A stretch of 59,700 nucleotides of DNA from Bacteroides sp. (GTDB lineage Bacteria > Bacillota > Clostridia > Oscillospirales > Acutalibacteraceae). The stretch is taken from assembly GCA_023665085.1 (NCBI GenBank), contig JAMPEQ010000014.1, positions 1 through 59,700 of the forward strand, read 5' to 3'. Every line of letters begins with the position of its first letter. Positions within the stretch are counted from its first letter, which is position 1. This document shows positions 1 to 59,700 of the stretch, in pieces. The notes below the pieces were generated by a model that did not search any database, was not told the DNA's origin, and was given only the letters and a program-made list of their open reading frames with translations. Made by a program: the position numbers and the translations under genes.

Positions 1-85
1 TTTCTACCATAGCCCTGTCTTTTTTTGTGCTGTCTGCACAATTTGGGGCGGTTCACCTCGGGACACCTTTTTTGCATTTGAGCTG

Positions 86-934
86 TTAGCTCTTTTTCTT
101 TGTTGTGCTTTTGTCTTTATCTTTTTTAGTTGTTGTAACTTTTGCTTTCTTGTACTTGCTGTATGTAGAATAATTTTCTTTTCCGTTGACAGTTCGTATA
201 AGTGTGTATGAATCATCACTGTTTTTTTCGATTTTTACTTTAACAATACCAACAGTTACGTCTTTAACGGCATAAATTGAACAAACCAGTGTACCATTCT
301 CGGCAGTAACCTTCAGCTTAATATCACTTCCGCTGTTATTTTTAAACTGAAAGTCCTGTGAATTCCACTGAACAGTCGCATCACTGCCAAGGGGAACATA
401 GCTTATTTCAAGAGAATGGCAGGCACGAACGGTTATATCAAGATTTGCCCTTAATGCTGCCTGAAAAATTGTAGAGCTTACCTGACAGATACCACCGCCT
501 AAGCCGTCAACAAATTCATCACCCTGAACTACCTTTGCCTCTTCATATCCTGCCAGCACTGTACGCTTGCCGACTACCTGATTGAAAGAAAAGGTTTCTC
601 CGTCAGGAATTACTAAATTGTTCAGCCTTTTTACAGCATTCTGAATATTTACTGTTCTTGTTTTGTTAGAGGACTGGTATGCTGTTTTATAGGTGGAAAG
701 CTTGTATGAATACTTGTCAGATGTATCTTTTTTTAATGCAGGGTAGATTTTTGCTGTTTCAACCTCTTTAAAGGTTGTAGATAAATCCTCAGTTGTTCTT
801 ACTGTTGTTGTTTCAGTAGTTGTAGCCTTTGTGGTCTGAGTTACAGCATCAACCTCCTGCGAATTTTCACTGCATGCTGTAAATATTGAAAGTATCAGAA
901 TTACCGAAGATAAAATTGCCAGAAATTTTTTCAA
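86..934 (-). CDS. VanW-domain lipoprotein
   Basis: Predicted exported lipoprotein of 282 residues. Residues 1-20 form a lipoprotein signal with lipobox FTA-Cys21. A Thr-rich linker (about 31-50) leads to a VanW-type domain (about 95-225) with the family pattern of a GETFSFN segment and a GGGICQVSST segment. The tail is Lys/Thr-rich. VanW proteins occur in glycopeptide-resistance clusters and, more often, as free-standing surface proteins in Clostridia; the biochemical role is unknown. The start is TTG, directly abutting the glmU stop codon, with its ribosome site (GGAGAAA) inside the glmU 3' end, so the two genes are co-transcribed and probably coupled. Family call is confident; function is not. 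Confidence 0.88.
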   Translation of the reverse strand: MKKFLAILSSVILILSIFTACSENSQEVDAVTQTTKATTTETTTVRTTEDLSTTFKEVETAKIYPALKKDTSDKYSYKLSTYKTAYQSSNKTRTVNIQNAVKRLNNLVIPDGETFSFNQVVGKRTVLAGYEEAKVVQGDEFVDGLGGGICQVSSTIFQAALRANLDITVRACHSLEISYVPLGSDATVQWNSQDFQFKNNSGSDIKLKVTAENGTLVCSIYAVKDVTVGIVKVKIEKNSDDSYTLIRTVNGKENYSTYSKYKKAKVTTTKKDKDKSTTKKKS

Positions 935-2323
935 TTACTTTTTCTCCTTATAGGGCTTTTTAACATCTACCCAGCCTTCCTTATTAACCTGCTTTGCTCT
1001 TGCAATTGACAATGCCTTGTCAGGAATGCTGTTTGTGATAGTTGAGCCTGCGGCAATATAAGCTTGCTCGCCAACCTCAACAGGTGCAATAAGATTTGTA
1101 TTGCATCCGATAAATGCACCATTTCCTATTTTACATCTTGATTTATTCTTTCCATCGTAGTTGCATGTAACTGTTCCGCAGCCGAAGTTTACATCGCTGC
1201 CAACGTCACTGTCACCGATATATGTCAGGTGAGCACTTTTAGAGCCTTCACCGACGACAGAATTTTTGACTTCAACAAAATTGCCGATGTGAACACCCTT
1301 TTTGAGAACAGAATCAGCTCTTACCTTAACAAAAGGACCTGCATCAACTCCGTTTTCAACACGGCTGTCAAGAATTTTGCAGTTATCAAGAATGACATCA
1401 TTACCTATTTCTGAATTATTAATATAAGTGTTAGGTCCTATTATGCATCCGCTGCCGATAACAGAATCACCTGTAATAATTGTATTAGGAAGAATAACTG
1501 TGGAATTTCCTATTTTTACATCCTTTCCGATAATAATACCATCAGTGCATGGTATATCAACACCATCAATCATAAGCTTTGTGTTAATTCTTTTTCTCAT
1601 AATTGTATTAAGGTCGTTTAACTGCTTTCTGTCATTTGCGCCAAGAATAACCTCACTGTTTTCTACAACATAAGCTCCTGCATTTTCACCTGATGAAAGC
1701 AAAATTTCAAGACTGTCGGTAAGATAATACTCGTTTTGTACATTTTCGTTTGTAATATTAGCAAGAGCATATTTAAGCTTAGCTCCGTTAAACCAGTAAC
1801 AGCCTGCATTCGACTCGTTTATTTTCTTTTCCTCTTCGTTTGCATCCTTATGCTCAACTATACGAAGAAGCACACCGTTTCCATCACGCTTAATATGGCC
1901 TATACCTTCGGTATCATCTACAATAGCACTGATGAGGGTGATAGCATTTTTGTTTTCCATATGATAATCATAGGCTTTGTTTATGGTATCGGCATCCATA
2001 AGCGGTCCGTCACCATTTAATATAAGAATTTCATCATCAAGGTGCTGATCAATAAATTCGCCTGCCTGCATAACAGCGTGCCCTGTTCCGAGCTGTTGAC
2101 TTTGCAATGCTGTTTTGATATTTGAATAATTATCTGACAGATAAGCCTCAACCTCTTCATGCCGGTATCCTGTTATAACGCAGATATCCTCAGCACCTGC
2201 CTCTTTAACAGCATCAACAACATAGCTTATCATTGGTTTAAAAATAACATTGCACATAACTTTAGGACAGTCAGCCTTCATTCGTGTTCCTTTACCGCCT
2301 GCAAGAATAATTGCACATTTCAT
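935..2323 (-). CDS. glmU: Bifunctional UDP-GlcNAc pyrophosphorylase / GlcN-1-P acetyltransferase
   Basis: Cytosolic enzyme (462 residues, normal family length) that acetylates glucosamine-1-phosphate and then couples it to UTP to give UDP-GlcNAc, the precursor for peptidoglycan and teichoic acids. The N-terminal nucleotidyltransferase domain carries LAGGKGTRMKADCPKV (about 7-22) and a GTGHAV motif. The C-terminal half is a left-handed beta-helix of hexapeptide repeats, ending in the acetyltransferase motifs (HLTYIGD, FGCGTVTCNYDG). ATG start with AAAGGAA upstream. It is the first gene of a pair with the VanW lipoprotein and is divergent from ppdK. Confidence 0.97.
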   Translation of the reverse strand: MKCAIILAGGKGTRMKADCPKVMCNVIFKPMISYVVDAVKEAGAEDICVITGYRHEEVEAYLSDNYSNIKTALQSQQLGTGHAVMQAGEFIDQHLDDEILILNGDGPLMDADTINKAYDYHMENKNAITLISAIVDDTEGIGHIKRDGNGVLLRIVEHKDANEEEKKINESNAGCYWFNGAKLKYALANITNENVQNEYYLTDSLEILLSSGENAGAYVVENSEVILGANDRKQLNDLNTIMRKRINTKLMIDGVDIPCTDGIIIGKDVKIGNSTVILPNTIITGDSVIGSGCIIGPNTYINNSEIGNDVILDNCKILDSRVENGVDAGPFVKVRADSVLKKGVHIGNFVEVKNSVVGEGSKSAHLTYIGDSDVGSDVNFGCGTVTCNYDGKNKSRCKIGNGAFIGCNTNLIAPVEVGEQAYIAAGSTITNSIPDKALSIARAKQVNKEGWVDVKKPYKEKK

Positions 2324-2473
2324 AATATAAATTCCTTTCTTCAGCCAAACGATAATCCGATAAAATAAAGTTCAACTCTTGTTCAGCTAAGTAAATTACT
2401 GCTATAATTATGCACCAAATATACGATTTTTTCAATATAAAATATATAAACTTTAAAAATTAGTAAAAAATGT

Positions 2474-2502
2474 TTGTAATTTATCTGTAATTATGTTATA
2501 AT
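2474..2502 (+). promoter_or_regulatory. Promoter of ppdK
   Basis: TTGTAA (2474-2479), 17-nt spacer, TATAAT (2497-2502): near-consensus sigma-A promoter about 70 nt before the ppdK ATG. A strong ribosome site AGGAGG lies at 2557-2562. The remaining glmU/ppdK intergenic sequence is AT-rich with no further recognisable element. Confidence 0.75.
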
Positions 2503-2571
2503 TCTTGTGCTATACTATATAGGTATAAGTTACCAATTTAGTTTATCATTATTTTTAGGAGGTATATTCCA

Positions 2572-5202
2572 ATGGCAAATAAGTATTGCTACCTATTCTC
2601 TGAGGGTAATGCCAATATGAGAGAACTTCTCGGTGGTAAGGGTGCTAACCTTGCTGAGATGACAAACATTGGTCTTCCTGTACCACAGGGTTTCACCATC
2701 ACAACTGAGGCTTGTACTCAGTATTATGAGGATGGCCGCGAAATCAACGATGGTATCATGGCAGAAATCAATGAATACATTGTTAAGATGGAAGAAATCA
2801 CAGGCAAAAAATTCGGTGATAAAGAGAATCCTCTTCTCGTTTCAGTTCGTTCAGGTGCAAGAGCATCTATGCCGGGTATGATGGACACAATCCTCAACCT
2901 TGGTCTTAATGAAGAGGTTGTTAACACAATCGCAGAAAAGTCAGGTAATCCAAGATGGGCTTGGGACTGCTACAGAAGATTTATTCAGATGTATTCTGAT
3001 GTAGTTATGGAAGTTGGTAAGAAGTATTTTGAAGAGCTTATCGACGAAATGAAGGCTAAGAAGGGCGTTACACAGGACGTTGATCTTTCTGCTGAAGATC
3101 TTAAAGAGCTTGCATCTCAGTTCAAGGCTGAGTATAAGGAAAAGATTGGTGATGATTTCCCAACTGATCCTAAGGAGCAGCTTATGGGTGCAGTAAAGGC
3201 TGTATTTCGTTCATGGGACAACCCTCGTGCAAATGTATACCGTCGTGACAACGATATCCCTTATTCATGGGGTACTGCTGTAAACGTACAGTCAATGGCA
3301 TTTGGTAACATGGGTGATGACTGCGGTACAGGTGTTGCTTTCACACGTGATCCGGCTACAGGTAAAAAAGGTTTGTTCGGCGAGTTCCTTACTAACGCAC
3401 AGGGTGAGGACGTAGTTGCCGGTGTTCGTACTCCAATGCATATTTCTGAAATGGAGCAGAAGTTCCCGGAAGCTTTTGCTGAGTTTACAGAGGTTTGCAA
3501 GACTCTTGAAAATCACTACAGAGACATGCAGGATATGGAATTTACTGTTGAGCACGGTAAGCTCTTTATGCTTCAGACTCGTAACGGTAAGAGAACAGCT
3601 CAGGCTGCTCTTCAGATTGCATGTGACCTCGTTGATGAGGGCATGAGAACACCTGAAGAGGCTGTTGCTATGATCGATCCTCGTAACCTTGACACTCTTC
3701 TCCACCCACAGTTCGATGCTAAGGCTCTTAAAGCTGCAACTCCTGCAGGTAAAGGTCTTGGTGCTTCTCCGGGCGCTGCATGCGGTAAGGTTGTATTCAC
3801 AGCTGACGATGCAGTTGAGTGGAATGAAAAGGGCGAAAAAGTTGTTCTTGTAAGACTTGAGACTTCTCCTGAAGATATTACAGGTATGAAGGCTGCTCAG
3901 GGTATCCTTACAGTTCGCGGTGGTATGACATCACATGCTGCTGTAGTTGCTCGTGGTATGGGTACTTGCTGTGTATCAGGCTGCGGCGATATCGCTATGG
4001 ACGAGGAAAACAAGAAATTTACTCTTGCTGGTAAAGAATACCACGAGGGTGACTATATTTCAATTGACGGTTCAACAGGTAATATTTATGATGGTGTTAT
4101 CCCAACTGTTGATGCTACAATCGCAGGCACATTCGGCAGAATTATGGGCTGGGCTGATGAATTCAGAACACTTAAGGTTCGTACAAATGCTGATACTCCT
4201 GCTGACGCTAAGAAGGCAAGAGAGCTTGGTGCTGAGGGTATCGGTCTTTGCCGTACAGAGCACATGTTCTTTGAGGAAGACAGAATTGCTGCATTCCGTG
4301 AAATGATTTGTTCAGACACTGTTGAAGAGAGAGAAGCTGCTCTTGAGAAGATTCTTCCTTACCAGCAGAGTGACTTCGAGGCTCTTTATGAGGCTCTTGA
4401 AGGATGTCCTGTTACAATCCGTTTCTTAGATCCTCCTCTTCATGAGTTTGTTCCTACAGAAGAAGACGATATCAAGAAGCTTGCTGATGCACAGGGTAAA
4501 TCTGTTGAAGATATTAAAACTCTTATCGCATCACTTCATGAGTTTAACCCAATGATGGGACATCGTGGTCTTCGTCTTGCAGTAACATATCCTGAAATTG
4601 CAAAGATGCAGACAAAGGCTGTAATTCGTGCAGCTATCAATGTTCAGAAGGCTCATCCTGATTGGACTGTAGCTCCTGAAATCATGATTCCTCTTGCTTG
4701 TGATACTAAGGAATTAAAATATGTTAAGGATATGGTTGTTGAAACAGCTGACGCAGAAATTGCTGCTGCAGGTGTTGAGATGAAGTACGAAGTTGGTACT
4801 ATGATCGAAATCCCAAGAGCTGCTCTTACAGCTGCTGATATTGCTAAGGAAGCTGAGTTCTTCTGCTTCGGTACTAACGACCTTACTCAGATGACATTTG
4901 GCTTCAGCCGTGATGATGCAGGCAAGTTCTTAAATGCATACTATGATGCTAAGATCTTTGAAAATGATCCATTTGCAAAGCTTGATCAGACAGGTGTTGG
5001 TCAGCTTATGGAATTAGCTGTTAAGAATGGTAAGGCTACACGTTCATCACTTCACTGTGGTATTTGCGGTGAGCATGGCGGTGATCCATCTTCAGTAGAA
5101 TTCTGCCATAAGATTGGTCTTGACTATGTATCATGTTCTCCATTCAGAGTTCCAATTGCTCGTTTAGCTGCTGCTCAGGCTGCTATAGCTGAAAAGAACT
5201 AA
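2572..5202 (+). CDS. ppdK: Pyruvate, phosphate dikinase
   Basis: Cytosolic glycolytic/gluconeogenic enzyme interconverting pyruvate + ATP + Pi and PEP + AMP + PPi; characteristic of anaerobic Clostridia that use PPi-linked glycolysis. 876 residues, full length. The N-terminal ATP-grasp domain begins GGKGANLAEM (about 22-31). The central phospho-histidine domain has GGMTSHAAVVARG, with the catalytic His at residue 455. The C-terminal TIM barrel has the PEP-binding Cys832 in CGEHGGDP. Codon use is strongly biased and the ribosome site is excellent, both signs of high expression. No PPDK regulatory protein (DUF299) is adjacent. Monocistronic, closed by a strong terminator. Confidence 0.98.
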   Translation: MANKYCYLFSEGNANMRELLGGKGANLAEMTNIGLPVPQGFTITTEACTQYYEDGREINDGIMAEINEYIVKMEEITGKKFGDKENPLLVSVRSGARASMPGMMDTILNLGLNEEVVNTIAEKSGNPRWAWDCYRRFIQMYSDVVMEVGKKYFEELIDEMKAKKGVTQDVDLSAEDLKELASQFKAEYKEKIGDDFPTDPKEQLMGAVKAVFRSWDNPRANVYRRDNDIPYSWGTAVNVQSMAFGNMGDDCGTGVAFTRDPATGKKGLFGEFLTNAQGEDVVAGVRTPMHISEMEQKFPEAFAEFTEVCKTLENHYRDMQDMEFTVEHGKLFMLQTRNGKRTAQAALQIACDLVDEGMRTPEEAVAMIDPRNLDTLLHPQFDAKALKAATPAGKGLGASPGAACGKVVFTADDAVEWNEKGEKVVLVRLETSPEDITGMKAAQGILTVRGGMTSHAAVVARGMGTCCVSGCGDIAMDEENKKFTLAGKEYHEGDYISIDGSTGNIYDGVIPTVDATIAGTFGRIMGWADEFRTLKVRTNADTPADAKKARELGAEGIGLCRTEHMFFEEDRIAAFREMICSDTVEEREAALEKILPYQQSDFEALYEALEGCPVTIRFLDPPLHEFVPTEEDDIKKLADAQGKSVEDIKTLIASLHEFNPMMGHRGLRLAVTYPEIAKMQTKAVIRAAINVQKAHPDWTVAPEIMIPLACDTKELKYVKDMVVETADAEIAAAGVEMKYEVGTMIEIPRAALTAADIAKEAEFFCFGTNDLTQMTFGFSRDDAGKFLNAYYDAKIFENDPFAKLDQTGVGQLMELAVKNGKATRSSLHCGICGEHGGDPSSVEFCHKIGLDYVSCSPFRVPIARLAAAQAAIAEKN

Positions 5203-5225
5203 TTTGCGCATATAGCATAATAAAC

Positions 5226-5260
5226 AAAGTCCGCTGATAGAAATATCAGCGGACTTTTGT
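5226..5260 (+). terminator. Intrinsic terminator after ppdK
   Basis: 14-bp perfect stem (5226-5239 / 5244-5257) with a GAAA loop and a following T-run. The A-run on the left side means it could also stop transcription of the converging GH43 gene. Confidence 0.9.
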
Positions 5261-5288
5261 TGTGTTATTAAACTTTGATTATTAATAC

Positions 5289-6140
5289 TTATTTTAGTTT
5301 GATGGTATTTCCAATATCTTCAATTTCAATAAAATTAGGGCGTTCATAAAGAGTTTTATTTGGAGTGTGAAAAGTGAGGAATAACTTATTATCTGCTTTA
5401 AAAATCATCCCGTGTCCTCCGTCGTCTGTAATCAGCGGCGGAAGATGCTCAAAATTTCCCGTAATATCACCATTGTCAGATTTTGCAATGCACTGGGAAT
5501 ATTGGTGATTAATAAATGTTGACCAAATCATCAGCAAGTCATCATTTTTTGTACGATACATAAATGGTCCGTCAGTAATATAGTGCTCACCTTCAGGCTT
5601 TTTTTCAATGAAATAAGGACTTGAACCGCTGAAAATATATTTCGCTTCGCCCACACTGTGTGTTAAATCGTCACTAAGTTTAATGCAGCAAATTGTTCCG
5701 TCAATAATCTGTGTGTGTTCGTGACAGAAAACAAGATACGGCGTACCTTGCTTATCTATATAGAGTGTTCCGTCAAGGCATTCCCACTCATCAGGGGTAA
5801 GTGCACCGTCAGAGTGCAGAATAAATGGACCATATGGACTATCTGACCTAAGAGCATATGTACCGCGTAAGCCGTTTTCTTTTGTAAATGTTGCAAACAT
5901 GTAAAAGCTGCCGTTATACTTGTGTACTTCAGGAGCCCAGTTTACCTCTCTGTTCAGTCCTGCCTTCAGTGAATCGAAGCAGACTGCAGGCACTGACCAT
6001 TCGTCTAAGTCTTTTGAGGCGTAGACATCAAAGCCCCCAACATTTTTGCCAAAATCTTTGGCTTTTGTACCATAAAGAAAGTAAGTGCCATTGTCGAATA
6101 ATACAAATGGATCACGAATATTAATTTCATTTAATTTCAT
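5289..6140 (-). CDS. Glycoside hydrolase family 43-like protein
   Basis: 283-residue five-bladed beta-propeller protein of the GH43 type (arabinosidase/xylosidase superfamily). No signal peptide, so it probably acts in the cytosol on imported oligosaccharides. Visible landmarks: NIRDPFV near the N-terminus (catalytic-base Asp), WAPEVH (about 93-98), and LDGTLYID (pKa-modulating Asp). The motif ITDGPFMYR stands where the general-acid Glu normally sits, with Asp instead of Glu. ATG start with AGAGGT upstream, 5 nt after the stop of the PLC-like gene, so the two form an operon. Exact substrate cannot be read from sequence. Confidence 0.85.
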   Translation of the reverse strand: MKLNEINIRDPFVLFDNGTYFLYGTKAKDFGKNVGGFDVYASKDLDEWSVPAVCFDSLKAGLNREVNWAPEVHKYNGSFYMFATFTKENGLRGTYALRSDSPYGPFILHSDGALTPDEWECLDGTLYIDKQGTPYLVFCHEHTQIIDGTICCIKLSDDLTHSVGEAKYIFSGSSPYFIEKKPEGEHYITDGPFMYRTKNDDLLMIWSTFINHQYSQCIAKSDNGDITGNFEHLPPLITDDGGHGMIFKADNKLFLTFHTPNKTLYERPNFIEIEDIGNTIKLK

Positions 6141-6145
6141 ATAAT

Positions 6146-7030
6146 TTACCTCTTGAAATTTGTTGATATTATTTTTTCTGCCAGTTCAGGTGTGGGAAAA
6201 TCGGTGTATATCATACCATAATAAAAGCGATTGTCAAGCTGATATTCCATGAATTTCGGATTAATATATAACGCATTATTATAAGGCCCTTTAAATCCGC
6301 CTGCCGTTGAAAGATAGTTGATAATATATCTTCCGTCAAATTCACCCATAGTGTAAAGAAATGGCTTGATGCATTCGTGCCAGCGCTGTTCAGGCTTGTA
6401 CTTAAATCTGTCCTGCACAATAAAAAGCATATTGCTTTTATTGCCTGTGTGAAGAAGCAATGGTTCAGGCACGGCAATGTCTTGCTCAATCCATTGAGAA
6501 AAATCTATGCCTGTGCCAAGAGGATATTCTTTGTCAGTATACTTTTTACATCTGCGTATAAGAATAATTTTACCTCTCGCTTCGCTCATAACGGGACTGC
6601 GGTCCTGCAAAAACCACCTTTTGCTGTTTTTACTGATGTATGTGTTGTATAAGTTGTCAAAGCATTTTTCATTTTCTTTGCCACTGTCATTTTTAAACTG
6701 AAAAATAATAGTTTCAGAAGGATTTTCGTCAAGAAATTTATAGCAATGTGCCAGAACATCTGCCATATCCATTTGCTTAGAAAGGTGATTTGGTGTATTG
6801 AATGCTTTTGCAATACCGTGCACCATGCCAAGTCGGTCATCCTTTGACATTACTCTTATGTCAAGGCATCTTATGCCGATTAACAGCTGCTGATAGATGT
6901 TTTTATTCTGACATTTAGATATGTGAGAAAACTGAACAAACTGTGTGACACAGTCATGTGTACCGACTAAATTCAGTTTGAAAATCTCGGTATTATTATC
7001 AATTTCAGACATCCAGTTTTTTAAATTCAT
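6146..7030 (-). CDS. PI-PLC X-domain-like phosphodiesterase
   Basis: About 294 residues resembling bacterial phosphatidylinositol-specific phospholipase C, which cleaves PI-type phosphodiesters through a cyclic inositol phosphate. The two catalytic histidines are plausible at His25 (GTHDC) and His71 (MVHG), with RCLDIRV between them as in the X domain. I take the ATG at 7030; the in-frame extension upstream would run through the divergent promoter and into the neighbouring gene. There is no signal peptide, unusual because classical bacterial PI-PLCs are secreted. Followed 5 nt later by the GH43-like gene. Confidence 0.82.
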   Translation of the reverse strand: MNLKNWMSEIDNNTEIFKLNLVGTHDCVTQFVQFSHISKCQNKNIYQQLLIGIRCLDIRVMSKDDRLGMVHGIAKAFNTPNHLSKQMDMADVLAHCYKFLDENPSETIIFQFKNDSGKENEKCFDNLYNTYISKNSKRWFLQDRSPVMSEARGKIILIRRCKKYTDKEYPLGTGIDFSQWIEQDIAVPEPLLLHTGNKSNMLFIVQDRFKYKPEQRWHECIKPFLYTMGEFDGRYIINYLSTAGGFKGPYNNALYINPKFMEYQLDNRFYYGMIYTDFPTPELAEKIISTNFKR

Positions 7031-7046
7031 TATCATCACCAAAAAC

Positions 7047-7075
7047 AATATAACATTTTTGTATAATAATATCAA
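7047..7075 (-). promoter_or_regulatory. Promoter of the PLC-GH43 operon
   Basis: On the minus strand TTGATA (7075-7070), 17-nt spacer, TATATT (7052-7047). Its -35 box directly abuts the -35 box of the opposing promoter, so the two probably compete or share a regulator. Confidence 0.65.
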
Positions 7076-7104
7076 TTGAAAATGCGATAAATCTGTTCTA
7101 TAAT
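7076..7104 (+). promoter_or_regulatory. Promoter of the PHP phosphoesterase operon
   Basis: TTGAAA (7076-7081), 17-nt spacer, TATAAT (7099-7104). The predicted transcript start near 7111 leaves an in-frame ATG at 7121 without a ribosome site, supporting the downstream ATG at 7139. Confidence 0.72.
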
Positions 7105-7138
7105 CTATAGTATATATAGAATGAAGAGGAAAAAATAT

Positions 7139-7579
7139 ATGTTGATATTCAGCACAAAAGGCAGAATAACCACTGCCAATGATAAAACAAATCTTATACA
7201 TCGTTTTGATGTACCTGAAAACATGAAGTCGCTGAAAATAAAATACAGCTATTCACCAAAGATTTTGGAAAACAGAGAAAAGGCTGTTGAAATAATTAAA
7301 AGCACCTATGAAAAATATGATGAGATTCTTCGGGGCAGACCTGCAGAGTATCTTCCTGTAAAAAATCTTATCACGCTGTCAGTTGACTGTAACGGCAGAT
7401 ATATCGGCGCAGCACACAGACAGGACAATGAGCAGGAACATGTTATCAGCAGTGAATTTTCATCCTGCGGATTTATAAAAACTGAAGTTGAAGCAGGGGA
7501 ATGGGATATTATGCTTAATGTTCATTCTGTAAGCTGTAATGTTGACTATGTTATTGAAGTGGAAGGAGAGGAAAAATAA
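7139..7579 (+). CDS. Hypothetical protein upstream of a PHP phosphoesterase
   Basis: 146-residue protein without signal peptide or membrane segment; I do not recognise a named domain. It looks like an alpha/beta N-terminal half (MLIFSTKG, a helical EKAVEIIKSTYEKYDEI stretch) and a beta-rich C-terminal half (ISSEFSSCGFIKTEVEAGEWDIMLNV) reminiscent of the accessory beta domain that often accompanies CehA/McbA-type PHP proteins. The start is set at ATG 7139 because AGAGGA lies 8-9 nt upstream; an in-frame ATG at 7121 is the alternative. Its stop overlaps the next start (TAATG), so it is translationally coupled to the PHP gene and probably works with it. Confidence 0.75.
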   Translation: MLIFSTKGRITTANDKTNLIHRFDVPENMKSLKIKYSYSPKILENREKAVEIIKSTYEKYDEILRGRPAEYLPVKNLITLSVDCNGRYIGAAHRQDNEQEHVISSEFSSCGFIKTEVEAGEWDIMLNVHSVSCNVDYVIEVEGEEK

Positions 7580-8529
7580 TGAGTTATCTTCCATGTGAAC
7601 TGCATTGCCACACTGTTCATTCTGACGGTGATTTTACTGTAAAGGAATTGCAGGAGAATGCTAAAAGTGATCACCTTGCAGCTTTTGCACTTACAGATCA
7701 TAATACCATGTCAGGCTACGATGAGCTTGATGATAGTATTATACCTGCTATACGCGGAATAGAATGGACTACCTATTTTGGCCATATGCTTGTGCTGGGG
7801 GCAAAGAGTTTTGTTGACTGGCGTGATGCAGTGCCTGATAATATAGATGATAAAATCAAGGCGGTAAAAGAGGTTGGCGGTATAGTCGGCATAGCACATC
7901 CGTATCAAATGGGTTCGCCTGTGTGCACAGGAGGCAGATGGGAATTTAATATAAAAAACTGGCACAATGTTGATTATATGGAAATTTGGCACGAAAATAT
8001 GTCAGGTCTCAGCAGTGAAAATGAAAAATCACTAAAACTATGGACAGATCTGCTGGACCTCGGATTTAAAATCGCCGCAAGCTACGGAAGAGACTGGCAC
8101 AGAATGGAAAAAAGCGGTCATTACGGGTGCACCTATATTGATATTGACGGTGAAGTCAACGAAAAAAATGTAATCAGAGCTATTCGCATGGGTAAGACAA
8201 TAGTTTCCACAGGCGCAAAGTTTTTCTTTAGAGTTCATCGACTTGGCAGCACATATGAAATCGGCTCAACAGTTCGTAAGGGTACATACACTTTCAGCTT
8301 TTTTACAGATCTTCATTCAAGAGAAAAGGATGCCGGAGAAGAGTCGGTAATATATAAAACAATAAAAATTATTTCAAATGGCGGTAAAACAGTTCTGGAA
8401 ACAAGATGCGACGAACGCCACACAAGACTTAAGCTTGAGTGCGGAAAATGGTATCGTGCAGAGCTTTGGGGAACGGTTGACGGTGAAAAAAAGCCTCTTG
8501 CAATAACCTCACCGATATATTGTGAATAA
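7579..8529 (+). CDS. PHP-domain metallophosphoesterase (CehA/McbA-like)
   Basis: 316-residue cytosolic protein with a PHP fold: motif I CELHCHTVHSDGDF (about 6-19), motif II ALTDHNTMSGYDEL, GIAHPYQ, and a late metal-ligand region GRDWHRM. These ligands bind a di- or trinuclear metal centre that hydrolyses phosphoesters or related bonds. The arrangement matches the CehA/McbA-like family rather than DNA polymerase or histidinol-phosphatase PHP proteins. The C-terminal about 85 residues form a beta-rich appendage. Ribosome site GGAAGGAGAGG is strong. Substrate unknown; opposite strand neighbours (PLC, GH43) hint at phosphorylated or glycosylated lipid/sugar turnover, which is inference. Confidence 0.85.
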   Translation: MSYLPCELHCHTVHSDGDFTVKELQENAKSDHLAAFALTDHNTMSGYDELDDSIIPAIRGIEWTTYFGHMLVLGAKSFVDWRDAVPDNIDDKIKAVKEVGGIVGIAHPYQMGSPVCTGGRWEFNIKNWHNVDYMEIWHENMSGLSSENEKSLKLWTDLLDLGFKIAASYGRDWHRMEKSGHYGCTYIDIDGEVNEKNVIRAIRMGKTIVSTGAKFFFRVHRLGSTYEIGSTVRKGTYTFSFFTDLHSREKDAGEESVIYKTIKIISNGGKTVLETRCDERHTRLKLECGKWYRAELWGTVDGEKKPLAITSPIYCE

Positions 8530-8531
8530 AA

Positions 8532-8562
8532 TTTAACTTAGATTTAACATAAACTGTATAAT
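8532..8562 (+). promoter_or_regulatory. Putative Pho box and promoter of the phosphate operon
   Basis: Direct hexamer TTTAAC at 8532-8537 and again at 8543-8548, exactly 11 bp apart, followed by TATAAT at 8557-8562 and no good -35. Tandem TTAACA-like repeats on an 11-bp period are the PhoP binding pattern in Firmicutes; the downstream genes are a phosphate transporter and a PhoB/PhoR-like pair. Confidence 0.5.
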
Positions 8563-8637
8563 AATTTAATTGCATATAATTATTATACATTTGTGAAATT
8601 AAATGATTTATATATTTTTAAAATATGAGGTTTAGCT

Positions 8638-10413
8638 ATGACTATTTTTAATTTTATCAGCCTTATAGGCGGTCTGGCACTTTTTTTGTTCGGAATGAAC
8701 ACAATGGGATCAAGCCTTGAAAAAATCAGCGGCGGTAAGTTGGAAGGTATACTTGAAAAGATGACAAACACCAGAATAAAAGGTGTTTTGCTCGGTATGG
8801 TTGTTACTGCTGTTATTCAGTCATCCGGTGCTGTAACTGTTATGGCTATAGGCTTTGTAAACAGCGGAATTATGGAACTGAGTCAGGTTATAGGCATCGT
8901 TATGGGTGCTCATGTAGGTACAACAGTCACTGCATGGCTGCTTTCAATGACAGGAATAGAAGGCTCAAATATGCTTCTCAGTCTGCTCAAACCAAGCTCA
9001 TTTGCACCTATTCTTGCTTTTATAGGAATAATTCTTGTTATGTTCTTTAAAAGCGACAAGAAAAAGAATATAGGCTATATTATGCTTGGATTTGGTACTC
9101 TTATGATTGGTATGACCGCTATGAGTGACGCTATGTCCGTGCTTAAGGAAAGTCCTGAGTTTGCAGTCCTGCTGACAAAATTTTCTAATCCTATTCTTGG
9201 TGTTCTGGCAGGAACTCTTCTTACAGCAGCTATTCAGAGCTCATCAGCGTCTGTTGGTATTCTTCAGGCTCTTTCTACTACAGGCTCAATATCCGTAGCG
9301 GCTGCATTTCCTATTATTCTCGGTCAGAATATCGGCTCTTGTGTGCCTGTTCTTTTGTCTTCAATAGGAACAAATAAAAATGCTAAGCGTACAGCAGGTG
9401 TATATTTAACCTTCAGTGTGCTGGGTGTTATTGCGGCAATGACACTGTTTTACGGTGCTAATGCAATATTTGATCTGCCGTTTATTCAGAAAACCGTAAA
9501 CCCTGTCGGTATTGCAATCATCCACTCAGCTTTTAATATATTTGCAACAATAATTCTTTTTCCATTCGGAAAGCAGCTTGAAAAGCTTATGTGCCTTATC
9601 ATTAAGGATAAAGACGGTGATGAAAAAAATAAAGAGCTCGCAGGTAAAAACAACTCTGCACTTGTTGATGAGCGCTTTCTTCTCACTCCTTCATATGCAC
9701 TTGACAAGGTTAAAGAGCGCTGTGATGAAATGGCATTGCTGGCAAAGAAAAATATCAATTTATGCTTAGACTTTATTAAAATGTATAATAAAGCTAAGGA
9801 TGAAAAAATAAAAACCAACGAAAAGTATCTTGATAAATTTGAAGATGATCTTGAAACATATCTTGTGCAAATCGGTTCAATGGATCTTACAGTTGAAGAT
9901 TCTATGAGGCTCTCAAAACTGTCTCATGCAATCGGAAACTTTGAAAGAATCGGCGACTATGGTGTAAATATCCTTAAAACAAAACGAAAGATGCACAAGG
10001 ATAAAATACATTTTACCGACGAGGCAAACAGAGAGCTGGATATAATGGCAAAGGCAGTTAAGGAGATTATAGAAAACTCTACAAAAGCATTTATCGAGGA
10101 TGATCTTGAGCTTGCAAAAACCATTGAACCTCTTGAGCAGGTTATAAATAATCTTAAAGCAGAGCTTCGTGCAAGGCATGCAAAACGAATGGATGAGGGT
10201 GGCTGCTCTGTTGATAACGGTATGCTGTTCTTTGATATAATCAATTCATTTGAGCGTATTGCAGACCATTGTTCAAATCTGGCTGTATGTATTATTGAAT
10301 TGTCACAGGGAAGTTATCAGACTCACAGCTATCTTAAGCAGGTTAAAAAATCTGACAACTCTACATTTATGGATAACTTTGAAAGCTATCTGAATAAATA
10401 TTCTATAAATTAA
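8638..10413 (+). CDS. Na+/phosphate cotransporter with fused PhoU-like domain
   Basis: 591-residue membrane protein of the NptA/PNaS family. The N-terminal about 310 residues carry 8 or so hydrophobic segments and the duplicated QSS signature (QSSGAVTV about 61-68; QSSSASVG about 199-206). Residues about 345-560 form two PhoU-like three-helix repeats, with ERIGDYGVNIL and ERIADHCSNLA as the metal-binding ExxxD signatures. It imports phosphate with sodium; the PhoU part likely reports transport state. Only 19 nt separate it from the response-regulator gene, so transporter and two-component system form one operon. Confidence 0.95.
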   Translation: MTIFNFISLIGGLALFLFGMNTMGSSLEKISGGKLEGILEKMTNTRIKGVLLGMVVTAVIQSSGAVTVMAIGFVNSGIMELSQVIGIVMGAHVGTTVTAWLLSMTGIEGSNMLLSLLKPSSFAPILAFIGIILVMFFKSDKKKNIGYIMLGFGTLMIGMTAMSDAMSVLKESPEFAVLLTKFSNPILGVLAGTLLTAAIQSSSASVGILQALSTTGSISVAAAFPIILGQNIGSCVPVLLSSIGTNKNAKRTAGVYLTFSVLGVIAAMTLFYGANAIFDLPFIQKTVNPVGIAIIHSAFNIFATIILFPFGKQLEKLMCLIIKDKDGDEKNKELAGKNNSALVDERFLLTPSYALDKVKERCDEMALLAKKNINLCLDFIKMYNKAKDEKIKTNEKYLDKFEDDLETYLVQIGSMDLTVEDSMRLSKLSHAIGNFERIGDYGVNILKTKRKMHKDKIHFTDEANRELDIMAKAVKEIIENSTKAFIEDDLELAKTIEPLEQVINNLKAELRARHAKRMDEGGCSVDNGMLFFDIINSFERIADHCSNLAVCIIELSQGSYQTHSYLKQVKKSDNSTFMDNFESYLNKYSIN

Positions 10414-10432
10414 AAAAGGCCGCTGGAAAATT

Positions 10433-11113
10433 ATGGACGAAAATCAGCTTATATATATTGTTGAGGATGACACCTCTATAAGAGAGCTGGAAATTTATGC
10501 ACTAAAAAATTCAAATTTTGATGTAATGGGTTTTTCTGACGGAAAGGAGCTTGCTAAAGCACTGGAAAATCGCATGGCAGATATGATTTTACTGGATATT
10601 ATGCTGCCGGGTGAAGATGGCCTTTCCATTCTTACGCAACTCAGAACCTCAGAAAAATTCATCAATATCCCTGTAATAATGGTTACAGCAAAAACAAGCG
10701 AAATTGATGCTGTAAAGGGACTTGATATGGGCGCTGATGACTATATAACAAAGCCCTTTAGAGTTATGGAACTGGTGTCAAGGGTAAAGGCAGTTCTCAG
10801 AAGAACGATAAAGCCTGTGAAAAAAGTGCTTACCTACAATAATATAAAACTTGATGAAAGCAAACATATTGTACTTGCAGACAATGAAGAGGTTGAACTG
10901 ACGTACAAAGAATATGAAATATTAAAACACCTTATAAAAAACAAAGGCATTGTTCTTACAAGAGACAGGCTTATGGAAATTGTTTGGGGATATGATTTTG
11001 AACAGGGAAACAGAACAGTTGATGTTCACATTCAGTCCTTAAGAAAAAAGCTTGGCAGTGCCGGCGAAAACATAAAAACCATAAGAAATGTCGGATATAA
11101 AATCGGTGAATAG
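10433..11113 (+). CDS. OmpR/PhoB-family response regulator
   Basis: 226-residue DNA-binding response regulator. Receiver domain 1-120: acidic pocket EDD (11-13), phospho-acceptor Asp55 (LLDIMLPG), switch Thr in VTAKT and conserved Lys in ITKPF. C-terminal winged helix about 130-226 ends in the typical RTVDVHIQSLRKKLG recognition segment. Placement between a phosphate transporter and a histidine kinase, plus the Pho-box-like repeat upstream, suggests a PhoB/PhoP role; the sequence alone does not separate it from other OmpR-class regulators. Confidence 0.93.
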   Translation: MDENQLIYIVEDDTSIRELEIYALKNSNFDVMGFSDGKELAKALENRMADMILLDIMLPGEDGLSILTQLRTSEKFINIPVIMVTAKTSEIDAVKGLDMGADDYITKPFRVMELVSRVKAVLRRTIKPVKKVLTYNNIKLDESKHIVLADNEEVELTYKEYEILKHLIKNKGIVLTRDRLMEIVWGYDFEQGNRTVDVHIQSLRKKLGSAGENIKTIRNVGYKIGE

Positions 11114-11114
11114 C

Positions 11115-12152
11115 ATGACTAAAAAAATATTGTCAAAAATACTTGCTTTCAGTTTCGGAATCATTACCGTTACAGCAGCTCTTATATTGGTTTTTTTCTA
11201 TTCATTTTATAAAAAACAGATTGCAAACGGTGCAATAGTTAATGCGTCAGATAATGAAAAGATATTTGCTGAAATTGCGGTATATGTTATTTTGATTGTG
11301 CTTGCAGCCGCAGTGTTGTCAGTAATCATAAGTATTGCTATAACCAAAAGCATTGTAAAGCCTGTCGAAGAGCTTGGCGAAAAATTACTGAATGATTTTG
11401 ACAGTGTAGAGGCTTATGATGAGCTTAAGCCGTTTGTGAAAGCTTTTCAGGAGCAAAAAGAAAAACGCAGTCAAACCGATAGACAAAAAAAACAATTCAC
11501 TGCAAATGTATCACATGAATTAAAAACACCTCTTACTTCCATTGCAGGATATGCAGAACTTATTGAAACCGGAATCGCCAGGGAAGAGGATGTAAAACCC
11601 TTTGCATCAACTATAAGAAAACAGGCACTTCGCTTAGTTACGCTAAGCGAGGATATTATTCAGCTTTCACAAATGGACGAAAACGAGGACAATGAGGTTT
11701 CTTTTTCTTCAACAGATATTTATGACACTGCAGACAGATGCATAAAAGCACTTTCAATTAATGCTAAGCTGAGGAATGTTGACTTGACACTGGAGGGGGA
11801 AAGCACTTTTATCAAGGCAAACCCGACTTTGCTTGAAGAAATGATATATAATCTTTGCGATAATGCTATAAGATATAATAAAGAAAACGGAAGCGTTAAG
11901 GTAAGTATATTTTCTGAAGCTGACAGCACAATTCTTTCTGTAAGTGATACCGGAATAGGCATTGAAGAAAAATATCATGAAAGAATTTTTGAAAGATTTT
12001 TCAGGGTAGATAAGTCAAGAAGCAAGGAAACAGGCGGAACAGGATTGGGACTTGCTATTGTAAAACACATAGCCCAGATACATAATGCACAGCTTAAAGT
12101 AGACAGTGCCATAGAAAAAGGCACTAATATTTCAATAATATTCAAAAAATAA
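11115..12152 (+). CDS. Sensor histidine kinase (PhoR-like, almost no extracellular domain)
   Basis: 345-residue membrane kinase. TM1 about 10-30 and TM2 about 52-75 enclose only about 20 residues, so there is no extracytoplasmic ligand domain. Phospho-acceptor H-box VSHELKTPLTSIAGY follows a short linker; N-box NLCDNAIRYN, G1 DTGIGI and G2 GGTGLGLAIV are all intact. ATG 11115 sits 1 nt after the regulator stop with GGTGA upstream; an earlier in-frame ATG at 11088 would overlap the regulator by 26 nt and is less likely. A kinase lacking a sensor domain beside a PhoU-fused transporter fits sensing through PhoU. Confidence 0.93.
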   Translation: MTKKILSKILAFSFGIITVTAALILVFFYSFYKKQIANGAIVNASDNEKIFAEIAVYVILIVLAAAVLSVIISIAITKSIVKPVEELGEKLLNDFDSVEAYDELKPFVKAFQEQKEKRSQTDRQKKQFTANVSHELKTPLTSIAGYAELIETGIAREEDVKPFASTIRKQALRLVTLSEDIIQLSQMDENEDNEVSFSSTDIYDTADRCIKALSINAKLRNVDLTLEGESTFIKANPTLLEEMIYNLCDNAIRYNKENGSVKVSIFSEADSTILSVSDTGIGIEEKYHERIFERFFRVDKSRSKETGGTGLGLAIVKHIAQIHNAQLKVDSAIEKGTNISIIFKK

Positions 12153-12163
12153 CTAAAAAGATA

Positions 12164-12192
12164 TTGAAAAATTATTTATTTTAGTATATTAT
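12164..12192 (+). promoter_or_regulatory. Promoter of the secreted 305-residue protein
   Basis: TTGAAA (12164-12169), 17-nt spacer, TATTAT (12187-12192). Ribosome site AAGGGGAA follows before the ATG at 12227, so this gene is probably transcribed apart from the kinase. Confidence 0.65.
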
Positions 12193-12226
12193 AGAAAAGT
12201 AATAAACTGCAAAAAGGGGAATTTTT

Positions 12227-13144
12227 ATGAAGAGGAAATCAGGCTTAAGTAAACTTAATGCTGTACTTGCCGTTATACTTGTTGTTTGTATTGCAGCTAC
12301 AGCTATTGTTATTAATCAATATCCAAAAATTACAGAGCAGGCTTCAACAGAAACTACCAATGAGGATGTAAGCGTTCTCGAAAAGAGTTTTGAAGCAGGC
12401 ACTTACGGCGGAAAAGATTTTCAGTCAATTGAAGATGTTGTAAATTACTATAATGAATGCTACAACTATACAAAGACTCTTACTGCTCAGTATACTGAGA
12501 ACGGTGAAACAAAAGAGTATTACAAGCTTCTTGGCGACGAAAACCTCAATGTAGGTAATCTTCTTGTTGAGGGTAAGTCAAATGGTACACTTGATTCACT
12601 TGTTCCGGGCATTGTGGGCGGATTATTCAAAGGCTCACCACATGGTCTTTCACCATCAAGCAGCAAAATGCTCAGCACTGATACAAAAGTTGACGGAACA
12701 GTAAATTGTGCTACTTCAATGCTTACAGCAGAGGATGTACTTGATGCAAATGTAGTTGATAATAATGATGGTACAATCACTATCACAATTCAGCCTAAGG
12801 CAGTTCTTCTTTCAATGCCAGGTCAGGATGCTCAAGGTCATTTCTTTAACTCACTCGGTGATATTTCATCAGTAGTTAATTCAATTGATGCACTTTCATT
12901 CTCACAGGGAACAATTGATGAAAACTTTGTTGTAAACTATAAAGGCGGTACAGGTAAAATTACTATCGACACAAAGACCGGTGAAATTACTGCTGCTGAT
13001 TATGAAATGCTTGTTCATATTGATGTTATTCATGCAAATGTGCTTGTGCTTAAAGATAAGAGTGCTTCTCTTGACATCAGCTATACAAACCATTTCCCTG
13101 CATCAGATGAATTCCTTGCTAAGTATGACATGGCAAGAAAGTAA
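12227..13144 (+). CDS. Secreted or membrane-anchored protein of unknown function
   Basis: 305 residues; I do not recognise a family. An N-terminal hydrophobic segment (about 12-31) without a lipobox acts as signal peptide or anchor. The rest is hydrophilic and beta-rich: a helical patch with YYNECYNYTKTLTAQY (about 72-87), then alternating strands such as DGTITITIQPKAVLLSM and a C-terminal GKITIDTKTGEITAADYEMLV module that resembles repeating beta-hairpins of surface proteins. Own promoter upstream and own terminator downstream. It lies between a phosphate-type operon and an FtsX permease, with no clear link to either. Confidence 0.8.
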   Translation: MKRKSGLSKLNAVLAVILVVCIAATAIVINQYPKITEQASTETTNEDVSVLEKSFEAGTYGGKDFQSIEDVVNYYNECYNYTKTLTAQYTENGETKEYYKLLGDENLNVGNLLVEGKSNGTLDSLVPGIVGGLFKGSPHGLSPSSSKMLSTDTKVDGTVNCATSMLTAEDVLDANVVDNNDGTITITIQPKAVLLSMPGQDAQGHFFNSLGDISSVVNSIDALSFSQGTIDENFVVNYKGGTGKITIDTKTGEITAADYEMLVHIDVIHANVLVLKDKSASLDISYTNHFPASDEFLAKYDMARK

Positions 13145-13168
13145 TTTTTAAACAGAATAAAATTATAT

Positions 13169-13206
13169 TATCCCCGGAGAGCTTATGTTCTTCGGGGATA
13201 TTTTTG
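13169..13206 (+). terminator. Intrinsic terminator
   Basis: 8-bp stem (13169-13176 / 13193-13200) followed by TTTTT; closes the secreted-protein gene. Confidence 0.8.
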
Positions 13207-13313
13207 CGAATTGTTAATTATTGTGATTTTTATAAGTAATGTGACAAAATTGTAATAATAGAGTCACTTAGCTGTCATACTGAAATGATAACATAAATTA
13301 GGGGGTGTGTAAC

Positions 13314-15941
13314 TTGAAAATTGAAAATAAATTAACCTTAACGCACATTAGGCTTAACAAAAAGCGCACTGCATTGACTGTTATAGGAATAATCATATCC
13401 GTTGCCATGATTGTAGCGGTATTCATAGGTGCAGCGTCATTTCTGAATTATCAGAAAAGAATGATTATTTCAACTGGTGATTCGGCACACCTTAATATTC
13501 ATGGTATTGACAGTGAGAAATTAGATATTCTGAGAAATGACAGCAGAATAAAAAGCATTGGTTTAAATGAAAACGGCAGAGCAGACACTTCAGGTGTTCG
13601 TGTTGAGGGTGCTAAAAGTCTGCGGCATTCAACAGCTTATATTAATTGGTATGACGGTGAGATGTTTAATCAGCTATATATAGAAGATATGTCAGGCACT
13701 TTTCCGAAGAATAATAAAGAAATACTGATTAATCAAGCTTATATTGACCAAAACGGATTTGACTGGAAAATTGGTGATACTATTACACTTCAAACTGGCA
13801 GAAGACACAGCGAAACGGAAGCTGATGTTTTTCATATAACATATACAGGTGAGTACAAATATGGTGAAATTTTTGATTTTTATGAAAACAGGAGTTTTAA
13901 AATCGTTGCTATTATTAACGATAAACTCTTAGATTACCAAATCAATCAGATGTATTCGGTCTGTGACGAAAATTCTGTTTACAGTGCACATGTTCAGCTG
14001 AATAAGGTAACACCATTCTCTATGCGTACTATAAATGATATAGCAAAGAAACTGGGAATTGATCCTGATAATAAGTCTAAAAGCGATTTTTTCATAAATG
14101 AAAAATTATTGGCAACTCATTTGTGCGGTTCAATTGACAATGAGATGTTCACAAAATATCTTCCAATGGGAGCTGTCATTTTATTGATAATTCTTGTTGC
14201 TGCATTTATGCTTATTTATAATACCTTTGGTATGTCAATAGCTGAGAGAATACGATATCTTGGTATGTTGTCTTCTGTAGGAGCTACCGGAAAGCAAAAA
14301 AGGAATTCCTCGTATTTTGAGGGTGTGGTTCTTGGAATTATAGGCATTCCTATAGGTTTGATTATGGGAATAATAGTTGTTCTTATTGGTGTAAAGCTGA
14401 TTAATGATGCCGGTTTTACTGATATTCCCATAAAATTTGTTATGCCTGTCTGGTCGGTTGCTGCTGCTGTTATTACGAGTGTATTAACAATATTTTTGTC
14501 GTTATATGCTCCTTCAAAAAAAGCATCGCAAGCCACTGCAATTGAGGCTATCAGGCAGAATAATATGGTTGAAATAAAAAACTCCAAAACTCCGTCTATA
14601 ATAAAAAAGCTATTTGGCTTTGAGGGTGTATTAGCACATAAAAATTTAAGACGAAACGGAGAAAGGAGCAGATTGATAACAGTATCAATAGCTGTTTCCT
14701 CCATTTTGTTTTTATGTGTGAATTACTACTGCTCGTTGACAACTGCATTGATAAGTGATGAACTTAATAAACCTTATCAGATTGATTTTGAGCTTGCTTC
14801 CTATGCTGATATTGATCAGGTATTAAAGGATATAGAAAATTTAGATGGTGTCAAAAATGTTTACAGTATAAATAATTATGGCTATGAATATAAAAAAGGT
14901 GATACTGACCTGATAACACAGCAAAACAATACAACAAAAAAATATAAAAATTTATGGGATGATGTTTCAATCGTGTTAAATTATATTGATGATGACGATT
15001 TTGATGCCTTGTGTGAAAAGAACGGCATTGATCCAAAGCCTTATTATGAAGTGAAAAACAAACGCACAAAATGTGTTATTATGAATAATATCGACCATAA
15101 GGAAAACGGCGACAAGGTATTCAATGAAAATATTATCGGTGGTGTTCTGACTAATGAACCATGTGAAGAGTATGACGAAGATGATGGATTCTCCAGAGAG
15201 GAGCAGGAGGCATTTTTTCAGGAATTACTCGAGCATCAAACCTTTGTTGATATTACCGGTATAGTTGAGTATGACAAAGACAATTATGCCTGCAATCTGG
15301 ATTCACCGAGAACGATCAGTGCTTATGCTCCACTTAGTACGGAACCGGCTATTGTCGATATTTTTAATGAGTACGAAGGTGATTATACTCTGATGTTCGG
15401 CGTTGAAACAGATAATCACGAAAAGGTTTGCGAGGATATCAAACAATATTTTGACGATCGTCCTGACTATGCTAAAGATAACAGCACATGGATAAGAGAC
15501 AGCTATGGTTATGCACTTAATATTGTACAGATGAACAAAGTTATAAAAGTGTTTATGTATGGCTTTATAGCATTAATTACAATGGTAACCTTTGTGAATA
15601 TTATTAATACTATAACAACAAGCATTGCGTCAAGAAGGCGAGAGCTTGCAATGATAAAGTCTGTTGGAATAACACCAAGGGGCTTTAAAAAGATGATTTC
15701 GCTTGAAAGTATATTCTACGGAACAGATTCGTTGCTGATATCAATACCTATAAGTATAGCTATTAATATATTATTATCAAAAATAGTAGGTGATGGAAAA
15801 ATACCTTATGAGTTCAATTTTGTTATGTATTTAATAGTTATTATCGCAGTTGTATTATTTGTGGGATTAACAATGCTTTATTCCATAAAGAAAATCAAAA
15901 ATGATAATATCATTGAAAATATAAAAAACGATATATTATAG
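13314..15941 (+). CDS. FtsX-like ABC transporter permease
   Basis: 875-residue membrane protein with two FtsX/MacB-type blocks: TM1 (about 20-42) with a large extracytoplasmic domain and a three-TM bundle (about 275-400), then TM5 (about 455-475), a second large extracytoplasmic domain and a C-terminal three-TM bundle (about 735-865). Such permeases pair with an ATPase to export peptides or lipids or to act mechanically on the envelope. No ABC ATPase lies on either side. TTG at 13314 is chosen because GGGGGTG sits about 7 nt upstream; GTG 13305 lies inside that ribosome site. Confidence 0.88.
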   Translation: MKIENKLTLTHIRLNKKRTALTVIGIIISVAMIVAVFIGAASFLNYQKRMIISTGDSAHLNIHGIDSEKLDILRNDSRIKSIGLNENGRADTSGVRVEGAKSLRHSTAYINWYDGEMFNQLYIEDMSGTFPKNNKEILINQAYIDQNGFDWKIGDTITLQTGRRHSETEADVFHITYTGEYKYGEIFDFYENRSFKIVAIINDKLLDYQINQMYSVCDENSVYSAHVQLNKVTPFSMRTINDIAKKLGIDPDNKSKSDFFINEKLLATHLCGSIDNEMFTKYLPMGAVILLIILVAAFMLIYNTFGMSIAERIRYLGMLSSVGATGKQKRNSSYFEGVVLGIIGIPIGLIMGIIVVLIGVKLINDAGFTDIPIKFVMPVWSVAAAVITSVLTIFLSLYAPSKKASQATAIEAIRQNNMVEIKNSKTPSIIKKLFGFEGVLAHKNLRRNGERSRLITVSIAVSSILFLCVNYYCSLTTALISDELNKPYQIDFELASYADIDQVLKDIENLDGVKNVYSINNYGYEYKKGDTDLITQQNNTTKKYKNLWDDVSIVLNYIDDDDFDALCEKNGIDPKPYYEVKNKRTKCVIMNNIDHKENGDKVFNENIIGGVLTNEPCEEYDEDDGFSREEQEAFFQELLEHQTFVDITGIVEYDKDNYACNLDSPRTISAYAPLSTEPAIVDIFNEYEGDYTLMFGVETDNHEKVCEDIKQYFDDRPDYAKDNSTWIRDSYGYALNIVQMNKVIKVFMYGFIALITMVTFVNIINTITTSIASRRRELAMIKSVGITPRGFKKMISLESIFYGTDSLLISIPISIAINILLSKIVGDGKIPYEFNFVMYLIVIIAVVLFVGLTMLYSIKKIKNDNIIENIKNDIL

Positions 15942-15972
15942 AATATTTTACAATTCTACGAAGACAAATTAA

Positions 15973-16023
15973 ATCCCGTTATGACATTTCTTAATTAAGA
16001 AATGTCATAACGGGATGTTTTTT
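15973..16023 (+). terminator. Perfect 44-nt palindromic terminator
   Basis: 15973-16016 is a perfect inverted repeat (22-nt half-sites, no mismatch), followed by TTTTTT at 16018-16023. Closes the permease gene. The converging sortase-like gene lies to its right and may also end here. Confidence 0.9.
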
Positions 16024-16066
16024 GAACAGTGAGTTAAAAAAGCTTTTGGCAGGTTTAGGTTATCAC

Positions 16067-17218
16067 TTATTCTCTGTCCAGTTTAGGATGCTTAAAACTG
16101 TAATCACTTTCCTGCATGGTTATATATTCTTCTTGCCCACCATTTGTAATTACAATTTCAGGATACCATGGGCCAGCTAATCTGTATGGATTATTCTGTT
16201 TTCTGTCATCATAAACGGCTTGAGGGTAATGCGTGTCGTTTTTTTCTTTTGCTGTAAGCTTGGTATCGGTGTTTTCTCTCATAATACCTACAACTACAAA
16301 TCGAAAATCCTTTTTGAAATCAGTTGGGCATGAAATAAATATCATTTTGTCGTTTCTTGTCAGTGTCAGTCCCGTGTTATAAATAAATCTGCTCTGCACC
16401 TTATTGCACATTGTAATACGGCTGTCATCTGTCATTTCTTCAGGTGTATTATATGGGAATACATATCCGTTATCATCATAAGTATTTATATTTGTATAAA
16501 AGCTTCCTACAACTTTAAAGCTGTATTCATTAAATAAGTCAGAATACTGAATTACGGCAGAAGATTTGTTATATTCATCTGCAGTGGAATAAACCACTTC
16601 AAGCTCTTTGCTGTTAAGATAAACCACAAAATTTCCTTGATTTGCATTTTCTCTCGTCTGTTCGCTTTTTGGATAGTTTTCGGATGATTTGTCATAGACA
16701 GGAGAGCTCAGATTAATGTCACTGATTTCAAGAAATCCTGTTGTGCTTTGATTTTCTCCGTAGTAATCACAATATTTTTCAATCATTCCCTCAGGGAATT
16801 CAATTTCATATTTTTGCTCATATGGTTTCAAATAAGCCACACTTGACATATGAACAATTTCCCTTATGCTGAAAAACAGTGCAACAGCCGCAGCTATAGC
16901 AATAACGGCAATAAGTGTTATTTTGTTAAACAGAACAGCTTTGATTTTCTTTAGTATTGAAAGAGCAGTTTTCTTTGCTCTTTCTTTTCTTTCAAGCTTT
17001 TTCTGCCTTTCGCGTTCTATTTCTTCAGAAGTTTTTTCAGGCTTTTTCGGTTTCTTTTTTTCTTCCTGCTTTTCTTCATTTTTTGCAAAGTCTATTATTT
17101 CTTCACGCCTTATGGGTGGCGGCAGCGGAGCATCAGGCTGAGATCCTCTATTTTTGCTCTCTTTTTGCTTTTGATAATCCTCTAATATCTTTGCAATTTC
17201 GTCTTTTTCTTCACTCAT
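16067..17218 (-). CDS. Sortase-B-like membrane protein lacking the catalytic His
   Basis: 383 residues. A charged, Lys/Glu-rich cytoplasmic N-terminus (about 1-95, likely coiled coil) precedes one TM (about 98-120) and an extracytoplasmic sortase-like domain. The C-terminal catalytic strand is recognisable: MIFISCPTDF with Cys297, then RFVVVG containing the expected Arg. Where class B sortases have a Gly-His pair after NYVVY, this protein reads NFVVYLNSKEL, so the His is gone. It could be an inactive or repurposed sortase. ATG overlaps the thiI stop by one base (TAATG), making it the last gene of the thiI operon. Confidence 0.65.
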   Translation of the reverse strand: MSEEKDEIAKILEDYQKQKESKNRGSQPDAPLPPPIRREEIIDFAKNEEKQEEKKKPKKPEKTSEEIERERQKKLERKERAKKTALSILKKIKAVLFNKITLIAVIAIAAAVALFFSIREIVHMSSVAYLKPYEQKYEIEFPEGMIEKYCDYYGENQSTTGFLEISDINLSSPVYDKSSENYPKSEQTRENANQGNFVVYLNSKELEVVYSTADEYNKSSAVIQYSDLFNEYSFKVVGSFYTNINTYDDNGYVFPYNTPEEMTDDSRITMCNKVQSRFIYNTGLTLTRNDKMIFISCPTDFKKDFRFVVVGIMRENTDTKLTAKEKNDTHYPQAVYDDRKQNNPYRLAGPWYPEIVITNGGQEEYITMQESDYSFKHPKLDRE

Positions 17219-18390
17219 TACTTAATAATTACCTTCTTTGCACCTTTGATAGCCTCTTCCATAAGCTCGTCAAGGTTTGTAATATTTTTTTCTGCCTTGA
17301 GTACGTCGTCAATGTTAGGTCTTGTTTTCGGGTGTTTAGGTGTGAATACTGTACAGCAGTCCTCGTAGGGCTGAATAGATGTTTCAAATGTGTCTATTTT
17401 TCTTGAAATGGCAATTATTTCTTCTTTATCCATGCCTATACATGGTCTGAATACGGGCATATCAACCGCACAGTCTGTACAGCCAAGTGCATATATTGTC
17501 TGGCTTGCAACCTGACCAACGCTTTCGCCTGTAATGAGTGCACTACAGTTTTGCGATAATGCCATTTTTTCTGAAATCATCATCATAATTCTGCGCATGA
17601 TAATTGTGAAATATTCTTCGGGGCATAAATCTCTTATTGCTTCCTGTAATTTAGTAAATGGCACTACATAGGTGGTGATAACGCCTGAATATTTTGCGAC
17701 TTTTTTAAGTAATTCCATAACCTTCATCTCTGCCAGTTCAGATGTGTATGGAGGTGAGGCAAAATGAATTGCACAAAGCTCAATACCGCGTTTTGCCATC
17801 ATATAAGCAGCAACAGGAGAATCAATTCCTCCGCTGATAAGAATTCCTGCTCTGCCGCTTGTACCGGTAGGCATACCTCCTGCACCTTTGATATTGTTTC
17901 CGCGGACAAAGGCATACTTGTCTCTTACCTCAACGGTAACGGTAACCTCGGGATTATGTACATCAACCTTGAGATTATTGAATTTTGACAGCAGGTATCC
18001 GCCAACCTCACGGCATATTTCCGGTGATTTCAGGGCAAACTTTTTATCAGAACGCTTTGCCTCAACCTTAAAGGTTTTAGCCTCCTCCAGCTGTTCTTCA
18101 AGATATTTCGAGGCAGTTGCGTTTATGCTTTCCATATCCTTTTCGCAAACGCACGCACGTGAAAGAGCAGCTATTCCGAATACCTTTGATAATGCATCAA
18201 CAGCATCGTCAAGATCAATGTCATCGTCAATAGGATCTACCATGATTGTTGACTGGCTTTTTGTAAATTCAAAACTGCCGAATTCATTAATTCTGTGTTT
18301 CATATTTTTAATAAGCTTATCCTCAAAGCTGTTTCGGTTTAAACCTTTAAGAGCAAGCTCACCATTTTTTACAAGTATGATTTCTTTCAT
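17218..18390 (-). CDS. thiI: tRNA 4-thiouridine synthetase / thiamine sulfur transferase
   Basis: 390 residues, the short form without C-terminal rhodanese. An N-terminal ferredoxin-like region and THUMP domain (about 60-165) bind tRNA; the PP-loop SGGIDSPVAAYMMAKRG adenylates U8 of tRNA. Persulfide sulfur comes from a cysteine desulfurase, which is encoded immediately upstream, as in the Bacillus nifZ-thiI pair. The CCTVFTPKHPKT motif near the C-terminus is a family hallmark. ATG with GAGGT upstream; 49 nt after the desulfurase stop. Confidence 0.96.
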   Translation of the reverse strand: MKEIILVKNGELALKGLNRNSFEDKLIKNMKHRINEFGSFEFTKSQSTIMVDPIDDDIDLDDAVDALSKVFGIAALSRACVCEKDMESINATASKYLEEQLEEAKTFKVEAKRSDKKFALKSPEICREVGGYLLSKFNNLKVDVHNPEVTVTVEVRDKYAFVRGNNIKGAGGMPTGTSGRAGILISGGIDSPVAAYMMAKRGIELCAIHFASPPYTSELAEMKVMELLKKVAKYSGVITTYVVPFTKLQEAIRDLCPEEYFTIIMRRIMMMISEKMALSQNCSALITGESVGQVASQTIYALGCTDCAVDMPVFRPCIGMDKEEIIAISRKIDTFETSIQPYEDCCTVFTPKHPKTRPNIDDVLKAEKNITNLDELMEEAIKGAKKVIIK

Positions 18391-18439
18391 AATTTACCTC
18401 TTCAAAGCAGGGCTATCCCTGTTGTCAATATATTAATTA

Positions 18440-19585
18440 TTATAGTGGATGCTTTTCTATCAGCTCTTTAAGCGCAGAGACCAGCATATCTGCATCTTTT
18501 TTTGTATTGTATCTTGAAAAGCTGATTCTGATGCTTTTATCAAGTACCTCGCTGCTGACACCCATGGCAGAAAGCACATGGCTCTTTTTGCCCTTTGAAC
18601 AGGCAGAGCCGTTGCTTACATAAACATCATAATTTGCAGAAAGCTCCTGCAGAATTGTCTGGCTTCTCATGAATGTAGGAATATATAAATTTATTATATA
18701 GGGTGATGCATTGTCACCGCTGTTGAATTTTATCCCGTCGATTGATTTCAGCTTTTCCTTTGTATAAGTATTAAGCTCTTTTATTTTTTCTTTTTGCTCT
18801 TTGAGAGACGGAAGTGCATTAACAGCCGCACCAAAGCCTGCAATAAGCGGTGCACACTCTGTTCCTGGACGAAGTTTTCTTTCTTGTTCTCCTCCAAAAA
18901 CCATTGCAAAATTCTGATTGGTAAGGTTAGCTTCTTTGTTTATATAAAGAGCACCTATGCCCTTAGGACCATGTATTTTATGTGCAGTAACAGTTATTAA
19001 ATCTGCGCCGATTTTTTTTGCGTTTATGTTGACTTTGCCGTATGCCTGAACGCAGTCAATATGAATAAGAGCAGGAGAATTTGCTTTTTTAACTGCCTTT
19101 TTTAATTCTTTTACAGGCATTACAGAGCCAACCTCATTGTTGATATACATCATTGAAACAAGAATAGTATCCTTGTTTACAGCATCAAAAATCTGCTCCT
19201 TGCTGATATTGCCGAATTTGTCAGGTTTAAGATAAATTACCTCAAATCCCTGCTTTTCCAATTCCTCAGCACTTTGCAAAACACTTTCGTGTTCAATTGC
19301 TGTGGTAACAATTCTGTTTCCCGCTCTTTTTTTTGCTTTGATACTGCCGAACAGTGCAAGATTGTTTGCCTCTGTTCCGCCTGAGGTGAAAATAATCTCT
19401 TCTTTTGATACACCAAGTGATTCAGCTATTGCAGTTCGTGCAGTTATAATCTCTTTGGCAGCCTGTATGCCGAGTGCATGAAGGCTTGAGGGATTACCCC
19501 AGCTTTCTGTAAGCATTTTGTTTATTGCACTGACAGCTTCCTCACAAGGCTTTGTTGTTGCAGAATTGTCAAGATATGCTATCAT
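18440..19585 (-). CDS. Cysteine desulfurase (NifS/IscS family)
   Basis: 381-residue PLP enzyme that removes sulfur from cysteine as an enzyme-bound persulfide. Visible landmarks: YLDNSATTKP at the N-terminus, SGGTEANNLAL, the PLP-Lys motif TAHKIHGPKG, and the catalytic Cys in SNGSACSKGK near the C-terminus. Gene order and spacing with thiI point to the ThiI-dedicated desulfurase (NifZ-like) rather than the Fe-S enzyme. Its ATG overlaps the upstream HAD-Nudix stop by four bases (ATGA). Confidence 0.95.
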   Translation of the reverse strand: MIAYLDNSATTKPCEEAVSAINKMLTESWGNPSSLHALGIQAAKEIITARTAIAESLGVSKEEIIFTSGGTEANNLALFGSIKAKKRAGNRIVTTAIEHESVLQSAEELEKQGFEVIYLKPDKFGNISKEQIFDAVNKDTILVSMMYINNEVGSVMPVKELKKAVKKANSPALIHIDCVQAYGKVNINAKKIGADLITVTAHKIHGPKGIGALYINKEANLTNQNFAMVFGGEQERKLRPGTECAPLIAGFGAAVNALPSLKEQKEKIKELNTYTKEKLKSIDGIKFNSGDNASPYIINLYIPTFMRSQTILQELSANYDVYVSNGSACSKGKKSHVLSAMGVSSEVLDKSIRISFSRYNTKKDADMLVSALKELIEKHPL

Positions 19586-20757
19586 AAATTTTTTATTTCC
19601 TTTATTTTAAGTATGCCTATAATAGTTTTTGCGTCTTTGATTTCGCCGCTCATAATTCGTGACATGCATTCACTGAACGGCATTTTTATTACATCAAGAT
19701 ATTCATCATCATCTAAATGCTGTTCTCCGAAGGTTAAGCCTGTTGCGCAGTACAGCCTTATTATTTCGCTTGTATATCCGGGAGTAGGATATATTTCACC
19801 CATTGGTTCAAAGCATTCTGCTTCAGCACCGCATTCCTCACTGAATTCTCTTATACCTGCTTCAAGCGGATCCTCGCCCTTTTCAAGCTTGCCTGCGGGG
19901 ATCTCATATATTGTTTCTTTATAAGGATATCTGAACTGTTTTACAAGCAAAATTTCGTTGTTTTCTGTCAGACCGACTATTGCTACACCGCCCGGGTGTT
20001 CTACAACCTCTCGTCTTGCCTCTGTTCCGTCAGAAAGAGTTATTTTATCATGATGCACAGTTATTATTTTACCTGCAAATATGCCTTGCACCTCTTCAGT
20101 CTGTTCGTAAAAACCAAGGGCAATGGATTCAATATCCATCATTTTTTCAGCAATGAATTTTGCACCTGCCTCAATGAATTCAAATTTGCTGCCGTAACCC
20201 CAAAGAACTCCGATACAGTCAATCATATTTGCTTTAGCACCGTCAATGTCGTATTTTCTGTCGCCTGCCATTATGATTTCATTGCCCGGAATGTCAAGCT
20301 CTTTCTGGCATCTGGCAATGATGCTGGATTTCGGCTCACAGTCAGCAGTAAAGCTGACACCGCACACTACGTCGAAATATCCGCGTACTCCAAATCGATT
20401 CAGCAGTGTTTCAATATATTCCGTGGGCTTTGATGATGCAATTGCAATTTTAATGTTGTCTTTTTTCAGTGCAGCTAAAAGCTCTTTTACACCGTCATAA
20501 AGACAGCTTTCATATACTCCCTCGTTGGTGTAGCGTTCTCTGAATTTTTTAACAAGCTCATCAGCAGTTGAGGGATCTGCATGAAATTCCTCCTGAAATG
20601 TTATCATAAGAGGAGGACCGATAAAACAGGTGAGCTCATGATAATCAGGTGTGTCGTAGCCGAAAGCATCAAGTGCGTATTTTGCACTTTTTAAAATACC
20701 TTCGCCGGTATCGCAAATTGTTCCGTCAAAATCAAATATTACTGCACGGTATCTCAT
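19582..20757 (-). CDS. HAD phosphatase-Nudix hydrolase fusion
   Basis: 391-residue two-domain protein. Residues 1-210 form a HAD hydrolase of the phosphoglycolate-phosphatase type: DFDGT (9-13), SSKPT, GDRKYDIDGA. Residues about 225-391 form an ADP-ribose-pyrophosphatase-like Nudix domain whose box (GKLEKGEDPLEAGIREFSEE then CGA) keeps the canonical REFSEE glutamates, preceded by FRYPYKETIYEIPAG. One uninterrupted frame joins them. It overlaps both neighbours by four bases, so it is an obligate operon member. A plausible job is cleaning up damaged or toxic nucleotide/phosphoester by-products; that is inference. Confidence 0.9.
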   Translation of the reverse strand: MRYRAVIFDFDGTICDTGEGILKSAKYALDAFGYDTPDYHELTCFIGPPLMITFQEEFHADPSTADELVKKFRERYTNEGVYESCLYDGVKELLAALKKDNIKIAIASSKPTEYIETLLNRFGVRGYFDVVCGVSFTADCEPKSSIIARCQKELDIPGNEIIMAGDRKYDIDGAKANMIDCIGVLWGYGSKFEFIEAGAKFIAEKMMDIESIALGFYEQTEEVQGIFAGKIITVHHDKITLSDGTEARREVVEHPGGVAIVGLTENNEILLVKQFRYPYKETIYEIPAGKLEKGEDPLEAGIREFSEECGAEAECFEPMGEIYPTPGYTSEIIRLYCATGLTFGEQHLDDDEYLDVIKMPFSECMSRIMSGEIKDAKTIIGILKIKEIKNL

Positions 20758-21140
20758 TTGTTCACCCTCTTCATAAATTTATCCTTGATAACAACAAAGC
20801 GTTCTATAGTTCCCTTGCCGATTATATCTCCCTCGTCATCCTTTGCATATACATCAAAGTAAAGCGTTCTTCCGTCAACCTCATTTAATGCTGCATAAGC
20901 GGTTATTGTTTTTCCTATACCGCTTGCCTTGTCGTGAGAAATATTGATTGCAGTTCCTACTGTGGTTTCACCCTCGTCAAGAAGTTCAGCAGCTGCATAG
21001 CAGGTGGCTTCTTCCATCAGTGCTGTCATCATAGGTGTTGCAAATACCGGAAGTGAGCCCGATTTGACAGAGACGGCAGTGTTAGTATTGTTTACCATAG
21101 TCATTGCTTCTGCTGTAAGCACTTTAATAAATTCTTTCAT
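20754..21140 (-). CDS. Hotdog-fold thioesterase (FlK-like)
   Basis: 128 residues, single hotdog domain. The pattern of a long central helix beginning at PMMTALMEEATCYAAAELL followed by strands TVGTAINISHD and TITAYAALNEVDGRTLYFDVYAKD matches the fluoroacetyl-CoA thioesterase-like family common in Clostridia. Probably hydrolyses short acyl-CoA thioesters in the cytosol; the true substrate is unknown. First gene of the five-gene minus-strand operon, ATG preceded by GAGGTG and by a strong promoter. Confidence 0.88.
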   Translation of the reverse strand: MKEFIKVLTAEAMTMVNNTNTAVSVKSGSLPVFATPMMTALMEEATCYAAAELLDEGETTVGTAINISHDKASGIGKTITAYAALNEVDGRTLYFDVYAKDDEGDIIGKGTIERFVVIKDKFMKRVNK

Positions 21141-21160
21141 ATTCTACACCTCATTTTGCC

Positions 21161-21189
21161 ATTATAACATATATTTTTATTATATACAA
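21161..21189 (-). promoter_or_regulatory. Promoter of the thioesterase-to-sortase-like operon
   Basis: Minus strand TTGTAT (21189-21184), 17-nt spacer, TATAAT (21166-21161), about 20 nt before the thioesterase ATG. Drives the four-base-overlap operon. Confidence 0.7.
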
Positions 21190-21247
21190 TATTAAACAGA
21201 TATGGTAATATTATATATAATGAAAAAAGTGCGAAAAGAGTGATTGC

Positions 21248-22015
21248 TTGAAAAAAGATAAAAAACGTATTTATATGCTGGATGAAATAAGAGGATTCGC
21301 TATAATCTGTATGATTCTGCACCATGCCTTTCTTGATGTCGGTGATGTTCTTGGCTTTGGATGGGGATATAAGGTGTTTAATGCTCTTTGCCTTGTTCAG
21401 CCTATATTCTGGGCAATATTTATTATCATTTCGGGAATGTGCACAAGGCTTTCGCGTAATTCAATAAAAAGAGGATTGATAGTGACAGCCTGCGGTGCAG
21501 TTATAACTTTGGTTACTGCAGTTATTATGCCGATGCTTAATTTTGAAAAAACAGAAATTTATTTCGGAATTCTGCATTGCCTTGGTGTGTGCATGGTCAT
21601 AACGGGATTTCTTATGCCTGCTATAAATAAAATCAACTATAAGGCGGGGGCAGTGGTAAGTGCCGTTTTGTTTTTCCTGTTTTATGGAATAGATAATAAA
21701 AAAATGCTCTTTGGACTTATAAATCTGCCTGAAGCAATGTATCAGAATAATATTTTTGCACCCTTCGGCTTTCATAACAGCAGCTTTTTCAGCGCTGATT
21801 ACTTTCCTGTTATACCATGGATATTTCTTTTTCTTTTCGGTGCATTTATCGGAAAGCTTGCCCTTGATGAACAATTGCCTGTAATAATGTATAAAAAACA
21901 CAGTAAATGTTTGTGCCTTATAGGAAAAAACAGCCTCTGGATATATCTGGCTCACCAGCCTGTAATATACGGCATATTTATGATAATGCAAGTAATTATT
22001 TCAGCGTCTAAATAA
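21248..22015 (+). CDS. DUF1624 (HGSNAT-like) membrane acyltransferase
   Basis: 255-residue integral membrane protein with about seven hydrophobic segments. The N-terminal YMLDEIRGFAIICMILHHAF is the hallmark of the heparan-alpha-glucosaminide N-acetyltransferase-like (DUF1624) family, which moves acyl groups across membranes. A C-terminal KNSLWIYLAHQPVIYG motif is also typical. TTG start; no strong ribosome site is visible (weak GAG upstream). TAATAT/TATAAT-type sequence at 21216-21221 may be its -10. Substrate unknown, probably an envelope sugar. Confidence 0.85.
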   Translation: MKKDKKRIYMLDEIRGFAIICMILHHAFLDVGDVLGFGWGYKVFNALCLVQPIFWAIFIIISGMCTRLSRNSIKRGLIVTACGAVITLVTAVIMPMLNFEKTEIYFGILHCLGVCMVITGFLMPAINKINYKAGAVVSAVLFFLFYGIDNKKMLFGLINLPEAMYQNNIFAPFGFHNSSFFSADYFPVIPWIFLFLFGAFIGKLALDEQLPVIMYKKHSKCLCLIGKNSLWIYLAHQPVIYGIFMIMQVIISASK

Positions 22016-22058
22016 TAAATGTTTTATCATAGATAAGGTTTTGTTTTTAACAAAAAGC

Positions 22059-22096
22059 AAACGCACCTCATAAAATAAAGAGGTGCGTTTTATTTT
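22059..22096 (+). terminator. Intrinsic terminator of the DUF1624 gene
   Basis: 10-bp stem (22059-22068 / 22081-22090) with a 12-nt loop, ending in TTTTATTTTA. Confidence 0.85.
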
Positions 22097-22251
22097 ATAT
22101 TTTAATGCAGATTACAGTCGTTGGAGGTGGTGGGCTGTTAGGTCAGAATGCTATCTGATAAAGAAAGATTCAATTTGGCATTCTTATGATGATAATACCT
22201 GGCTGAGCAGGCTCTTTAAAATAGCTGTCTTTGTATCGGCTGAAAGAATAG

Positions 22252-22293
22252 CCAAACAGGAGTCAAACCTTATTTTGTTTGACTCCTGTTTGG
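22252..22293. repeat. 17-bp perfect inverted repeat
   Basis: 22252-22268 and 22277-22293 are perfect inverted copies separated by 8 nt. It lies 44 nt beyond the sigma-like gene on its downstream side, so it may act as that operon's terminator, but neither strand has the expected T-run. Confidence 0.6.
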
Positions 22294-22336
22294 ATGGATT
22301 CAAACCTGCCCCAAGTGCAGTATTAAAGCGAATATT

Positions 22337-22663
22337 TTAGTAAATTTTCAGCCACTGTTCATTTGATTTTTTTACAGCAAAGTAGCAATAGTTTAAATAC
22401 TTATTTATTATCTCCTTCGCTGTCTGAATGTGACGGCAGACTGTCGGCTGTGACAGTTTAAGCTGTTCGGCAATTTCTTTTTGGCTTTTGTGGTGTATAC
22501 AGTATAGCTTAAGGCAGATATTCTGCTTTGAAGTCAGTTCTTTTTCTATTATGATAGGAAAAACCGTTTTCATTGCGCTAAGCATGATTTTCTGTTCGTC
22601 AAAGCTGTCAAGAGCGTCAAAACCGCCGTCTGTTGAAATATAAGCATCAATTAAATCTACCAT
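22337..22663 (-). CDS. Small sigma-70 region 4-like DNA-binding protein
   Basis: 108 residues from ATG 22663, chosen because AGGAGGAT lies just upstream; longer in-frame versions lack a ribosome site. The C-terminal half reads ELTSKQNICLKLYCIHHKSQKEIAEQLKLSQPTVCRHIQTAKEIINKYL, a sigma-70 region 4/LuxR-type helix-turn-helix. No region 2 is present, so it is not a complete sigma factor and may be a transcription activator or a partner-dependent sigma. It overlaps the upstream gene by 17 nt and shares its promoter, which contains a LexA-type box. Confidence 0.75.
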   Translation of the reverse strand: MVDLIDAYISTDGGFDALDSFDEQKIMLSAMKTVFPIIIEKELTSKQNICLKLYCIHHKSQKEIAEQLKLSQPTVCRHIQTAKEIINKYLNYCYFAVKKSNEQWLKIY

Positions 22664-22874
22664 ATTTATCCTCCTGTTCGTCATAGTATGCAGAAAGTAA
22701 AGAAGATACATTTTTACATTCACATGCCATTGTGTAATAAATTTTAATTTTTCTTCGCAGCGTTACTAAATCCTCACCTGTATAAATGCGAAGCAGAGGC
22801 CTAAGGCCATCCATTTTTGCACAAAGGATTTTATATTGCTGTTCGTATTCGTCAGCAAGTTGTTCTATAGTCAT
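22647..22874 (-). CDS. Hypothetical small helical protein paired with the sigma-like gene
   Basis: 75 residues, no signal or membrane segment. Mostly helical and charged: EQLADEYEQQYKILCAKMDGL then GEDLVTLRRKIKIYYTMACEC. I recognise no named family, but a short helical protein directly before a truncated sigma-70-like gene is a recurring pair in Clostridia. ATG preceded by GAAGGA. The 3' end overlaps the sigma-like gene, implying coupled translation and perhaps a complex. Confidence 0.68.
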   Translation of the reverse strand: MTIEQLADEYEQQYKILCAKMDGLRPLLRIYTGEDLVTLRRKIKIYYTMACECKNVSSLLSAYYDEQEDKYGRFN

Positions 22875-23071
22875 AGCTATCCTTCTTTCATAATGTGATA
22901 AGGCAAAACGGATAAATTTTATCTCTTGCCGGAAAGCGTAGTCAAACGATAGCCGAACAAAATAAGGCTCAGTTTTTGTTTGTCTAGAGTGGATGAGCTG
23001 AGGAGATTATATGCTGTTTTGATTTGTTTTAACAATATTTCTGCTTCAGCTAAGAGCCGCTTTCAATTACT

Positions 23072-23100
23072 ATGTTATACGAACAAATGTTCTATGTCAA
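23072..23100 (-). promoter_or_regulatory. Promoter with LexA-type (SOS) box
   Basis: Minus strand TTGACA (23100-23095), 17-nt spacer, TAACAT (23077-23072). The spacer contains GAACAAATGTTC (plus 23081-23092), preceded by C, matching the Gram-positive LexA core GAAC-N4-GTTC. A second -10/-35-like set (TTGTTA, 18 nt, TATAAT) lies further downstream in the roughly 190-nt leader. Suggests DNA-damage control of the 75-residue/sigma-like operon. Confidence 0.6.
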
Positions 23101-23212
23101 ATTTTGGTAAATTACTGTCCTAAAAATATCACTAGTAAAACTTTATTTTTAAATAATGAAGTCAAATTTGAAATGATAATAGCAAAATTGAATAAAAATA
23201 TTAAACAATAAC

Positions 23213-23241
23213 TTGACAAATTATGCAATATACACTATAAT
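23213..23241 (+). promoter_or_regulatory. Perfect consensus promoter of a small RNA
   Basis: TTGACA (23213-23218), 17-nt spacer, TATAAT (23236-23241). Both hexamers and the spacing are ideal. The first possible terminator comes only about 70-100 nt later. Confidence 0.85.
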
Positions 23242-23247
23242 ATAAAT

Positions 23248-23346
23248 GAATTTGAGGTGGGCCGCACCACCTTAGACTCTGGTCCTCCATAGTTTGTAAT
23301 AACAGAGAGGGAAAGGTTGCAAATGCAGTTGCAGCCTTTTTCTTTT
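23248..23346 (+). ncRNA. Candidate ~100-nt small RNA or alr attenuator
   Basis: A compact transcript is implied by the ideal promoter just upstream and an intrinsic terminator (stem 23313-23322 / 23329-23338, then a T-rich tail). Between them are a 6-bp hairpin (AGGTGG / CCACCT) and a second hairpin closed by CTCTG / CAGAG whose large loop displays GGTCCTCCAT, an anti-Shine-Dalgarno-like stretch. It does not match SRP RNA, 6S RNA, T-box or any riboswitch I know. It could be a trans-acting sRNA or an attenuator for alr, which starts 85 nt beyond the terminator. Confidence 0.6.
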
Positions 23347-23430
23347 TATATAAATTTGTATTTTAGTGCTTTACTTTTTCTGCTGTCGGTATTAAAATAC
23401 TATATAATAATCTTGATTAGAGGCGAAGTA

Positions 23431-24585
23431 ATGTATCAGAGAACTTATGCAAAAATAGATCTGGATGCAATTGAACATAATATTGATAATGTTTTAAAAA
23501 TAATAGGCGGTAAAGCAAAACTGCTGGCAGTTATTAAGGCAGATGCCTATGGTCACGGTGCAGTTGAGGTTGGCAGACTTCTTGAGAACAAGTGTGATTT
23601 TTTTGGTGTTGCTTGTGTGGAAGAAGCTATTGAGTTAAAAAATAGCGGTATCACTACTCCTATTTTGATTTTGGGCTCAGTTTCACCTCATCAGTTCGAT
23701 GATGTAGTAAAAAATGATTTCAGAATCCCTGTGTTTTCGCTGGATGATGCTAAGGCTTTGTCAAAGGAGGCAGTATTTCGGAATAAAAATGTACCGTTTC
23801 ATTTCTGTATTGATACAGGCATGAGCCGAATCGGCTTTCAGGCAACAGAAGAAAGTGCTGATATTTGCAGTGAAATCTGCTCTTTGCCTAATATTTATGC
23901 TGAGGGTATTTTTTCTCATTTTGCAACAGCAGATGAAAGTGATTTGACAAAATCTGTCGAACAGCAAAAGTTATTTAAGAGTTTTTGCGGTATGCTTGAA
24001 AGCAGAGGAGTAAAAATTCCGATTAAGCATTTAAATAATTCAGCCGGTATAATGGTTTTTGATGAATGTTTTGATATGGTGCGTTCGGGAATAATTACAT
24101 ATGGACTTTACCCTTCCGATGAGGTCGATAAAAGCCTGATTGACATCAAACCTGCACTCGAGTGGGTTACTCATATAAGTCATATAAAAACTCTTCCGCC
24201 GGGAAGAGAGATTTCTTATGGCGGTACATATGTAACAGATGAGGAAACTGTTGTGGCTACAATTCCTGTAGGATATGCAGACGGCTATCCGCGCTGTCTT
24301 TCAAACAAGGGCAGGGTGCTTGTGGCAGGTCAGTATGCCGATATTATCGGCAGAGTTTGTATGGATCAGTTTATGGTGGATATTACAGGTATAGAGGGTG
24401 TTTCAATTGAGGATGAGGTTGTTCTGATTGGAAAGCAGGGAAATAATTTTATCTCTATAGAAGAGGTCGGCAATGCAGCACATTCATTTAATTACGAGCT
24501 TGCCTGCAGTATATCACGAAGAGTTCCGAGAGTTTATCTTAAGAACAAAGAAATTGTAAAAACTGTAAATTATCTTAACGAATAG
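23431..24585 (+). CDS. alr: Alanine racemase
   Basis: 384-residue PLP enzyme that makes D-alanine for peptidoglycan. N-terminal TIM barrel with the PLP-Lys motif AVIKADAYGHGA; C-terminal beta domain with the catalytic Tyr region GREISYGGTYV and CMDQFMVDI. I start at ATG 23431 (YQRTYAKIDLDAI follows), because an in-frame upstream extension would read through the terminator hairpin of the preceding RNA. Ribosome site GAGGCGAAG is moderate. Whether it has its own promoter or depends on read-through is not clear. Confidence 0.96.
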   Translation: MYQRTYAKIDLDAIEHNIDNVLKIIGGKAKLLAVIKADAYGHGAVEVGRLLENKCDFFGVACVEEAIELKNSGITTPILILGSVSPHQFDDVVKNDFRIPVFSLDDAKALSKEAVFRNKNVPFHFCIDTGMSRIGFQATEESADICSEICSLPNIYAEGIFSHFATADESDLTKSVEQQKLFKSFCGMLESRGVKIPIKHLNNSAGIMVFDECFDMVRSGIITYGLYPSDEVDKSLIDIKPALEWVTHISHIKTLPPGREISYGGTYVTDEETVVATIPVGYADGYPRCLSNKGRVLVAGQYADIIGRVCMDQFMVDITGIEGVSIEDEVVLIGKQGNNFISIEEVGNAAHSFNYELACSISRRVPRVYLKNKEIVKTVNYLNE

Positions 24586-24612
24586 TTTAAAATAAAGTTT
24601 GTAATGTTTGGC

Positions 24613-24655
24613 TATGCAACCTATAGTTGCATAAATTCCATGCAGAATGTATAGA
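24613..24655 (+). promoter_or_regulatory. Operator-like palindrome over the promoter of the XRE membrane regulator
   Basis: TATGCAAC (24613-24620) and GTTGCATA (24626-24633) form a perfect 8-bp inverted repeat with a 5-nt centre. The right arm overlaps the -35 TTGCAT (24627-24632), which is 17 nt from TATAGA (24650-24655). Likely autoregulation by the XRE protein encoded next. Confidence 0.6.
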
Positions 24656-24698
24656 TAAAATACGTAAAATCTGTTATGATTTTTATGAGGTGATAAAA

Positions 24699-25442
24699 AT
24701 GAATATGGAAACGGCTAAAAGACTTTATGAGTGCAGAAAATCTGCAGGATATTCTCAGGAGATGCTTGCAGAAAAAATAGGAGTATCGCGTCAGGCAATC
24801 TCAAAATGGGAGAGGGGAGAAAGCAGCCCCGACACTGATAATCTTATCGCACTTTCAAAGGTATATAACATTACAATTGACGAGCTTATTAATTCCGATG
24901 TTAAGCCTGAAAAGAAATCAGAAGAAACAGCTGAGGAAGCGGCTGAAGAATATGTAAGCTTTAAAAACGGAATTCATGTTCATAATGGCACTGACAAGGT
25001 TGATATAGATTTTTCGGGAATACATGTTGAAACAAATAAGGGCGAAAGTGTTCATATAGGCAAAGGCCGTGGTGTTCATATTGACGGCATTGATGAAAAA
25101 TATATTTTAAAGCATCATAAGGCTTTCAGTATGATTGAGGCGCTTGTGCCGATCCTTTCAATAATTGCATTTCTTGCTGTAGGCTTTGCACTTGAAAACG
25201 GATGGAAATACAGCTGGCTGATTTTTCTGCTGATACCGATTATTGAATCATTTATTGAAGCGGTAAAGCACCGTGATCCTAATCGTTTTGCTTATCCTGT
25301 TTTTGTTGCAGGCGTATATCTTACCTATGGTATGTGTATGAGTGTATGGCATCCTACGTGGATAATTTTTCTTACAATTCCAATATATTATATTGTTTTT
25401 GGTATCCTTAAGCCTAAAAAAGAAAAGAAAAATACTAATTAA
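24699..25442 (+). CDS. XRE-family regulator with C-terminal membrane domain
   Basis: 247 residues. Residues about 3-60 are a classical XRE/Cro helix-turn-helix (CRKSAGYSQEMLAEKIGVSR, then QAISKWERGESSPDTD). An acidic linker follows, then a stretch of short beta strands rich in HV/HI (about 85-140), and four hydrophobic segments in the C-terminal 110 residues. It is thus a membrane-tethered repressor, a form typically sensing envelope state. Start ATG 24699 has GAGGTGA upstream; the longer frame from 24627 would begin inside the operator. Located directly after alr. Confidence 0.88.
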   Translation: MNMETAKRLYECRKSAGYSQEMLAEKIGVSRQAISKWERGESSPDTDNLIALSKVYNITIDELINSDVKPEKKSEETAEEAAEEYVSFKNGIHVHNGTDKVDIDFSGIHVETNKGESVHIGKGRGVHIDGIDEKYILKHHKAFSMIEALVPILSIIAFLAVGFALENGWKYSWLIFLLIPIIESFIEAVKHRDPNRFAYPVFVAGVYLTYGMCMSVWHPTWIIFLTIPIYYIVFGILKPKKEKKNTN

Positions 25443-25460
25443 ATATGAATAAATAAATTA

Positions 25461-25492
25461 AAAGAGAAGTTCAATTGAACTTCTCTTTTTTA
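25461..25492. terminator. Bidirectional terminator
   Basis: 25461-25488 is a perfect 28-nt palindrome with an A-run left and T-run right; it ends the XRE gene and the converging surface-protein gene. Confidence 0.9.
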
Positions 25493-25503
25493 GTTAGTTT
25501 TCG

Positions 25504-28500
25504 TTATTCTTTTTTCTTATTCTTTTTCAGCAGGATTAAAAGTAAAATCAATGCAAGCAGTATTGCACATGCAATACAAGACAAGATAATAATACCTTTT
25601 TTGTTATTATTTTTATCACTATTCTTATCAGTTTCAGAACCTCTGTTACCTTCTTCTGAATTTGAAGAATTATTTTCCGTGCTGTTGCTTTTATCTTCCT
25701 CTTTTTCTTCTGCTGTGGTTTTTGTTTCTGCCTTTTTTTCAGTATTATCACCGGCACTGTTGCTGATTGTGGTTTTCTCATTATCAGACTGAGTTTGGTT
25801 GTTTTTGTCTGAAGCAGATGATGTTTTTTCATTTACAGCAATGTTGTTTTTATTATCTGCTGCAGCAGACGAATTATTTGAATTATTATTTTGATTTGCA
25901 GTTTCACCTTTGTCTGTATTGCTGTTGTCTGAATTTGCATTATTTGTATTGTTAGAAGAATTATCGTTATCAGGTTTGTTTTGGTTGCTGTCAGACGAAT
26001 TATTAAATACATTTGCCTGAGTGTAATCCCTTACATACATAACAACAATATCTTCTCCGCCGGAGAGCTCCTGTGCATTCATATATGAATTTACAAATAC
26101 CTTTCCTACAGTATACATCCAGCCTGAATTTCCACCATAATCTTTTTCAGCAAGACCATTTACAGATGAAACATAACTTCCTTTTGCTGTATAGTACATG
26201 TTGTTATCAGCAAGTAATTTCTTGAATACTTCAAATACAGTTGCGCCCTTTGTAAAGGAGTTTTCAGTAGTTTTTGAAATCATTGTTGTTCCGTCAAGTC
26301 CCAGCAGAGTAAAAGTTACGCTGATTGGCTTGTCAAGTTTTTTCTTAAATAATGCAAGCTTAGCACTGTATGCAGATGCCTTGTTTGATGAAGGCATAAC
26401 AGCAAAGCTGTCAGTATAATTTCCAGCACCTACAGCCATAACATATGCACTTACAGGCTGTTTGTAAAGCTGTTTGAATTTTGCCAATGCCTCTGCATCA
26501 TAGTTATTTGCATTAATAAATTTAGTATAATATTTTCCAAGTGTTTCATCAGTAAGAACACTGTTTATTTTAACAAAGGTGTCTTCGTCAGGAGTTTGAT
26601 TTAAGATAAGAGTTTCATTTGAAATTAAATCTTTGTCGCTTGTGCGGAATAATCTCCAGTCCTCCTGCTCTTCCCAGTCCGGCAATTCGTCAACAATGAC
26701 ACCATTGCCTTGTATATCGGAATGACGGTAAATAAAATCAACACCGGATTTATCATTGTTCCATACAATTTGCTTATAAGGCGTTAAGTTGTCAATTATA
26801 CTATATGTGTCAGCATTATTGCCAAGCAAGCCGTTTGCGTAATTCGTCTTTGCCTGATCCATTAAATCAAGTGCAGCGTTTATTTCTGCACGGCTCAAAT
26901 GCTTAACATTAACAGTTATATCCTTTGCTGCAAAAAGATTAGGGTTAGTTTTGCTCTCTATTTTTATGGTGAGAGTTACCTGCTTGTCTGCTGTGTTGTT
27001 TTCACCGAGAGGTCTGTAAACATAGGCTCTGAAGCTGTTTATTTCAATTACATCTGTATCAGAGCTTGTAACAGAAAATTTATAGTTCCAGTAATCCCAG
27101 TATTTTCCGTAATTAAGCTCTGCCAGCTCTTCTGCTGTTACAACCTTGCTTGGAATAATAAGCTGAATATCATTGTCAACAGCTGATGGGTTCAGCTTTT
27201 CTTTGGTTGCTGAATTTGTCAGCTTGTCTGCTGTGTAGCAGGCAAGAATTTTGTTCATTGCATCGAGGCTTTGATCGATTTCTTCATTTGATAATGGATT
27301 GATTGTAATCTCGAATTCCTTTGCTATTGTAACATTTGTTGATGGATTTGTAATGTTGGCAGTCAGTGTAACAATGTGCTCTGTACTGTCACGATAAATA
27401 TTTCCTGTATAAGCGTTATAGATGGCATCGGCACTGCCCTGTCGGTTTTCATCACTTATTGCCAGATGTTTTTCGTCTGAGCTTGTCCAGTTAATCCATG
27501 CGAATGAATACTTGTCTCCTCTTATGCAGGAAGGCAAATTCAAGCTTGATGAAACTGAATTTAATGACTCATTTTCACCGCAGACAGTCTCTTCACTGAG
27601 TACAGTGTCTGCAGAGCTTTCAAGAGATTTTTTTACATTACTTGTATCCCATGGCACTAAAAGGGAATAAATGTTAGTTGTTGGATAAATTACAGTTTTG
27701 TCATTAAAGGTCAGATTGAAAAATACCTGCACTTGTTTGCCGTCGGCATAGCTGTTGTCAGAATTTATCGGATAATTAATTTTACCGTTCTTTGAAATAA
27801 GATTTTCGTCTTCCGTAGAATTAATTGTAACTGTTACACCGTCATATCCCTTGTTTTTTAAAATTTGCTGAAATTTAAAAATAATATTTGTGTCCTGCTC
27901 ATAAACAGGCTGAAGGGACTTAAAATTATACTCCATTGAGTTAAGAATTTCCTGCAGGTATATATCTGCATCTATATCCTCAGACCATACATTGATGTCA
28001 AAGCTTTTTGTTTCGATTGCTTCACCGCAGGTGATTTCTGCAGTAAGAGTAACGACTGAAATATTTTTGTCGGGGAGAGTAACAACACCATTATTGCTGA
28101 TTATATCAGTATTACTGCTGCTCCAGCTTACTGAGCACTCGTTTATTTCTAATGGAAGCTTTAAAGTGCAGCTTTCCTTTACTGTCAGTGTATCTAATGT
28201 AAGCTCTTCAACAGCCCTTTTGACCTTTTCGAGATTTTCTTTTTTCTTTTGTTCAGCAGCTTCCTCTTCAGGAGTTAATTTGTTCTGCCAGATAAAAACA
28301 GGATATCCGTTATTTTTGTTTTTTGTGTCTTCTGTAAACAGCTTATTGTCATCTGCATTCAAATTTGACAAAAGGGAAGCTGTGTCAGTTATTTTTTCAT
28401 ATCCTGATGCACTTCCGCCTGGGACAGTTGTTTCGTCATTTAAGTAGTAGCAGTTAGTAATAACAGCGTTGCTGAAACCGCATATGCCGCTGCTGCTGTT

Positions 28501-29256
28501 ACCTATATTATAGCAATAGCTGATTGAGCCTGTAGTTTGCTGACCGGAAATACCTGCACTTCGTGTTGTGCCATTTATAGTACCTGTGTTATAACAGCTT
28601 GAGATAACCGTTTTTGCTGTTGTGTAGCCGAGGATACCGCCTGCATATCTACCATTTATTTCACCTGCATTGTAACATCCTGTAATAGATGATGCCACTT
28701 TGCTGTTAGATACGATATTGCCGACTATACCTCCGACATAGTTTCCCTTTGCTGTAACAGATCCGCTGAAAGAGCAGTTTTCAACACTGCCGCCCTGCAC
28801 TTTTCCTACAATACCTCCTGCGGTATTTCCTGTAGTTGAAACATTACCGATTACACTTAAATTTTTTACTGTGCCTCCATAAACACAATAAAATAATCCG
28901 TAAAATGCATTGCTTGTATTAATGGAAAGACCTGATATAGTATGACCTTGACCGTCAAATGTGCCTGTGAATGCATCTGCCGGATATCCGCTTGCTGAAA
29001 GACCGATAGGTGTCCATTCATTTTCACCGAGGTAAATATCATCAGTTAAAACGGCACTTATATTTGAGCTGGTTTTTGACTCTTCTGCAAACCAGGCAAG
29101 CTCAGCTCCGCTTCCGATTTGATAAACATTATCTGTCTGAATAGGTTCGGTTTTAGTGCTTCCGTCCCATGCAGTACTTGCAAATACAGGTATTGCCGGC
29201 AATATTGATGTTATCATCAATACTGAAAGCAGCAGGGACAATAATCTTTTTTTCAT
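25504..29256 (-). CDS. B12-riboswitch-controlled surface protein with GLUG, aBig-like and DUF4430 domains
   Basis: 1250-residue exported protein. Signal peptide 1-27. Residues about 45-320 hold GLUG-type repeats (GTFDGQGHTISGLSI, then several AGGIVG and AGGILGY units with CYN). About 340-900 contain several atrophied bacterial Ig-like modules (VSWSSSNTDIIS; INWTSSDEKHLAIS). About 970-1085 is a DUF4430 domain, the transcobalamin C-terminal-like fold, with GGNSGWMYTVGKVF. A roughly 130-residue Asn/Ser/Lys-rich stalk follows, then one TM (about 1222-1245) and a Lys tail; there is no LPXTG. The start overlaps the small upstream gene by four bases. With a cobalamin riboswitch upstream, capture of B12 at the cell surface is the obvious hypothesis. 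Confidence 0.88.
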   Translation of the reverse strand: MKKRLLSLLLSVLMITSILPAIPVFASTAWDGSTKTEPIQTDNVYQIGSGAELAWFAEESKTSSNISAVLTDDIYLGENEWTPIGLSASGYPADAFTGTFDGQGHTISGLSINTSNAFYGLFYCVYGGTVKNLSVIGNVSTTGNTAGGIVGKVQGGSVENCSFSGSVTAKGNYVGGIVGNIVSNSKVASSITGCYNAGEINGRYAGGILGYTTAKTVISSCYNTGTINGTTRSAGISGQQTTGSISYCYNIGNSSSGICGFSNAVITNCYYLNDETTVPGGSASGYEKITDTASLLSNLNADDNKLFTEDTKNKNNGYPVFIWQNKLTPEEEAAEQKKKENLEKVKRAVEELTLDTLTVKESCTLKLPLEINECSVSWSSSNTDIISNNGVVTLPDKNISVVTLTAEITCGEAIETKSFDINVWSEDIDADIYLQEILNSMEYNFKSLQPVYEQDTNIIFKFQQILKNKGYDGVTVTINSTEDENLISKNGKINYPINSDNSYADGKQVQVFFNLTFNDKTVIYPTTNIYSLLVPWDTSNVKKSLESSADTVLSEETVCGENESLNSVSSSLNLPSCIRGDKYSFAWINWTSSDEKHLAISDENRQGSADAIYNAYTGNIYRDSTEHIVTLTANITNPSTNVTIAKEFEITINPLSNEEIDQSLDAMNKILACYTADKLTNSATKEKLNPSAVDNDIQLIIPSKVVTAEELAELNYGKYWDYWNYKFSVTSSDTDVIEINSFRAYVYRPLGENNTADKQVTLTIKIESKTNPNLFAAKDITVNVKHLSRAEINAALDLMDQAKTNYANGLLGNNADTYSIIDNLTPYKQIVWNNDKSGVDFIYRHSDIQGNGVIVDELPDWEEQEDWRLFRTSDKDLISNETLILNQTPDEDTFVKINSVLTDETLGKYYTKFINANNYDAEALAKFKQLYKQPVSAYVMAVGAGNYTDSFAVMPSSNKASAYSAKLALFKKKLDKPISVTFTLLGLDGTTMISKTTENSFTKGATVFEVFKKLLADNNMYYTAKGSYVSSVNGLAEKDYGGNSGWMYTVGKVFVNSYMNAQELSGGEDIVVMYVRDYTQANVFNNSSDSNQNKPDNDNSSNNTNNANSDNSNTDKGETANQNNNSNNSSAAADNKNNIAVNEKTSSASDKNNQTQSDNEKTTISNSAGDNTEKKAETKTTAEEKEEDKSNSTENNSSNSEEGNRGSETDKNSDKNNNKKGIIILSCIACAILLALILLLILLKKNKKKE

Positions 29257-29522
29257 TCTTTGTTTTCCTCCTTAAAATGTTTTTTCCTGTATTTGATTTG
29301 ATTTTCTTTGGCACGACGGCGCTTTTCACGCTTTTGTTCAATTTTCTTCAGATCGGGTGCTTTTACACCCGCTGCTTCCAAGGCTCTGGGCCATGGACCG
29401 AAAAATGATTTAATCATGTTTACTGTTTCATTATCAAAATCAGACTTTTTAGGAAAATGTCCAAGCTCTTCCGTTTTTTGCTGTATCATAAAAATGCACT
29501 GCTCTTTTGTAATTTTGCTCAT
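29253..29522 (-). CDS. Small homing-endonuclease-associated-repeat protein
   Basis: 89 residues. The core CIFMIQQKTEELGHFPKKSD through FGPWPRALEAAGV matches the roughly 40-residue repeat found beside HNH homing endonucleases and in small DNA-binding proteins, here as one copy with a very basic C-terminal tail (EQKREKRRRAKENQIKYRKK). No nuclease domain is present, so it is probably a DNA- or RNA-binding protein. First gene after the cobalamin riboswitch terminator; ribosome site GGAG; its TGA stop overlaps the surface-protein ATG. Confidence 0.72.
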   Translation of the reverse strand: MSKITKEQCIFMIQQKTEELGHFPKKSDFDNETVNMIKSFFGPWPRALEAAGVKAPDLKKIEQKREKRRRAKENQIKYRKKHFKEENKE

Positions 29523-29544
29523 ATTTGCTCCAATCTCTTACAAA

Positions 29545-29582
29545 TAAAAATGCACATTTCTACAAAACGTAAAAATGTGCAA
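29545..29582 (-). terminator. Riboswitch expression-platform terminator
   Basis: 9-bp stem (29573-29581 / 29551-29559) followed on the minus strand by TTTTTATTT, 23 nt before the first ATG. Fits a transcription-attenuation platform of the upstream riboswitch. Confidence 0.8.
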
Positions 29583-29626
29583 CATAATTTTTGCAAGCCA
29601 AAAAATCCAAAAGAATGCAGCTGCTC

Positions 29627-29801
29627 TTTGGTACTCACATAAAACGGTTGCACTCTTCCTACCCAAAAGTGTATACAGGTAACCCTGTTTTTCAGCAGGA
29701 ATTCCGACTTATTAAAATATGTATAATTTTAAATCACGGTAATGGCGGTTGCGACGGATTTTCACCGAACTTCCCCTTGAATGCAATAATGCAACACCAA
29801 A
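29627..29801 (-). promoter_or_regulatory. Cobalamin riboswitch
   Basis: Minus-strand aptamer of about 175 nt. The conserved core reads GGGGAAGTTCGGTGAAAATC, matching the cobalamin box GGGAA..GGTG.AAATCC. The later AGTCGGAATTCCTGC matches the AGyCaGaagACCTGC segment, and a peripheral GGTAGGAAGAGTGCAACC arm follows. P1 closes as TTTGGT (29801-29796) with ACCAAA (29632-29627). A terminator lies downstream, so cobalamin should switch off the HNH-repeat/surface-protein operon. Confidence 0.87.
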
Positions 29802-29889
29802 AAACAGATTTATTAAATTTTTTGTTATTCTATCACTATATATTCTGATTGTCAAGGCTGAAAAAATAATACAAGCTATTTGAAAGCAC

Positions 29890-29927
29890 AAAAAAGCCGT
29901 AACGGAGATTTAATTCCGTTACGGCTT
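29890..29927 (-). terminator. Intrinsic terminator of pnp
   Basis: 13-bp stem (29915-29927 / 29894-29906) followed by TTTTTT on the minus strand. The interval between it and the riboswitch 5' end (29802-29889) is AT-rich and must hold the riboswitch promoter, but no clear hexamer pair stands out. Confidence 0.88.
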
Positions 29928-29941
29928 AGGATTATTTGAGA

Positions 29942-32122
29942 TTATCTTCTTGGTCTGTTATCTCTTCTTGGCTTTCTTGGTGCTTCGTCAATATCGTTTT
30001 CAGGTGTCATTCCCTCAACCTCAATTAAGTAGTCACGTCTTGAAAGGTTGATTCTGCCCTGATCATCGATCTCGATGCATTTTACTGCAATTGAATCGCC
30101 AACATTAACAACATCTTCAACCTTTTCAGTTCTCTTAACATCAAGCTTTGAAATATGAACAAGACCTTCTTTGCCCGGCGCAATTTCAACAAATGCACCG
30201 AAATTCATAATCCTTGTAACAATACCATTATAGAAAGTGTTAACTTCAGGATCAGTAGCAATAAGCTTAACAATGTTTACTGCGCCCTCACACTTTTCTG
30301 CGTCAACACCGCTGATATAAACTCTGCCATCCTCTTCAATGTTAATCTTAACATCATAGTCAGCCTGAATTTCCTGAATAACCTTACCGCCCTTACCGAT
30401 AACATCACCGATTTTCTCAGGATTGATAGAAAGGGTGTACATCTTTGGTGCATACTTTGAAAGTTCTTTTCTTGGCTCGCTGATTACAGGAAGCATGATT
30501 TCATCAAGGATGTAGTTTCTTGCTTTATGAGTTTTCTCAAAAGCTTCTTTGATGATTTCAGGTGTAAGACCATGAACTTTGAGGTCCATCTGGATAGCTG
30601 TGATACCGTTCTTTGTACCTGCAACCTTAAAGTCCATATCACCATAGAAATCTTCAAGTCCCTGAATATCTACCATTGTCATGAAGTCGCCGTAAACGCC
30701 GTCATCACCTGTGATAAGACCACAGCTGATACCGGCAACAGGAGCTTTGATAGGAACGCCTGCAGCCATAAGTGAAAGAGTCGAGCCGCAGATTGAACCC
30801 TGTGATGTAGATCCGTTTGAAGAAAGAACCTCTGATACAACTCTTATTGCATATGGGAATTCATCAACTGACGGGAGAACAGGAATAAGTGCCTTTTCTG
30901 CAAGAGCACCATGACCGATTTCTCTTCTTCCCGGACCTCTTGATGGCTTTGTCTCACCAACAGAGTATGATGGGAAGTTATAGTGGTGAATATATCTCTT
31001 TTCGGTTTGCTCGTCAAGACCATCAAGCATCTGTGAGTCGCTCATAGGACCGAGAGTTGTAACTGACAGCACCTGAGTCTGACCTCTTGTGAACAAGCCT
31101 GAGCCGTGTGCTCTTGCAAGCAGGTCAACTTCTGCGTTAAGAGGACGGATTTCGTCAATTCCTCTGCCGTCAACTCTCTTGTGCTCGTCTTTAAGCCATG
31201 CTCTTACAACGTGCTTCTGTACGAGGTACATGATTTCATCAAGTTTGCCCTCGTTGCCTTCAAAACGCTCGTCAAATTTCTCATGAACTGCTGCATAGAT
31301 AGGAAGAAGAGCCTCATCACGAACAAGCTTGTCATCTGTATCAAGAGCCTTCTTAACATCCTCAATGCAGAATTCCTCGATTTCTGCCATAATTGCAGGA
31401 TCAGGATCTGATGATTCATAAGCAAATTTAGGCTTGCCGATTTCATCAACAATACCATTAATGAACTGAACAATTTTCTTGTTCTCTTCATGACCTGCCA
31501 TTATTGCATTGAACATTGTTTCGTCATCAATCTCGTTTGCACCTGCCTCAATCATAGCTACAAGATCAGCAGTTGAAGCAACTGTAAGCACAAGGTCGCT
31601 TTTTTCTCTCTGCTCAAGATTTGGATTGATAACAATTTCGCCGTCAACGAGACCTACATTTACTGATGATATAGGGCCTGCCCATGGAATATCTGAAATT
31701 GCAATTGCAGCAGATACACCGATTGCCGCTGTAATTTCAGGTGAACAGTCAGGATCAACAGACATAACTGTTGCAACAACTGAGCAGTCGTTTCTTAAAT
31801 CCTTAGGGAATAATGGTCTGATAGGTCGGTCAATACAACGTGATGTGAGTATTGCCTTTTCACCGGCTCTTCCTTCACGGCGAAGAAAAGAACCCGGAAT
31901 TCTGCCTACTGAATACATTTTCTCTTCATAGTCAACTGAAAGAGGGAAGAAGTCAACGCCCTCTCTTGGCTTTGCAGATGCAGTTACTGTGCAAAGAACC
32001 TCTGTCTCGCCGTAGCGTGCCATTATAGCAGCGTTTGCAAGACCGGCCATTTTGCCTGTTTCAAGTGTAAGCTTTCTGCCTGCAAGTTCAGTTTCCCATA
32101 CTTTAAAGTTTTTGAAAAACAT
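29942..32122 (-). CDS. pnp: Polyribonucleotide nucleotidyltransferase
   Basis: 726-residue 3'-5' phosphorolytic exoribonuclease (PNPase). Two RNase PH-like domains: the first begins KLTLETGKMAGLANAAIMAR, the second includes NFPSYSVGETKPSRGPGRREIGHG. They are followed by KH (PEKIGDVIGKGGKVIQEI) and S1 (NGIVTRIMNFGAFVEIAPGK) RNA-binding domains and a short Arg-rich tail. Full length. Acts in mRNA decay with RNase J/Y and CshA. Downstream of rpsO as in most bacteria, with a long hairpin in its leader that may serve autoregulation. Ribosome site GAGGTATG. Confidence 0.97.
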   Translation of the reverse strand: MFFKNFKVWETELAGRKLTLETGKMAGLANAAIMARYGETEVLCTVTASAKPREGVDFFPLSVDYEEKMYSVGRIPGSFLRREGRAGEKAILTSRCIDRPIRPLFPKDLRNDCSVVATVMSVDPDCSPEITAAIGVSAAIAISDIPWAGPISSVNVGLVDGEIVINPNLEQREKSDLVLTVASTADLVAMIEAGANEIDDETMFNAIMAGHEENKKIVQFINGIVDEIGKPKFAYESSDPDPAIMAEIEEFCIEDVKKALDTDDKLVRDEALLPIYAAVHEKFDERFEGNEGKLDEIMYLVQKHVVRAWLKDEHKRVDGRGIDEIRPLNAEVDLLARAHGSGLFTRGQTQVLSVTTLGPMSDSQMLDGLDEQTEKRYIHHYNFPSYSVGETKPSRGPGRREIGHGALAEKALIPVLPSVDEFPYAIRVVSEVLSSNGSTSQGSICGSTLSLMAAGVPIKAPVAGISCGLITGDDGVYGDFMTMVDIQGLEDFYGDMDFKVAGTKNGITAIQMDLKVHGLTPEIIKEAFEKTHKARNYILDEIMLPVISEPRKELSKYAPKMYTLSINPEKIGDVIGKGGKVIQEIQADYDVKINIEEDGRVYISGVDAEKCEGAVNIVKLIATDPEVNTFYNGIVTRIMNFGAFVEIAPGKEGLVHISKLDVKRTEKVEDVVNVGDSIAVKCIEIDDQGRINLSRRDYLIEVEGMTPENDIDEAPRKPRRDNRPRR

Positions 32123-32160
32123 TTTACATACCTCATTTCTGAATAAATTTATTTTAATGA

Positions 32161-32237
32161 AAGGAGGTGCAATAGTAATAAATTCAACCTACACACTGCG
32201 TATAGACTCAATTTACTACTATTGTCTGCCCCTCCTT
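32161..32237 (-). promoter_or_regulatory. Long leader hairpin upstream of pnp
   Basis: Arms at 32161-32184 and 32210-32237 pair as AAGGAGG, CAATAGTA and TAAATT blocks interrupted by one internal loop and one mismatch, about 21 bp in all. It lies between rpsO and pnp, where E. coli has its RNase III processing hairpin for PNPase autoregulation; the same role here is inference. Confidence 0.6.
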
Positions 32238-32249
32238 AAATTATGTAAG

Positions 32250-32295
32250 AAAAAAGTAAACAAGGCAAGCACTGTGTAAAAAATAGTGCCTGCCT
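32250..32295 (-). terminator. Weak terminator after rpsO
   Basis: 11-bp stem with one G-U (32285-32295 / 32263-32273), but the T6 tract lies about 8 nt beyond the stem. Probably partial, allowing read-through into pnp. Confidence 0.55.
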
Positions 32296-32304
32296 GATTG
32301 ACAA

Positions 32305-32580
32305 TTATCTGTCAAGAGTATCACGGATACCAAGCTTTTTGATAAGAGCACGATATCTTTCAATATCTTTGTTGTAAAGATAAACAAGAAGATTTCTTCT
32401 GTGACCAACCATCTTTAAAAGACCGCGGCGTGAGTGATGATCCTTCTTGTGCACCTTAAGATGCTCTGTAAGCTCATTGATTCTTGTTGTGAGAACAGCA
32501 ACCTGTACCTCAGGAGAACCTGTATCGCCCTCGTGAGTAGCATACTCAGCGATAATAGCCTGTTTTTCAGCCTGTGTCAT
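32305..32580 (-). CDS. rpsO: 30S ribosomal protein S15
   Basis: 91 residues. The family core is intact: [20 protein letters not shown], then [20 protein letters not shown], binding the central domain of 16S rRNA. I use the ATG at 32580 (GAGGTGAAAATT upstream), not the longer in-frame start at 32664, which would translate the structured leader. Followed by pnp, the usual rpsO-pnp order. Confidence 0.97.
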
Positions 32581-32686
32581 AATTTTCACCTCATTTGATA
32601 TTATTTGCCGAATGCGATAAACACAGAAAATGGGATAGGTGACACTCAAAGAGTTTGCACCCATAACCGAGTAATATCGTTACAGC
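32581..32686 (-). promoter_or_regulatory. rpsO leader with hairpin
   Basis: About 106-nt leader. 32630-32664 folds into a hairpin (ACTC / GAGT tip, GGTG / CACC and CCCA / TGGG lower pairs). S15 genes are commonly autoregulated through leader structures; a specific match to a known S15 leader class cannot be shown by eye. Confidence 0.4.
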
Positions 32687-32692
32687 GAAATG

Positions 32693-32721
32693 ATTATATC
32701 ATATTAGTTATTATTTGTAAA
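32693..32721 (-). promoter_or_regulatory. Promoter of rpsO
   Basis: Minus strand TTTACA (32721-32716), 17-nt spacer, TATAAT (32698-32693). Confidence 0.72.
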
Positions 32722-32724
32722 GGT

Positions 32725-32874
32725 TTATTTTTTATAAACATTATTATATAAAGTCTTCACTTGGACTTTTGTAAAGGATTGCTTTTTAATCCGTCTTCCG
32801 CATTTTGCACATAATTCCAAATAATTGGAAATTTCAGCATTGCAATAATTGCAGAATATAGTATTCTCTTTCAT
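32725..32874 (-). CDS. 49-residue zinc-ribbon microprotein
   Basis: A very short gene: ATG 32874, TAA at 32727-32725. The protein begins MKENTIFCNYCNAEISNYLE and continues LCAKCGRR, giving a C-x2-C ... C-x2-C zinc knuckle (Cys8, Cys11, Cys22, Cys25) and a basic tail. The ribosome site AAAGGAGGA is excellent and the promoter is a perfect consensus, so it is very likely real despite its size. Divergent from a small XRE repressor; the two operator copies flank its promoter, so the repressor probably controls it. Function unknown; may bind nucleic acid or a protein partner. Confidence 0.8.
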   Translation of the reverse strand: MKENTIFCNYCNAEISNYLELCAKCGRRIKKQSFTKVQVKTLYNNVYKK

Positions 32875-32890
32875 TTGTAAATCCTCCTTT

Positions 32891-32906
32891 ATAACCTAAT
32901 GGTTAT
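32891..32906. promoter_or_regulatory. Operator copy 1
   Basis: ATAACCTAATGGTTAT, a perfect 6-bp inverted repeat with a 4-nt centre, just downstream of the -10 of the zinc-ribbon gene. Related to copy 2 at 32945-32960. Confidence 0.6.
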
Positions 32907-32916
32907 AATTTGAAAA

Positions 32917-32945
32917 ATTATAGCATAATTATGATAACGTGTCAA
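32917..32945 (-). promoter_or_regulatory. Perfect consensus promoter of the zinc-ribbon gene
   Basis: Minus strand TTGACA (32945-32940), 17-nt spacer, TATAAT (32922-32917). The -35 touches operator copy 2. Confidence 0.8.
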
Positions 32946-32960
32946 TAACCAAATAGTTAT
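32945..32960. promoter_or_regulatory. Operator copy 2
   Basis: ATAACCAAATAGTTAT, same ATAACC-N4-xGTTAT pattern as copy 1 with one mismatch. It lies between the two divergent start points, about 20 nt before the XRE start. Confidence 0.6.
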
Positions 32961-32979
32961 AAAATGCAGAGGTGATATT

Positions 32980-33198
32980 GTGGCATTTTACAAGAGAATA
33001 AGGGATTTGCGAGAAGATAATGATAAAACCCAAACCGAAATTGCAAAATATCTTAATATGAAACAGCCCCAGTATTACCGTTATGAAAACGGCTTAAGAG
33101 ATATTCCGTCTGACATTTTGATTAAGCTTGCAGATTATTATGATGTTTCTGCTGATTATATTCTCGGCAGAACCAATAACCCGAAACTGAATAGATAA
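32980..33198 (+). CDS. Small XRE-family transcriptional regulator
   Basis: 72 residues, essentially one helix-turn-helix domain: RDLREDNDKTQTEIAKYLNM, then KQPQYYRYENGLRDIPSDI. Ends shortly after the fifth helix (ADYYDVSADYILGRTNNP), the compact form seen in phage-type and toxin-antitoxin-type repressors. GTG start with AGAGGTGAT 5 nt upstream. Divergent from the zinc-ribbon microprotein, with two ATAACC-type operators between them. Confidence 0.9.
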   Translation: MAFYKRIRDLREDNDKTQTEIAKYLNMKQPQYYRYENGLRDIPSDILIKLADYYDVSADYILGRTNNPKLNR

Positions 33199-33408
33199 TA
33201 TTGTTTAGCATTCTGTGCCGCAGTGTGCATTGTGCGCGCGGCACACGCTCCGAGGGGGTTATCAGGGGGAATTAGCGTAGGCTATCCCCCTGATTCGTTT
33301 TCTTGGTATCGTTCTTTTGCGACACAAAAGAATGATACGACCGTGCGTAAGCACAAATATAGTAACAATAAAAAAGCGTAGTTTATGCACATAAACAATA
33401 ATTTACTA
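33199..33408. repeat. GC-rich multi-hairpin intergenic element
   Basis: No gene. Four successive hairpins: GTGCCGC / GCGGCAC (33215-33221 / 33238-33244), a 10-bp stem ATCAGGGGGA / TCCCCCTGAT (33261-33270 / 33285-33294), a 14-bp stem with one G-U (33306-33319 / 33325-33338), and GTGC-GTAA-GCAC (33343-33354). GC content is well above the surroundings. I take it as a candidate dispersed repeat; copy number cannot be seen here. Confidence 0.5.
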
Positions 33409-33436
33409 TTGACATTTATTATTTTTATGGTATAAT
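33409..33436 (+). promoter_or_regulatory. Promoter of rplU-prp-rpmA
   Basis: TTGACA (33409-33414), 16-nt spacer, TATAAT (33431-33436). Confidence 0.8.
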
Positions 33437-33442
33437 CATTAA

Positions 33443-33523
33443 GCCGCATATTATAGGCTTTAAGTTATATAATTTATGTATACGCCTATCGTAGCGAGAC
33501 TTGAATAAGGAGATATTTGGACT
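33443..33523 (+). promoter_or_regulatory. L21 leader (candidate autoregulatory RNA)
   Basis: About 80-nt leader with ATAGGC pairing GCCTAT and ending in the AAGGAGAT ribosome site. Firmicutes carry a conserved L21 leader at this position; the assignment is by location and this stem only. Confidence 0.5.
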
Positions 33524-33832
33524 ATGTACGCTGTTATCGTAACAGGCGGTAAGCAGTATAAGGTTTCTGAAGGTGATGTTCTCTACATCGAAAAGCTCGG
33601 TGTTGAAGCTGAAGAAGAAATCACTTTTGATACAGTTCTTGCTGTAGGTGCTGAAGACAGCTTCAAAGCTGGCAAGGATTGTGCAGATGCTACTGTTTCT
33701 GCTAAGGTTCTTAAGAATGGCAAGGGTAAGAAGATTACTGTATTTACTTACAAGCCTAAGAAGGATGAAAAGCGCAAGAAAGGTCATCGTCAGCCATACA
33801 CAAAGGTTGAGATTACCAAGATTAATGCGTAA
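33524..33832 (+). CDS. rplU: 50S ribosomal protein L21
   Basis: 102 residues, normal length: [20 protein letters not shown] at the N-terminus, then the [13 protein letters not shown]-type basic C-terminal segment ([16 protein letters not shown]) that contacts 23S rRNA. First gene of the conserved rplU-prp-rpmA operon; its stop overlaps the prp start (TAATG). Confidence 0.97.
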
Positions 33833-34155
33833 TGATTAAAATAAAATTTTTCAATGGCATCAATGGATTATGCGGATTTGAAGCAAGCGGTCACGCTTTA
33901 AGCGGTGAAGCAGGAGAGGATGTTGTTTGTGCATTTGTTTCCAGTGCTTGCCTTATGACTGCAAACACAGTCACCGAAATAATCGGTCTTGATGCTGATG
34001 CTCAGGCTGATGATGGTTATCTCAAGCTGATGATACTTGAAGATGCCTCACCGGCACAGGATATTCTAAATGGCTTCAGGCTTCATATGACTGAACTTGA
34101 AAAGGATTATCCTGAAAACATAAAAGTGATATATCGGAGGTGTAACAATGCTTAA
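33832..34155 (+). CDS. prp: Ribosomal-processing cysteine protease Prp
   Basis: 107 residues of the YsxB/Prp family. Catalytic His in [16 protein letters not shown] and Cys in SSACLM are present with the usual spacing. In Firmicutes, Prp removes the N-terminal extension of ribosomal protein L27 before assembly. It lies between rplU and rpmA, overlaps both (1 nt and 8 nt), and the downstream L27 carries the matching extension, so the pair is functional. Confidence 0.95.
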
Positions 34156-34432
34156 GTTAGATTTACAGCTTTTCGCTCATAAGAAAGGTATGGGTTCTAC
34201 AAAGAACGGCCGTGATTCAGAGTCAAAGCGTCTCGGTGCTAAGAGAGCTGATGGTCAGTTTGTTCTTGCCGGCAATATTCTTTATCGCCAGAGAGGAACT
34301 CACATTCACCCGGGTAATAATGTTGGCATCGGTAAGGACGACACTCTTTTCGCTCTTATTGACGGCACAGTTAAATTTGAGAGAATGGGTAAGGACAGAA
34401 AGAAAGTTTCTGTTTATCCTGTTGAGCAGTAA
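34148..34432 (+). CDS. rpmA: 50S ribosomal protein L27 with Prp-cleavable extension
   Basis: 94 residues. The N-terminus reads [18 protein letters not shown]; Prp is known to cleave after Phe in this motif, leaving AHKKG as the mature end that reaches the peptidyl-transferase centre. The rest ([39 protein letters not shown]) is typical L27. Terminator follows immediately. Confidence 0.97.
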
Positions 34433-34448
34433 TTTTATAGTATTGCAT

Positions 34449-34483
34449 ATCCCTGCAGTCTTTGGATTGCAGGGATTTTTTTA
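34449..34483 (+). terminator. Terminator of rplU-prp-rpmA
   Basis: 9-bp stem (34449-34457 / 34468-34476) followed by seven T. Confidence 0.88.
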
Positions 34484-34542
34484 TATTCATATTATTGTTT
34501 TGAAATATTATCATTTGTCTATACTAATATTTGGGTGATAAT

Positions 34543-35460
34543 ATGTTCTATCAGCTTGAGGATGATATTGTAAGCATATCTATTGATGAAATAAACAGGG
34601 GAATTCTTACAATCGGATATGTTGATGTTAATGAGCTGGGTGATATCTATAAAAGCTTTGGCTTTTCTACGCAGGCATTTGAGGAATGCCGTGAAAATGA
34701 AATGCTTTTTTCGCCTAAAATTGAGTTGTTTGATGATTATTGCCTTGTCAAGCTTGATGTTGACGAGCTTGACTGCCACACTGCGCTGTTTGTGGCAAAA
34801 AATCTTTTACTGGCAGTAACACCGGCAGGCAGTAAAATAAGCTATCGAGATATTTTTATGAAGCTCACATCAAGAATATCATGTCCTAATGCTACGGAAG
34901 AAAAAATCACAGCTTTCTTTTTTGAAGAGCTTATGGACAGCTATAAAGGTAATTTGGAAAAACTGCAGTCAGATATGTCGGTTTTAGAAACAGCTGTGTT
35001 CAGCGAAAGTACAGATAATAATTTTAATAAATCAATTTTGCTTATGAAAAATGATTTGTTAAGTTATAGAAGTTTGTATGAACAGGTTATTGAAATATGT
35101 GAAAGACTGGCAGAAAATGAGAATGAACTATTTAATCCAAAGGAACTTAAAAGCCTAGAAACCTTTGCACGCAAAGCAGACAGGTTCAAAGAAAAAATTG
35201 ACCTTCTGCGTGACAGTGTAAATCACATCTGGGACAGCTATCAGGCTTATCTTGATATAAAGCTGAATCAGTCGATGAAAATATTTACTCTTCTAACAAC
35301 GATATTTTTTCCGATAACAATTATCGTAGGCTGGTACGGAATGAATTTCAAATATATTCCTGAATTTGATTGGAAATATGGCTATATTTATGTTATTGTT
35401 CTCACTGTGGCAGTGGTTTGTGCATTGTTTTTCTGGCTGAAAAAACGAAGATGGCTTTAG
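34543..35460 (+). CDS. CorA-family divalent cation transporter
   Basis: 305 residues. A long cytoplasmic N-terminal domain with helical KSDM/coiled segments precedes two C-terminal TMs (about 250-270 and 282-300); the signature GMN pore motif is present in GWYGMNF at the end of TM1. Imports Mg2+ or a related divalent ion as a pentamer. ATG 34543 is taken; a TTG at 34531 in the same frame is the alternative, since GGGTGA lies between them. Confidence 0.92.
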   Translation: MFYQLEDDIVSISIDEINRGILTIGYVDVNELGDIYKSFGFSTQAFEECRENEMLFSPKIELFDDYCLVKLDVDELDCHTALFVAKNLLLAVTPAGSKISYRDIFMKLTSRISCPNATEEKITAFFFEELMDSYKGNLEKLQSDMSVLETAVFSESTDNNFNKSILLMKNDLLSYRSLYEQVIEICERLAENENELFNPKELKSLETFARKADRFKEKIDLLRDSVNHIWDSYQAYLDIKLNQSMKIFTLLTTIFFPITIIVGWYGMNFKYIPEFDWKYGYIYVIVLTVAVVCALFFWLKKRRWL

Positions 35461-35496
35461 CTTTTGTATAACTTTTGTTATTCAGTATAAAAAAAC

Positions 35497-35535
35497 ACAT
35501 TCGGCAGTTCATTGTGAACTGCCGAATGTAATTTT
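35497..35535. terminator. Bidirectional terminator between corA and eda
   Basis: 15-bp perfect stem (35497-35511 / 35515-35529), A-run on the left and ATTTTTATT on the right. Confidence 0.9.
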
Positions 35536-35558
35536 TATTGTAAATGGATTTTACGGTT

Positions 35559-36215
35559 TTATTTTGCCATTTCTGCTCTTGCTTCTTTTATGCGCTGAAC
35601 AAAGAGTTTACCTGTTTCTGTGATTTTATCATAATCACCTGTTTTTGCTCCTGCAATCAGTGATGATCCTGCACCGCAGGCAATTGCACCGGCCTTGATC
35701 CAGTCTTTAACATTGTCAACATCAACACCGCCTGAAGGCATCATAACAGCATTAGGAATAGGACCATGAATATCCTTGATGAAAGCAGGGCCTGCAATAT
35801 CACCTGGGAATACCTTGAGCACATCTGCACCGCATTCCATAGCGTGAACAGCCTCAGTAGGTGTATAGATACCCGGCATTGAAGGTACTCCGTAACGATT
35901 ACATGTCTTAACTGTTTCGGGATCAAAGTAAGGTGAAACAATGTATTCTGCACCGGCAAGTATAGCGATTCTTGCAGTAGCTGCATCCATAACTGTACCT
36001 GCACCGATAATGATTTCTCCTGAATTGTACTTTGCTTTCATTGCTTCAATAAGCTTGTCTGCGTGCGGAACTGTAAAAGTAAGCTCAATAGCAGCTACTC
36101 CGCCTGCTATACAAGCATCTGTAATTTTTTCTGCCTGCTCAATTGAGGTTGCACGAACAACAGCAACGATACCAACCTCCTGAATTTTTGCAAGTGTTTC
36201 AATTTTATTAGCCAT
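35559..36215 (-). CDS. eda: KDPG / KHG aldolase
   Basis: 218-residue class I aldolase splitting 2-keto-3-deoxy-6-phosphogluconate into pyruvate and glyceraldehyde-3-phosphate. Landmarks: GIVAVVRATS at the N-terminus, IELTFTVPHA, GAGTVMDAATA, AEYIVSPYFD, and the Schiff-base Lys in LKVFPGDIAGPAFIKDIHGP. Last gene of the uxaC-kdgK-eda hexuronate operon; ribosome site AGGAGAT. Confidence 0.95.
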   Translation of the reverse strand: MANKIETLAKIQEVGIVAVVRATSIEQAEKITDACIAGGVAAIELTFTVPHADKLIEAMKAKYNSGEIIIGAGTVMDAATARIAILAGAEYIVSPYFDPETVKTCNRYGVPSMPGIYTPTEAVHAMECGADVLKVFPGDIAGPAFIKDIHGPIPNAVMMPSGGVDVDNVKDWIKAGAIACGAGSSLIAGAKTGDYDKITETGKLFVQRIKEARAEMAK

Positions 36216-36251
36216 AATTATCTCCTGTAAGTAATTAAATTTATTTTGTTA

Positions 36252-37349
36252 TTATCTCTGTACTCTTGCGCCTGCACCGTTTACCTTAGCTTCAACCTCT
36301 TTGAGTGATGCCATAGATGTGTCACCCGGTGTAGTCATTGCAAGTGCACCATGTACTACACCATAGTTTACAGCCTTCTGTGCATCCTCATATGTCATAA
36401 GACCATAGATAAGTCCTGATGCGAAGCTGTCACCGCCGCCGACTCTGTCAAGAATTTCAAGTCCCGGATATTCAAGTGAATTATAAATTTTTCCGTCAGC
36501 CCAGCATATTGCTTTCCAGTCATTTACTGTAGCAGTTTTAACTGTACGAAGAGTTGTAGCGATAACCTTGAAATTAGGATAAGCCTTTGTCACAGTTTCT
36601 ATCATATTATAGTATCCGTCCATGTTAAGCTCTTTAAGATCAGCATCATTTCCCTCAACCTCAAAACCGAGTGATGCAGTGAAATCCTCTTCGTTTCCAA
36701 TCATAACATCAACGTATTTTGCAATTTCCTTGTTTACCTCCTGAGCCTTAGCCTGACCGCCGATACCTTTCCAAAGTGAAGGACGATAGTTAAGATCATA
36801 AGATACGATAGTGCCGTATTCCTTGGCTTTTTTTACGGCAGCAATAACTGTTTGGGCAGCAGTTTCAGAAAGTGCTGCATAAATACCTCCTGTGTGCAGC
36901 CAGCGAACACCTCGTCTGCCGAAGATGTCGTCCCAGTCAATGTCCTCAGGTTTAAGCTGAGATGCAGCAGTATTGCCTCTGTCTGATGCACCGACAGCAC
37001 CGCGGATACCGAAACCGCGCTCTGTGAAATTAATGCCATTTCTTACAGTTCTTCCGATACCGTCATATTCCATCCATTTGATAAGAGATGTGTCAACACC
37101 GCCCTGTAAAATAAGATCCTCCATAAGATAACCGATTTCGTTTTCTGCAAAAGCAGTAACGACACCTGTCTTAAGTCCGAAGCATCTGCGAAGTCCGCGG
37201 GCAACATTGTATTCTCCGCCGCCTTCCCATGCTTTAAATGAACGTGCAGTTTTAATTCTTGTTTCGCCCGGATCAAGACGAAGCATAATTTCGCCGAGAG
37301 ATATTTCGTCGAATTCACATTCTTCTTTTGGTCTGAGATTTAAATTCAT
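36252..37349 (-). CDS. kdgK: 2-keto-3-deoxygluconate kinase (PfkB family)
   Basis: 365 residues, PfkB/ribokinase fold. N-terminal EISLGEIMLRLDPG and GGEYNVARGL match KDG kinases; the catalytic loop is DRVGGGDSFASGLIYGL, with Asp as base and the anion hole intact. Phosphorylates 2-keto-3-deoxygluconate to the substrate of the neighbouring aldolase. Only 15 nt after uxaC and 36 nt before eda, with GGAGGAT upstream, so one operon. Substrate inferred mainly from context. Confidence 0.92.
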   Translation of the reverse strand: MNLNLRPKEECEFDEISLGEIMLRLDPGETRIKTARSFKAWEGGGEYNVARGLRRCFGLKTGVVTAFAENEIGYLMEDLILQGGVDTSLIKWMEYDGIGRTVRNGINFTERGFGIRGAVGASDRGNTAASQLKPEDIDWDDIFGRRGVRWLHTGGIYAALSETAAQTVIAAVKKAKEYGTIVSYDLNYRPSLWKGIGGQAKAQEVNKEIAKYVDVMIGNEEDFTASLGFEVEGNDADLKELNMDGYYNMIETVTKAYPNFKVIATTLRTVKTATVNDWKAICWADGKIYNSLEYPGLEILDRVGGGDSFASGLIYGLMTYEDAQKAVNYGVVHGALAMTTPGDTSMASLKEVEAKVNGAGARVQR

Positions 37350-37364
37350 TTTTCTATCCTCCGT

Positions 37365-38771
37365 TTATTCAAAATTAAAATAATTAATAGCGTTATTATA
37401 GCTGATGCCCTGAATGATTTCCTTCAGGATATCCTCATCATAGGCATACCAGCCGTCCTCAACCCATTTGCCGATAAGAGCACACATAATTCTTCTGAAA
37501 TATTCGTGTCTGCCGTATGAGGTGAATGAGCGTGAGTCTGTTTCCATTCCTACAAATTTGCCAAGTACACCAAGATTACCAAGTGTTTTCATTTGATTTG
37601 TCATACCGTCCATTGTGTCAAGAAACCACCATGCAGGACCAAACTGGATTTTACTCTGTGCATCAGAGCTTTGGAAATTTCCAAGCATTGTTCCCAGAAC
37701 AGTATTATCCTTGTCATTAAGATTGAAAAGGATTGTTTTAGGAAGCTTGTTGTTTTTGTTGAGCTCGTCAAGAAATCTGGAAAGAGGCTGTGCAATTTCG
37801 CAGTCGCCTACAGAGTCAAAGCCTGTGTCAGCTCCCAGCTTATTAAACATAAGTGTATTGTTGTTTCTTATTGCACCGATATGAATTTCCATAGCCCAGC
37901 CAAGCTGGTGATATTTTTCACCGAGGGCAATGAGTACAGGAGTTCTGTACTTATCGCATTCTTCTGCAGTGATTTTTTCGCCATTCATTGCTTTTTTAAA
38001 GATTTCTTCAATTTCATCGTCACTTTCAGCAACAGAAAAAGGAACATAGTCAAATGCCTGATCGGAAATTCTGCATCCGGCACTGTGAAAATAATCTGCT
38101 CTGTTAAGCAGTGCAGTTATAACATCTTTGTGGCTGTTTATTTCTATACCGGCAGTTTTTCCAAGCTCTCTGATGTAATCAGCAAATCCGTCAAGATGTG
38201 CATTGAGTGCTTTGTCAGGACGGAAAGAGGGAAGTACCTTGCAGTCAAAATCCTTTACATCCTTTAACAGCTTGTGATATTCAAGACTGTCAACAGGATC
38301 ATCAGTTGTGCATACAATTTTTACATTGCTTTTTTTAATAAGGCTTTGTGGTCTGAAATCACCGTCGGAAATTGCCTTGTTGGCTCTTTCGTATATGTCA
38401 GAAGCAGTTTTTGCATTGAGCGGTGTGTCAATTCCGAAATATCTCTGAAGCTCAATGTGGGCCCAGTGGTAGAGCGGATTTCCGATGCAGTATTGCAGAG
38501 TGTATCCGAATTTCTCAAACTTTTCTTTATCACTTGCATTACCGGTGCAGTATTTTTCTTCAACACCGCAGCTTCTCATTGCACGCCATTTGTAATGGTC
38601 TCCTGAAAGCCAAAGCTCACTTATGGTTTTCGGTGCTTTGTTTTCGTATATTTCTTTAGGACTCAGATGGCAGTGATAATCACAAATAGGCATGTTTTCG
38701 GCATATTCGTGAAACAGCTTTTTTGCAGTTTCGGTATTCAGCAAAAAATCCTTGTCAAGAAATGCATTCAT
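37365..38771 (-). CDS. uxaC: Glucuronate / galacturonate isomerase
   Basis: 468 residues, usual length. Amidohydrolase-like barrel: N-terminal DYHCHLSPKEIYENK metal-binding HxH, WRAMRSCG, VGMETDSRSFTSYGRHEYFRR near the C-terminus, all family hallmarks. Converts D-glucuronate to fructuronate or galacturonate to tagaturonate. First gene of uxaC-kdgK-eda; the reductase and dehydratase steps (uxaB/uxuB, uxaA/uxuA) and a transporter are not in the window, so they must be elsewhere. Confidence 0.96.
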   Translation of the reverse strand: MNAFLDKDFLLNTETAKKLFHEYAENMPICDYHCHLSPKEIYENKAPKTISELWLSGDHYKWRAMRSCGVEEKYCTGNASDKEKFEKFGYTLQYCIGNPLYHWAHIELQRYFGIDTPLNAKTASDIYERANKAISDGDFRPQSLIKKSNVKIVCTTDDPVDSLEYHKLLKDVKDFDCKVLPSFRPDKALNAHLDGFADYIRELGKTAGIEINSHKDVITALLNRADYFHSAGCRISDQAFDYVPFSVAESDDEIEEIFKKAMNGEKITAEECDKYRTPVLIALGEKYHQLGWAMEIHIGAIRNNNTLMFNKLGADTGFDSVGDCEIAQPLSRFLDELNKNNKLPKTILFNLNDKDNTVLGTMLGNFQSSDAQSKIQFGPAWWFLDTMDGMTNQMKTLGNLGVLGKFVGMETDSRSFTSYGRHEYFRRIMCALIGKWVEDGWYAYDEDILKEIIQGISYNNAINYFNFE

Positions 38772-38814
38772 ATTTTTATCTCCCTAAAATTAATTGTCAT
38801 ATTTTTTCATCATA

Positions 38815-38863
38815 ATTATATACCTATAGTGTTGCTATTGCAACAAAAAATTATTGCAATAAT
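38815..38863 (-). promoter_or_regulatory. Promoter and operator of the uxaC operon
   Basis: Minus strand TTGCAA (38843-38838), 17-nt spacer, TATAAT (38820-38815). The palindrome GTTGCTATTGCAAC (38831-38844) covers the -35 and part of the spacer, and a second palindrome ATTATTGCAATAAT lies at 38850-38863. Both share TTGCAA and look like repressor sites for a LacI- or GntR-type hexuronate regulator not encoded here. Confidence 0.6.
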
Positions 38864-38917
38864 GATATATTTATGATACCATAAATTTTGAAAGAAGTTT
38901 ATAATTCGGAGACATTT

Positions 38918-39463
38918 ATGAACAGAAATACAGGCACTTCAAAAATCAAATGCAGTCGTATACTGTTAAGAAAAATCTGCCTTTTTGACTATTTTTCAGC
39001 TTCAAAATGGTTTACTAATCCAAACATTGCAATTTTTTCTCTGTCAAAAAAGCCGCCTACAAAATGGGAGGTTTTCAGGTTAATTTTTGGTAGATTTCGC
39101 CGCTATTATAATAAATCATTTTATAGCTGGGCTATTGTATATAACGGCAGAATGAGGGGATTTATAGAGCTTTTGCCTCTGAAAAACAGTAAAGGCAGCT
39201 TCTCTGTCAGCTACAAGCTTGATTGTGAGCTTTGGGGCAAAGGAATTTCTACCGAAGCATTGAGTGCCGTAATTGATTATGCAAAAACGCAGGACATAGC
39301 TTTTTTAATCGGATGTTGTGATAAAAACAATATCGGTTCAAAAAGAGTTATGGAAAAGGCGGGAATGAAAGCTGTCGGCAATGAAAAAACAAATAAGCCT
39401 ATAAAATATGATGATGGCACGGTTGCAGATAGTCTGTATTTTAAATATAGTTTTAATCATTAA
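38918..39463 (+). CDS. GNAT-family N-acetyltransferase
   Basis: 181 residues of the RimJ/RimL-like GNAT group. Acetyl-CoA-binding core is visible as YKLDCELWGKGISTEAL (motif A) and NIGSKRVMEKAGM (motif B). ATG 38918 has CGGAGA upstream; the TTG at 38888 in frame has none. Followed 19 nt later by the AIM24-family gene. Substrate (protein N-terminus or small amine) cannot be told. Confidence 0.88.
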   Translation: MNRNTGTSKIKCSRILLRKICLFDYFSASKWFTNPNIAIFSLSKKPPTKWEVFRLIFGRFRRYYNKSFYSWAIVYNGRMRGFIELLPLKNSKGSFSVSYKLDCELWGKGISTEALSAVIDYAKTQDIAFLIGCCDKNNIGSKRVMEKAGMKAVGNEKTNKPIKYDDGTVADSLYFKYSFNH

Positions 39464-39482
39464 TGAAAAGGGGTAATATACT

Positions 39483-40166
39483 ATGAAGTATGAAATTAAG
39501 GGATCACCATTTCCTGTAGCAATGTGCTACCTCAGTGAAGGTGAGCAGATTATTACTGAAGGCGGCGGAATGAGCTGGATGAGTCCTAATATGGAGATGA
39601 AGACAACTACAAACGGAGGTATTGGCAAGGCTCTCGGCAGAATGCTGTCTGCAGATAAGATGTTTCAAAACAGATATACCAGCATAGGCGGTAACGGAAT
39701 GATTGCATTTACCTCATGCTGTCCGGGAGAAATTAAAGCTATTGAGCTTCGTCAGGGTGATGAGCTTATTTGTCAGAAAAGTTCATTCCTTGCATCAACA
39801 AGCGGAGTGGAAATGAGCACGGTTTTCAGAAAAAAGCTGGGTGCAGGTCTGTTTGGCGGTGAAGGTTTTATTATGCAGAAATTCACAGGCGAGGGCATTC
39901 TTTTTATAGAAATTGACGGTACTCCTGTTGAATATAATCTTGCAGCAGGCGAGAAGATTATTCTTGACACAGGTCATCTTGTCATGATGGAAGGCACATG
40001 CAAAATGGATATTCAGACTGTAAAGGGTGCTAAAAATATTTTCTTCGGCGGTGAAGGCTTGTTTAATACTGTTGTTGAAGGACCGGGCAAGGTTATTATT
40101 CAAACTATGCCTATCAATAAGCTTGCTGATTCAATAAGTCGTTACATTCCGACTTCATCAAATTAA
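39483..40166 (+). CDS. AIM24 / TIGR00266 family protein
   Basis: 227 residues of the AIM24-like beta-sandwich family. Typical repeats of the fold are visible: GGGMSWMSPNMEMKTTT, then GEIKAIELRQGDELICQKSSFL, and GEGFIMQKFTGEGILFIEIDG. Cytosolic, no signal. Family proteins form trimeric beta-prisms; function in bacteria is unsettled. Ribosome site AAAGGGG. Co-transcribed with the GNAT gene and probably the membrane protein that follows 15 nt later. Confidence 0.9.
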   Translation: MKYEIKGSPFPVAMCYLSEGEQIITEGGGMSWMSPNMEMKTTTNGGIGKALGRMLSADKMFQNRYTSIGGNGMIAFTSCCPGEIKAIELRQGDELICQKSSFLASTSGVEMSTVFRKKLGAGLFGGEGFIMQKFTGEGILFIEIDGTPVEYNLAAGEKIILDTGHLVMMEGTCKMDIQTVKGAKNIFFGGEGLFNTVVEGPGKVIIQTMPINKLADSISRYIPTSSN

Positions 40167-40181
40167 TCGGGGGTTTTTGTT

Positions 40182-40937
40182 TTGAAAGTAAAGCTGACCA
40201 AGGGTAAAGTTTATTGTATTGCTTCGGCAATTATAATTTTCGGTGTTTACATAATTCAAAGAGTGCTGAGTCTGACAATTAAGCCTACTAAGGAGCTTGT
40301 TATTGCAGAGGCAATAGTTTTTACCGCACTAGTCGCGGTTGTATACTTTTTTATTACAAAGTCAAATGATTGCTTTTATGGAATTCTTATGGCAATATTC
40401 GGTGTTCGCATGATGCCGCCTGATATAATACATCTTGAGCAGATTTCTCCTGATGCAAATATCATATATTATATTGTTAAAAATGTTTCCGTTGTAATAT
40501 TCTTGCTGGCTTTGTTAAAGCTTTACAGAAAACAAAGCTTTCCGAAATACGTTACACCTGTTCCGATTATTTGCACACTTGCTGTTGTGCCTTTTATAAA
40601 TGAAATTCAGAGTGTTGTGGGAAGCTATCTTGAAAACAGAATGGATACAATGATTTATTCCTACTTTGCCGGTTTTGCTATTTACACTGCTGCAATGATT
40701 GTACTTCTGGCAGCTGCAATGTATTCAAATATCGGAGGTGCAAAGCTAATCTGCGATTTTCAGATTGTTGCTTTGGCACTTAATATCGGAAGACGAATTG
40801 TTGCAATTGTAATCACCTCGGTAATCAGAGGAAATCATATCAGCAGAAGCTATTATTGCTGGATTGCAATATATGCATTTTTTGCTCTTGCTTTCTTAAT
40901 TCTCAGAAAAAAGAAGTTAAAAAGTAATAATTCATAA
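40182..40937 (+). CDS. Hypothetical seven-TM membrane protein
   Basis: 251 residues with about seven hydrophobic helices and a short Lys-rich C-terminus. I recognise no family. TTG start preceded by CGGGGG. The loop GVRMMPPDIIHLEQISPD and the strongly basic GRRIVAIVITSV segment are the only notable hydrophilic stretches. Third gene after GNAT and AIM24, followed by a bidirectional terminator. Confidence 0.75.
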   Translation: MKVKLTKGKVYCIASAIIIFGVYIIQRVLSLTIKPTKELVIAEAIVFTALVAVVYFFITKSNDCFYGILMAIFGVRMMPPDIIHLEQISPDANIIYYIVKNVSVVIFLLALLKLYRKQSFPKYVTPVPIICTLAVVPFINEIQSVVGSYLENRMDTMIYSYFAGFAIYTAAMIVLLAAAMYSNIGGAKLICDFQIVALALNIGRRIVAIVITSVIRGNHISRSYYCWIAIYAFFALAFLILRKKKLKSNNS

Positions 40938-40942
40938 AAAAC

Positions 40943-40985
40943 AAAACCACGAAGCTCAATTTTTTATATGCGCTTCGTGGTTTTT
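40943..40985. terminator. Bidirectional terminator
   Basis: 13-bp stem AAAACCACGAAGC / GCTTCGTGGTTTT with A-run left and T-run right, between the membrane protein and nadC. Confidence 0.88.
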
Positions 40986-41003
40986 CTTTGTTAATAAATA
41001 TTT

Positions 41004-41843
41004 TTATTCAATTGGAGTAAGATTCTTCAGGCTTACATCCATTATCGGTGCAGAATGTGTTAGTGCACCGCAGGATACAAAATCAACACCGATTTCAGCA
41101 ATTTCATTTAATCTTGATTTTGTTACATTTCCCGAACACTCTGTTTGTGCCTTGCCGTCAATCATTTCAACTGCTTTTTTCATTGTATCATTGCTCATGT
41201 TATCAAGCATAATGATATCTGCGCCGGCATCAAGTGCTTCCTGCACCTGTTCAAGAGTTTCTGTTTCAATCTCAATTTTTCGTACAAATGGTGCATAAGC
41301 CTTTGCCATTTGTATAGCTTTTGTTATTGATCCTGCAGCACCGATATGATTGTCTTTAAGCAGTACACCGTCTGAAAGGTTGTATCTGTGATTTGTTGCA
41401 CCGCCTACGGTAACAGCATATTTTTCAAACGGACGCATATTTGGCGTAGTCTTTCTTGTATCAAGAAGTGTTGTTGCATATCCTGAAAGCTCATCCATAT
41501 ACTCTCTTGTCAGCGTAGCAATACCACTCATTCTTTGCAGATAGTTGAGTGCAGTTCTTTCACCGCTGAGAATAGCTTTGATATCTCCATAAATAACGCC
41601 CAGAAGATCGCCCGCAGCTACACGGTCACCGTCTTTGAAATTTGCCTCAAATTTGCTTGTGCTGTCAAGAAGCTCAAATGTTCTTCTGAAAATATCAAGA
41701 CCGCAGATAATGCCGTCCTGCTTGCAGATAAGCTCAGCTTTACCCTGCTTGTCCTCAGGCATAACTGCATTTGTTGAAACATCCTCTGATGTTATATCTT
41801 CTTTTAATGTGTTGAGAATATAATCATCAACATTAATCTTCAT
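41004..41843 (-). CDS. nadC: Nicotinate-nucleotide pyrophosphorylase (carboxylating)
   Basis: 279 residues from ATG 41843. Makes nicotinate mononucleotide from quinolinate and PRPP, the third step of de novo NAD synthesis. Motifs: GDRVAAGDLLGVIYG, LNYLQRMSGIATLTR, DTRKTTPNMRPFEKYAV, GGATNHRYNLSDGVLLKDNHI. The start overlaps the nadB stop by 11 nt; longer in-frame starts upstream would overlap nadB further. Confidence 0.96.
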   Translation of the reverse strand: MKINVDDYILNTLKEDITSEDVSTNAVMPEDKQGKAELICKQDGIICGLDIFRRTFELLDSTSKFEANFKDGDRVAAGDLLGVIYGDIKAILSGERTALNYLQRMSGIATLTREYMDELSGYATTLLDTRKTTPNMRPFEKYAVTVGGATNHRYNLSDGVLLKDNHIGAAGSITKAIQMAKAYAPFVRKIEIETETLEQVQEALDAGADIIMLDNMSNDTMKKAVEMIDGKAQTECSGNVTKSRLNEIAEIGVDFVSCGALTHSAPIMDVSLKNLTPIE

Positions 41844-43158
41844 TGTTACACCATTTATCATAGAATTCTCTGTCCTTTCCTTTGATTTCATTCATGATAA
41901 GCTTTTTGAACTCTTTTTCCCTGGTTTCTTTTTCTTCATAAGCATCAAGATTTATGTTAGGCATATCAATTGGCTTGTCACTTGAATCCTGAGAAATAAG
42001 CTTTGCAGCTCTTTTTGCAAATACAAGACTTTCCAACAGGGAATTTGATGCAAGTCTGTTTCGTCCGTGAACGCCATTGCAGGCTGTTTCACCGACAGCA
42101 TACAGATGATTCATAGAGGTTTTTCCGTTAATATCTGTCTTTACTCCGCCCATCATATAGTGCTGAGCAGGGGTGACAGGAACTTTGTCTTTGGTTATAT
42201 CATAACCTTCCTCCATGCAGGCTTCAAAGATGTTGGGAAATCTTTCCTTTGCCTCTTCGGTGTTCATTGACGGCAAAGTTATGTAAACGTGATCTGTGCC
42301 GAACTTTGCCATTTCTTTTACAATTGCATCGGTTACAATATCTCTTGGCTGAAGCTCGTCAGTAAAGCGTTCTCCGTTTTCATTGAGCAGAATAGCACCC
42401 TCACCGCGTACACTTTCGCTGATTAAGAAACGTCTGCCTTTTTTCTTGCTGTAAAGTGTAGTCGGATGAATTTGAATATAGTTCATATCCTTAAGCTCAA
42501 CACCATGCTTGATTGCAAGGGCGAATGAGTCACCTGTAATATGAGGATAGTTTGTAGAATTCATGAACAATCCGCCTATACCGCCTGTGGCAAGAACGAT
42601 ATCTCTTGCCAGAATTGCACCCATTTCGCCATATTCATCCTCGCAGACAATTCCCTGACAGATATTATTGCTTTCAATAAAATCAATCATCGTAGTCTGA
42701 GGAACAAGAGTAATGTTTGCTCTCTTTTTAGCTATGTTCAGCAGAGTAGCAGTGATTTCCTTTCCTGTTTCATCCTTGTGGTGAAGAATTCGGTTTTGTC
42801 TGTGTGCACCTTCTCTTGTGTAATCGTAATCACCATCATCAGCAGTGTCAAAATTTACACCAAGCTCAATAAGTTTGCTGATAACATCTGTTGATGACTC
42901 TATCATTACTTTTACTGATTCAGGATTATTTTCATAATGTCCTGCTTTCATTGTATCTTCAAAATAGCAGTTAAAATCATCAATATCTTTTAGTACACAT
43001 ACCCCGCCTTGTGCAAGGTATGAGTCACATTCTTTTAAATTCTCTTTGGTAATAACAAGAATATCCTTGTCCTTCGGCAGACAAAGAGCAGCAAACAAAC
43101 CTGCAACACCGCTGCCGATAATTACAACATCTGTCTTAATATAATCCTTTAACTCCAT
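41833..43158 (-). CDS. nadB: L-aspartate oxidase (short form)
   Basis: 441 residues. FAD-binding VVIIGSGVAGLFAAL at the N-terminus, substrate-binding segment HPTTLYSKKKGRRFLISESVRGEG and catalytic HGRNRLASNSLLE. Oxidises aspartate to iminoaspartate for quinolinate synthesis. It is about 90-100 residues shorter than the enterobacterial enzyme, lacking most of the C-terminal helical domain. nadA is not in the window. Strong promoter upstream; ribosome site weak. Confidence 0.94.
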   Translation of the reverse strand: MELKDYIKTDVVIIGSGVAGLFAALCLPKDKDILVITKENLKECDSYLAQGGVCVLKDIDDFNCYFEDTMKAGHYENNPESVKVMIESSTDVISKLIELGVNFDTADDGDYDYTREGAHRQNRILHHKDETGKEITATLLNIAKKRANITLVPQTTMIDFIESNNICQGIVCEDEYGEMGAILARDIVLATGGIGGLFMNSTNYPHITGDSFALAIKHGVELKDMNYIQIHPTTLYSKKKGRRFLISESVRGEGAILLNENGERFTDELQPRDIVTDAIVKEMAKFGTDHVYITLPSMNTEEAKERFPNIFEACMEEGYDITKDKVPVTPAQHYMMGGVKTDINGKTSMNHLYAVGETACNGVHGRNRLASNSLLESLVFAKRAAKLISQDSSDKPIDMPNINLDAYEEKETREKEFKKLIMNEIKGKDREFYDKWCNNED

Positions 43159-43240
43159 TTTTTATGTAGGCTGTTAGTATTATATAATCACAAGCCTATC
43201 TCCTGTAAATATTTGTGTACTTTTTAGATATACTTATTCT

Positions 43241-43269
43241 ACTATATATTTTTTTTGCACTGTTGTCAA
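43241..43269 (-). promoter_or_regulatory. Promoter of nadB-nadC
   Basis: Minus strand TTGACA (43269-43264), 17-nt spacer, TATAGT (43246-43241). Confidence 0.7.
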
Positions 43270-43271
43270 GA

Positions 43272-43300
43272 TTGATAATGATTTTACATTATGATATTAT
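43272..43300 (+). promoter_or_regulatory. Promoter of the HAD-metallophosphoesterase pair
   Basis: TTGATA (43272-43277), 17-nt spacer, TATTAT (43295-43300); almost abuts the divergent nadB -35. Confidence 0.6.
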
Positions 43301-43329
43301 AACTATAATAAAGTGCAGAGGTATATCTT

Positions 43330-43896
43330 ATGAATGTATATGATTTTGATAATACAATTTATGATGGTGAAACTCTTGTGGATTTCATTGTCTATTACAT
43401 AAAAACAGATCCTAGAATATGGAAATATGTGCCTAAGCTTTTGTGGATTTATTTTAAAGACAGCTTTCATCTTTTTACAGTGGAGGAAGCAATAAAGGCA
43501 TATGCAGGATTTCTTGAGGGGTACTATGTTAAAATTGATACTATTGAACAGGATGTAAAAAAATTCTGGGATAAAAATGAGCATAAAATCAAGCCGTGGT
43601 ATGAAAAAGTAAGAAAGGACGATGATGTTATCGTTTCAGGCTCAACCGATTTTCTGCTTGATGAAATTATGAAGCGAATGAATATAAAAAATTATGTAGG
43701 CTCGTCAATAGATAAGAGTACAGGAAAATTCATTCGTCTTTGCTTTCTTGAAAATAAGGTGAAAATATTTAAAGAGCTTTATCCTGACGGGCATATTGAT
43801 AACTTTTATACTGATTCAATGAATGACAAGCCAATGATGGATATTGCCGATCATGTTTATTTTGTAACAGGAGATAAAATAGAGCAAATTAAGTGA
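43330..43896 (+). CDS. HAD-superfamily phosphatase (subclass IB-like)
   Basis: 188 residues. Motif I DFDNTIYDGET (5-15), motif II SGST (about 98-101), motif III Lys in ENKVKIFKELYPDG, motif IV TDSMNDKPMMD. The cap between motifs I and II is helical with aromatic-rich KYVPKLLWIYFKDSF, resembling phosphoserine-phosphatase-like and acyl-phosphate-type members. Followed after 18 nt by a metallophosphoesterase, so both likely belong to one small phosphate-ester pathway. Confidence 0.87.
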   Translation: MNVYDFDNTIYDGETLVDFIVYYIKTDPRIWKYVPKLLWIYFKDSFHLFTVEEAIKAYAGFLEGYYVKIDTIEQDVKKFWDKNEHKIKPWYEKVRKDDDVIVSGSTDFLLDEIMKRMNIKNYVGSSIDKSTGKFIRLCFLENKVKIFKELYPDGHIDNFYTDSMNDKPMMDIADHVYFVTGDKIEQIK

Positions 43897-43914
43897 ATTT
43901 ATACGGGGTGACTT

Positions 43915-45288
43915 ATGACAAAATTAACTTTTATTGCAGATACTCACCACTACAGCAAAAGCCTTGGTGTATCAGGCAGGGCGTATCAGCTTCGTTCAGG
44001 ATCAGATCAAAAATGCCTTGCTGAGACAGGTGATATTATCGATGCAGCCTTTGAGAAAATAGCGTGTTCCGATACTGATGCCGTTATGATTGCAGGAGAT
44101 GTTACGAATGATGGTGAAATGGTTTCTCATCTGGAATTTAGAGAAAAGCTGTACAGGCTGAAAAAAAGCAAAAAAATTTATCTTATTACAGCAACTCACG
44201 ATTGGTGCTGTGACGAAAATCCAAGACGTTTTAAGGATAATGACGTCTCAAATGATGTTGAGGTAATGCCAAGCAATAAGCTGCCCGAATTCTATAAGGA
44301 TTTTGGTGTTGGTGATGCTTTGAGTGTTTATACAACCCATATAGGTACATGCTCTTATGTTGCTCAGCTTTCTGACAATGTTCGTTTGCTGGCACTTAAT
44401 GATGATAAGAATGCAAATAATCATGCAGGATTCACTGAAGAGCATTTTGAATGGATTGAAGAGCAGATAAAAAAGGCCTATGAAGATAAATGTATTATTA
44501 TCGGTATGGAGCATCATTTGCTCACACCGCATATCAGTCCTCTTTTAACCGGAGGCGGTACATGTGTTGCAGATAGGGGATATGTTGCCTCACGTCTTGC
44601 TGATGCAGGTCTCAAATATATGTTTGTCGGTCACTCTCACATACAGAACACAACAGATTTCAAATCACAAAACGGTAATGTCATTAAAGAGGTTAATATA
44701 GGCTCTCTTGTGGGGTATCCTGCACCGATTGTTAATGTTATAGTCAATGATGATATGACACTCAACTATGAGGTAGAGTATCTTGATACATTTTTGATTA
44801 ACGGCAGATCAGTTGATGCACAGGATTTTCTGCGCATTCATGCAGTGTCGATTATTCACAGAGTGCTTGATGCGCCTTGCAGACAGGAATTTGCAGACAG
44901 ACTGACTGCTCTTCAGCTCAATGGTGAAAAATTTTCAGTGATTTTTCCTTTGATTAAAAGAATATTGAAAAATATTAAAAGAGATACGGTGGCAGATGTA
45001 TATCGCCGTCTTAAGCACCTTGGACTTGCAGAATATGTTGATAAAGATGCTTTTTGTGCATATCAAAATAAAAGATTGATTTCAATTATAGATGAAATAT
45101 GGCTTTCAGCTCTGGACGGAAGCAGAGTTAAATATGAAAAAGACAGTGATTATTACAGATTGGTTATGTCTGTAATTTCAATTCCGTGCAAAATTTTCAA
45201 AAAAAATAATGATTTAAAAAAATTAATTTTTGCTTTTGATAATATTCTGACAGGAGGAAAATATAATAATCAGGCAGATATAATTTAG
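43915..45288 (+). CDS. Calcineurin-like metallophosphoesterase
   Basis: 457 residues, no signal peptide. Metal-binding motifs in order: FIADTHHYSK (DxH), GDVTNDGE, THDW in place of the usual GNHD, GMEHH, and VGHSHIQN near residue 240. The C-terminal about 180 residues are helical and have no obvious domain. Ribosome site GGGGTGA. Substrate unknown; paired with a HAD phosphatase. Confidence 0.88.
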   Translation: MTKLTFIADTHHYSKSLGVSGRAYQLRSGSDQKCLAETGDIIDAAFEKIACSDTDAVMIAGDVTNDGEMVSHLEFREKLYRLKKSKKIYLITATHDWCCDENPRRFKDNDVSNDVEVMPSNKLPEFYKDFGVGDALSVYTTHIGTCSYVAQLSDNVRLLALNDDKNANNHAGFTEEHFEWIEEQIKKAYEDKCIIIGMEHHLLTPHISPLLTGGGTCVADRGYVASRLADAGLKYMFVGHSHIQNTTDFKSQNGNVIKEVNIGSLVGYPAPIVNVIVNDDMTLNYEVEYLDTFLINGRSVDAQDFLRIHAVSIIHRVLDAPCRQEFADRLTALQLNGEKFSVIFPLIKRILKNIKRDTVADVYRRLKHLGLAEYVDKDAFCAYQNKRLISIIDEIWLSALDGSRVKYEKDSDYYRLVMSVISIPCKIFKKNNDLKKLIFAFDNILTGGKYNNQADII

Positions 45289-45642
45289 CGAAAAATATTT
45301 ATTTTGTTTTATTATAATATGCTATTGACAATTGGATTACAGCGTGTTACTATTTTGTTACTAATTCAAAATACAATATTTTGTTAATAAATCAAAATAA
45401 TTTTGCGTTATACAATATATAGTATACAAAAAACGCAAATGCACAATTTAGTCATATTTTAGCATTGGTTACATTTTGGATAAAATATTATGTTTATGAT
45501 TTATTTTAATATGTGTTTTTGCTATAATATGAATGTTTATTAGCATACATAAAACTTTGCTGAATGCAAAGTATAATATTAGTTCGATTTTTATACTTAA
45601 AACTTGATATATAATACCTGTAAAGAGAGAGGTGAATGATGC
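45289..45642. other. AT-rich intergenic region before murA
   Basis: About 350 bases with no gene. It contains short repeats of the AAAAT and TTTTG type, an imperfect inverted repeat TTGCGTT ... AACGCAA near 45400-45440, and several TATAAT-like hexamers, none with a good -35 at the right spacing. The murA ribosome site GAGAGGTGA ends it. Confidence 0.45.
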
Positions 45643-46935
45643 TTGGAAAACTTTGTTATTAAAGGCGGGCATGAGCTTTTCGGCGAAGTAAGTATCAGCG
45701 GTGCAAAAAATGCGGCAGTAGCTATTTTGCCTGCAGCTCTTCTTTGTGACGACGTTGTTCGCATTGAAAATATTCCAAACATCAGTGATGTTAGCTTAAT
45801 AATTCAAATTCTTGACCGCATGGGTGCAGGAATTAAGATGATAAATAAAAATACAATAGAAATTGATTCACGTTCGGTTACATTTAAGGCAGTTCCTTAT
45901 GATTTGGCTTCTCGTTTTCGAGCAAGCTATTATCTTATTGGTGTAATGCTTGGCAGATTTAAAAGAGCAGAGGTTGCCATGCCCGGCGGATGTGATTTTG
46001 GAACAAGACCTATTGATCTGCACACAAAGGGTTTTCGCATGCTTGGCGCAACAGTTGAGACTATTGACGGCATGGTATGTGCTAAGGCGGACAAGCTGGT
46101 TGGTGCATCAATATATATGGATCAGGTTTCTGTTGGTGCAACAATGAATGTAATGCTGGCTGCAGTTCTTGCAAGAGGCCTTACTATCATTGAAAATGCT
46201 GCAAAAGAACCGCATATTGTTGATTTGGCAAACTTTCTTAATTCAATGGGTGCAGATGTCCGCGGTGCAGGAACAGATGTAATTAAAATCCGCGGGGTTG
46301 AAACACTGCACGGCTGCACTTATTCAATTATCCCTGATCAGATTGAAGCAGGCACATATATGGTTGCAGCTGCAACCTGCGGCGGAGATGTTCTTATTAA
46401 GAATATTATTCCTAAGCATCTGGAGTCTATAAGTGCAAAGCTCATTGAGGCAGGTGCAGAGATTATTGAGTACGACGATGCTATTCGTGTAACACGTTTT
46501 AAAGAGCTCACAAAGTGCAATGTCAAAACAATGCCTCATCCTGGTTTTCCAACGGATATGCAGCCGCAGATGGCAGTTCTTCTGTCACTTGCAAAGGGCA
46601 CAAGTATTCTTACAGAAGGTGTATGGGACAGCCGTTTTCAATATGTAGGTCAGCTTCTTCGCATGGGTGCTGATATTCAGGTTGACGGTAAGATTGCAGT
46701 TATTGAGGGTGTTGACAAGCTTGACGGTGTAAATGTAAAGGCAACTGACCTTCGTGCTGGCGCGGCAATGATTATTGCAGGTCTTGCGGCTAAGGGAGAA
46801 ACTACTGTTGAGGATATTCTTTATATTGACAGAGGTTATGAGGATGTTGTTGAAAAATTCAGTTCAATTGGTGCTGATATAAAGCGCGTAACAGTCAGTG
46901 ATGTCGATTCAGAGACAATTTCAAATGTTGGATAA
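45643..46935 (+). CDS. murA: UDP-GlcNAc 1-carboxyvinyltransferase
   Basis: 430 residues; first committed step of peptidoglycan synthesis, adding enolpyruvate from PEP to UDP-GlcNAc. The active-site Cys117 in PGGCDFGTRPIDLHTKGF is present, so the enzyme should be fosfomycin-sensitive. Other landmarks: SGAKNAAVAILPAALL and PHPGFPTDMQPQ. TTG start with GAGAGGTGA upstream; the ATG at 45639 is out of frame. Firmicutes often have two copies; which paralogue this is cannot be told here. Confidence 0.95.
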   Translation: MENFVIKGGHELFGEVSISGAKNAAVAILPAALLCDDVVRIENIPNISDVSLIIQILDRMGAGIKMINKNTIEIDSRSVTFKAVPYDLASRFRASYYLIGVMLGRFKRAEVAMPGGCDFGTRPIDLHTKGFRMLGATVETIDGMVCAKADKLVGASIYMDQVSVGATMNVMLAAVLARGLTIIENAAKEPHIVDLANFLNSMGADVRGAGTDVIKIRGVETLHGCTYSIIPDQIEAGTYMVAAATCGGDVLIKNIIPKHLESISAKLIEAGAEIIEYDDAIRVTRFKELTKCNVKTMPHPGFPTDMQPQMAVLLSLAKGTSILTEGVWDSRFQYVGQLLRMGADIQVDGKIAVIEGVDKLDGVNVKATDLRAGAAMIIAGLAAKGETTVEDILYIDRGYEDVVEKFSSIGADIKRVTVSDVDSETISNVG

Positions 46936-46953
46936 ATCAAAATATATTAAATC

Positions 46954-47023
46954 AAAGCGTATCTTGATGGAGCTGAGGTGTTGTAACGATACCTCAGCTA
47001 GTACTTATGATACGCTTTTTTAG
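46954..47023 (+). terminator. Nested-hairpin terminator after murA
   Basis: Outer 10-bp stem (46954-46963 / 47009-47018) encloses an inner 9-bp stem (46971-46979 / 46991-46999), followed by a T-run reaching the walJ ribosome site. Confidence 0.82.
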
Positions 47024-47033
47024 TGAGGAAAAT

Positions 47034-47822
47034 ATGGCAAAGGTATGTCAGCTCTTTTCGGGCAGTAAGGGTAATTCAATTTTTATTTCGTCCCAAGGTC
47101 ATAATTTTTTGGTAGATGTAGGTGTAAGCTCAAAAAAGTGCTGTGAAGCGCTTGAGGCAATTGGAGTAGATCCGGGAACTATAGAGGGAGTTTTTGTTAC
47201 TCACGAGCATATAGACCACAGCAAAGGGCTAAGAGTATTTTGCACAAAACACAATGTTCCTGTCTATGCTTCTGAAAAATGCATTGAGAAAATGTATGAA
47301 GAAAATATAATTACCGAAAGTATGCGTGTAAAAAAGATTGATTACCATATCGAAACAGCAGGTATTGAGGTTAAATGCTTTCATCAAAGTCATGACAGCG
47401 TTGATTGCCTCGGCTTCAGATTTAATCTGCATGAGGGAAGAAGTGTGTCGGTCTGCACTGACACCGGCTACATTACTCAAAATGCCAAAGAGGTGCTTAA
47501 GGGGACAGATTTAATTTTTATTGAATCAAATCATGAGGTTTCTATGCTTCAGGCAGGTCCGTATCCGTTTTCTTTGAAAAAGAGGATAATGAGTGATAAA
47601 GGGCATCTTTCAAATTTCGCCTGTGGTGAGTACATAAAGGAGCTTGCAAAAAGCGGTACTACGCGTTTTGTTCTCTGTCATTTGAGTAAGGAAAACAATA
47701 TGCCTGAAATTGCACTTCAGACAGCTTTGGCAGCTTTTAATGAAATAGGCTTTAGGGTTAATGTGGATTACAGAATTTATGTTTCTCCTCCTGTAAATAA
47801 TTCAAGGGGGATTGCAATATGA
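47034..47822 (+). CDS. walJ: WalJ/YycJ-type metallo-beta-lactamase-fold hydrolase
   Basis: 262 residues. Metal-binding HEHIDHSKG (about 61-69) with HQSHD and CHLSKENN further on; ends with the family-typical VNVDYRIYVSPP. The family is linked to the WalRK cell-wall regulon and to DNA damage tolerance in Firmicutes; enzymatic substrate is unsettled. ATG 47034 has GTGAGGAAAAT upstream; an in-frame ATG at 47007 is inside the murA terminator. In Bacillus the same gene also neighbours rlmH. Confidence 0.92.
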   Translation: MAKVCQLFSGSKGNSIFISSQGHNFLVDVGVSSKKCCEALEAIGVDPGTIEGVFVTHEHIDHSKGLRVFCTKHNVPVYASEKCIEKMYEENIITESMRVKKIDYHIETAGIEVKCFHQSHDSVDCLGFRFNLHEGRSVSVCTDTGYITQNAKEVLKGTDLIFIESNHEVSMLQAGPYPFSLKKRIMSDKGHLSNFACGEYIKELAKSGTTRFVLCHLSKENNMPEIALQTALAAFNEIGFRVNVDYRIYVSPPVNNSRGIAI

Positions 47823-48298
47823 TGAATATAACAGTAATTGCAGTCGGCAAGCTTAAAGAAAAATATTTGCGCGACGGATGTGCAGAATACATAAAGCGTC
47901 TCGGCAGTTTTGCAAAGATTAATATTATCGAGGTTAACGAGTGCCGATGCAGTGATAATCCTTCTCAGAGTGAAATTGATAGTGTTATCGAAAAAGAGGG
48001 GAAACAGATTTTAAAGAAAATTCCGAAAAGCTCTTGTGTAATTCCTCTTTGCATTGAAGGGAAAGAGTATACTAGCCCTGATTTCTCATCACTGATAGAA
48101 AATATTTCACAAAGCAGTTCACATATATGCTTTGTTATAGGAGGCTCATTCGGCTTGAGCAGTGATGTAAAAAATGCGGGAAAGTATTCACTGTCATTCG
48201 GAAAAATGACATTGCCTCATCAGCTTGCAAGAATGGTGCTGCTAGAGCAGGTTTACAGGGCATTTTCCATTGCAAATAATTCAAAATACCATAAGTAA
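47819..48298 (+). CDS. rlmH: 23S rRNA pseudouridine-1915 N3-methyltransferase
   Basis: 159 residues, full length SPOUT methyltransferase. Signature ICFVIGGSFGLSSDV and the C-terminal SFGKMTLPHQLARMVLLEQV then YRAFSIANNSKYHK are highly characteristic. Methylates pseudouridine 1915 in helix 69. Overlaps walJ by four bases (ATGA). Confidence 0.97.
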   Translation: MMNITVIAVGKLKEKYLRDGCAEYIKRLGSFAKINIIEVNECRCSDNPSQSEIDSVIEKEGKQILKKIPKSSCVIPLCIEGKEYTSPDFSSLIENISQSSSHICFVIGGSFGLSSDVKNAGKYSLSFGKMTLPHQLARMVLLEQVYRAFSIANNSKYHK

Positions 48299-48358
48299 CT
48301 TTATAAAAAATAAATTATTAAATGATATAATTAATGTGATAAAAAGCGGAGGAAAGAT

Positions 48359-48898
48359 ATGAATAAGGATGTTGAAAAGATTTTAGTTACCGAAGAGGAA
48401 CTGCATGAAATTGCCAAAAAGCTTGGCAAAAAAATCACGGATGATTATAAAGGCAAAAAGCTTCTTATAGTTGGTGTGCTGAAGGGTTCAATATATTTTT
48501 TTACAGATCTTTCAAGATACATAGATTTACCTTGTAATATTGATTTTATCCAGGCTTCGAGCTACGGAGCATCAACCGTTTCCAGCGGAAATATAAAAAT
48601 TACCAAGGACATCAGTCAGGATTTAACAGGCTTTGATGTTCTGCTTGTTGAGGATATTCTTGACACGGGAAAAACACTTAAGTATATTCATGATATGCTG
48701 TCTAAACGTAATCCCGAATCAATTGCTGTTGTTACATTGCTTGATAAGCCCGCCAGAAGAACAGCGGATATTGAGGCTGATTATGTTGGTGTGGATGTAC
48801 CAAATGAATTTGTTGTCGGATATGGTCTTGACTATAATCAGTTTTACAGAAATCTTCCGTATATTGCGGTTCTGAAAAGAGAAATTTATGAAAATTAA
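48359..48898 (+). CDS. hpt: Hypoxanthine phosphoribosyltransferase
   Basis: 179 residues. PRPP-binding motif VLLVEDILDTGKTL, loop GVLKGSIYFFTDL and ASSYGAST mark the purine-salvage enzyme that converts hypoxanthine/guanine to IMP/GMP. Ribosome site GCGGAGGAAAG is strong. It follows rlmH by 60 nt and precedes a bidirectional terminator. Confidence 0.95.
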   Translation: MNKDVEKILVTEEELHEIAKKLGKKITDDYKGKKLLIVGVLKGSIYFFTDLSRYIDLPCNIDFIQASSYGASTVSSGNIKITKDISQDLTGFDVLLVEDILDTGKTLKYIHDMLSKRNPESIAVVTLLDKPARRTADIEADYVGVDVPNEFVVGYGLDYNQFYRNLPYIAVLKREIYEN

Positions 48899-48939
48899 TT
48901 GACAATAGATTTTTTGATAGAATAATCAATGACATAATA

Positions 48940-48981
48940 AAAACGGAGAATGCCAACGCCGAGGTGCATTCTCCGTTTTTT
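48940..48981. terminator. Bidirectional terminator
   Basis: 14-bp stem (48940-48953 / 48966-48979), A-run left and T-run right; ends hpt and the converging acyltransferase. Confidence 0.9.
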
Positions 48982-48984
48982 CTG

Positions 48985-50115
48985 TTATAAATCCATAAGT
49001 GTATTCAGTTTTGTGTTATCAAGCTTTTTAACAAGCTTGTCTATTTTGAATAATTTAAAAAGTTTAGATCTGATTATATCAGCTGTACTGCAAACGATAA
49101 ATACAAATATTACCGTAAAAAGCACACATAACATCGCCACTGCAGTTCGGTATTCAAGTATGGGCTTAACATGCTTCGTAAATTCATTATATATTGATGG
49201 ATTTGAGTGTATCAAATAAACTGAAAAAACTCCCGGTGAAATAATTGAAATCAATTTTACAGAAGGCTTGCTTTTTATATTAAGATTTGCAAACAGCATT
49301 AAGAGGGAAATTGCTGAAAGTATTATGAGCGGTGATGTATACGCTACTATAAAATTGTGCGAAATACTGTTTTTTGAGTTCACACAAATATAGTGAATTA
49401 ACCATGTTAATGATGAAAGAAGTATAAATATTAAAAAGTATGTGACAGCTTTTCTGTTTTTTATTATGCCTTCTTCTGATGATTTCTTTATGATGCCTCC
49501 AAGAGCGTATACAAACGAAAGCCAAATTACAGAATAACCTCTGTTTTCAAAAAATAAATCTTTTACAACGCTTTTGTCAAATGTTCTCAGAAAATAAGTA
49601 ATCATAGGCACTATTGATAAGAACAGCATTCCTATTACGAATATTGCCTTAAGCTTTTTGGTATCCATACTTAAAATCAGTTTGTTTATAAACGGCATGA
49701 AAAAGCTGAGAATAAAATATTGTGTAAAAAACCAGTATGTGTTATTTATTACAGGGAAGAATGAGTGAAGTACTTTTTCAGCACTGAAATTATGATTTAC
49801 TGCACACATTAACAGATTTAGGCCAACAGTATAAAATGTTACCTGAAGCCATAAATTAGCTATTCGTGACAGTTTGAATTTTGTTTTTAATCCCACATAA
49901 CCGCTGATTAAAACAAAGCAGTCCACTGCACAGTAACAAATTATTTCCAAAAACCAGCTCGTTTCGTATTTAATTGATCCTGCAGAAGTTTTTGTCAGCA
50001 AACCGCTTCTGCTTAATGTGTGCAGTGCAACAACCATCATCATTGCGACCATTCTCAGCAAATCAACACCATAATTTCTTTTGCTTTCCTGTATTGGTGC
50101 TTTTGATTTGTTCAT
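48985..50115 (-). CDS. Acyltransferase family 3 membrane protein
   Basis: 376 residues with about ten TMs. N-terminal NYGVDLLRMVAMMMVVALHT is the OafA/acyltransferase-3 signature with its catalytic His region. Likely O-acetylates a surface polysaccharide or teichoic acid. ATG 50115 is chosen; the same frame continues upstream through the iolC terminator, where the reading would be out of register with any ribosome site. It follows iolC across a terminator, so it may be read-through or have an unseen promoter. Confidence 0.88.
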   Translation of the reverse strand: MNKSKAPIQESKRNYGVDLLRMVAMMMVVALHTLSRSGLLTKTSAGSIKYETSWFLEIICYCAVDCFVLISGYVGLKTKFKLSRIANLWLQVTFYTVGLNLLMCAVNHNFSAEKVLHSFFPVINNTYWFFTQYFILSFFMPFINKLILSMDTKKLKAIFVIGMLFLSIVPMITYFLRTFDKSVVKDLFFENRGYSVIWLSFVYALGGIIKKSSEEGIIKNRKAVTYFLIFILLSSLTWLIHYICVNSKNSISHNFIVAYTSPLIILSAISLLMLFANLNIKSKPSVKLISIISPGVFSVYLIHSNPSIYNEFTKHVKPILEYRTAVAMLCVLFTVIFVFIVCSTADIIRSKLFKLFKIDKLVKKLDNTKLNTLMDL

Positions 50116-50132
50116 AACAGTTTCCTCAATTA

Positions 50133-50167
50133 AAAAAGGCCCTGCATGGAAAACCCTGCAAGACCTT
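50133..50167 (-). terminator. Terminator after iolC
   Basis: 11-bp stem with two G-U pairs (50157-50167 / 50136-50146) followed by TTTTTT on the minus strand. Confidence 0.8.
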
Positions 50168-50188
50168 TTTGTATTTTTAGTTAAATTT

Positions 50189-51205
50189 TTAAACTCTTGC
50201 AACCATTTCGCCGTATTCTTCTTTGCTCTTTTTAATAAAATCTTCAACCTGCTGTGCTGATGGCATTGCATCAGAGCATGAATGAGCAGAAATAAGAATT
50301 GATGCGGATGCAGAGCCGAATTCAAGGCACTCAATAATTTCTTTACCCTGAAGAAGACTGTAAAGGAAGGACGAGCCGTAGCCGTCTCCTCCGCCAAAGC
50401 CCTTAAGCTTAACAGCAGGGAAAGGCTTGATTGAATAGAATTTGCCGTCATTTGTATATGCGGTTGAGCCTTCCTTGCCGTGCTTGATTACGCAGATAGA
50501 AGCTCCGAATGACTGCCAGTATTTTGCACTTTCAGGATCAGACTCTTTTACGCCTACGATGCCTTCGGTCAGGTCAAACTCTTCTCTTGAGCCCATGATG
50601 ATGTCAGCATTCTGTGCAACAAGACTGTAATATACAGCAATTTCATCCTTTGATGTCCATGTGTATTCGCGGTAATCAATATCAAAAATAATTCTTGTAT
50701 TATTCTTTTTAGCAAGCATCATTGCCTTGAGGCAAGCCTCTCGTGATGGTGATTTTGCAAGTGCAGTACCGCTGATAACAATAGCCTTTGCAGAAGCTAT
50801 GTATTCTTCCTTGATATCTTCAGGTGTCATACAGAAATCTGCAACATTGTCACGGTACATAAGAATTGAGGACTCCTCTTTTGACAGAATTTCTGTGAAA
50901 GTAAGTCCGAGGCATTCTCCGTTTTTAGCTCTTGTAATCTGGCTTGTATCAATGCCTTCCTTGTCAAAATAATTTACTACAAAGTCACCAAACTGATCAT
51001 TGCTTACGCATCCGCAAAAACCAACCTTGCAGCCAAGACGTGCAAGACCTACTGCAATGTTTGCAGGTGATCCGCCAACATATTTATTAAAGTTTGAGGA
51101 TTCTGACAGTGGCATGTACATGTCTGTTGGGTTAAAGTCAATTGCAATTCTGCCGATAGGGATAAAATCCAGTGGCTTTGACATATCAAATTCAATGTAA
51201 TTCAT
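50189..51205 (-). CDS. iolC: 5-dehydro-2-deoxygluconokinase-like PfkB kinase
   Basis: 338 residues. PIGRIAIDFNPTDMYMPLSE and KYVGGSPANIAVGLARLG match IolC of the myo-inositol pathway; the PfkB catalytic loop appears as GFGGGDGYGSSFLYSLL, keeping the base Asp. IolC phosphorylates 2-deoxy-5-keto-gluconate, whose product is split by a class II aldolase (IolJ), and such an aldolase gene lies 25 nt upstream. The other iol genes are not in the window, so a full inositol route is not shown. Substrate could also be a related keto-sugar. Confidence 0.85.
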   Translation of the reverse strand: MNYIEFDMSKPLDFIPIGRIAIDFNPTDMYMPLSESSNFNKYVGGSPANIAVGLARLGCKVGFCGCVSNDQFGDFVVNYFDKEGIDTSQITRAKNGECLGLTFTEILSKEESSILMYRDNVADFCMTPEDIKEEYIASAKAIVISGTALAKSPSREACLKAMMLAKKNNTRIIFDIDYREYTWTSKDEIAVYYSLVAQNADIIMGSREEFDLTEGIVGVKESDPESAKYWQSFGASICVIKHGKEGSTAYTNDGKFYSIKPFPAVKLKGFGGGDGYGSSFLYSLLQGKEIIECLEFGSASASILISAHSCSDAMPSAQQVEDFIKKSKEEYGEMVARV

Positions 51206-51230
51206 ATTATGCTACCTCTTAGTTAAAATT

Positions 51231-52073
51231 TTATGCTTTGTTATCAGTGCCGAAAATAAGTATGTGCTTCTTTGCATTTTCATAAGCACCCTTTACCTCG
51301 GCAGCCTGCAGGTCGTAGTAACCTTTGATGCTATTGTTATTATAGCACTCTGATACTGTCTTTTCAACCATATCAAAGGTTGCTGTTGCAATATTTATTT
51401 TTTTAATTCCTGTATGTGAGCATCGAATAAAATCATCAGGTGTAATTCCTGTACCTCCGTGCAGAACAAGAGGAAGATCGGTGTTCTTTTCACACTCTTC
51501 AAGGATATCAAATCTGAGCTTTGGTGTGCTTTTGTAGTTACCGTGAGCATTTCCGATAGCAATTGCAAGTGCATCAACACCCGTCTCTTTTTCGAAGCGG
51601 ATTGCATCCTCAACCTTTGTGCAGTTGATTGCAATGTCCTCGCTTCCGTCTTCACTTCCGCCAACGCATCCGATTTCCGCCTCTACGGCTGCATCATATT
51701 CTTCAGCAATTTCCATAACCTTTTTGGTCATAGCAATGTTTTCTTCAAGAGGCAGATGTGATCCGTCAAACATAACAGATGTAAAGCCTAAATCAAGTGC
51801 CTGAGTAATTTTTTCAATAGTTTTACCATGGTCAAAGTGAACTGCCACAGGTGTGTCTGCGTTTTCGGCAGCTGCAACCATGAGAGGTCCTATTATCTCA
51901 AGGGGACTTTGTTTTAATCTTACTTCGGCAATCTGCAGAATAACCGGTGCATTCAGCTCCTTAGCAGCCTGCAGTACACCAAGCACCATTTCCATATTTG
52001 CAACAGAAAAAGAGCCCACTGCATAGTTGCCCTCCTGCGCATCAGCCAAAAGATCACGCATATTAACAAGCAT
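51231..52073 (-). CDS. Class II ketose-bisphosphate aldolase (Fba/IolJ-like)
   Basis: 280 residues. Zn-dependent aldolase motifs: VAVHFDHGKTIEKITQALDL, SVMFDGSHLPLEEN, LVLHGGTGITPDDFIRCSHT. Splits fructose-1,6-bisphosphate or a related ketose bisphosphate; the iolC-like neighbour makes IolJ-type 6-phospho-5-dehydro-2-deoxygluconate aldolase a reasonable alternative. ATG 52073 has GTGAGGT upstream; the longer frame would enter rnpB. Starts only about 24 nt from the rnpB 3' end. Confidence 0.9.
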   Translation of the reverse strand: MLVNMRDLLADAQEGNYAVGSFSVANMEMVLGVLQAAKELNAPVILQIAEVRLKQSPLEIIGPLMVAAAENADTPVAVHFDHGKTIEKITQALDLGFTSVMFDGSHLPLEENIAMTKKVMEIAEEYDAAVEAEIGCVGGSEDGSEDIAINCTKVEDAIRFEKETGVDALAIAIGNAHGNYKSTPKLRFDILEECEKNTDLPLVLHGGTGITPDDFIRCSHTGIKKINIATATFDMVEKTVSECYNNNSIKGYYDLQAAEVKGAYENAKKHILIFGTDNKA

Positions 52074-52096
52074 ATTTTTTACCTCACAAAAATAAA

Positions 52097-52431
52097 TGGC
52101 AAGCCGGCAGTAAGCCGAGTTCTGTCGTGGGCAGTTATCTATCTTGGCACAGCATTGCTGCGGTGCTCCAGCCATCCGTCAAGGTTATGTGTCGAGCAAA
52201 CAACTCCTTGGTCGATGTTGCAGCGGATAGGGTTTACATGGCAGGAGATGTCTCCATCTCCTCGGTGAGCTCTTACCTCGCCTTTCCATCCTTACCTCAA
52301 AAGAGGCGGTTTATTTCTGTTGCACTTTCCCTAAGGTCACCCTCGGCGGCCGTTAGCCGTTATCCTGCTCTGTGCTGCTCGGACTTTCCTCATACTGCAA
52401 AGCAGTACGCAACTGCCTTGCCGACTTGCTA
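52097..52431 (-). ncRNA. rnpB: RNase P RNA (bacterial class A-like)
   Basis: About 335-nt ribozyme that trims tRNA 5' leaders. The conserved GAGGAAAGTCC (minus strand, around 52391-52381) and the late ACAGAA region are present. P1 pairs GCAAGTCGGCA (52429-52419) with TGCCGGCTTGC (52109-52099), with one G-U, fixing the ends to within a few bases. A U-rich stretch follows P1, but no separate terminator separates it from the aldolase gene. Confidence 0.92.
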
Positions 52432-52437
52432 TCTTGT

Positions 52438-52467
52438 ATTGTAAAATAAATCACTATAAATTGTCAA
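52438..52467 (-). promoter_or_regulatory. Promoter of rnpB
   Basis: Minus strand TTGACA (52467-52462), 18-nt spacer, TACAAT (52443-52438), placing the start close to the predicted rnpB 5' end. Confidence 0.75.
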
Positions 52468-52547
52468 TAAAATTGTTAATATTTTTTAACAAATGAGTGT
52501 TGAAATAATTATTATATTGTAGTAAGATTTTTTAAGGAGGTGGTATT

Positions 52548-53855
52548 GTGCCGCGCTTTGAAAATGAGGGATATAATCCTTTGGGAAAAAGAAATGAAAA
52601 TGACATAGACAGAACTGTTCCCGATGATGAAAACTATTATGGGTATTCACATGTTGACCTTGATTTCAACAGCAGGGAAAGAAATTGTAATGTTGTAACT
52701 GACAACCAGGGTGTTAATCCTTGTGATAATAAATATGATTATAGCTATAACGATGATTTTGCTCCGCCTGTTCGCAGAGCTGTGCAGAACGACAGTATGA
52801 GACAAAGCTTTTCTTCAAAAGCTCAAACGCAAAGCCGAAACAGAAATGGTGATAAAAACAGCCGTTCGCAAAAGAAAGGCAAGGGTAAACTGAAGATTAA
52901 AAGTCCTAAAGATATAGCAAAAATTATTTTGCTTATTTTACTGGCACTTATAATACTTGTTGTTGGATGCGGTGTATCTGTAATAAATAAAATTAATTAC
53001 AAGGACAAGCAGGGAAATGAATTTGTCGAAAGCAGTCAGCTTATGCAGACAAATTCCGTAAAAAACATATTGCTGCTGGGTGTTGATGCCAGAAGCGATG
53101 ATGACACAGAATCCAGCCGTTCTGACGTTATGATGATGGTTTCTGTTGACTCTAAACATAATTGTATCAAGATGACATCATTTCTTCGAGACACATGGGT
53201 ATATATTCCTACTCTCGACCATGAACAGCGTCTTAACGCTGCCTGCTCCTCAGGCGGATATCAAGGTGTTGTTGATGCTATCGAATATAATTTCGGTGTG
53301 GCAATTGACGGCTATGCTGTTGTTGATTTCGAAATGTTCAAGGTGCTTGTTGACAGCTTAGGGGGCGTAGAGGTTGATGTTACAAAGGCCGAGGCAAAAG
53401 AGGTAACATCTCATCCAAAACGATACGGCAATGTAACACTTGATTCTGGTAAATATAAGCTTACAGGTGAGCAGGCTCTTGCCTACTGCAGAATAAGAAA
53501 GATTGATACTGACTTTGTCAGAACGAAAAGACAGCGTACGGTTATGAGCGCTATTCTTGGCAAGGCAAAGAAATCTTCACCAATCCGACTTTATAGCATG
53601 GCAAGCAAGAGTGCACCGTACATTGAAACTAACCTGACAAAAGGCGAGCTGTTCTCAATTGCTCTTAAAGCAGCAGGATGTCTTGGCGGAGAGTATCTTC
53701 AGGATAAAGTTCCTTTTGAAAGTACCTGGTGGTATGATAATATTAATGGTAATTCTGTAATAAGTATTAATGTAGAAAAGAATAAAGAAAAGCTTATTGA
53801 CTATATTTATAACAAGTCAGCAGAAGAAATTCTTGCAGAGCATGATGAAGATTAA
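52548..53855 (+). CDS. LytR-CpsA-Psr (LCP) family protein
   Basis: 435 residues. Cytoplasmic, charged, low-complexity N-terminus (1-120), one TM (about 123-148), then the LCP domain: NILLLGVDARSDDDTESSRS with catalytic acids and Arg, SFLRDTWVYIP, and a C-terminal LTGEQALAYCRIRKIDTDFV, then RTKRQR. LCP enzymes attach teichoic acids or other glycopolymers to peptidoglycan. GTG start with a perfect AAGGAGGTGG ribosome site. Monocistronic, divergent from rnpB, closed by a bidirectional terminator. Confidence 0.93.
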   Translation: MPRFENEGYNPLGKRNENDIDRTVPDDENYYGYSHVDLDFNSRERNCNVVTDNQGVNPCDNKYDYSYNDDFAPPVRRAVQNDSMRQSFSSKAQTQSRNRNGDKNSRSQKKGKGKLKIKSPKDIAKIILLILLALIILVVGCGVSVINKINYKDKQGNEFVESSQLMQTNSVKNILLLGVDARSDDDTESSRSDVMMMVSVDSKHNCIKMTSFLRDTWVYIPTLDHEQRLNAACSSGGYQGVVDAIEYNFGVAIDGYAVVDFEMFKVLVDSLGGVEVDVTKAEAKEVTSHPKRYGNVTLDSGKYKLTGEQALAYCRIRKIDTDFVRTKRQRTVMSAILGKAKKSSPIRLYSMASKSAPYIETNLTKGELFSIALKAAGCLGGEYLQDKVPFESTWWYDNINGNSVISINVEKNKEKLIDYIYNKSAEEILAEHDED

Positions 53856-53912
53856 AATAATTAAAAATACATTCTTGTTGTTCGTAATATTATATTGTGA
53901 ATTGTTTGGCAA

Positions 53913-53952
53913 AAATAAACTCTTCGAATTTATTCGAAGAGTTTATTTTTTA
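53913..53952. terminator. Bidirectional terminator
   Basis: 17-bp perfect stem (53913-53929 / 53932-53948) with an AT-rich flank on both sides; ends the LCP gene and the converging patatin gene. Confidence 0.88.
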
Positions 53953-53963
53953 TCAATGAGTAT

Positions 53964-55163
53964 TTATTTCAAAAATTCCTTTACCCTGTCAATATATTCA
54001 AGTCCCTGCTTATAGCCGATATCGTATATTTCCTTTTGCTGCTCGGTTGTTACATTCAGCGTTGAACAGTTTAAAGGTTTCGGTGGACAGATTACCAGTG
54101 CGTTTCCAAGATTTTCCTGTTCAAAAACATATTCTCTTTGTTTGTTATACATAATATGTCTAGTCAGTACTTTCTCGGCAGTCAGGGGATATTTCTTTAG
54201 AATTTTGCATATAACCCTTTCATGCCCCATAGGTTTTTTTACATATGTTTTATCCTGTGTAAGTATTACAACGCATTTTTTACATCCGTCATCAAAAGCT
54301 TTTTTCAAAGGAATAGAATCTGTAATACCTCCGTCATAGTATACATCTTTTCCTAATGGAACCGGATTTGTTGCAATAGGCAGTGCACAGCTTGCCCTCA
54401 ATACTTCACACTCATTTCTGAAATCCTTTGGGTAAAAGTATTCAGGTCTGCCTGTTTTTGCGTTTGTTGTAACTGCACATAATACAGCGTTTGACTTGTC
54501 GTATGCATCATAATCAAGAGGGTAAATATCATATGTCAGTTCGCCGAAAATCCACTTTGAGTTGAGATATTCTCCGTTTTTGAATAATGATTTAATACTT
54601 TTATATTTTTCATCACATGAATATTCAATTGTAATATTTTTCATGCGGTTAATATTTTTTCCAAGAAAGGAGACTCCGTTACAGCTTCCTGCCGAAACAC
54701 CTATTACATATGGAAATTCAATATTGTTTTCCAAAAATGCATCAAGCACCCCGCTGGAGTACAGAGCTCTGATTCCGCCGCCTTCAAGAACCAGTCCGCA
54801 GTTAAAATTATCATTTGGCATAGCTTTTCGAAATTCAATTCCCAGTACGCCGTATTTTTTTATCTGCGATTTAGTATAATATTTCTCCATATCCTTTGCA
54901 CAGGCACTGCCGATTTCCTCATGGCTGTAACCACATTTTGTAAGATCAAGGTTTTTATACAGTTCTTCGAAGCTTTCAAATTTATGAAGGTCTGTCACAA
55001 TAACAGACAGAATATTATTGTTATCCTCTTTGCAGGTAAAAATAATTTTATCGCCTATATTAACCTTTTGCCTCTTTTCATCGAAAAGTCTAAGCTCAAT
55101 ATTTTTCTTGTTTTCGGCTATTTTTTCAAATGGCTCTTTGTTTAGATTAAAGAAATGTGTCAT
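53964..55163 (-). CDS. ASCH-patatin fusion protein
   Basis: 399 residues, one unbroken frame. N-terminal about 110 residues are an ASCH-type RNA-binding-like fold: EPFEKIAENKKNIELRLFDE, then RQKVNIGDKIIFT and KYGVLGIEF. Residues about 118-399 are a patatin-like lipase: oxyanion hole EGGGIRALYSSGVLDAF, nucleophile GVSAGS, and catalytic Asp in DGGITDSIP. The dyad (Ser/Asp) is complete, so the esterase half should be active. Cytosolic, no signal. It follows a membrane acyltransferase by 20 nt. The combination of RNA-binding-like and lipid-hydrolase domains is unusual; function unknown. Confidence 0.88.
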   Translation of the reverse strand: MTHFFNLNKEPFEKIAENKKNIELRLFDEKRQKVNIGDKIIFTCKEDNNNILSVIVTDLHKFESFEELYKNLDLTKCGYSHEEIGSACAKDMEKYYTKSQIKKYGVLGIEFRKAMPNDNFNCGLVLEGGGIRALYSSGVLDAFLENNIEFPYVIGVSAGSCNGVSFLGKNINRMKNITIEYSCDEKYKSIKSLFKNGEYLNSKWIFGELTYDIYPLDYDAYDKSNAVLCAVTTNAKTGRPEYFYPKDFRNECEVLRASCALPIATNPVPLGKDVYYDGGITDSIPLKKAFDDGCKKCVVILTQDKTYVKKPMGHERVICKILKKYPLTAEKVLTRHIMYNKQREYVFEQENLGNALVICPPKPLNCSTLNVTTEQQKEIYDIGYKQGLEYIDRVKEFLK

Positions 55164-55183
55164 TTCAATTCATCCTTTATTTT

Positions 55184-56221
55184 TTATTTACGAGGTTGCT
55201 TTTTTAATCCGACAACTGCAGGCAGATATTTATTAGTCAGCATGCAAATAGGGAACAGAAGAATTAATGTGACAAGAGTTATTACAGAATATATTATTGA
55301 ATTCAAATAAGAACTTGTTAAATAATCTTTTGTTAAATTTTCTGAAATTAGATTCTGCAGAATCCAAAGAATGAAATTGCATGCCGGTATATGAAAAGCA
55401 TAATAGAACAATGTGTTTTTACCAAACCATGATACAAACTTTGGTATTTTAATATACTGAGCGACTATGAAAATACCGATTACACCGGTATACGATGCAA
55501 GCATATCTACAGGATAGTTTATATATACATTGTCATACATATTAATATAATTGAAATTACCGGTGATTATTTTATATATAATTGGAATTAAAATGTATGC
55601 GAGAATGCAGACTATACCGATTATTTTCAGCATTGTTTTGTTTATGCTTAAAATGTATTTTTTTAAATAATAACCAAGAATACAAAATGGATATGCAATC
55701 AAAGCAACATTTACACTCATAAAAACATGCGTTTCAGAAACAGCAAAATATCCGCATATCAATGAAATTACAGCTGTTATGATTATCAGTAAATCCTTAT
55801 TTTTGCTTAGCTTAAACGCAAACAGCATGGCAATATTGCAGATAAAAAGAGCAGGTAAAAACCACATAGTCGTTCCGTATAGAACAGGATAAATATATAA
55901 CTTGAACCAGTTATCAATGCTGAAACCGTTTACAGCGAAATTTATAAATGCAATGATAAGTGACAGACAGAAATAGGGAACAATTATTCTTTTTACTCTC
56001 GACAATAAAAATTCTTTTACATTATCTGTTCTTTTAGGATTAAAAATGAATCCTGATGCTGCAAAAAACAACGGCAACTTGATAAAGCTTGCATAAACCT
56101 GATAGAAACCTACTCCGTTTAAACCAAGATGACCAAATATAACTAACGCCATTGCTAAAGCTTTGATAGCGTCCAGCCAGTCATAACGTATTTTATTGTT
56201 TTGCTGAATACTGTTTTCCAT
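55184..56221 (-). CDS. Acyltransferase family 3 (OafA-like) membrane protein
   Basis: 345 residues with ten or so TMs. RYDWLDAIKALAMALVIFGH is the family signature at the N-terminus, followed by the typical FFAASGFIFNPK loop and KRIIVPYFCLSLI. Probable O-acyltransferase on an envelope polymer. Ribosome site GAGG. First gene of an operon with the ASCH-patatin gene. Confidence 0.88.
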   Translation of the reverse strand: MENSIQQNNKIRYDWLDAIKALAMALVIFGHLGLNGVGFYQVYASFIKLPLFFAASGFIFNPKRTDNVKEFLLSRVKRIIVPYFCLSLIIAFINFAVNGFSIDNWFKLYIYPVLYGTTMWFLPALFICNIAMLFAFKLSKNKDLLIIITAVISLICGYFAVSETHVFMSVNVALIAYPFCILGYYLKKYILSINKTMLKIIGIVCILAYILIPIIYKIITGNFNYINMYDNVYINYPVDMLASYTGVIGIFIVAQYIKIPKFVSWFGKNTLFYYAFHIPACNFILWILQNLISENLTKDYLTSSYLNSIIYSVITLVTLILLFPICMLTNKYLPAVVGLKKQPRK

Positions 56222-56270
56222 AAAAAACCTCTTTTGTATACATTTAAATATAAGTATTGATTTATAAATT

Positions 56271-56299
56271 ATGATACCATTATTTTAATTTGTTTACAA
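56271..56299 (-). promoter_or_regulatory. Promoter of the acyltransferase / ASCH-patatin operon
   Basis: Minus strand TTGTAA (56299-56294), 17-nt spacer, TATCAT (56276-56271). Confidence 0.62.
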
Positions 56300-56349
56300 G
56301 TATCTGTTTTGCTGTTTAAATTATAATATGTTTAAAATTCAGAATAATA

Positions 56350-56386
56350 AAAGTCAATGAGTTTAGTGGCTCATTGACTTTTATTG
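56350..56386 (-). terminator. Terminator of the Lys/Ala-tail protein
   Basis: 12-bp stem (56370-56381 / 56350-56361) with TTTTATT on the minus strand beyond it. Confidence 0.8.
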
Positions 56387-56407
56387 ATAATATTCAATTA
56401 AGTATGA

Positions 56408-56695
56408 TTATTCTGCTTTAGCCTCAGCCTTTTTTGGTGCTGATTTTTTAGCAGCCTTTTTAGCAGGAGCTTTTTTCTTTGGAGCTTCTTCTGCTTTTTT
56501 CTCTGCAGGAGCGTTCTCTTCTGCTTTAGCCTCAACAATCTCAATCTCGTTATCACACTCAAAGAAATCGTTGTCGTCAAAATATTCAGGCTCTTTTTTG
56601 TCTGTAAGCTTCTTAATAGCCAATACAGCGGCAGTGGCAACAGCAGCAATAGCTATTATAGCTGAAATAATTTTAATAATCTTTTTGAAATTCAT
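56408..56695 (-). CDS. Small membrane protein with Lys/Ala-rich histone-like tail
   Basis: 95 residues from ATG 56695 (GAAAGGGGTT upstream; earlier in-frame starts lack a ribosome site). One N-terminal TM (about 5-27), an acidic middle (EYFDDNDFFECDNEIEIVEAKAE) and a C-terminal tail of KKAPAKKAAKK-type repeats resembling histone H1 tails. Topology suggests the basic tail sits in the cytoplasm or on the outer face, depending on orientation. No named family recognised. Confidence 0.75.
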   Translation of the reverse strand: MNFKKIIKIISAIIAIAAVATAAVLAIKKLTDKKEPEYFDDNDFFECDNEIEIVEAKAEENAPAEKKAEEAPKKKAPAKKAAKKSAPKKAEAKAE

Positions 56696-56725
56696 AATTT
56701 TAACCCCTTTCAAAAGTCTATATAT

Positions 56726-56754
56726 ATTATAAAGACTATACTTAATAAAGTCAA
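56726..56754 (-). promoter_or_regulatory. Promoter of the Lys/Ala-tail membrane protein
   Basis: Minus strand TTGACT (56754-56749), 17-nt spacer, TATAAT (56731-56726). Confidence 0.72.
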
Positions 56755-56783
56755 GTCGAAAAAATAGACTCCTTAAATTAAAA

Positions 56784-56813
56784 CAAAAAATAAACTCCTG
56801 CAAAAACAGGAGC
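56784..56813 (-). terminator. Terminator of rpsT
   Basis: CTCCTG / CAGGAG stem (56795-56800 / 56807-56812) followed on the minus strand by a long T-rich tract. Confidence 0.78.
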
Positions 56814-56827
56814 TGATTTTTAGATAA

Positions 56828-57082
56828 TTAAGCGTTTGCTTTCTTTGCAAGATTGCTCTTCTTTCTTGCAGCACAGTTCTTATGAATAAGATTGCTTGCG
56901 GCAGCCTTATCGATTTTCTTAACAGCGTCTTTTACAAGCTCATCCTTGTTAGCTGCGTTCTCATCAATAGCGGCATTTGCCTTTTTGATAGCAGTTTTAA
57001 GAGCTGAGTTGGCAGCTTTATTGTTAGCGGCTTTAACAGCATTTACCTTTACTCTCTTTTTTGCAGACTTAATATTTGGCAT
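56828..57082 (-). CDS. rpsT: 30S ribosomal protein S20
   Basis: 84 residues from ATG 57082, the usual MPNIKSAKKRVKVN start; the GTG nine bases upstream lies inside the AAGGAG ribosome site. Two long basic helices bind 16S rRNA. Monocistronic, divergent from gpr as in Bacillus. Confidence 0.95.
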   Translation of the reverse strand: MPNIKSAKKRVKVNAVKAANNKAANSALKTAIKKANAAIDENAANKDELVKDAVKKIDKAAASNLIHKNCAARKKSNLAKKANA

Positions 57083-57151
57083 ATTTCTCACTCCTTTAAT
57101 TGTAGGTATTAGATATAAAGGGAATACTCCCTGTGTCTTTTATGCTTATGT

Positions 57152-57180
57152 ATCTTAGCATACCTTTTTTAAAATTGCAA
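57152..57180 (-). promoter_or_regulatory. Promoter of rpsT
   Basis: Minus strand TTGCAA (57180-57175), 17-nt spacer, TAAGAT (57157-57152). A small GGGA / TCCC hairpin follows in the leader. Confidence 0.62.
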
Positions 57181-57239
57181 GTATTTTTTTATTTTTGGAC
57201 ATACTTTTATTGAAAAAACATTGAATTTGGGTGATAAAC

Positions 57240-58055
57240 ATGGGAAATCGCACTGATTTGGCAGTAGAATCTTTTGAATCTGTCAATAAAACAAAGCTTG
57301 ACGGAGTTAAAGTTGAAATTCACGATGAAATTACTACAGTTACTGTTTTAGATAAACATGGTGCTGAGATATTAAATAAACCAATAGGAAAATATATTAC
57401 CTGCCGAGTGGATTCTTTTGTAAATAATACTGATATTTTTGATGGAAGACTTGATCAGCTTTCTGCTCTTTTGTCCTCTCTTCTGCCTGATGATATGACC
57501 TCAGTGCTTGTGGCCGGCATAGGAAATCTCGATATAACTGCAGATGCACTTGGTCCGATAACCAATAACTATGTTCTTGCCACACGCCATTTGAGAGATA
57601 ATAGTATATTTAAGGACTTTTTTTGTGTTTCAGGAATTTCGACAGGAGTTCTCGGTGATACAGGTATTGAATCTGCTGAGGTTGTAAAAGGAATAGTAGA
57701 TATTATAAAGCCCTCATGCGTTATAGCTGTGGATGCTCTTGCAGCCTCTTCAACAGAACGTCTTGGTACAACAGTCCAGCTTAGTAATACGGGAATTTCA
57801 CCCGGTTCAGGAGTAGGCAATCATAGGTTTGAATTATCTGAGACTACACTTGGCGTTCCTGTAATATCAATAGGCATACCTACAGTAGTATCCACCTCGG
57901 TGATAAAAAATGAAAGCAGCGATGATACTATGTTTGTAACACCGAGAGAAATTGACAAAGTAATTGAACAGGGAGCAAAGCTTATAGGCATGTCGATAAA
58001 CACCTGTTTTCAAAAAAATATTACACCACAGGATATTTTTTCGCTGCTCAGCTAG
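57240..58055 (+). CDS. gpr: GPR endopeptidase (spore germination protease)
   Basis: 271 residues. Aspartic-type protease that degrades small acid-soluble spore proteins during germination; made as a zymogen. The N-terminal NRTDLAVE motif and the core VAGIGNLDITADALGP, FCVSGISTGVLGDTG, and IVAVDALAASS-like segment (IAVDALAASSTERLGTTVQL) identify it. ATG 57240 has GGGTGA upstream. Directly followed by spoIIP, the conserved gpr-spoIIP order. Its presence indicates a spore former or a recent descendant. Confidence 0.95.
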   Translation: MGNRTDLAVESFESVNKTKLDGVKVEIHDEITTVTVLDKHGAEILNKPIGKYITCRVDSFVNNTDIFDGRLDQLSALLSSLLPDDMTSVLVAGIGNLDITADALGPITNNYVLATRHLRDNSIFKDFFCVSGISTGVLGDTGIESAEVVKGIVDIIKPSCVIAVDALAASSTERLGTTVQLSNTGISPGSGVGNHRFELSETTLGVPVISIGIPTVVSTSVIKNESSDDTMFVTPREIDKVIEQGAKLIGMSINTCFQKNITPQDIFSLLS

Positions 58056-58127
58056 TATCAGCTGGCATATTATGACATTTTTTATCATAGGTATATATAT
58101 AATACAATTTATATCATGGTGGATTAT

Positions 58128-59270
58128 ATGAAAAAAGATGTTATTACTTTCTCTATAAATATTATATCAATTATATTAGTGCTTTTTTTGACTTTCAATT
58201 TTGCACCTTCGTTCACAAAAGAAATTACTTTTATAAATGAAGGGGTGGCATCAATTTTCAGCTCTCAGTCAGCATCGGAAAAATTTGCTGAAGCTAAGGA
58301 TGATAAAACTAAAAAAAATGACAATACTAATATTACCACACAGGAAGTGCAGCAGGTTATGCGAATAACAGGGAAGGACAGCGACCTATATTCAAATATA
58401 AAAGAAACACCTGCTGATATAGCTTCGCTCATGAGCGAGGAAAAGAAAAAAATAAAAAATGAAAAGGTAAAGGGCAAAACGAGTGAGGAGGCTTATTTTG
58501 GTGGGGGAAATTTGGTTTCCTTCGGCAAAATTCAGGTCCAGAGCAAAATACCTGATTCGTTTTACAAGCTCAATATTGAGGAGCTCCTTAATCAGAAGGC
58601 TGAACTCACTATCCAAGATAAATCTAAACCAACAATTCTTGTTTACCACAGTCATACAACAGAAAGCTATACTCTTCTTGATGTGGGTTATTATACAAAG
58701 TCTCTCGACCTTCGCTCTGATGAAAATTCAAAAAACATGGTGAGGGTGGGAGACGAGCTGGTAGAGTATCTTGAAAAACAAGGCTTTAACGTTATCCATG
58801 ACACTAATATACATGATGAAGATTACAGCGGTGCATACGATTCTTCACGCAAGGTTATTGAAAAATACCTTGAGGAATATCCTTCAATAGAAATTACAAT
58901 TGATGTCCACCGTGATGATATTACATATGACAATAAAACAAAAGTAAAGCCAACAGCAGTGATCGACGGAAAAAAAGCTGCACGAATGATGATAATTGCC
59001 GGAGCGGAATACGGATCGGTGAAAAACTATCCTGACTGGGAATATAATTTAAGATTTGACTTAGCTATTCAAAACAAGGTTGAAGAAAAGTATGCTGGTC
59101 TAATGCGTCCGATACTATTTGCCGAACGCAGATATAATATGTATGAAACCAAGAATTCTTTTTTACTTGAGGTTGGCACAGATGCCAATACTTTGGATGA
59201 AGCGTGTTACTCAGCCAGATTGTTTGCAACAGCACTGGGTGAGCTCCTTGACGAAGAATATGTGAATTAA
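58128..59270 (+). CDS. spoIIP: Stage II sporulation protein P
   Basis: 380 residues. N-terminal TM (about 9-28), a charged linker, and a C-terminal amidase/endopeptidase domain with ILVYHSHTTESYTLLD (zinc His), TIDVHRDD and FLLEVGTDANTLDEA. SpoIIP works with SpoIID and SpoIIM to remodel peptidoglycan during engulfment. ATG 58128 has GGTGG upstream. An ATACAAT at 58102-58108 resembles a sigma-E -10, but no convincing -35 is visible. Confidence 0.95.
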   Translation: MKKDVITFSINIISIILVLFLTFNFAPSFTKEITFINEGVASIFSSQSASEKFAEAKDDKTKKNDNTNITTQEVQQVMRITGKDSDLYSNIKETPADIASLMSEEKKKIKNEKVKGKTSEEAYFGGGNLVSFGKIQVQSKIPDSFYKLNIEELLNQKAELTIQDKSKPTILVYHSHTTESYTLLDVGYYTKSLDLRSDENSKNMVRVGDELVEYLEKQGFNVIHDTNIHDEDYSGAYDSSRKVIEKYLEEYPSIEITIDVHRDDITYDNKTKVKPTAVIDGKKAARMMIIAGAEYGSVKNYPDWEYNLRFDLAIQNKVEEKYAGLMRPILFAERRYNMYETKNSFLLEVGTDANTLDEACYSARLFATALGELLDEEYVN

Positions 59271-59295
59271 TAGTATAAATAATGGGGAATTGAAA

Positions 59296-59538
59296 ATGAA
59301 AAGAAAAATAGTATTAATAATTCTTACTGCAACAATTATATTTTTTGCAGGAACAAGTATTGCATATTACAATACAAAAACCTTTGGGTTTGATGAGAAT
59401 GCAAAGGTTATTTCAAGAGATGATGAAAAGATAGTAATTATGGATTATGAAATTAATTTAAAAAATTTCGATAAAAGTATTGACAAATTCATAAAAAAAG
59501 CTAAAATAGTACTACCAACTGAAACACGGCTGGTTTAG
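59296..59538 (+). CDS. Small membrane-anchored protein of unknown function
   Basis: 80 residues with an N-terminal hydrophobic segment (about 5-25) and a charged C-terminus. ATG 59296 preceded by GGGGAA; a TTG at 59290 is possible. No family recognised. It occupies the position of yqxA in the Bacillus gpr-spoIIP-yqxA-lepA order, but similarity to YqxA is not evident by eye. Confidence 0.6.
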   Translation: MKRKIVLIILTATIIFFAGTSIAYYNTKTFGFDENAKVISRDDEKIVIMDYEINLKNFDKSIDKFIKKAKIVLPTETRLV

Positions 59539-59684
59539 AAATCATATAATATGGTTTCTAATATATAGTATAGCAATAGTATATTGAATACTATATATCA
59601 ATAATACAATATCACTTTGAGATGCCTTCATCAAAAGAAGATTCCGAAACACCCGGAAGGGTATAAAAGAGAGGAATAAAAAAG

Positions 59685-59700
59685 ATGAAAAAAGGTGTTG
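59685..59700 (+). CDS. Partial gene running off the right edge
   Basis: ATG AAA AAA GGT GTT follows a GAGAGGAA ribosome site; only five codons lie in the window. Product cannot be named. Confidence 0.4.

What the first reader, a model, noticed from the sequence alone, without database searches (positions are those of the whole stretch)
25504..29801. Cobalamin-riboswitch-controlled giant surface protein with a transcobalamin-like domain: a possible Gram-positive B12 capture system
Seen: a minus-strand aptamer with both conserved cobalamin boxes and closing P1 stem (29627-29801), a transcription terminator just before the first gene, then a 1250-residue protein with signal peptide, GLUG repeats, Ig-like modules, a DUF4430 domain and a C-terminal TM without LPXTG. 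Known: the riboswitch class represses genes when B12 is plentiful; DUF4430 resembles the C-terminal domain of transcobalamin/intrinsic factor. Inference: the protein displays a B12-binding domain on the surface to scavenge corrinoids, analogous in role to BtuG of Bacteroides.
Basis: partly seen in the sequence, partly recalled or inferred. Interest (0 to 1): 0.82.

Follow-up and report, generated by a model that had tools for sequence, protein, structure and literature searches.

The report
Riboswitch-controlled bacterial B12 capture protein
A gut bacterium that seems unable to make vitamin B12 uses a B12-sensing RNA switch to control a long surface protein carrying a domain folded like the vitamin-gripping half of our own B12 carrier proteins, probably to catch B12 outside the cell.

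Summary

The link is not chance: all 9 giants found carry the riboswitch, and in the genus 36 of 38 RF00174 hits have DUF4430 and/or a toroid-like partner ('c0') downstream. In relatives DUF4430 genes often sit beside ECF transporter genes. This genome has a MetH-like gene, a corrinoid adenosyltransferase next to an ECF-type transporter, and no CbiD or FecCD hit. Best reading: a B12-repressed surface corrinoid-capture protein feeding an ECF importer. B12 binding is untested.

Burroughs et al. (2007) already predicted B12 scavenging by this domain family in Gram-positives, so this is a new variant of a known kind. Additions: the usual partner c0 is absent here, and a rare small HNH_repeat protein recurs in B12-riboswitch operons. 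BtuG is only a functional analogy.

The parts
29827..29855 (-). sigma-70-like promoter, TTGACA-17-TAGAAT with TG before the second hexamer
   Evidence: consensus match only
29677..29816 (-). cobalamin riboswitch aptamer, RF00174
   Evidence: 41.9 bits, gathering 31.5; only hit in the genome
29738..29742 (-). L5 strand UUACC, proposed kissing-loop partner of the L13 loop
   Evidence: 34 of 36 cells of four pairs are standard pairs in 9 leaders
29651..29671 (-). P13/L13 hairpin CACUUUU-GGGUAGG-AAGAGUG
   Evidence: 63 of 63 cells paired in 9 leaders, nearly invariant
29647..29653 (-). proposed antiterminator 5' strand GUGCAAC, overlaps the 3' side of P13
   Evidence: pairs with 29583-29577; 60 of 63 cells paired; no covariation
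29577..29583 (-). GUUGCAC, shared by antiterminator and terminator
29551..29581 (-). intrinsic terminator stem-loop before a T run
   Evidence: six stem pairs invariant in 9 leaders, 3 upper pairs with changes on both sides
29253..29522 (-). 89-aa HNH_repeat (PF18780) protein; overlaps the start of the giant by 4 nt
   Evidence: (50.3 bits); kept in 7 of the 8 other giant loci
25504..29256 (-). 1250-aa secreted, membrane-anchored surface protein
29176..29256 (-). signal peptide, residues about 1-27 (inferred)
   Evidence: hydropathy
28753..28830 (-). GLUG motif, best stretch (residues 143-168), within a region (about 28-290) modelled mostly as beta strands
   Evidence: Foldseek best hit 3n6z
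27982..28182 (-). aBig_2 module, best stretch (residues 359-425); Ig-like array follows
26035..26247 (-). DUF4430 (PF14478), transcobalamin beta-domain fold (residues 1004-1074)
25612..26001 (-). Asn/Ser-rich linker (residues 1086-1215)
25534..25590 (-). C-terminal transmembrane segment (about 1223-1241), then a short basic tail

Best explanation
This is a corrinoid-capture surface protein under a cobalamin OFF riboswitch. When cellular B12 is low, the strand GUGCAAC pairs with GUUGCAC (antiterminator) and the HNH_repeat gene and the giant are transcribed. When cobalamin fills the aptamer, the L5-L13 kissing loop fixes the P13 hairpin, frees GUUGCAC, the terminator forms and transcription stops. 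The giant is secreted, anchored by a C-terminal TM, and holds a transcobalamin-like beta domain out on a GLUG/Ig stalk. That domain catches corrinoids outside and hands them to an ECF importer, whose genes in this genome sit beside a corrinoid adenosyltransferase; the cofactor serves MetH. Shown by computation: riboswitch, terminator, domain fold, conserved linkage, presence of adenosyltransferase, ECF-type and MetH-like genes, absence of CbiD and FecCD hits. Inferred: B12 binding, handover, ECF specificity, order of switching.
Against: No binding or expression data. Single-sequence phmmer of the giant finds no B12 carrier; only profile and fold do. B12-contact residues were not tested. The c0 partner present in 34 of 37 genus genomes is absent here. 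The giant and the ECF-type genes are on different contigs in this assembly, and only the giant has the riboswitch. The S component's best family names are riboflavin (PF07155, 47.9 bits) and, below cut-off, folate; the EcfT-like protein has no Pfam or NCBIfam hit and is named by position and by similarity to relatives. One relative (G027) has a riboswitch before an aBig_2/fn3 protein with no DUF4430 hit. At 11 of 52 riboswitches the nearest DUF4430 gene is divergent, so that gene is not under it. The antiterminator shows conservation but no covariation, and one leader (L129) breaks 3 of its 7 pairs.
Confidence: 0.7

Rival explanations
1. B12 is only a cue: the giant is an adhesin (GLUG plus Ig-like array) that binds host or fibre polymers, and its DUF4430 domain binds something else or is structural. 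The riboswitch times adhesion to a B12-poor niche.
For: GLUG region resembles a putative IgA1 protease, 3n6z; the Ig-like array resembles cadherin stalks; toroid-like partner missing; one riboswitch-led aBig_2/fn3 protein without a DUF4430 hit.
Against: DUF4430 is what recurs across unrelated architectures behind the riboswitch, including small (128-252 aa as called) proteins followed by ECF S components; the fold match is specific to B12 carriers.
Confidence: 0.17
2. The protein binds corrinoids but does not feed uptake: it stores B12 on the surface, or binds B12-loaded host carriers or B12-producing neighbours.
For: Giant not linked to the ECF-type genes in this genome; very long stalk.
Against: In relatives DUF4430 genes are directly followed by ECF genes.
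Confidence: 0.08
3. The domain takes a related ligand such as a cobinamide, another tetrapyrrole or a metal complex, with the riboswitch co-opted.
For: The nearest solved bacterial relative 3u7z was deposited as a putative metal-binding protein; Burroughs 2007 allows precursors, or a distinct metabolite in archaea.
Against: Cobalamin riboswitch control, adenosyltransferase next to the ECF-type genes, and MetH as the only B12-binding protein found.
Confidence: 0.05

Closest known systems
Transcobalamin-like clade of the SLBB beta-grasp superfamily (Burroughs et al. 2007, PMC1796856; passages read); Pfam PF14478 DUF4430
   Same: Secreted Gram-positive proteins, fusions to Ig-like domains, two-strand insert after the helix, B12 scavenging predicted, operons with CbiO/CbiQ-like transporter genes.
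   Different: The word riboswitch has 0 occurrences in that paper. Here: riboswitch control, no toroid-like partner found, GLUG/aBig_2 giant, HNH_repeat partner.
Animal transcobalamin, intrinsic factor, haptocorrin
   [quoted passage not shown] none was recognised in the giant and c0 is absent from the genome.
BtuH of Bacteroides (PMC8941943; passages read)
   Same: Ig-like modules plus a C-terminal B12-binding domain, in riboswitch-regulated cobamide loci.
   Different: Its B12 domain is reported to have no known structural homologues, and it serves the transport loci of a Gram-negative. [quoted passage not shown]
BtuG of Bacteroides (PMC6143338; search listing with start of abstract only)
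   Same: Surface B12 capture, by role.
   Different: Surface lipoprotein (title) with a beta-propeller domain (so described in PMC8941943); no resemblance seen here.
Cobalamin riboswitches of Clostridia such as C. difficile (PMC11477304; passages read)
   Same: OFF switches before transport or synthesis genes.
   Different: There: biosynthesis, cobalt ECF and ABC genes. Here: an HNH_repeat ORF and a surface protein.

Membership tests
RF00174 cobalamin riboswitch | covariance-model score above the gathering threshold | tested here: met
   41.9 against 31.5 bits
RF00174 cobalamin riboswitch | L5-L13 kissing loop linking aptamer and expression platform (recalled feature) | tested here: met
   pairing kept in 34 of 36 cells, P13 in 63 of 63; little covariation, so support is by conservation
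RF00174 cobalamin riboswitch | binds a cobalamin and changes expression | not testable with these tools
   needs in-line probing or reporters
PF14478 DUF4430 / transcobalamin-like SLBB clade | profile score above cut-off | tested here: met
   43.6 against 23.8 bits
PF14478 DUF4430 / transcobalamin-like SLBB clade | beta-grasp fold with a beta-hairpin insert after the helix | tested here: met
   model: helix 68-78 then strands 83-86 and 89-93; best matches are B12-carrier beta domains
PF14478 DUF4430 / transcobalamin-like SLBB clade | binds B12 or a related corrinoid | not testable with these tools
   no ligand assay; contact residues not examined
Animal-type transcobalamin / intrinsic factor | alpha/alpha toroid in the same chain | tested here: not met
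   Pfam at E <= 1 finds no toroid family in the giant; c0 profile finds 0 matches in the whole genome while 35 of 60 genomes are positive; part of the giant is modelled with low confidence
BtuG/BtuH surface B12 proteins | BtuG beta-propeller or BtuH C-terminal domain | tested here: inconclusive
   neither appears in the rows shown; absence from lists does not exclude them
Sortase-anchored surface protein | LPXTG-type motif before the C-terminal TM | tested here: not met
   no motif of the form [LNIVFQYS]PxTG in 1250 residues

The most novel reading that the evidence does not exclude
Members of this genus display the two halves of an intrinsic-factor-like clamp as separate surface proteins, at least one of them under a B12 riboswitch (a DUF4430 beta-domain protein and a toroid-like 'c0' protein), forming a split transcobalamin that feeds an ECF importer. 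In the window's species the pair has been replaced by one toroid-less giant working with a beta domain alone. The translationally coupled HNH_repeat protein is a dedicated, undescribed component of B12 regulons, perhaps a nucleic-acid-binding regulator of the downstream uptake genes.
Probability: 0.35. Interest if true: 0.74.

Novelty: new variant of a known kind. Interest (0 to 1): 0.6.

Why it matters
[quoted passage not shown] The riboswitch linkage gives the 2007 prediction for transcobalamin-like bacterial domains independent, regulatory support and turns it into one binding assay. If right, these bacteria compete for B12 with a relative of the host's own carrier domain. The HNH_repeat gene between riboswitch and uptake genes is an unassigned, recurrent part of B12 regulons.

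Tried and rejected
Direct sequence match of the giant to solved B12 carriers: none; a profile of 37 DUF4430 domains was needed. Proving c0 a toroid by sequence: no convincing PDB or Pfam hit (caught choline-binding tails). The only support is indirect: in G039 the c0 profile match (E 3e-4), which I convert to about residues 178-293 of the ORF, overlaps a sub-threshold Pfam squalene-cyclase match at 173-285, and a DUF4430 domain follows in the same ORF. c0 relatives in viral contigs, so that c0 could be folded: none; c0 was not folded because its loci come from a source that the structure tool does not list. The full-ectodomain model was too weak (pTM 0.39) to place DUF4430 against the other domains. 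Covariation for the antiterminator: none. DUF4430 in the N-terminus of long c0 proteins: no HMMER hit, hhalign probability 62% only. Surface ORFs next to HNH_repeat genes in L152, L156 and L160: no DUF4430 or c0 hit. Chance co-occurrence of riboswitch and DUF4430 rejected, though the chance figure is crude and the genomes are related. Searches for prior print: (open-licence PubMed Central only); the listings showed no paper on a DUF4430-riboswitch link; one search listed 15 of 38 papers. PMC2667541 (passages) reports BtuFCD homologues in most B12-uptaking prokaryotes; none was found here. Pfam's DUF1180 and Orf78 hits in the C-terminal linker and TM were set aside as below cut-off and composition-driven.
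Full report
OBSERVATION. Rfam finds one cobalamin aptamer (RF00174) in the window at 29816-29677 on the minus strand, 41.9 bits against a gathering score of 31.5, and it is the only one in the 2.34-Mb genome. A sigma-70-like promoter with 11 of 12 consensus bases lies just upstream at 29855-29827 and a terminator-like hairpin at 29581-29551. The next ORF is an 89-aa HNH_repeat (PF18780) protein at 29253-29522; its end overlaps the start of the 1250-aa ORF at 25504-29256. Pfam finds aBig_2, DUF4430 and GLUG in the large protein. It has a hydrophobic N-terminus, an Asn/Ser-rich linker, a C-terminal TM and no LPXTG-like motif.

IS IT MORE THAN CHANCE. A three-sequence alignment of the giant retrieved eight loci from GTDB genomes, titled uncultured Clostridia, uncultured Lachnospiraceae or Lachnoclostridium; two of them (L123, L124) carry the same ORFs as G011:C76 and G021:C76. 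All eight have RF00174 upstream on the same strand, so 9 of 9 with the window. The weakest, L129, scores 32.0 bits, barely over the threshold. The HNH_repeat ORF is found in 7 of the 8, not in L129.

SWITCH ANATOMY. In an alignment of the nine leaders the hairpin CACUUUU-loop-AAGAGUG just after the aptamer pairs in 63 of 63 cells; its loop pairs with L5 in 34 of 36 cells; the terminator has three pairs with changes on both sides. GUGCAAC, overlapping the 3' arm of that hairpin, pairs with GUUGCAC of the terminator's 5' arm in 60 of 63 cells. This is the anatomy of an OFF switch by termination: ligand, kissing loop and P13 formed, antiterminator prevented. The antiterminator rests on conserved complementarity, not covariation: all 500 shuffles are at least as high on every measure, and L129 breaks 3 of 7 pairs. 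For P13, kissing loop and terminator together, 34 of 500 shuffles reach the observed percentage paired and 47 the covariation score, so that support too is moderate.

GENOMIC LOGIC. Across 60 genomes (own plus 59 relatives) 55 have DUF4430 and 48 have RF00174 (stricter filters). Of 52 riboswitches, 30 have a DUF4430 gene within 8 kb; a crude expectation is 0.5. 19 have it downstream on the same strand within 5 kb; at 11 it is adjacent but divergent. In the genus the riboswitch usually drives another secreted family, which I call c0 (345-759 aa as called, in part N-terminally over-extended; of the nine proteins scanned or aligned closely some have LPXTG/NPXTG-like, choline-binding-like or fn3 tails), beside or apart from a ~250-aa DUF4430 gene. 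36 of 38 genus riboswitches have c0 (within 9 kb) or DUF4430 (within 5 kb) downstream on the same strand; 10 of 14 others have DUF4430. Six of 52 have neither by these cut-offs; two of these precede MetE (G044) and CbiD (G048), as expected of the class, and one (G058) precedes an ORF with a sub-threshold DUF4430 match. c0 occurs in 34 of 37 genus genomes and is missing in the window's genome, in G021 (which also has the giant) and in the 62%-complete G010; G011 has both c0 and the giant. c0 and DUF4430 matches fall in one open frame in G008, G035 and G039 (for G035 and G039). c0 as the toroid half is therefore a reasonable but unproven reading.

TRANSPORT. An ECF S-component-like family (A6, no Pfam or NCBIfam hit of its own for the members scanned) has 13 strong hits (E <= 1e-40) in 60 genomes; 11 are within 50 bp of a DUF4430 hit, and the other two are beside small ORFs with sub-threshold DUF4430 matches. 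That this family is an S component rests on weak similarity to the families below, so it is an inference. This genome has a corrinoid adenosyltransferase (PF02572, 140.9 bits), an EcfT-like protein without family hit, a double ATPase and a PF07155 S component in a row on contig C2; related EcfT/EcfA/S genes follow DUF4430 genes in G035, G039, G044 and G049. The S component's family names are riboflavin (above cut-off) and folate (below it), so B12 specificity is inferred from context. The only PF02310 protein is MetH-like. FecCD: none. CbiD: none in 37 genus genomes, 3 of 60 overall. So the cell needs corrinoids for MetH, shows no sign of anaerobic synthesis by this one marker, and lacks a BtuC-type importer hit.

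HNH_REPEAT PARTNER. PF18780 is rare: 6 of 60 relatives. In five of the six (G000, G011, G021, G056, G008) it lies just upstream of a DUF4430 gene; in four of these it is downstream of the riboswitch on its strand, in G008 it is on the opposite strand from the riboswitch. The sixth, G043, is elsewhere. In a class-wide draw 21 of 391 genomes have it. Of the 30 loci returned I gave 23 to Rfam (20, 3), leaving out the window's own and six further loci of contigs already covered; five of the 23 have RF00174 (L151, L156, L157, L158, L160), each upstream of the HNH_repeat gene on its strand. L157 is a giant locus, with the same ORFs as L130. In L158 the next ORF has DUF4430 (75.0 bits) and in L151 it is a FecCD permease (164.8 bits, cut at the locus end). 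The other 18 of 23 have no RF00174 in their roughly 2-3 kb stretch, and several are multi-repeat proteins of another kind. Only one paper was found by searching the family's names, on repeat-protein modelling (listing only).

PRIOR KNOWLEDGE. Burroughs et al. 2007 (passages read) defined this clade, noted Gram-positive surface proteins with Ig-like fusions, toroid fusions and CbiO/CbiQ operons, and proposed B12 scavenging. The word riboswitch does not occur there. I found no paper in the searchable library joining DUF4430 and cobalamin riboswitches. The finding is therefore a new variant of a known kind whose function I did not find tested.

VERDICT. Observation confirmed; interpretation right in direction but not new in principle, and incomplete. 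Confidence 0.7 in corrinoid capture for uptake; about 0.95 that riboswitch and fold are real; about 0.8 that it is an OFF switch by termination.

Noticed in passing
window 29253-29522 (-); L085 about 11273-11473; L101 7558-7890; L151, L156, L158, L160: A small HNH_repeat (PF18780) protein recurs between cobalamin riboswitches and DUF4430 or, in L151, a FecCD permease gene; its role is unknown.
   Followed up: partly
L087 8967-10004 and 30 further ORFs of the c0 cluster: A secreted family (c0), without convincing Pfam or PDB match over its core, is the usual riboswitch target in this genus; perhaps the toroid half of a split transcobalamin.
   Followed up: partly
L100 220-6140 (G035); L135 3672-10323 (G039): DUF4430 proteins (one with a c0-like region in the same ORF, in L100 with a dockerin) directly followed by EcfT-like, ATPase and S-component genes.
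   Followed up: yes
L094 4970-7381 (G027:C14): Riboswitch before an 803-aa aBig_2/fn3 protein with no DUF4430 hit.
   Followed up: no
L156 1842-2437 (-): Two cobalamin riboswitches in tandem before an HNH_repeat gene and a secreted protein.
   Followed up: no
L127, L128, L130: Related giants labelled Clostridia, Lachnoclostridium or Lachnospiraceae end in a Lys-rich tail instead of the window's TM plus basic tail, so the anchor differs while riboswitch and DUF4430 are kept.
   Followed up: no
window 52096-52428 (-): RNase P RNA, class A (277.6 bits); ordinary.
   Followed up: no
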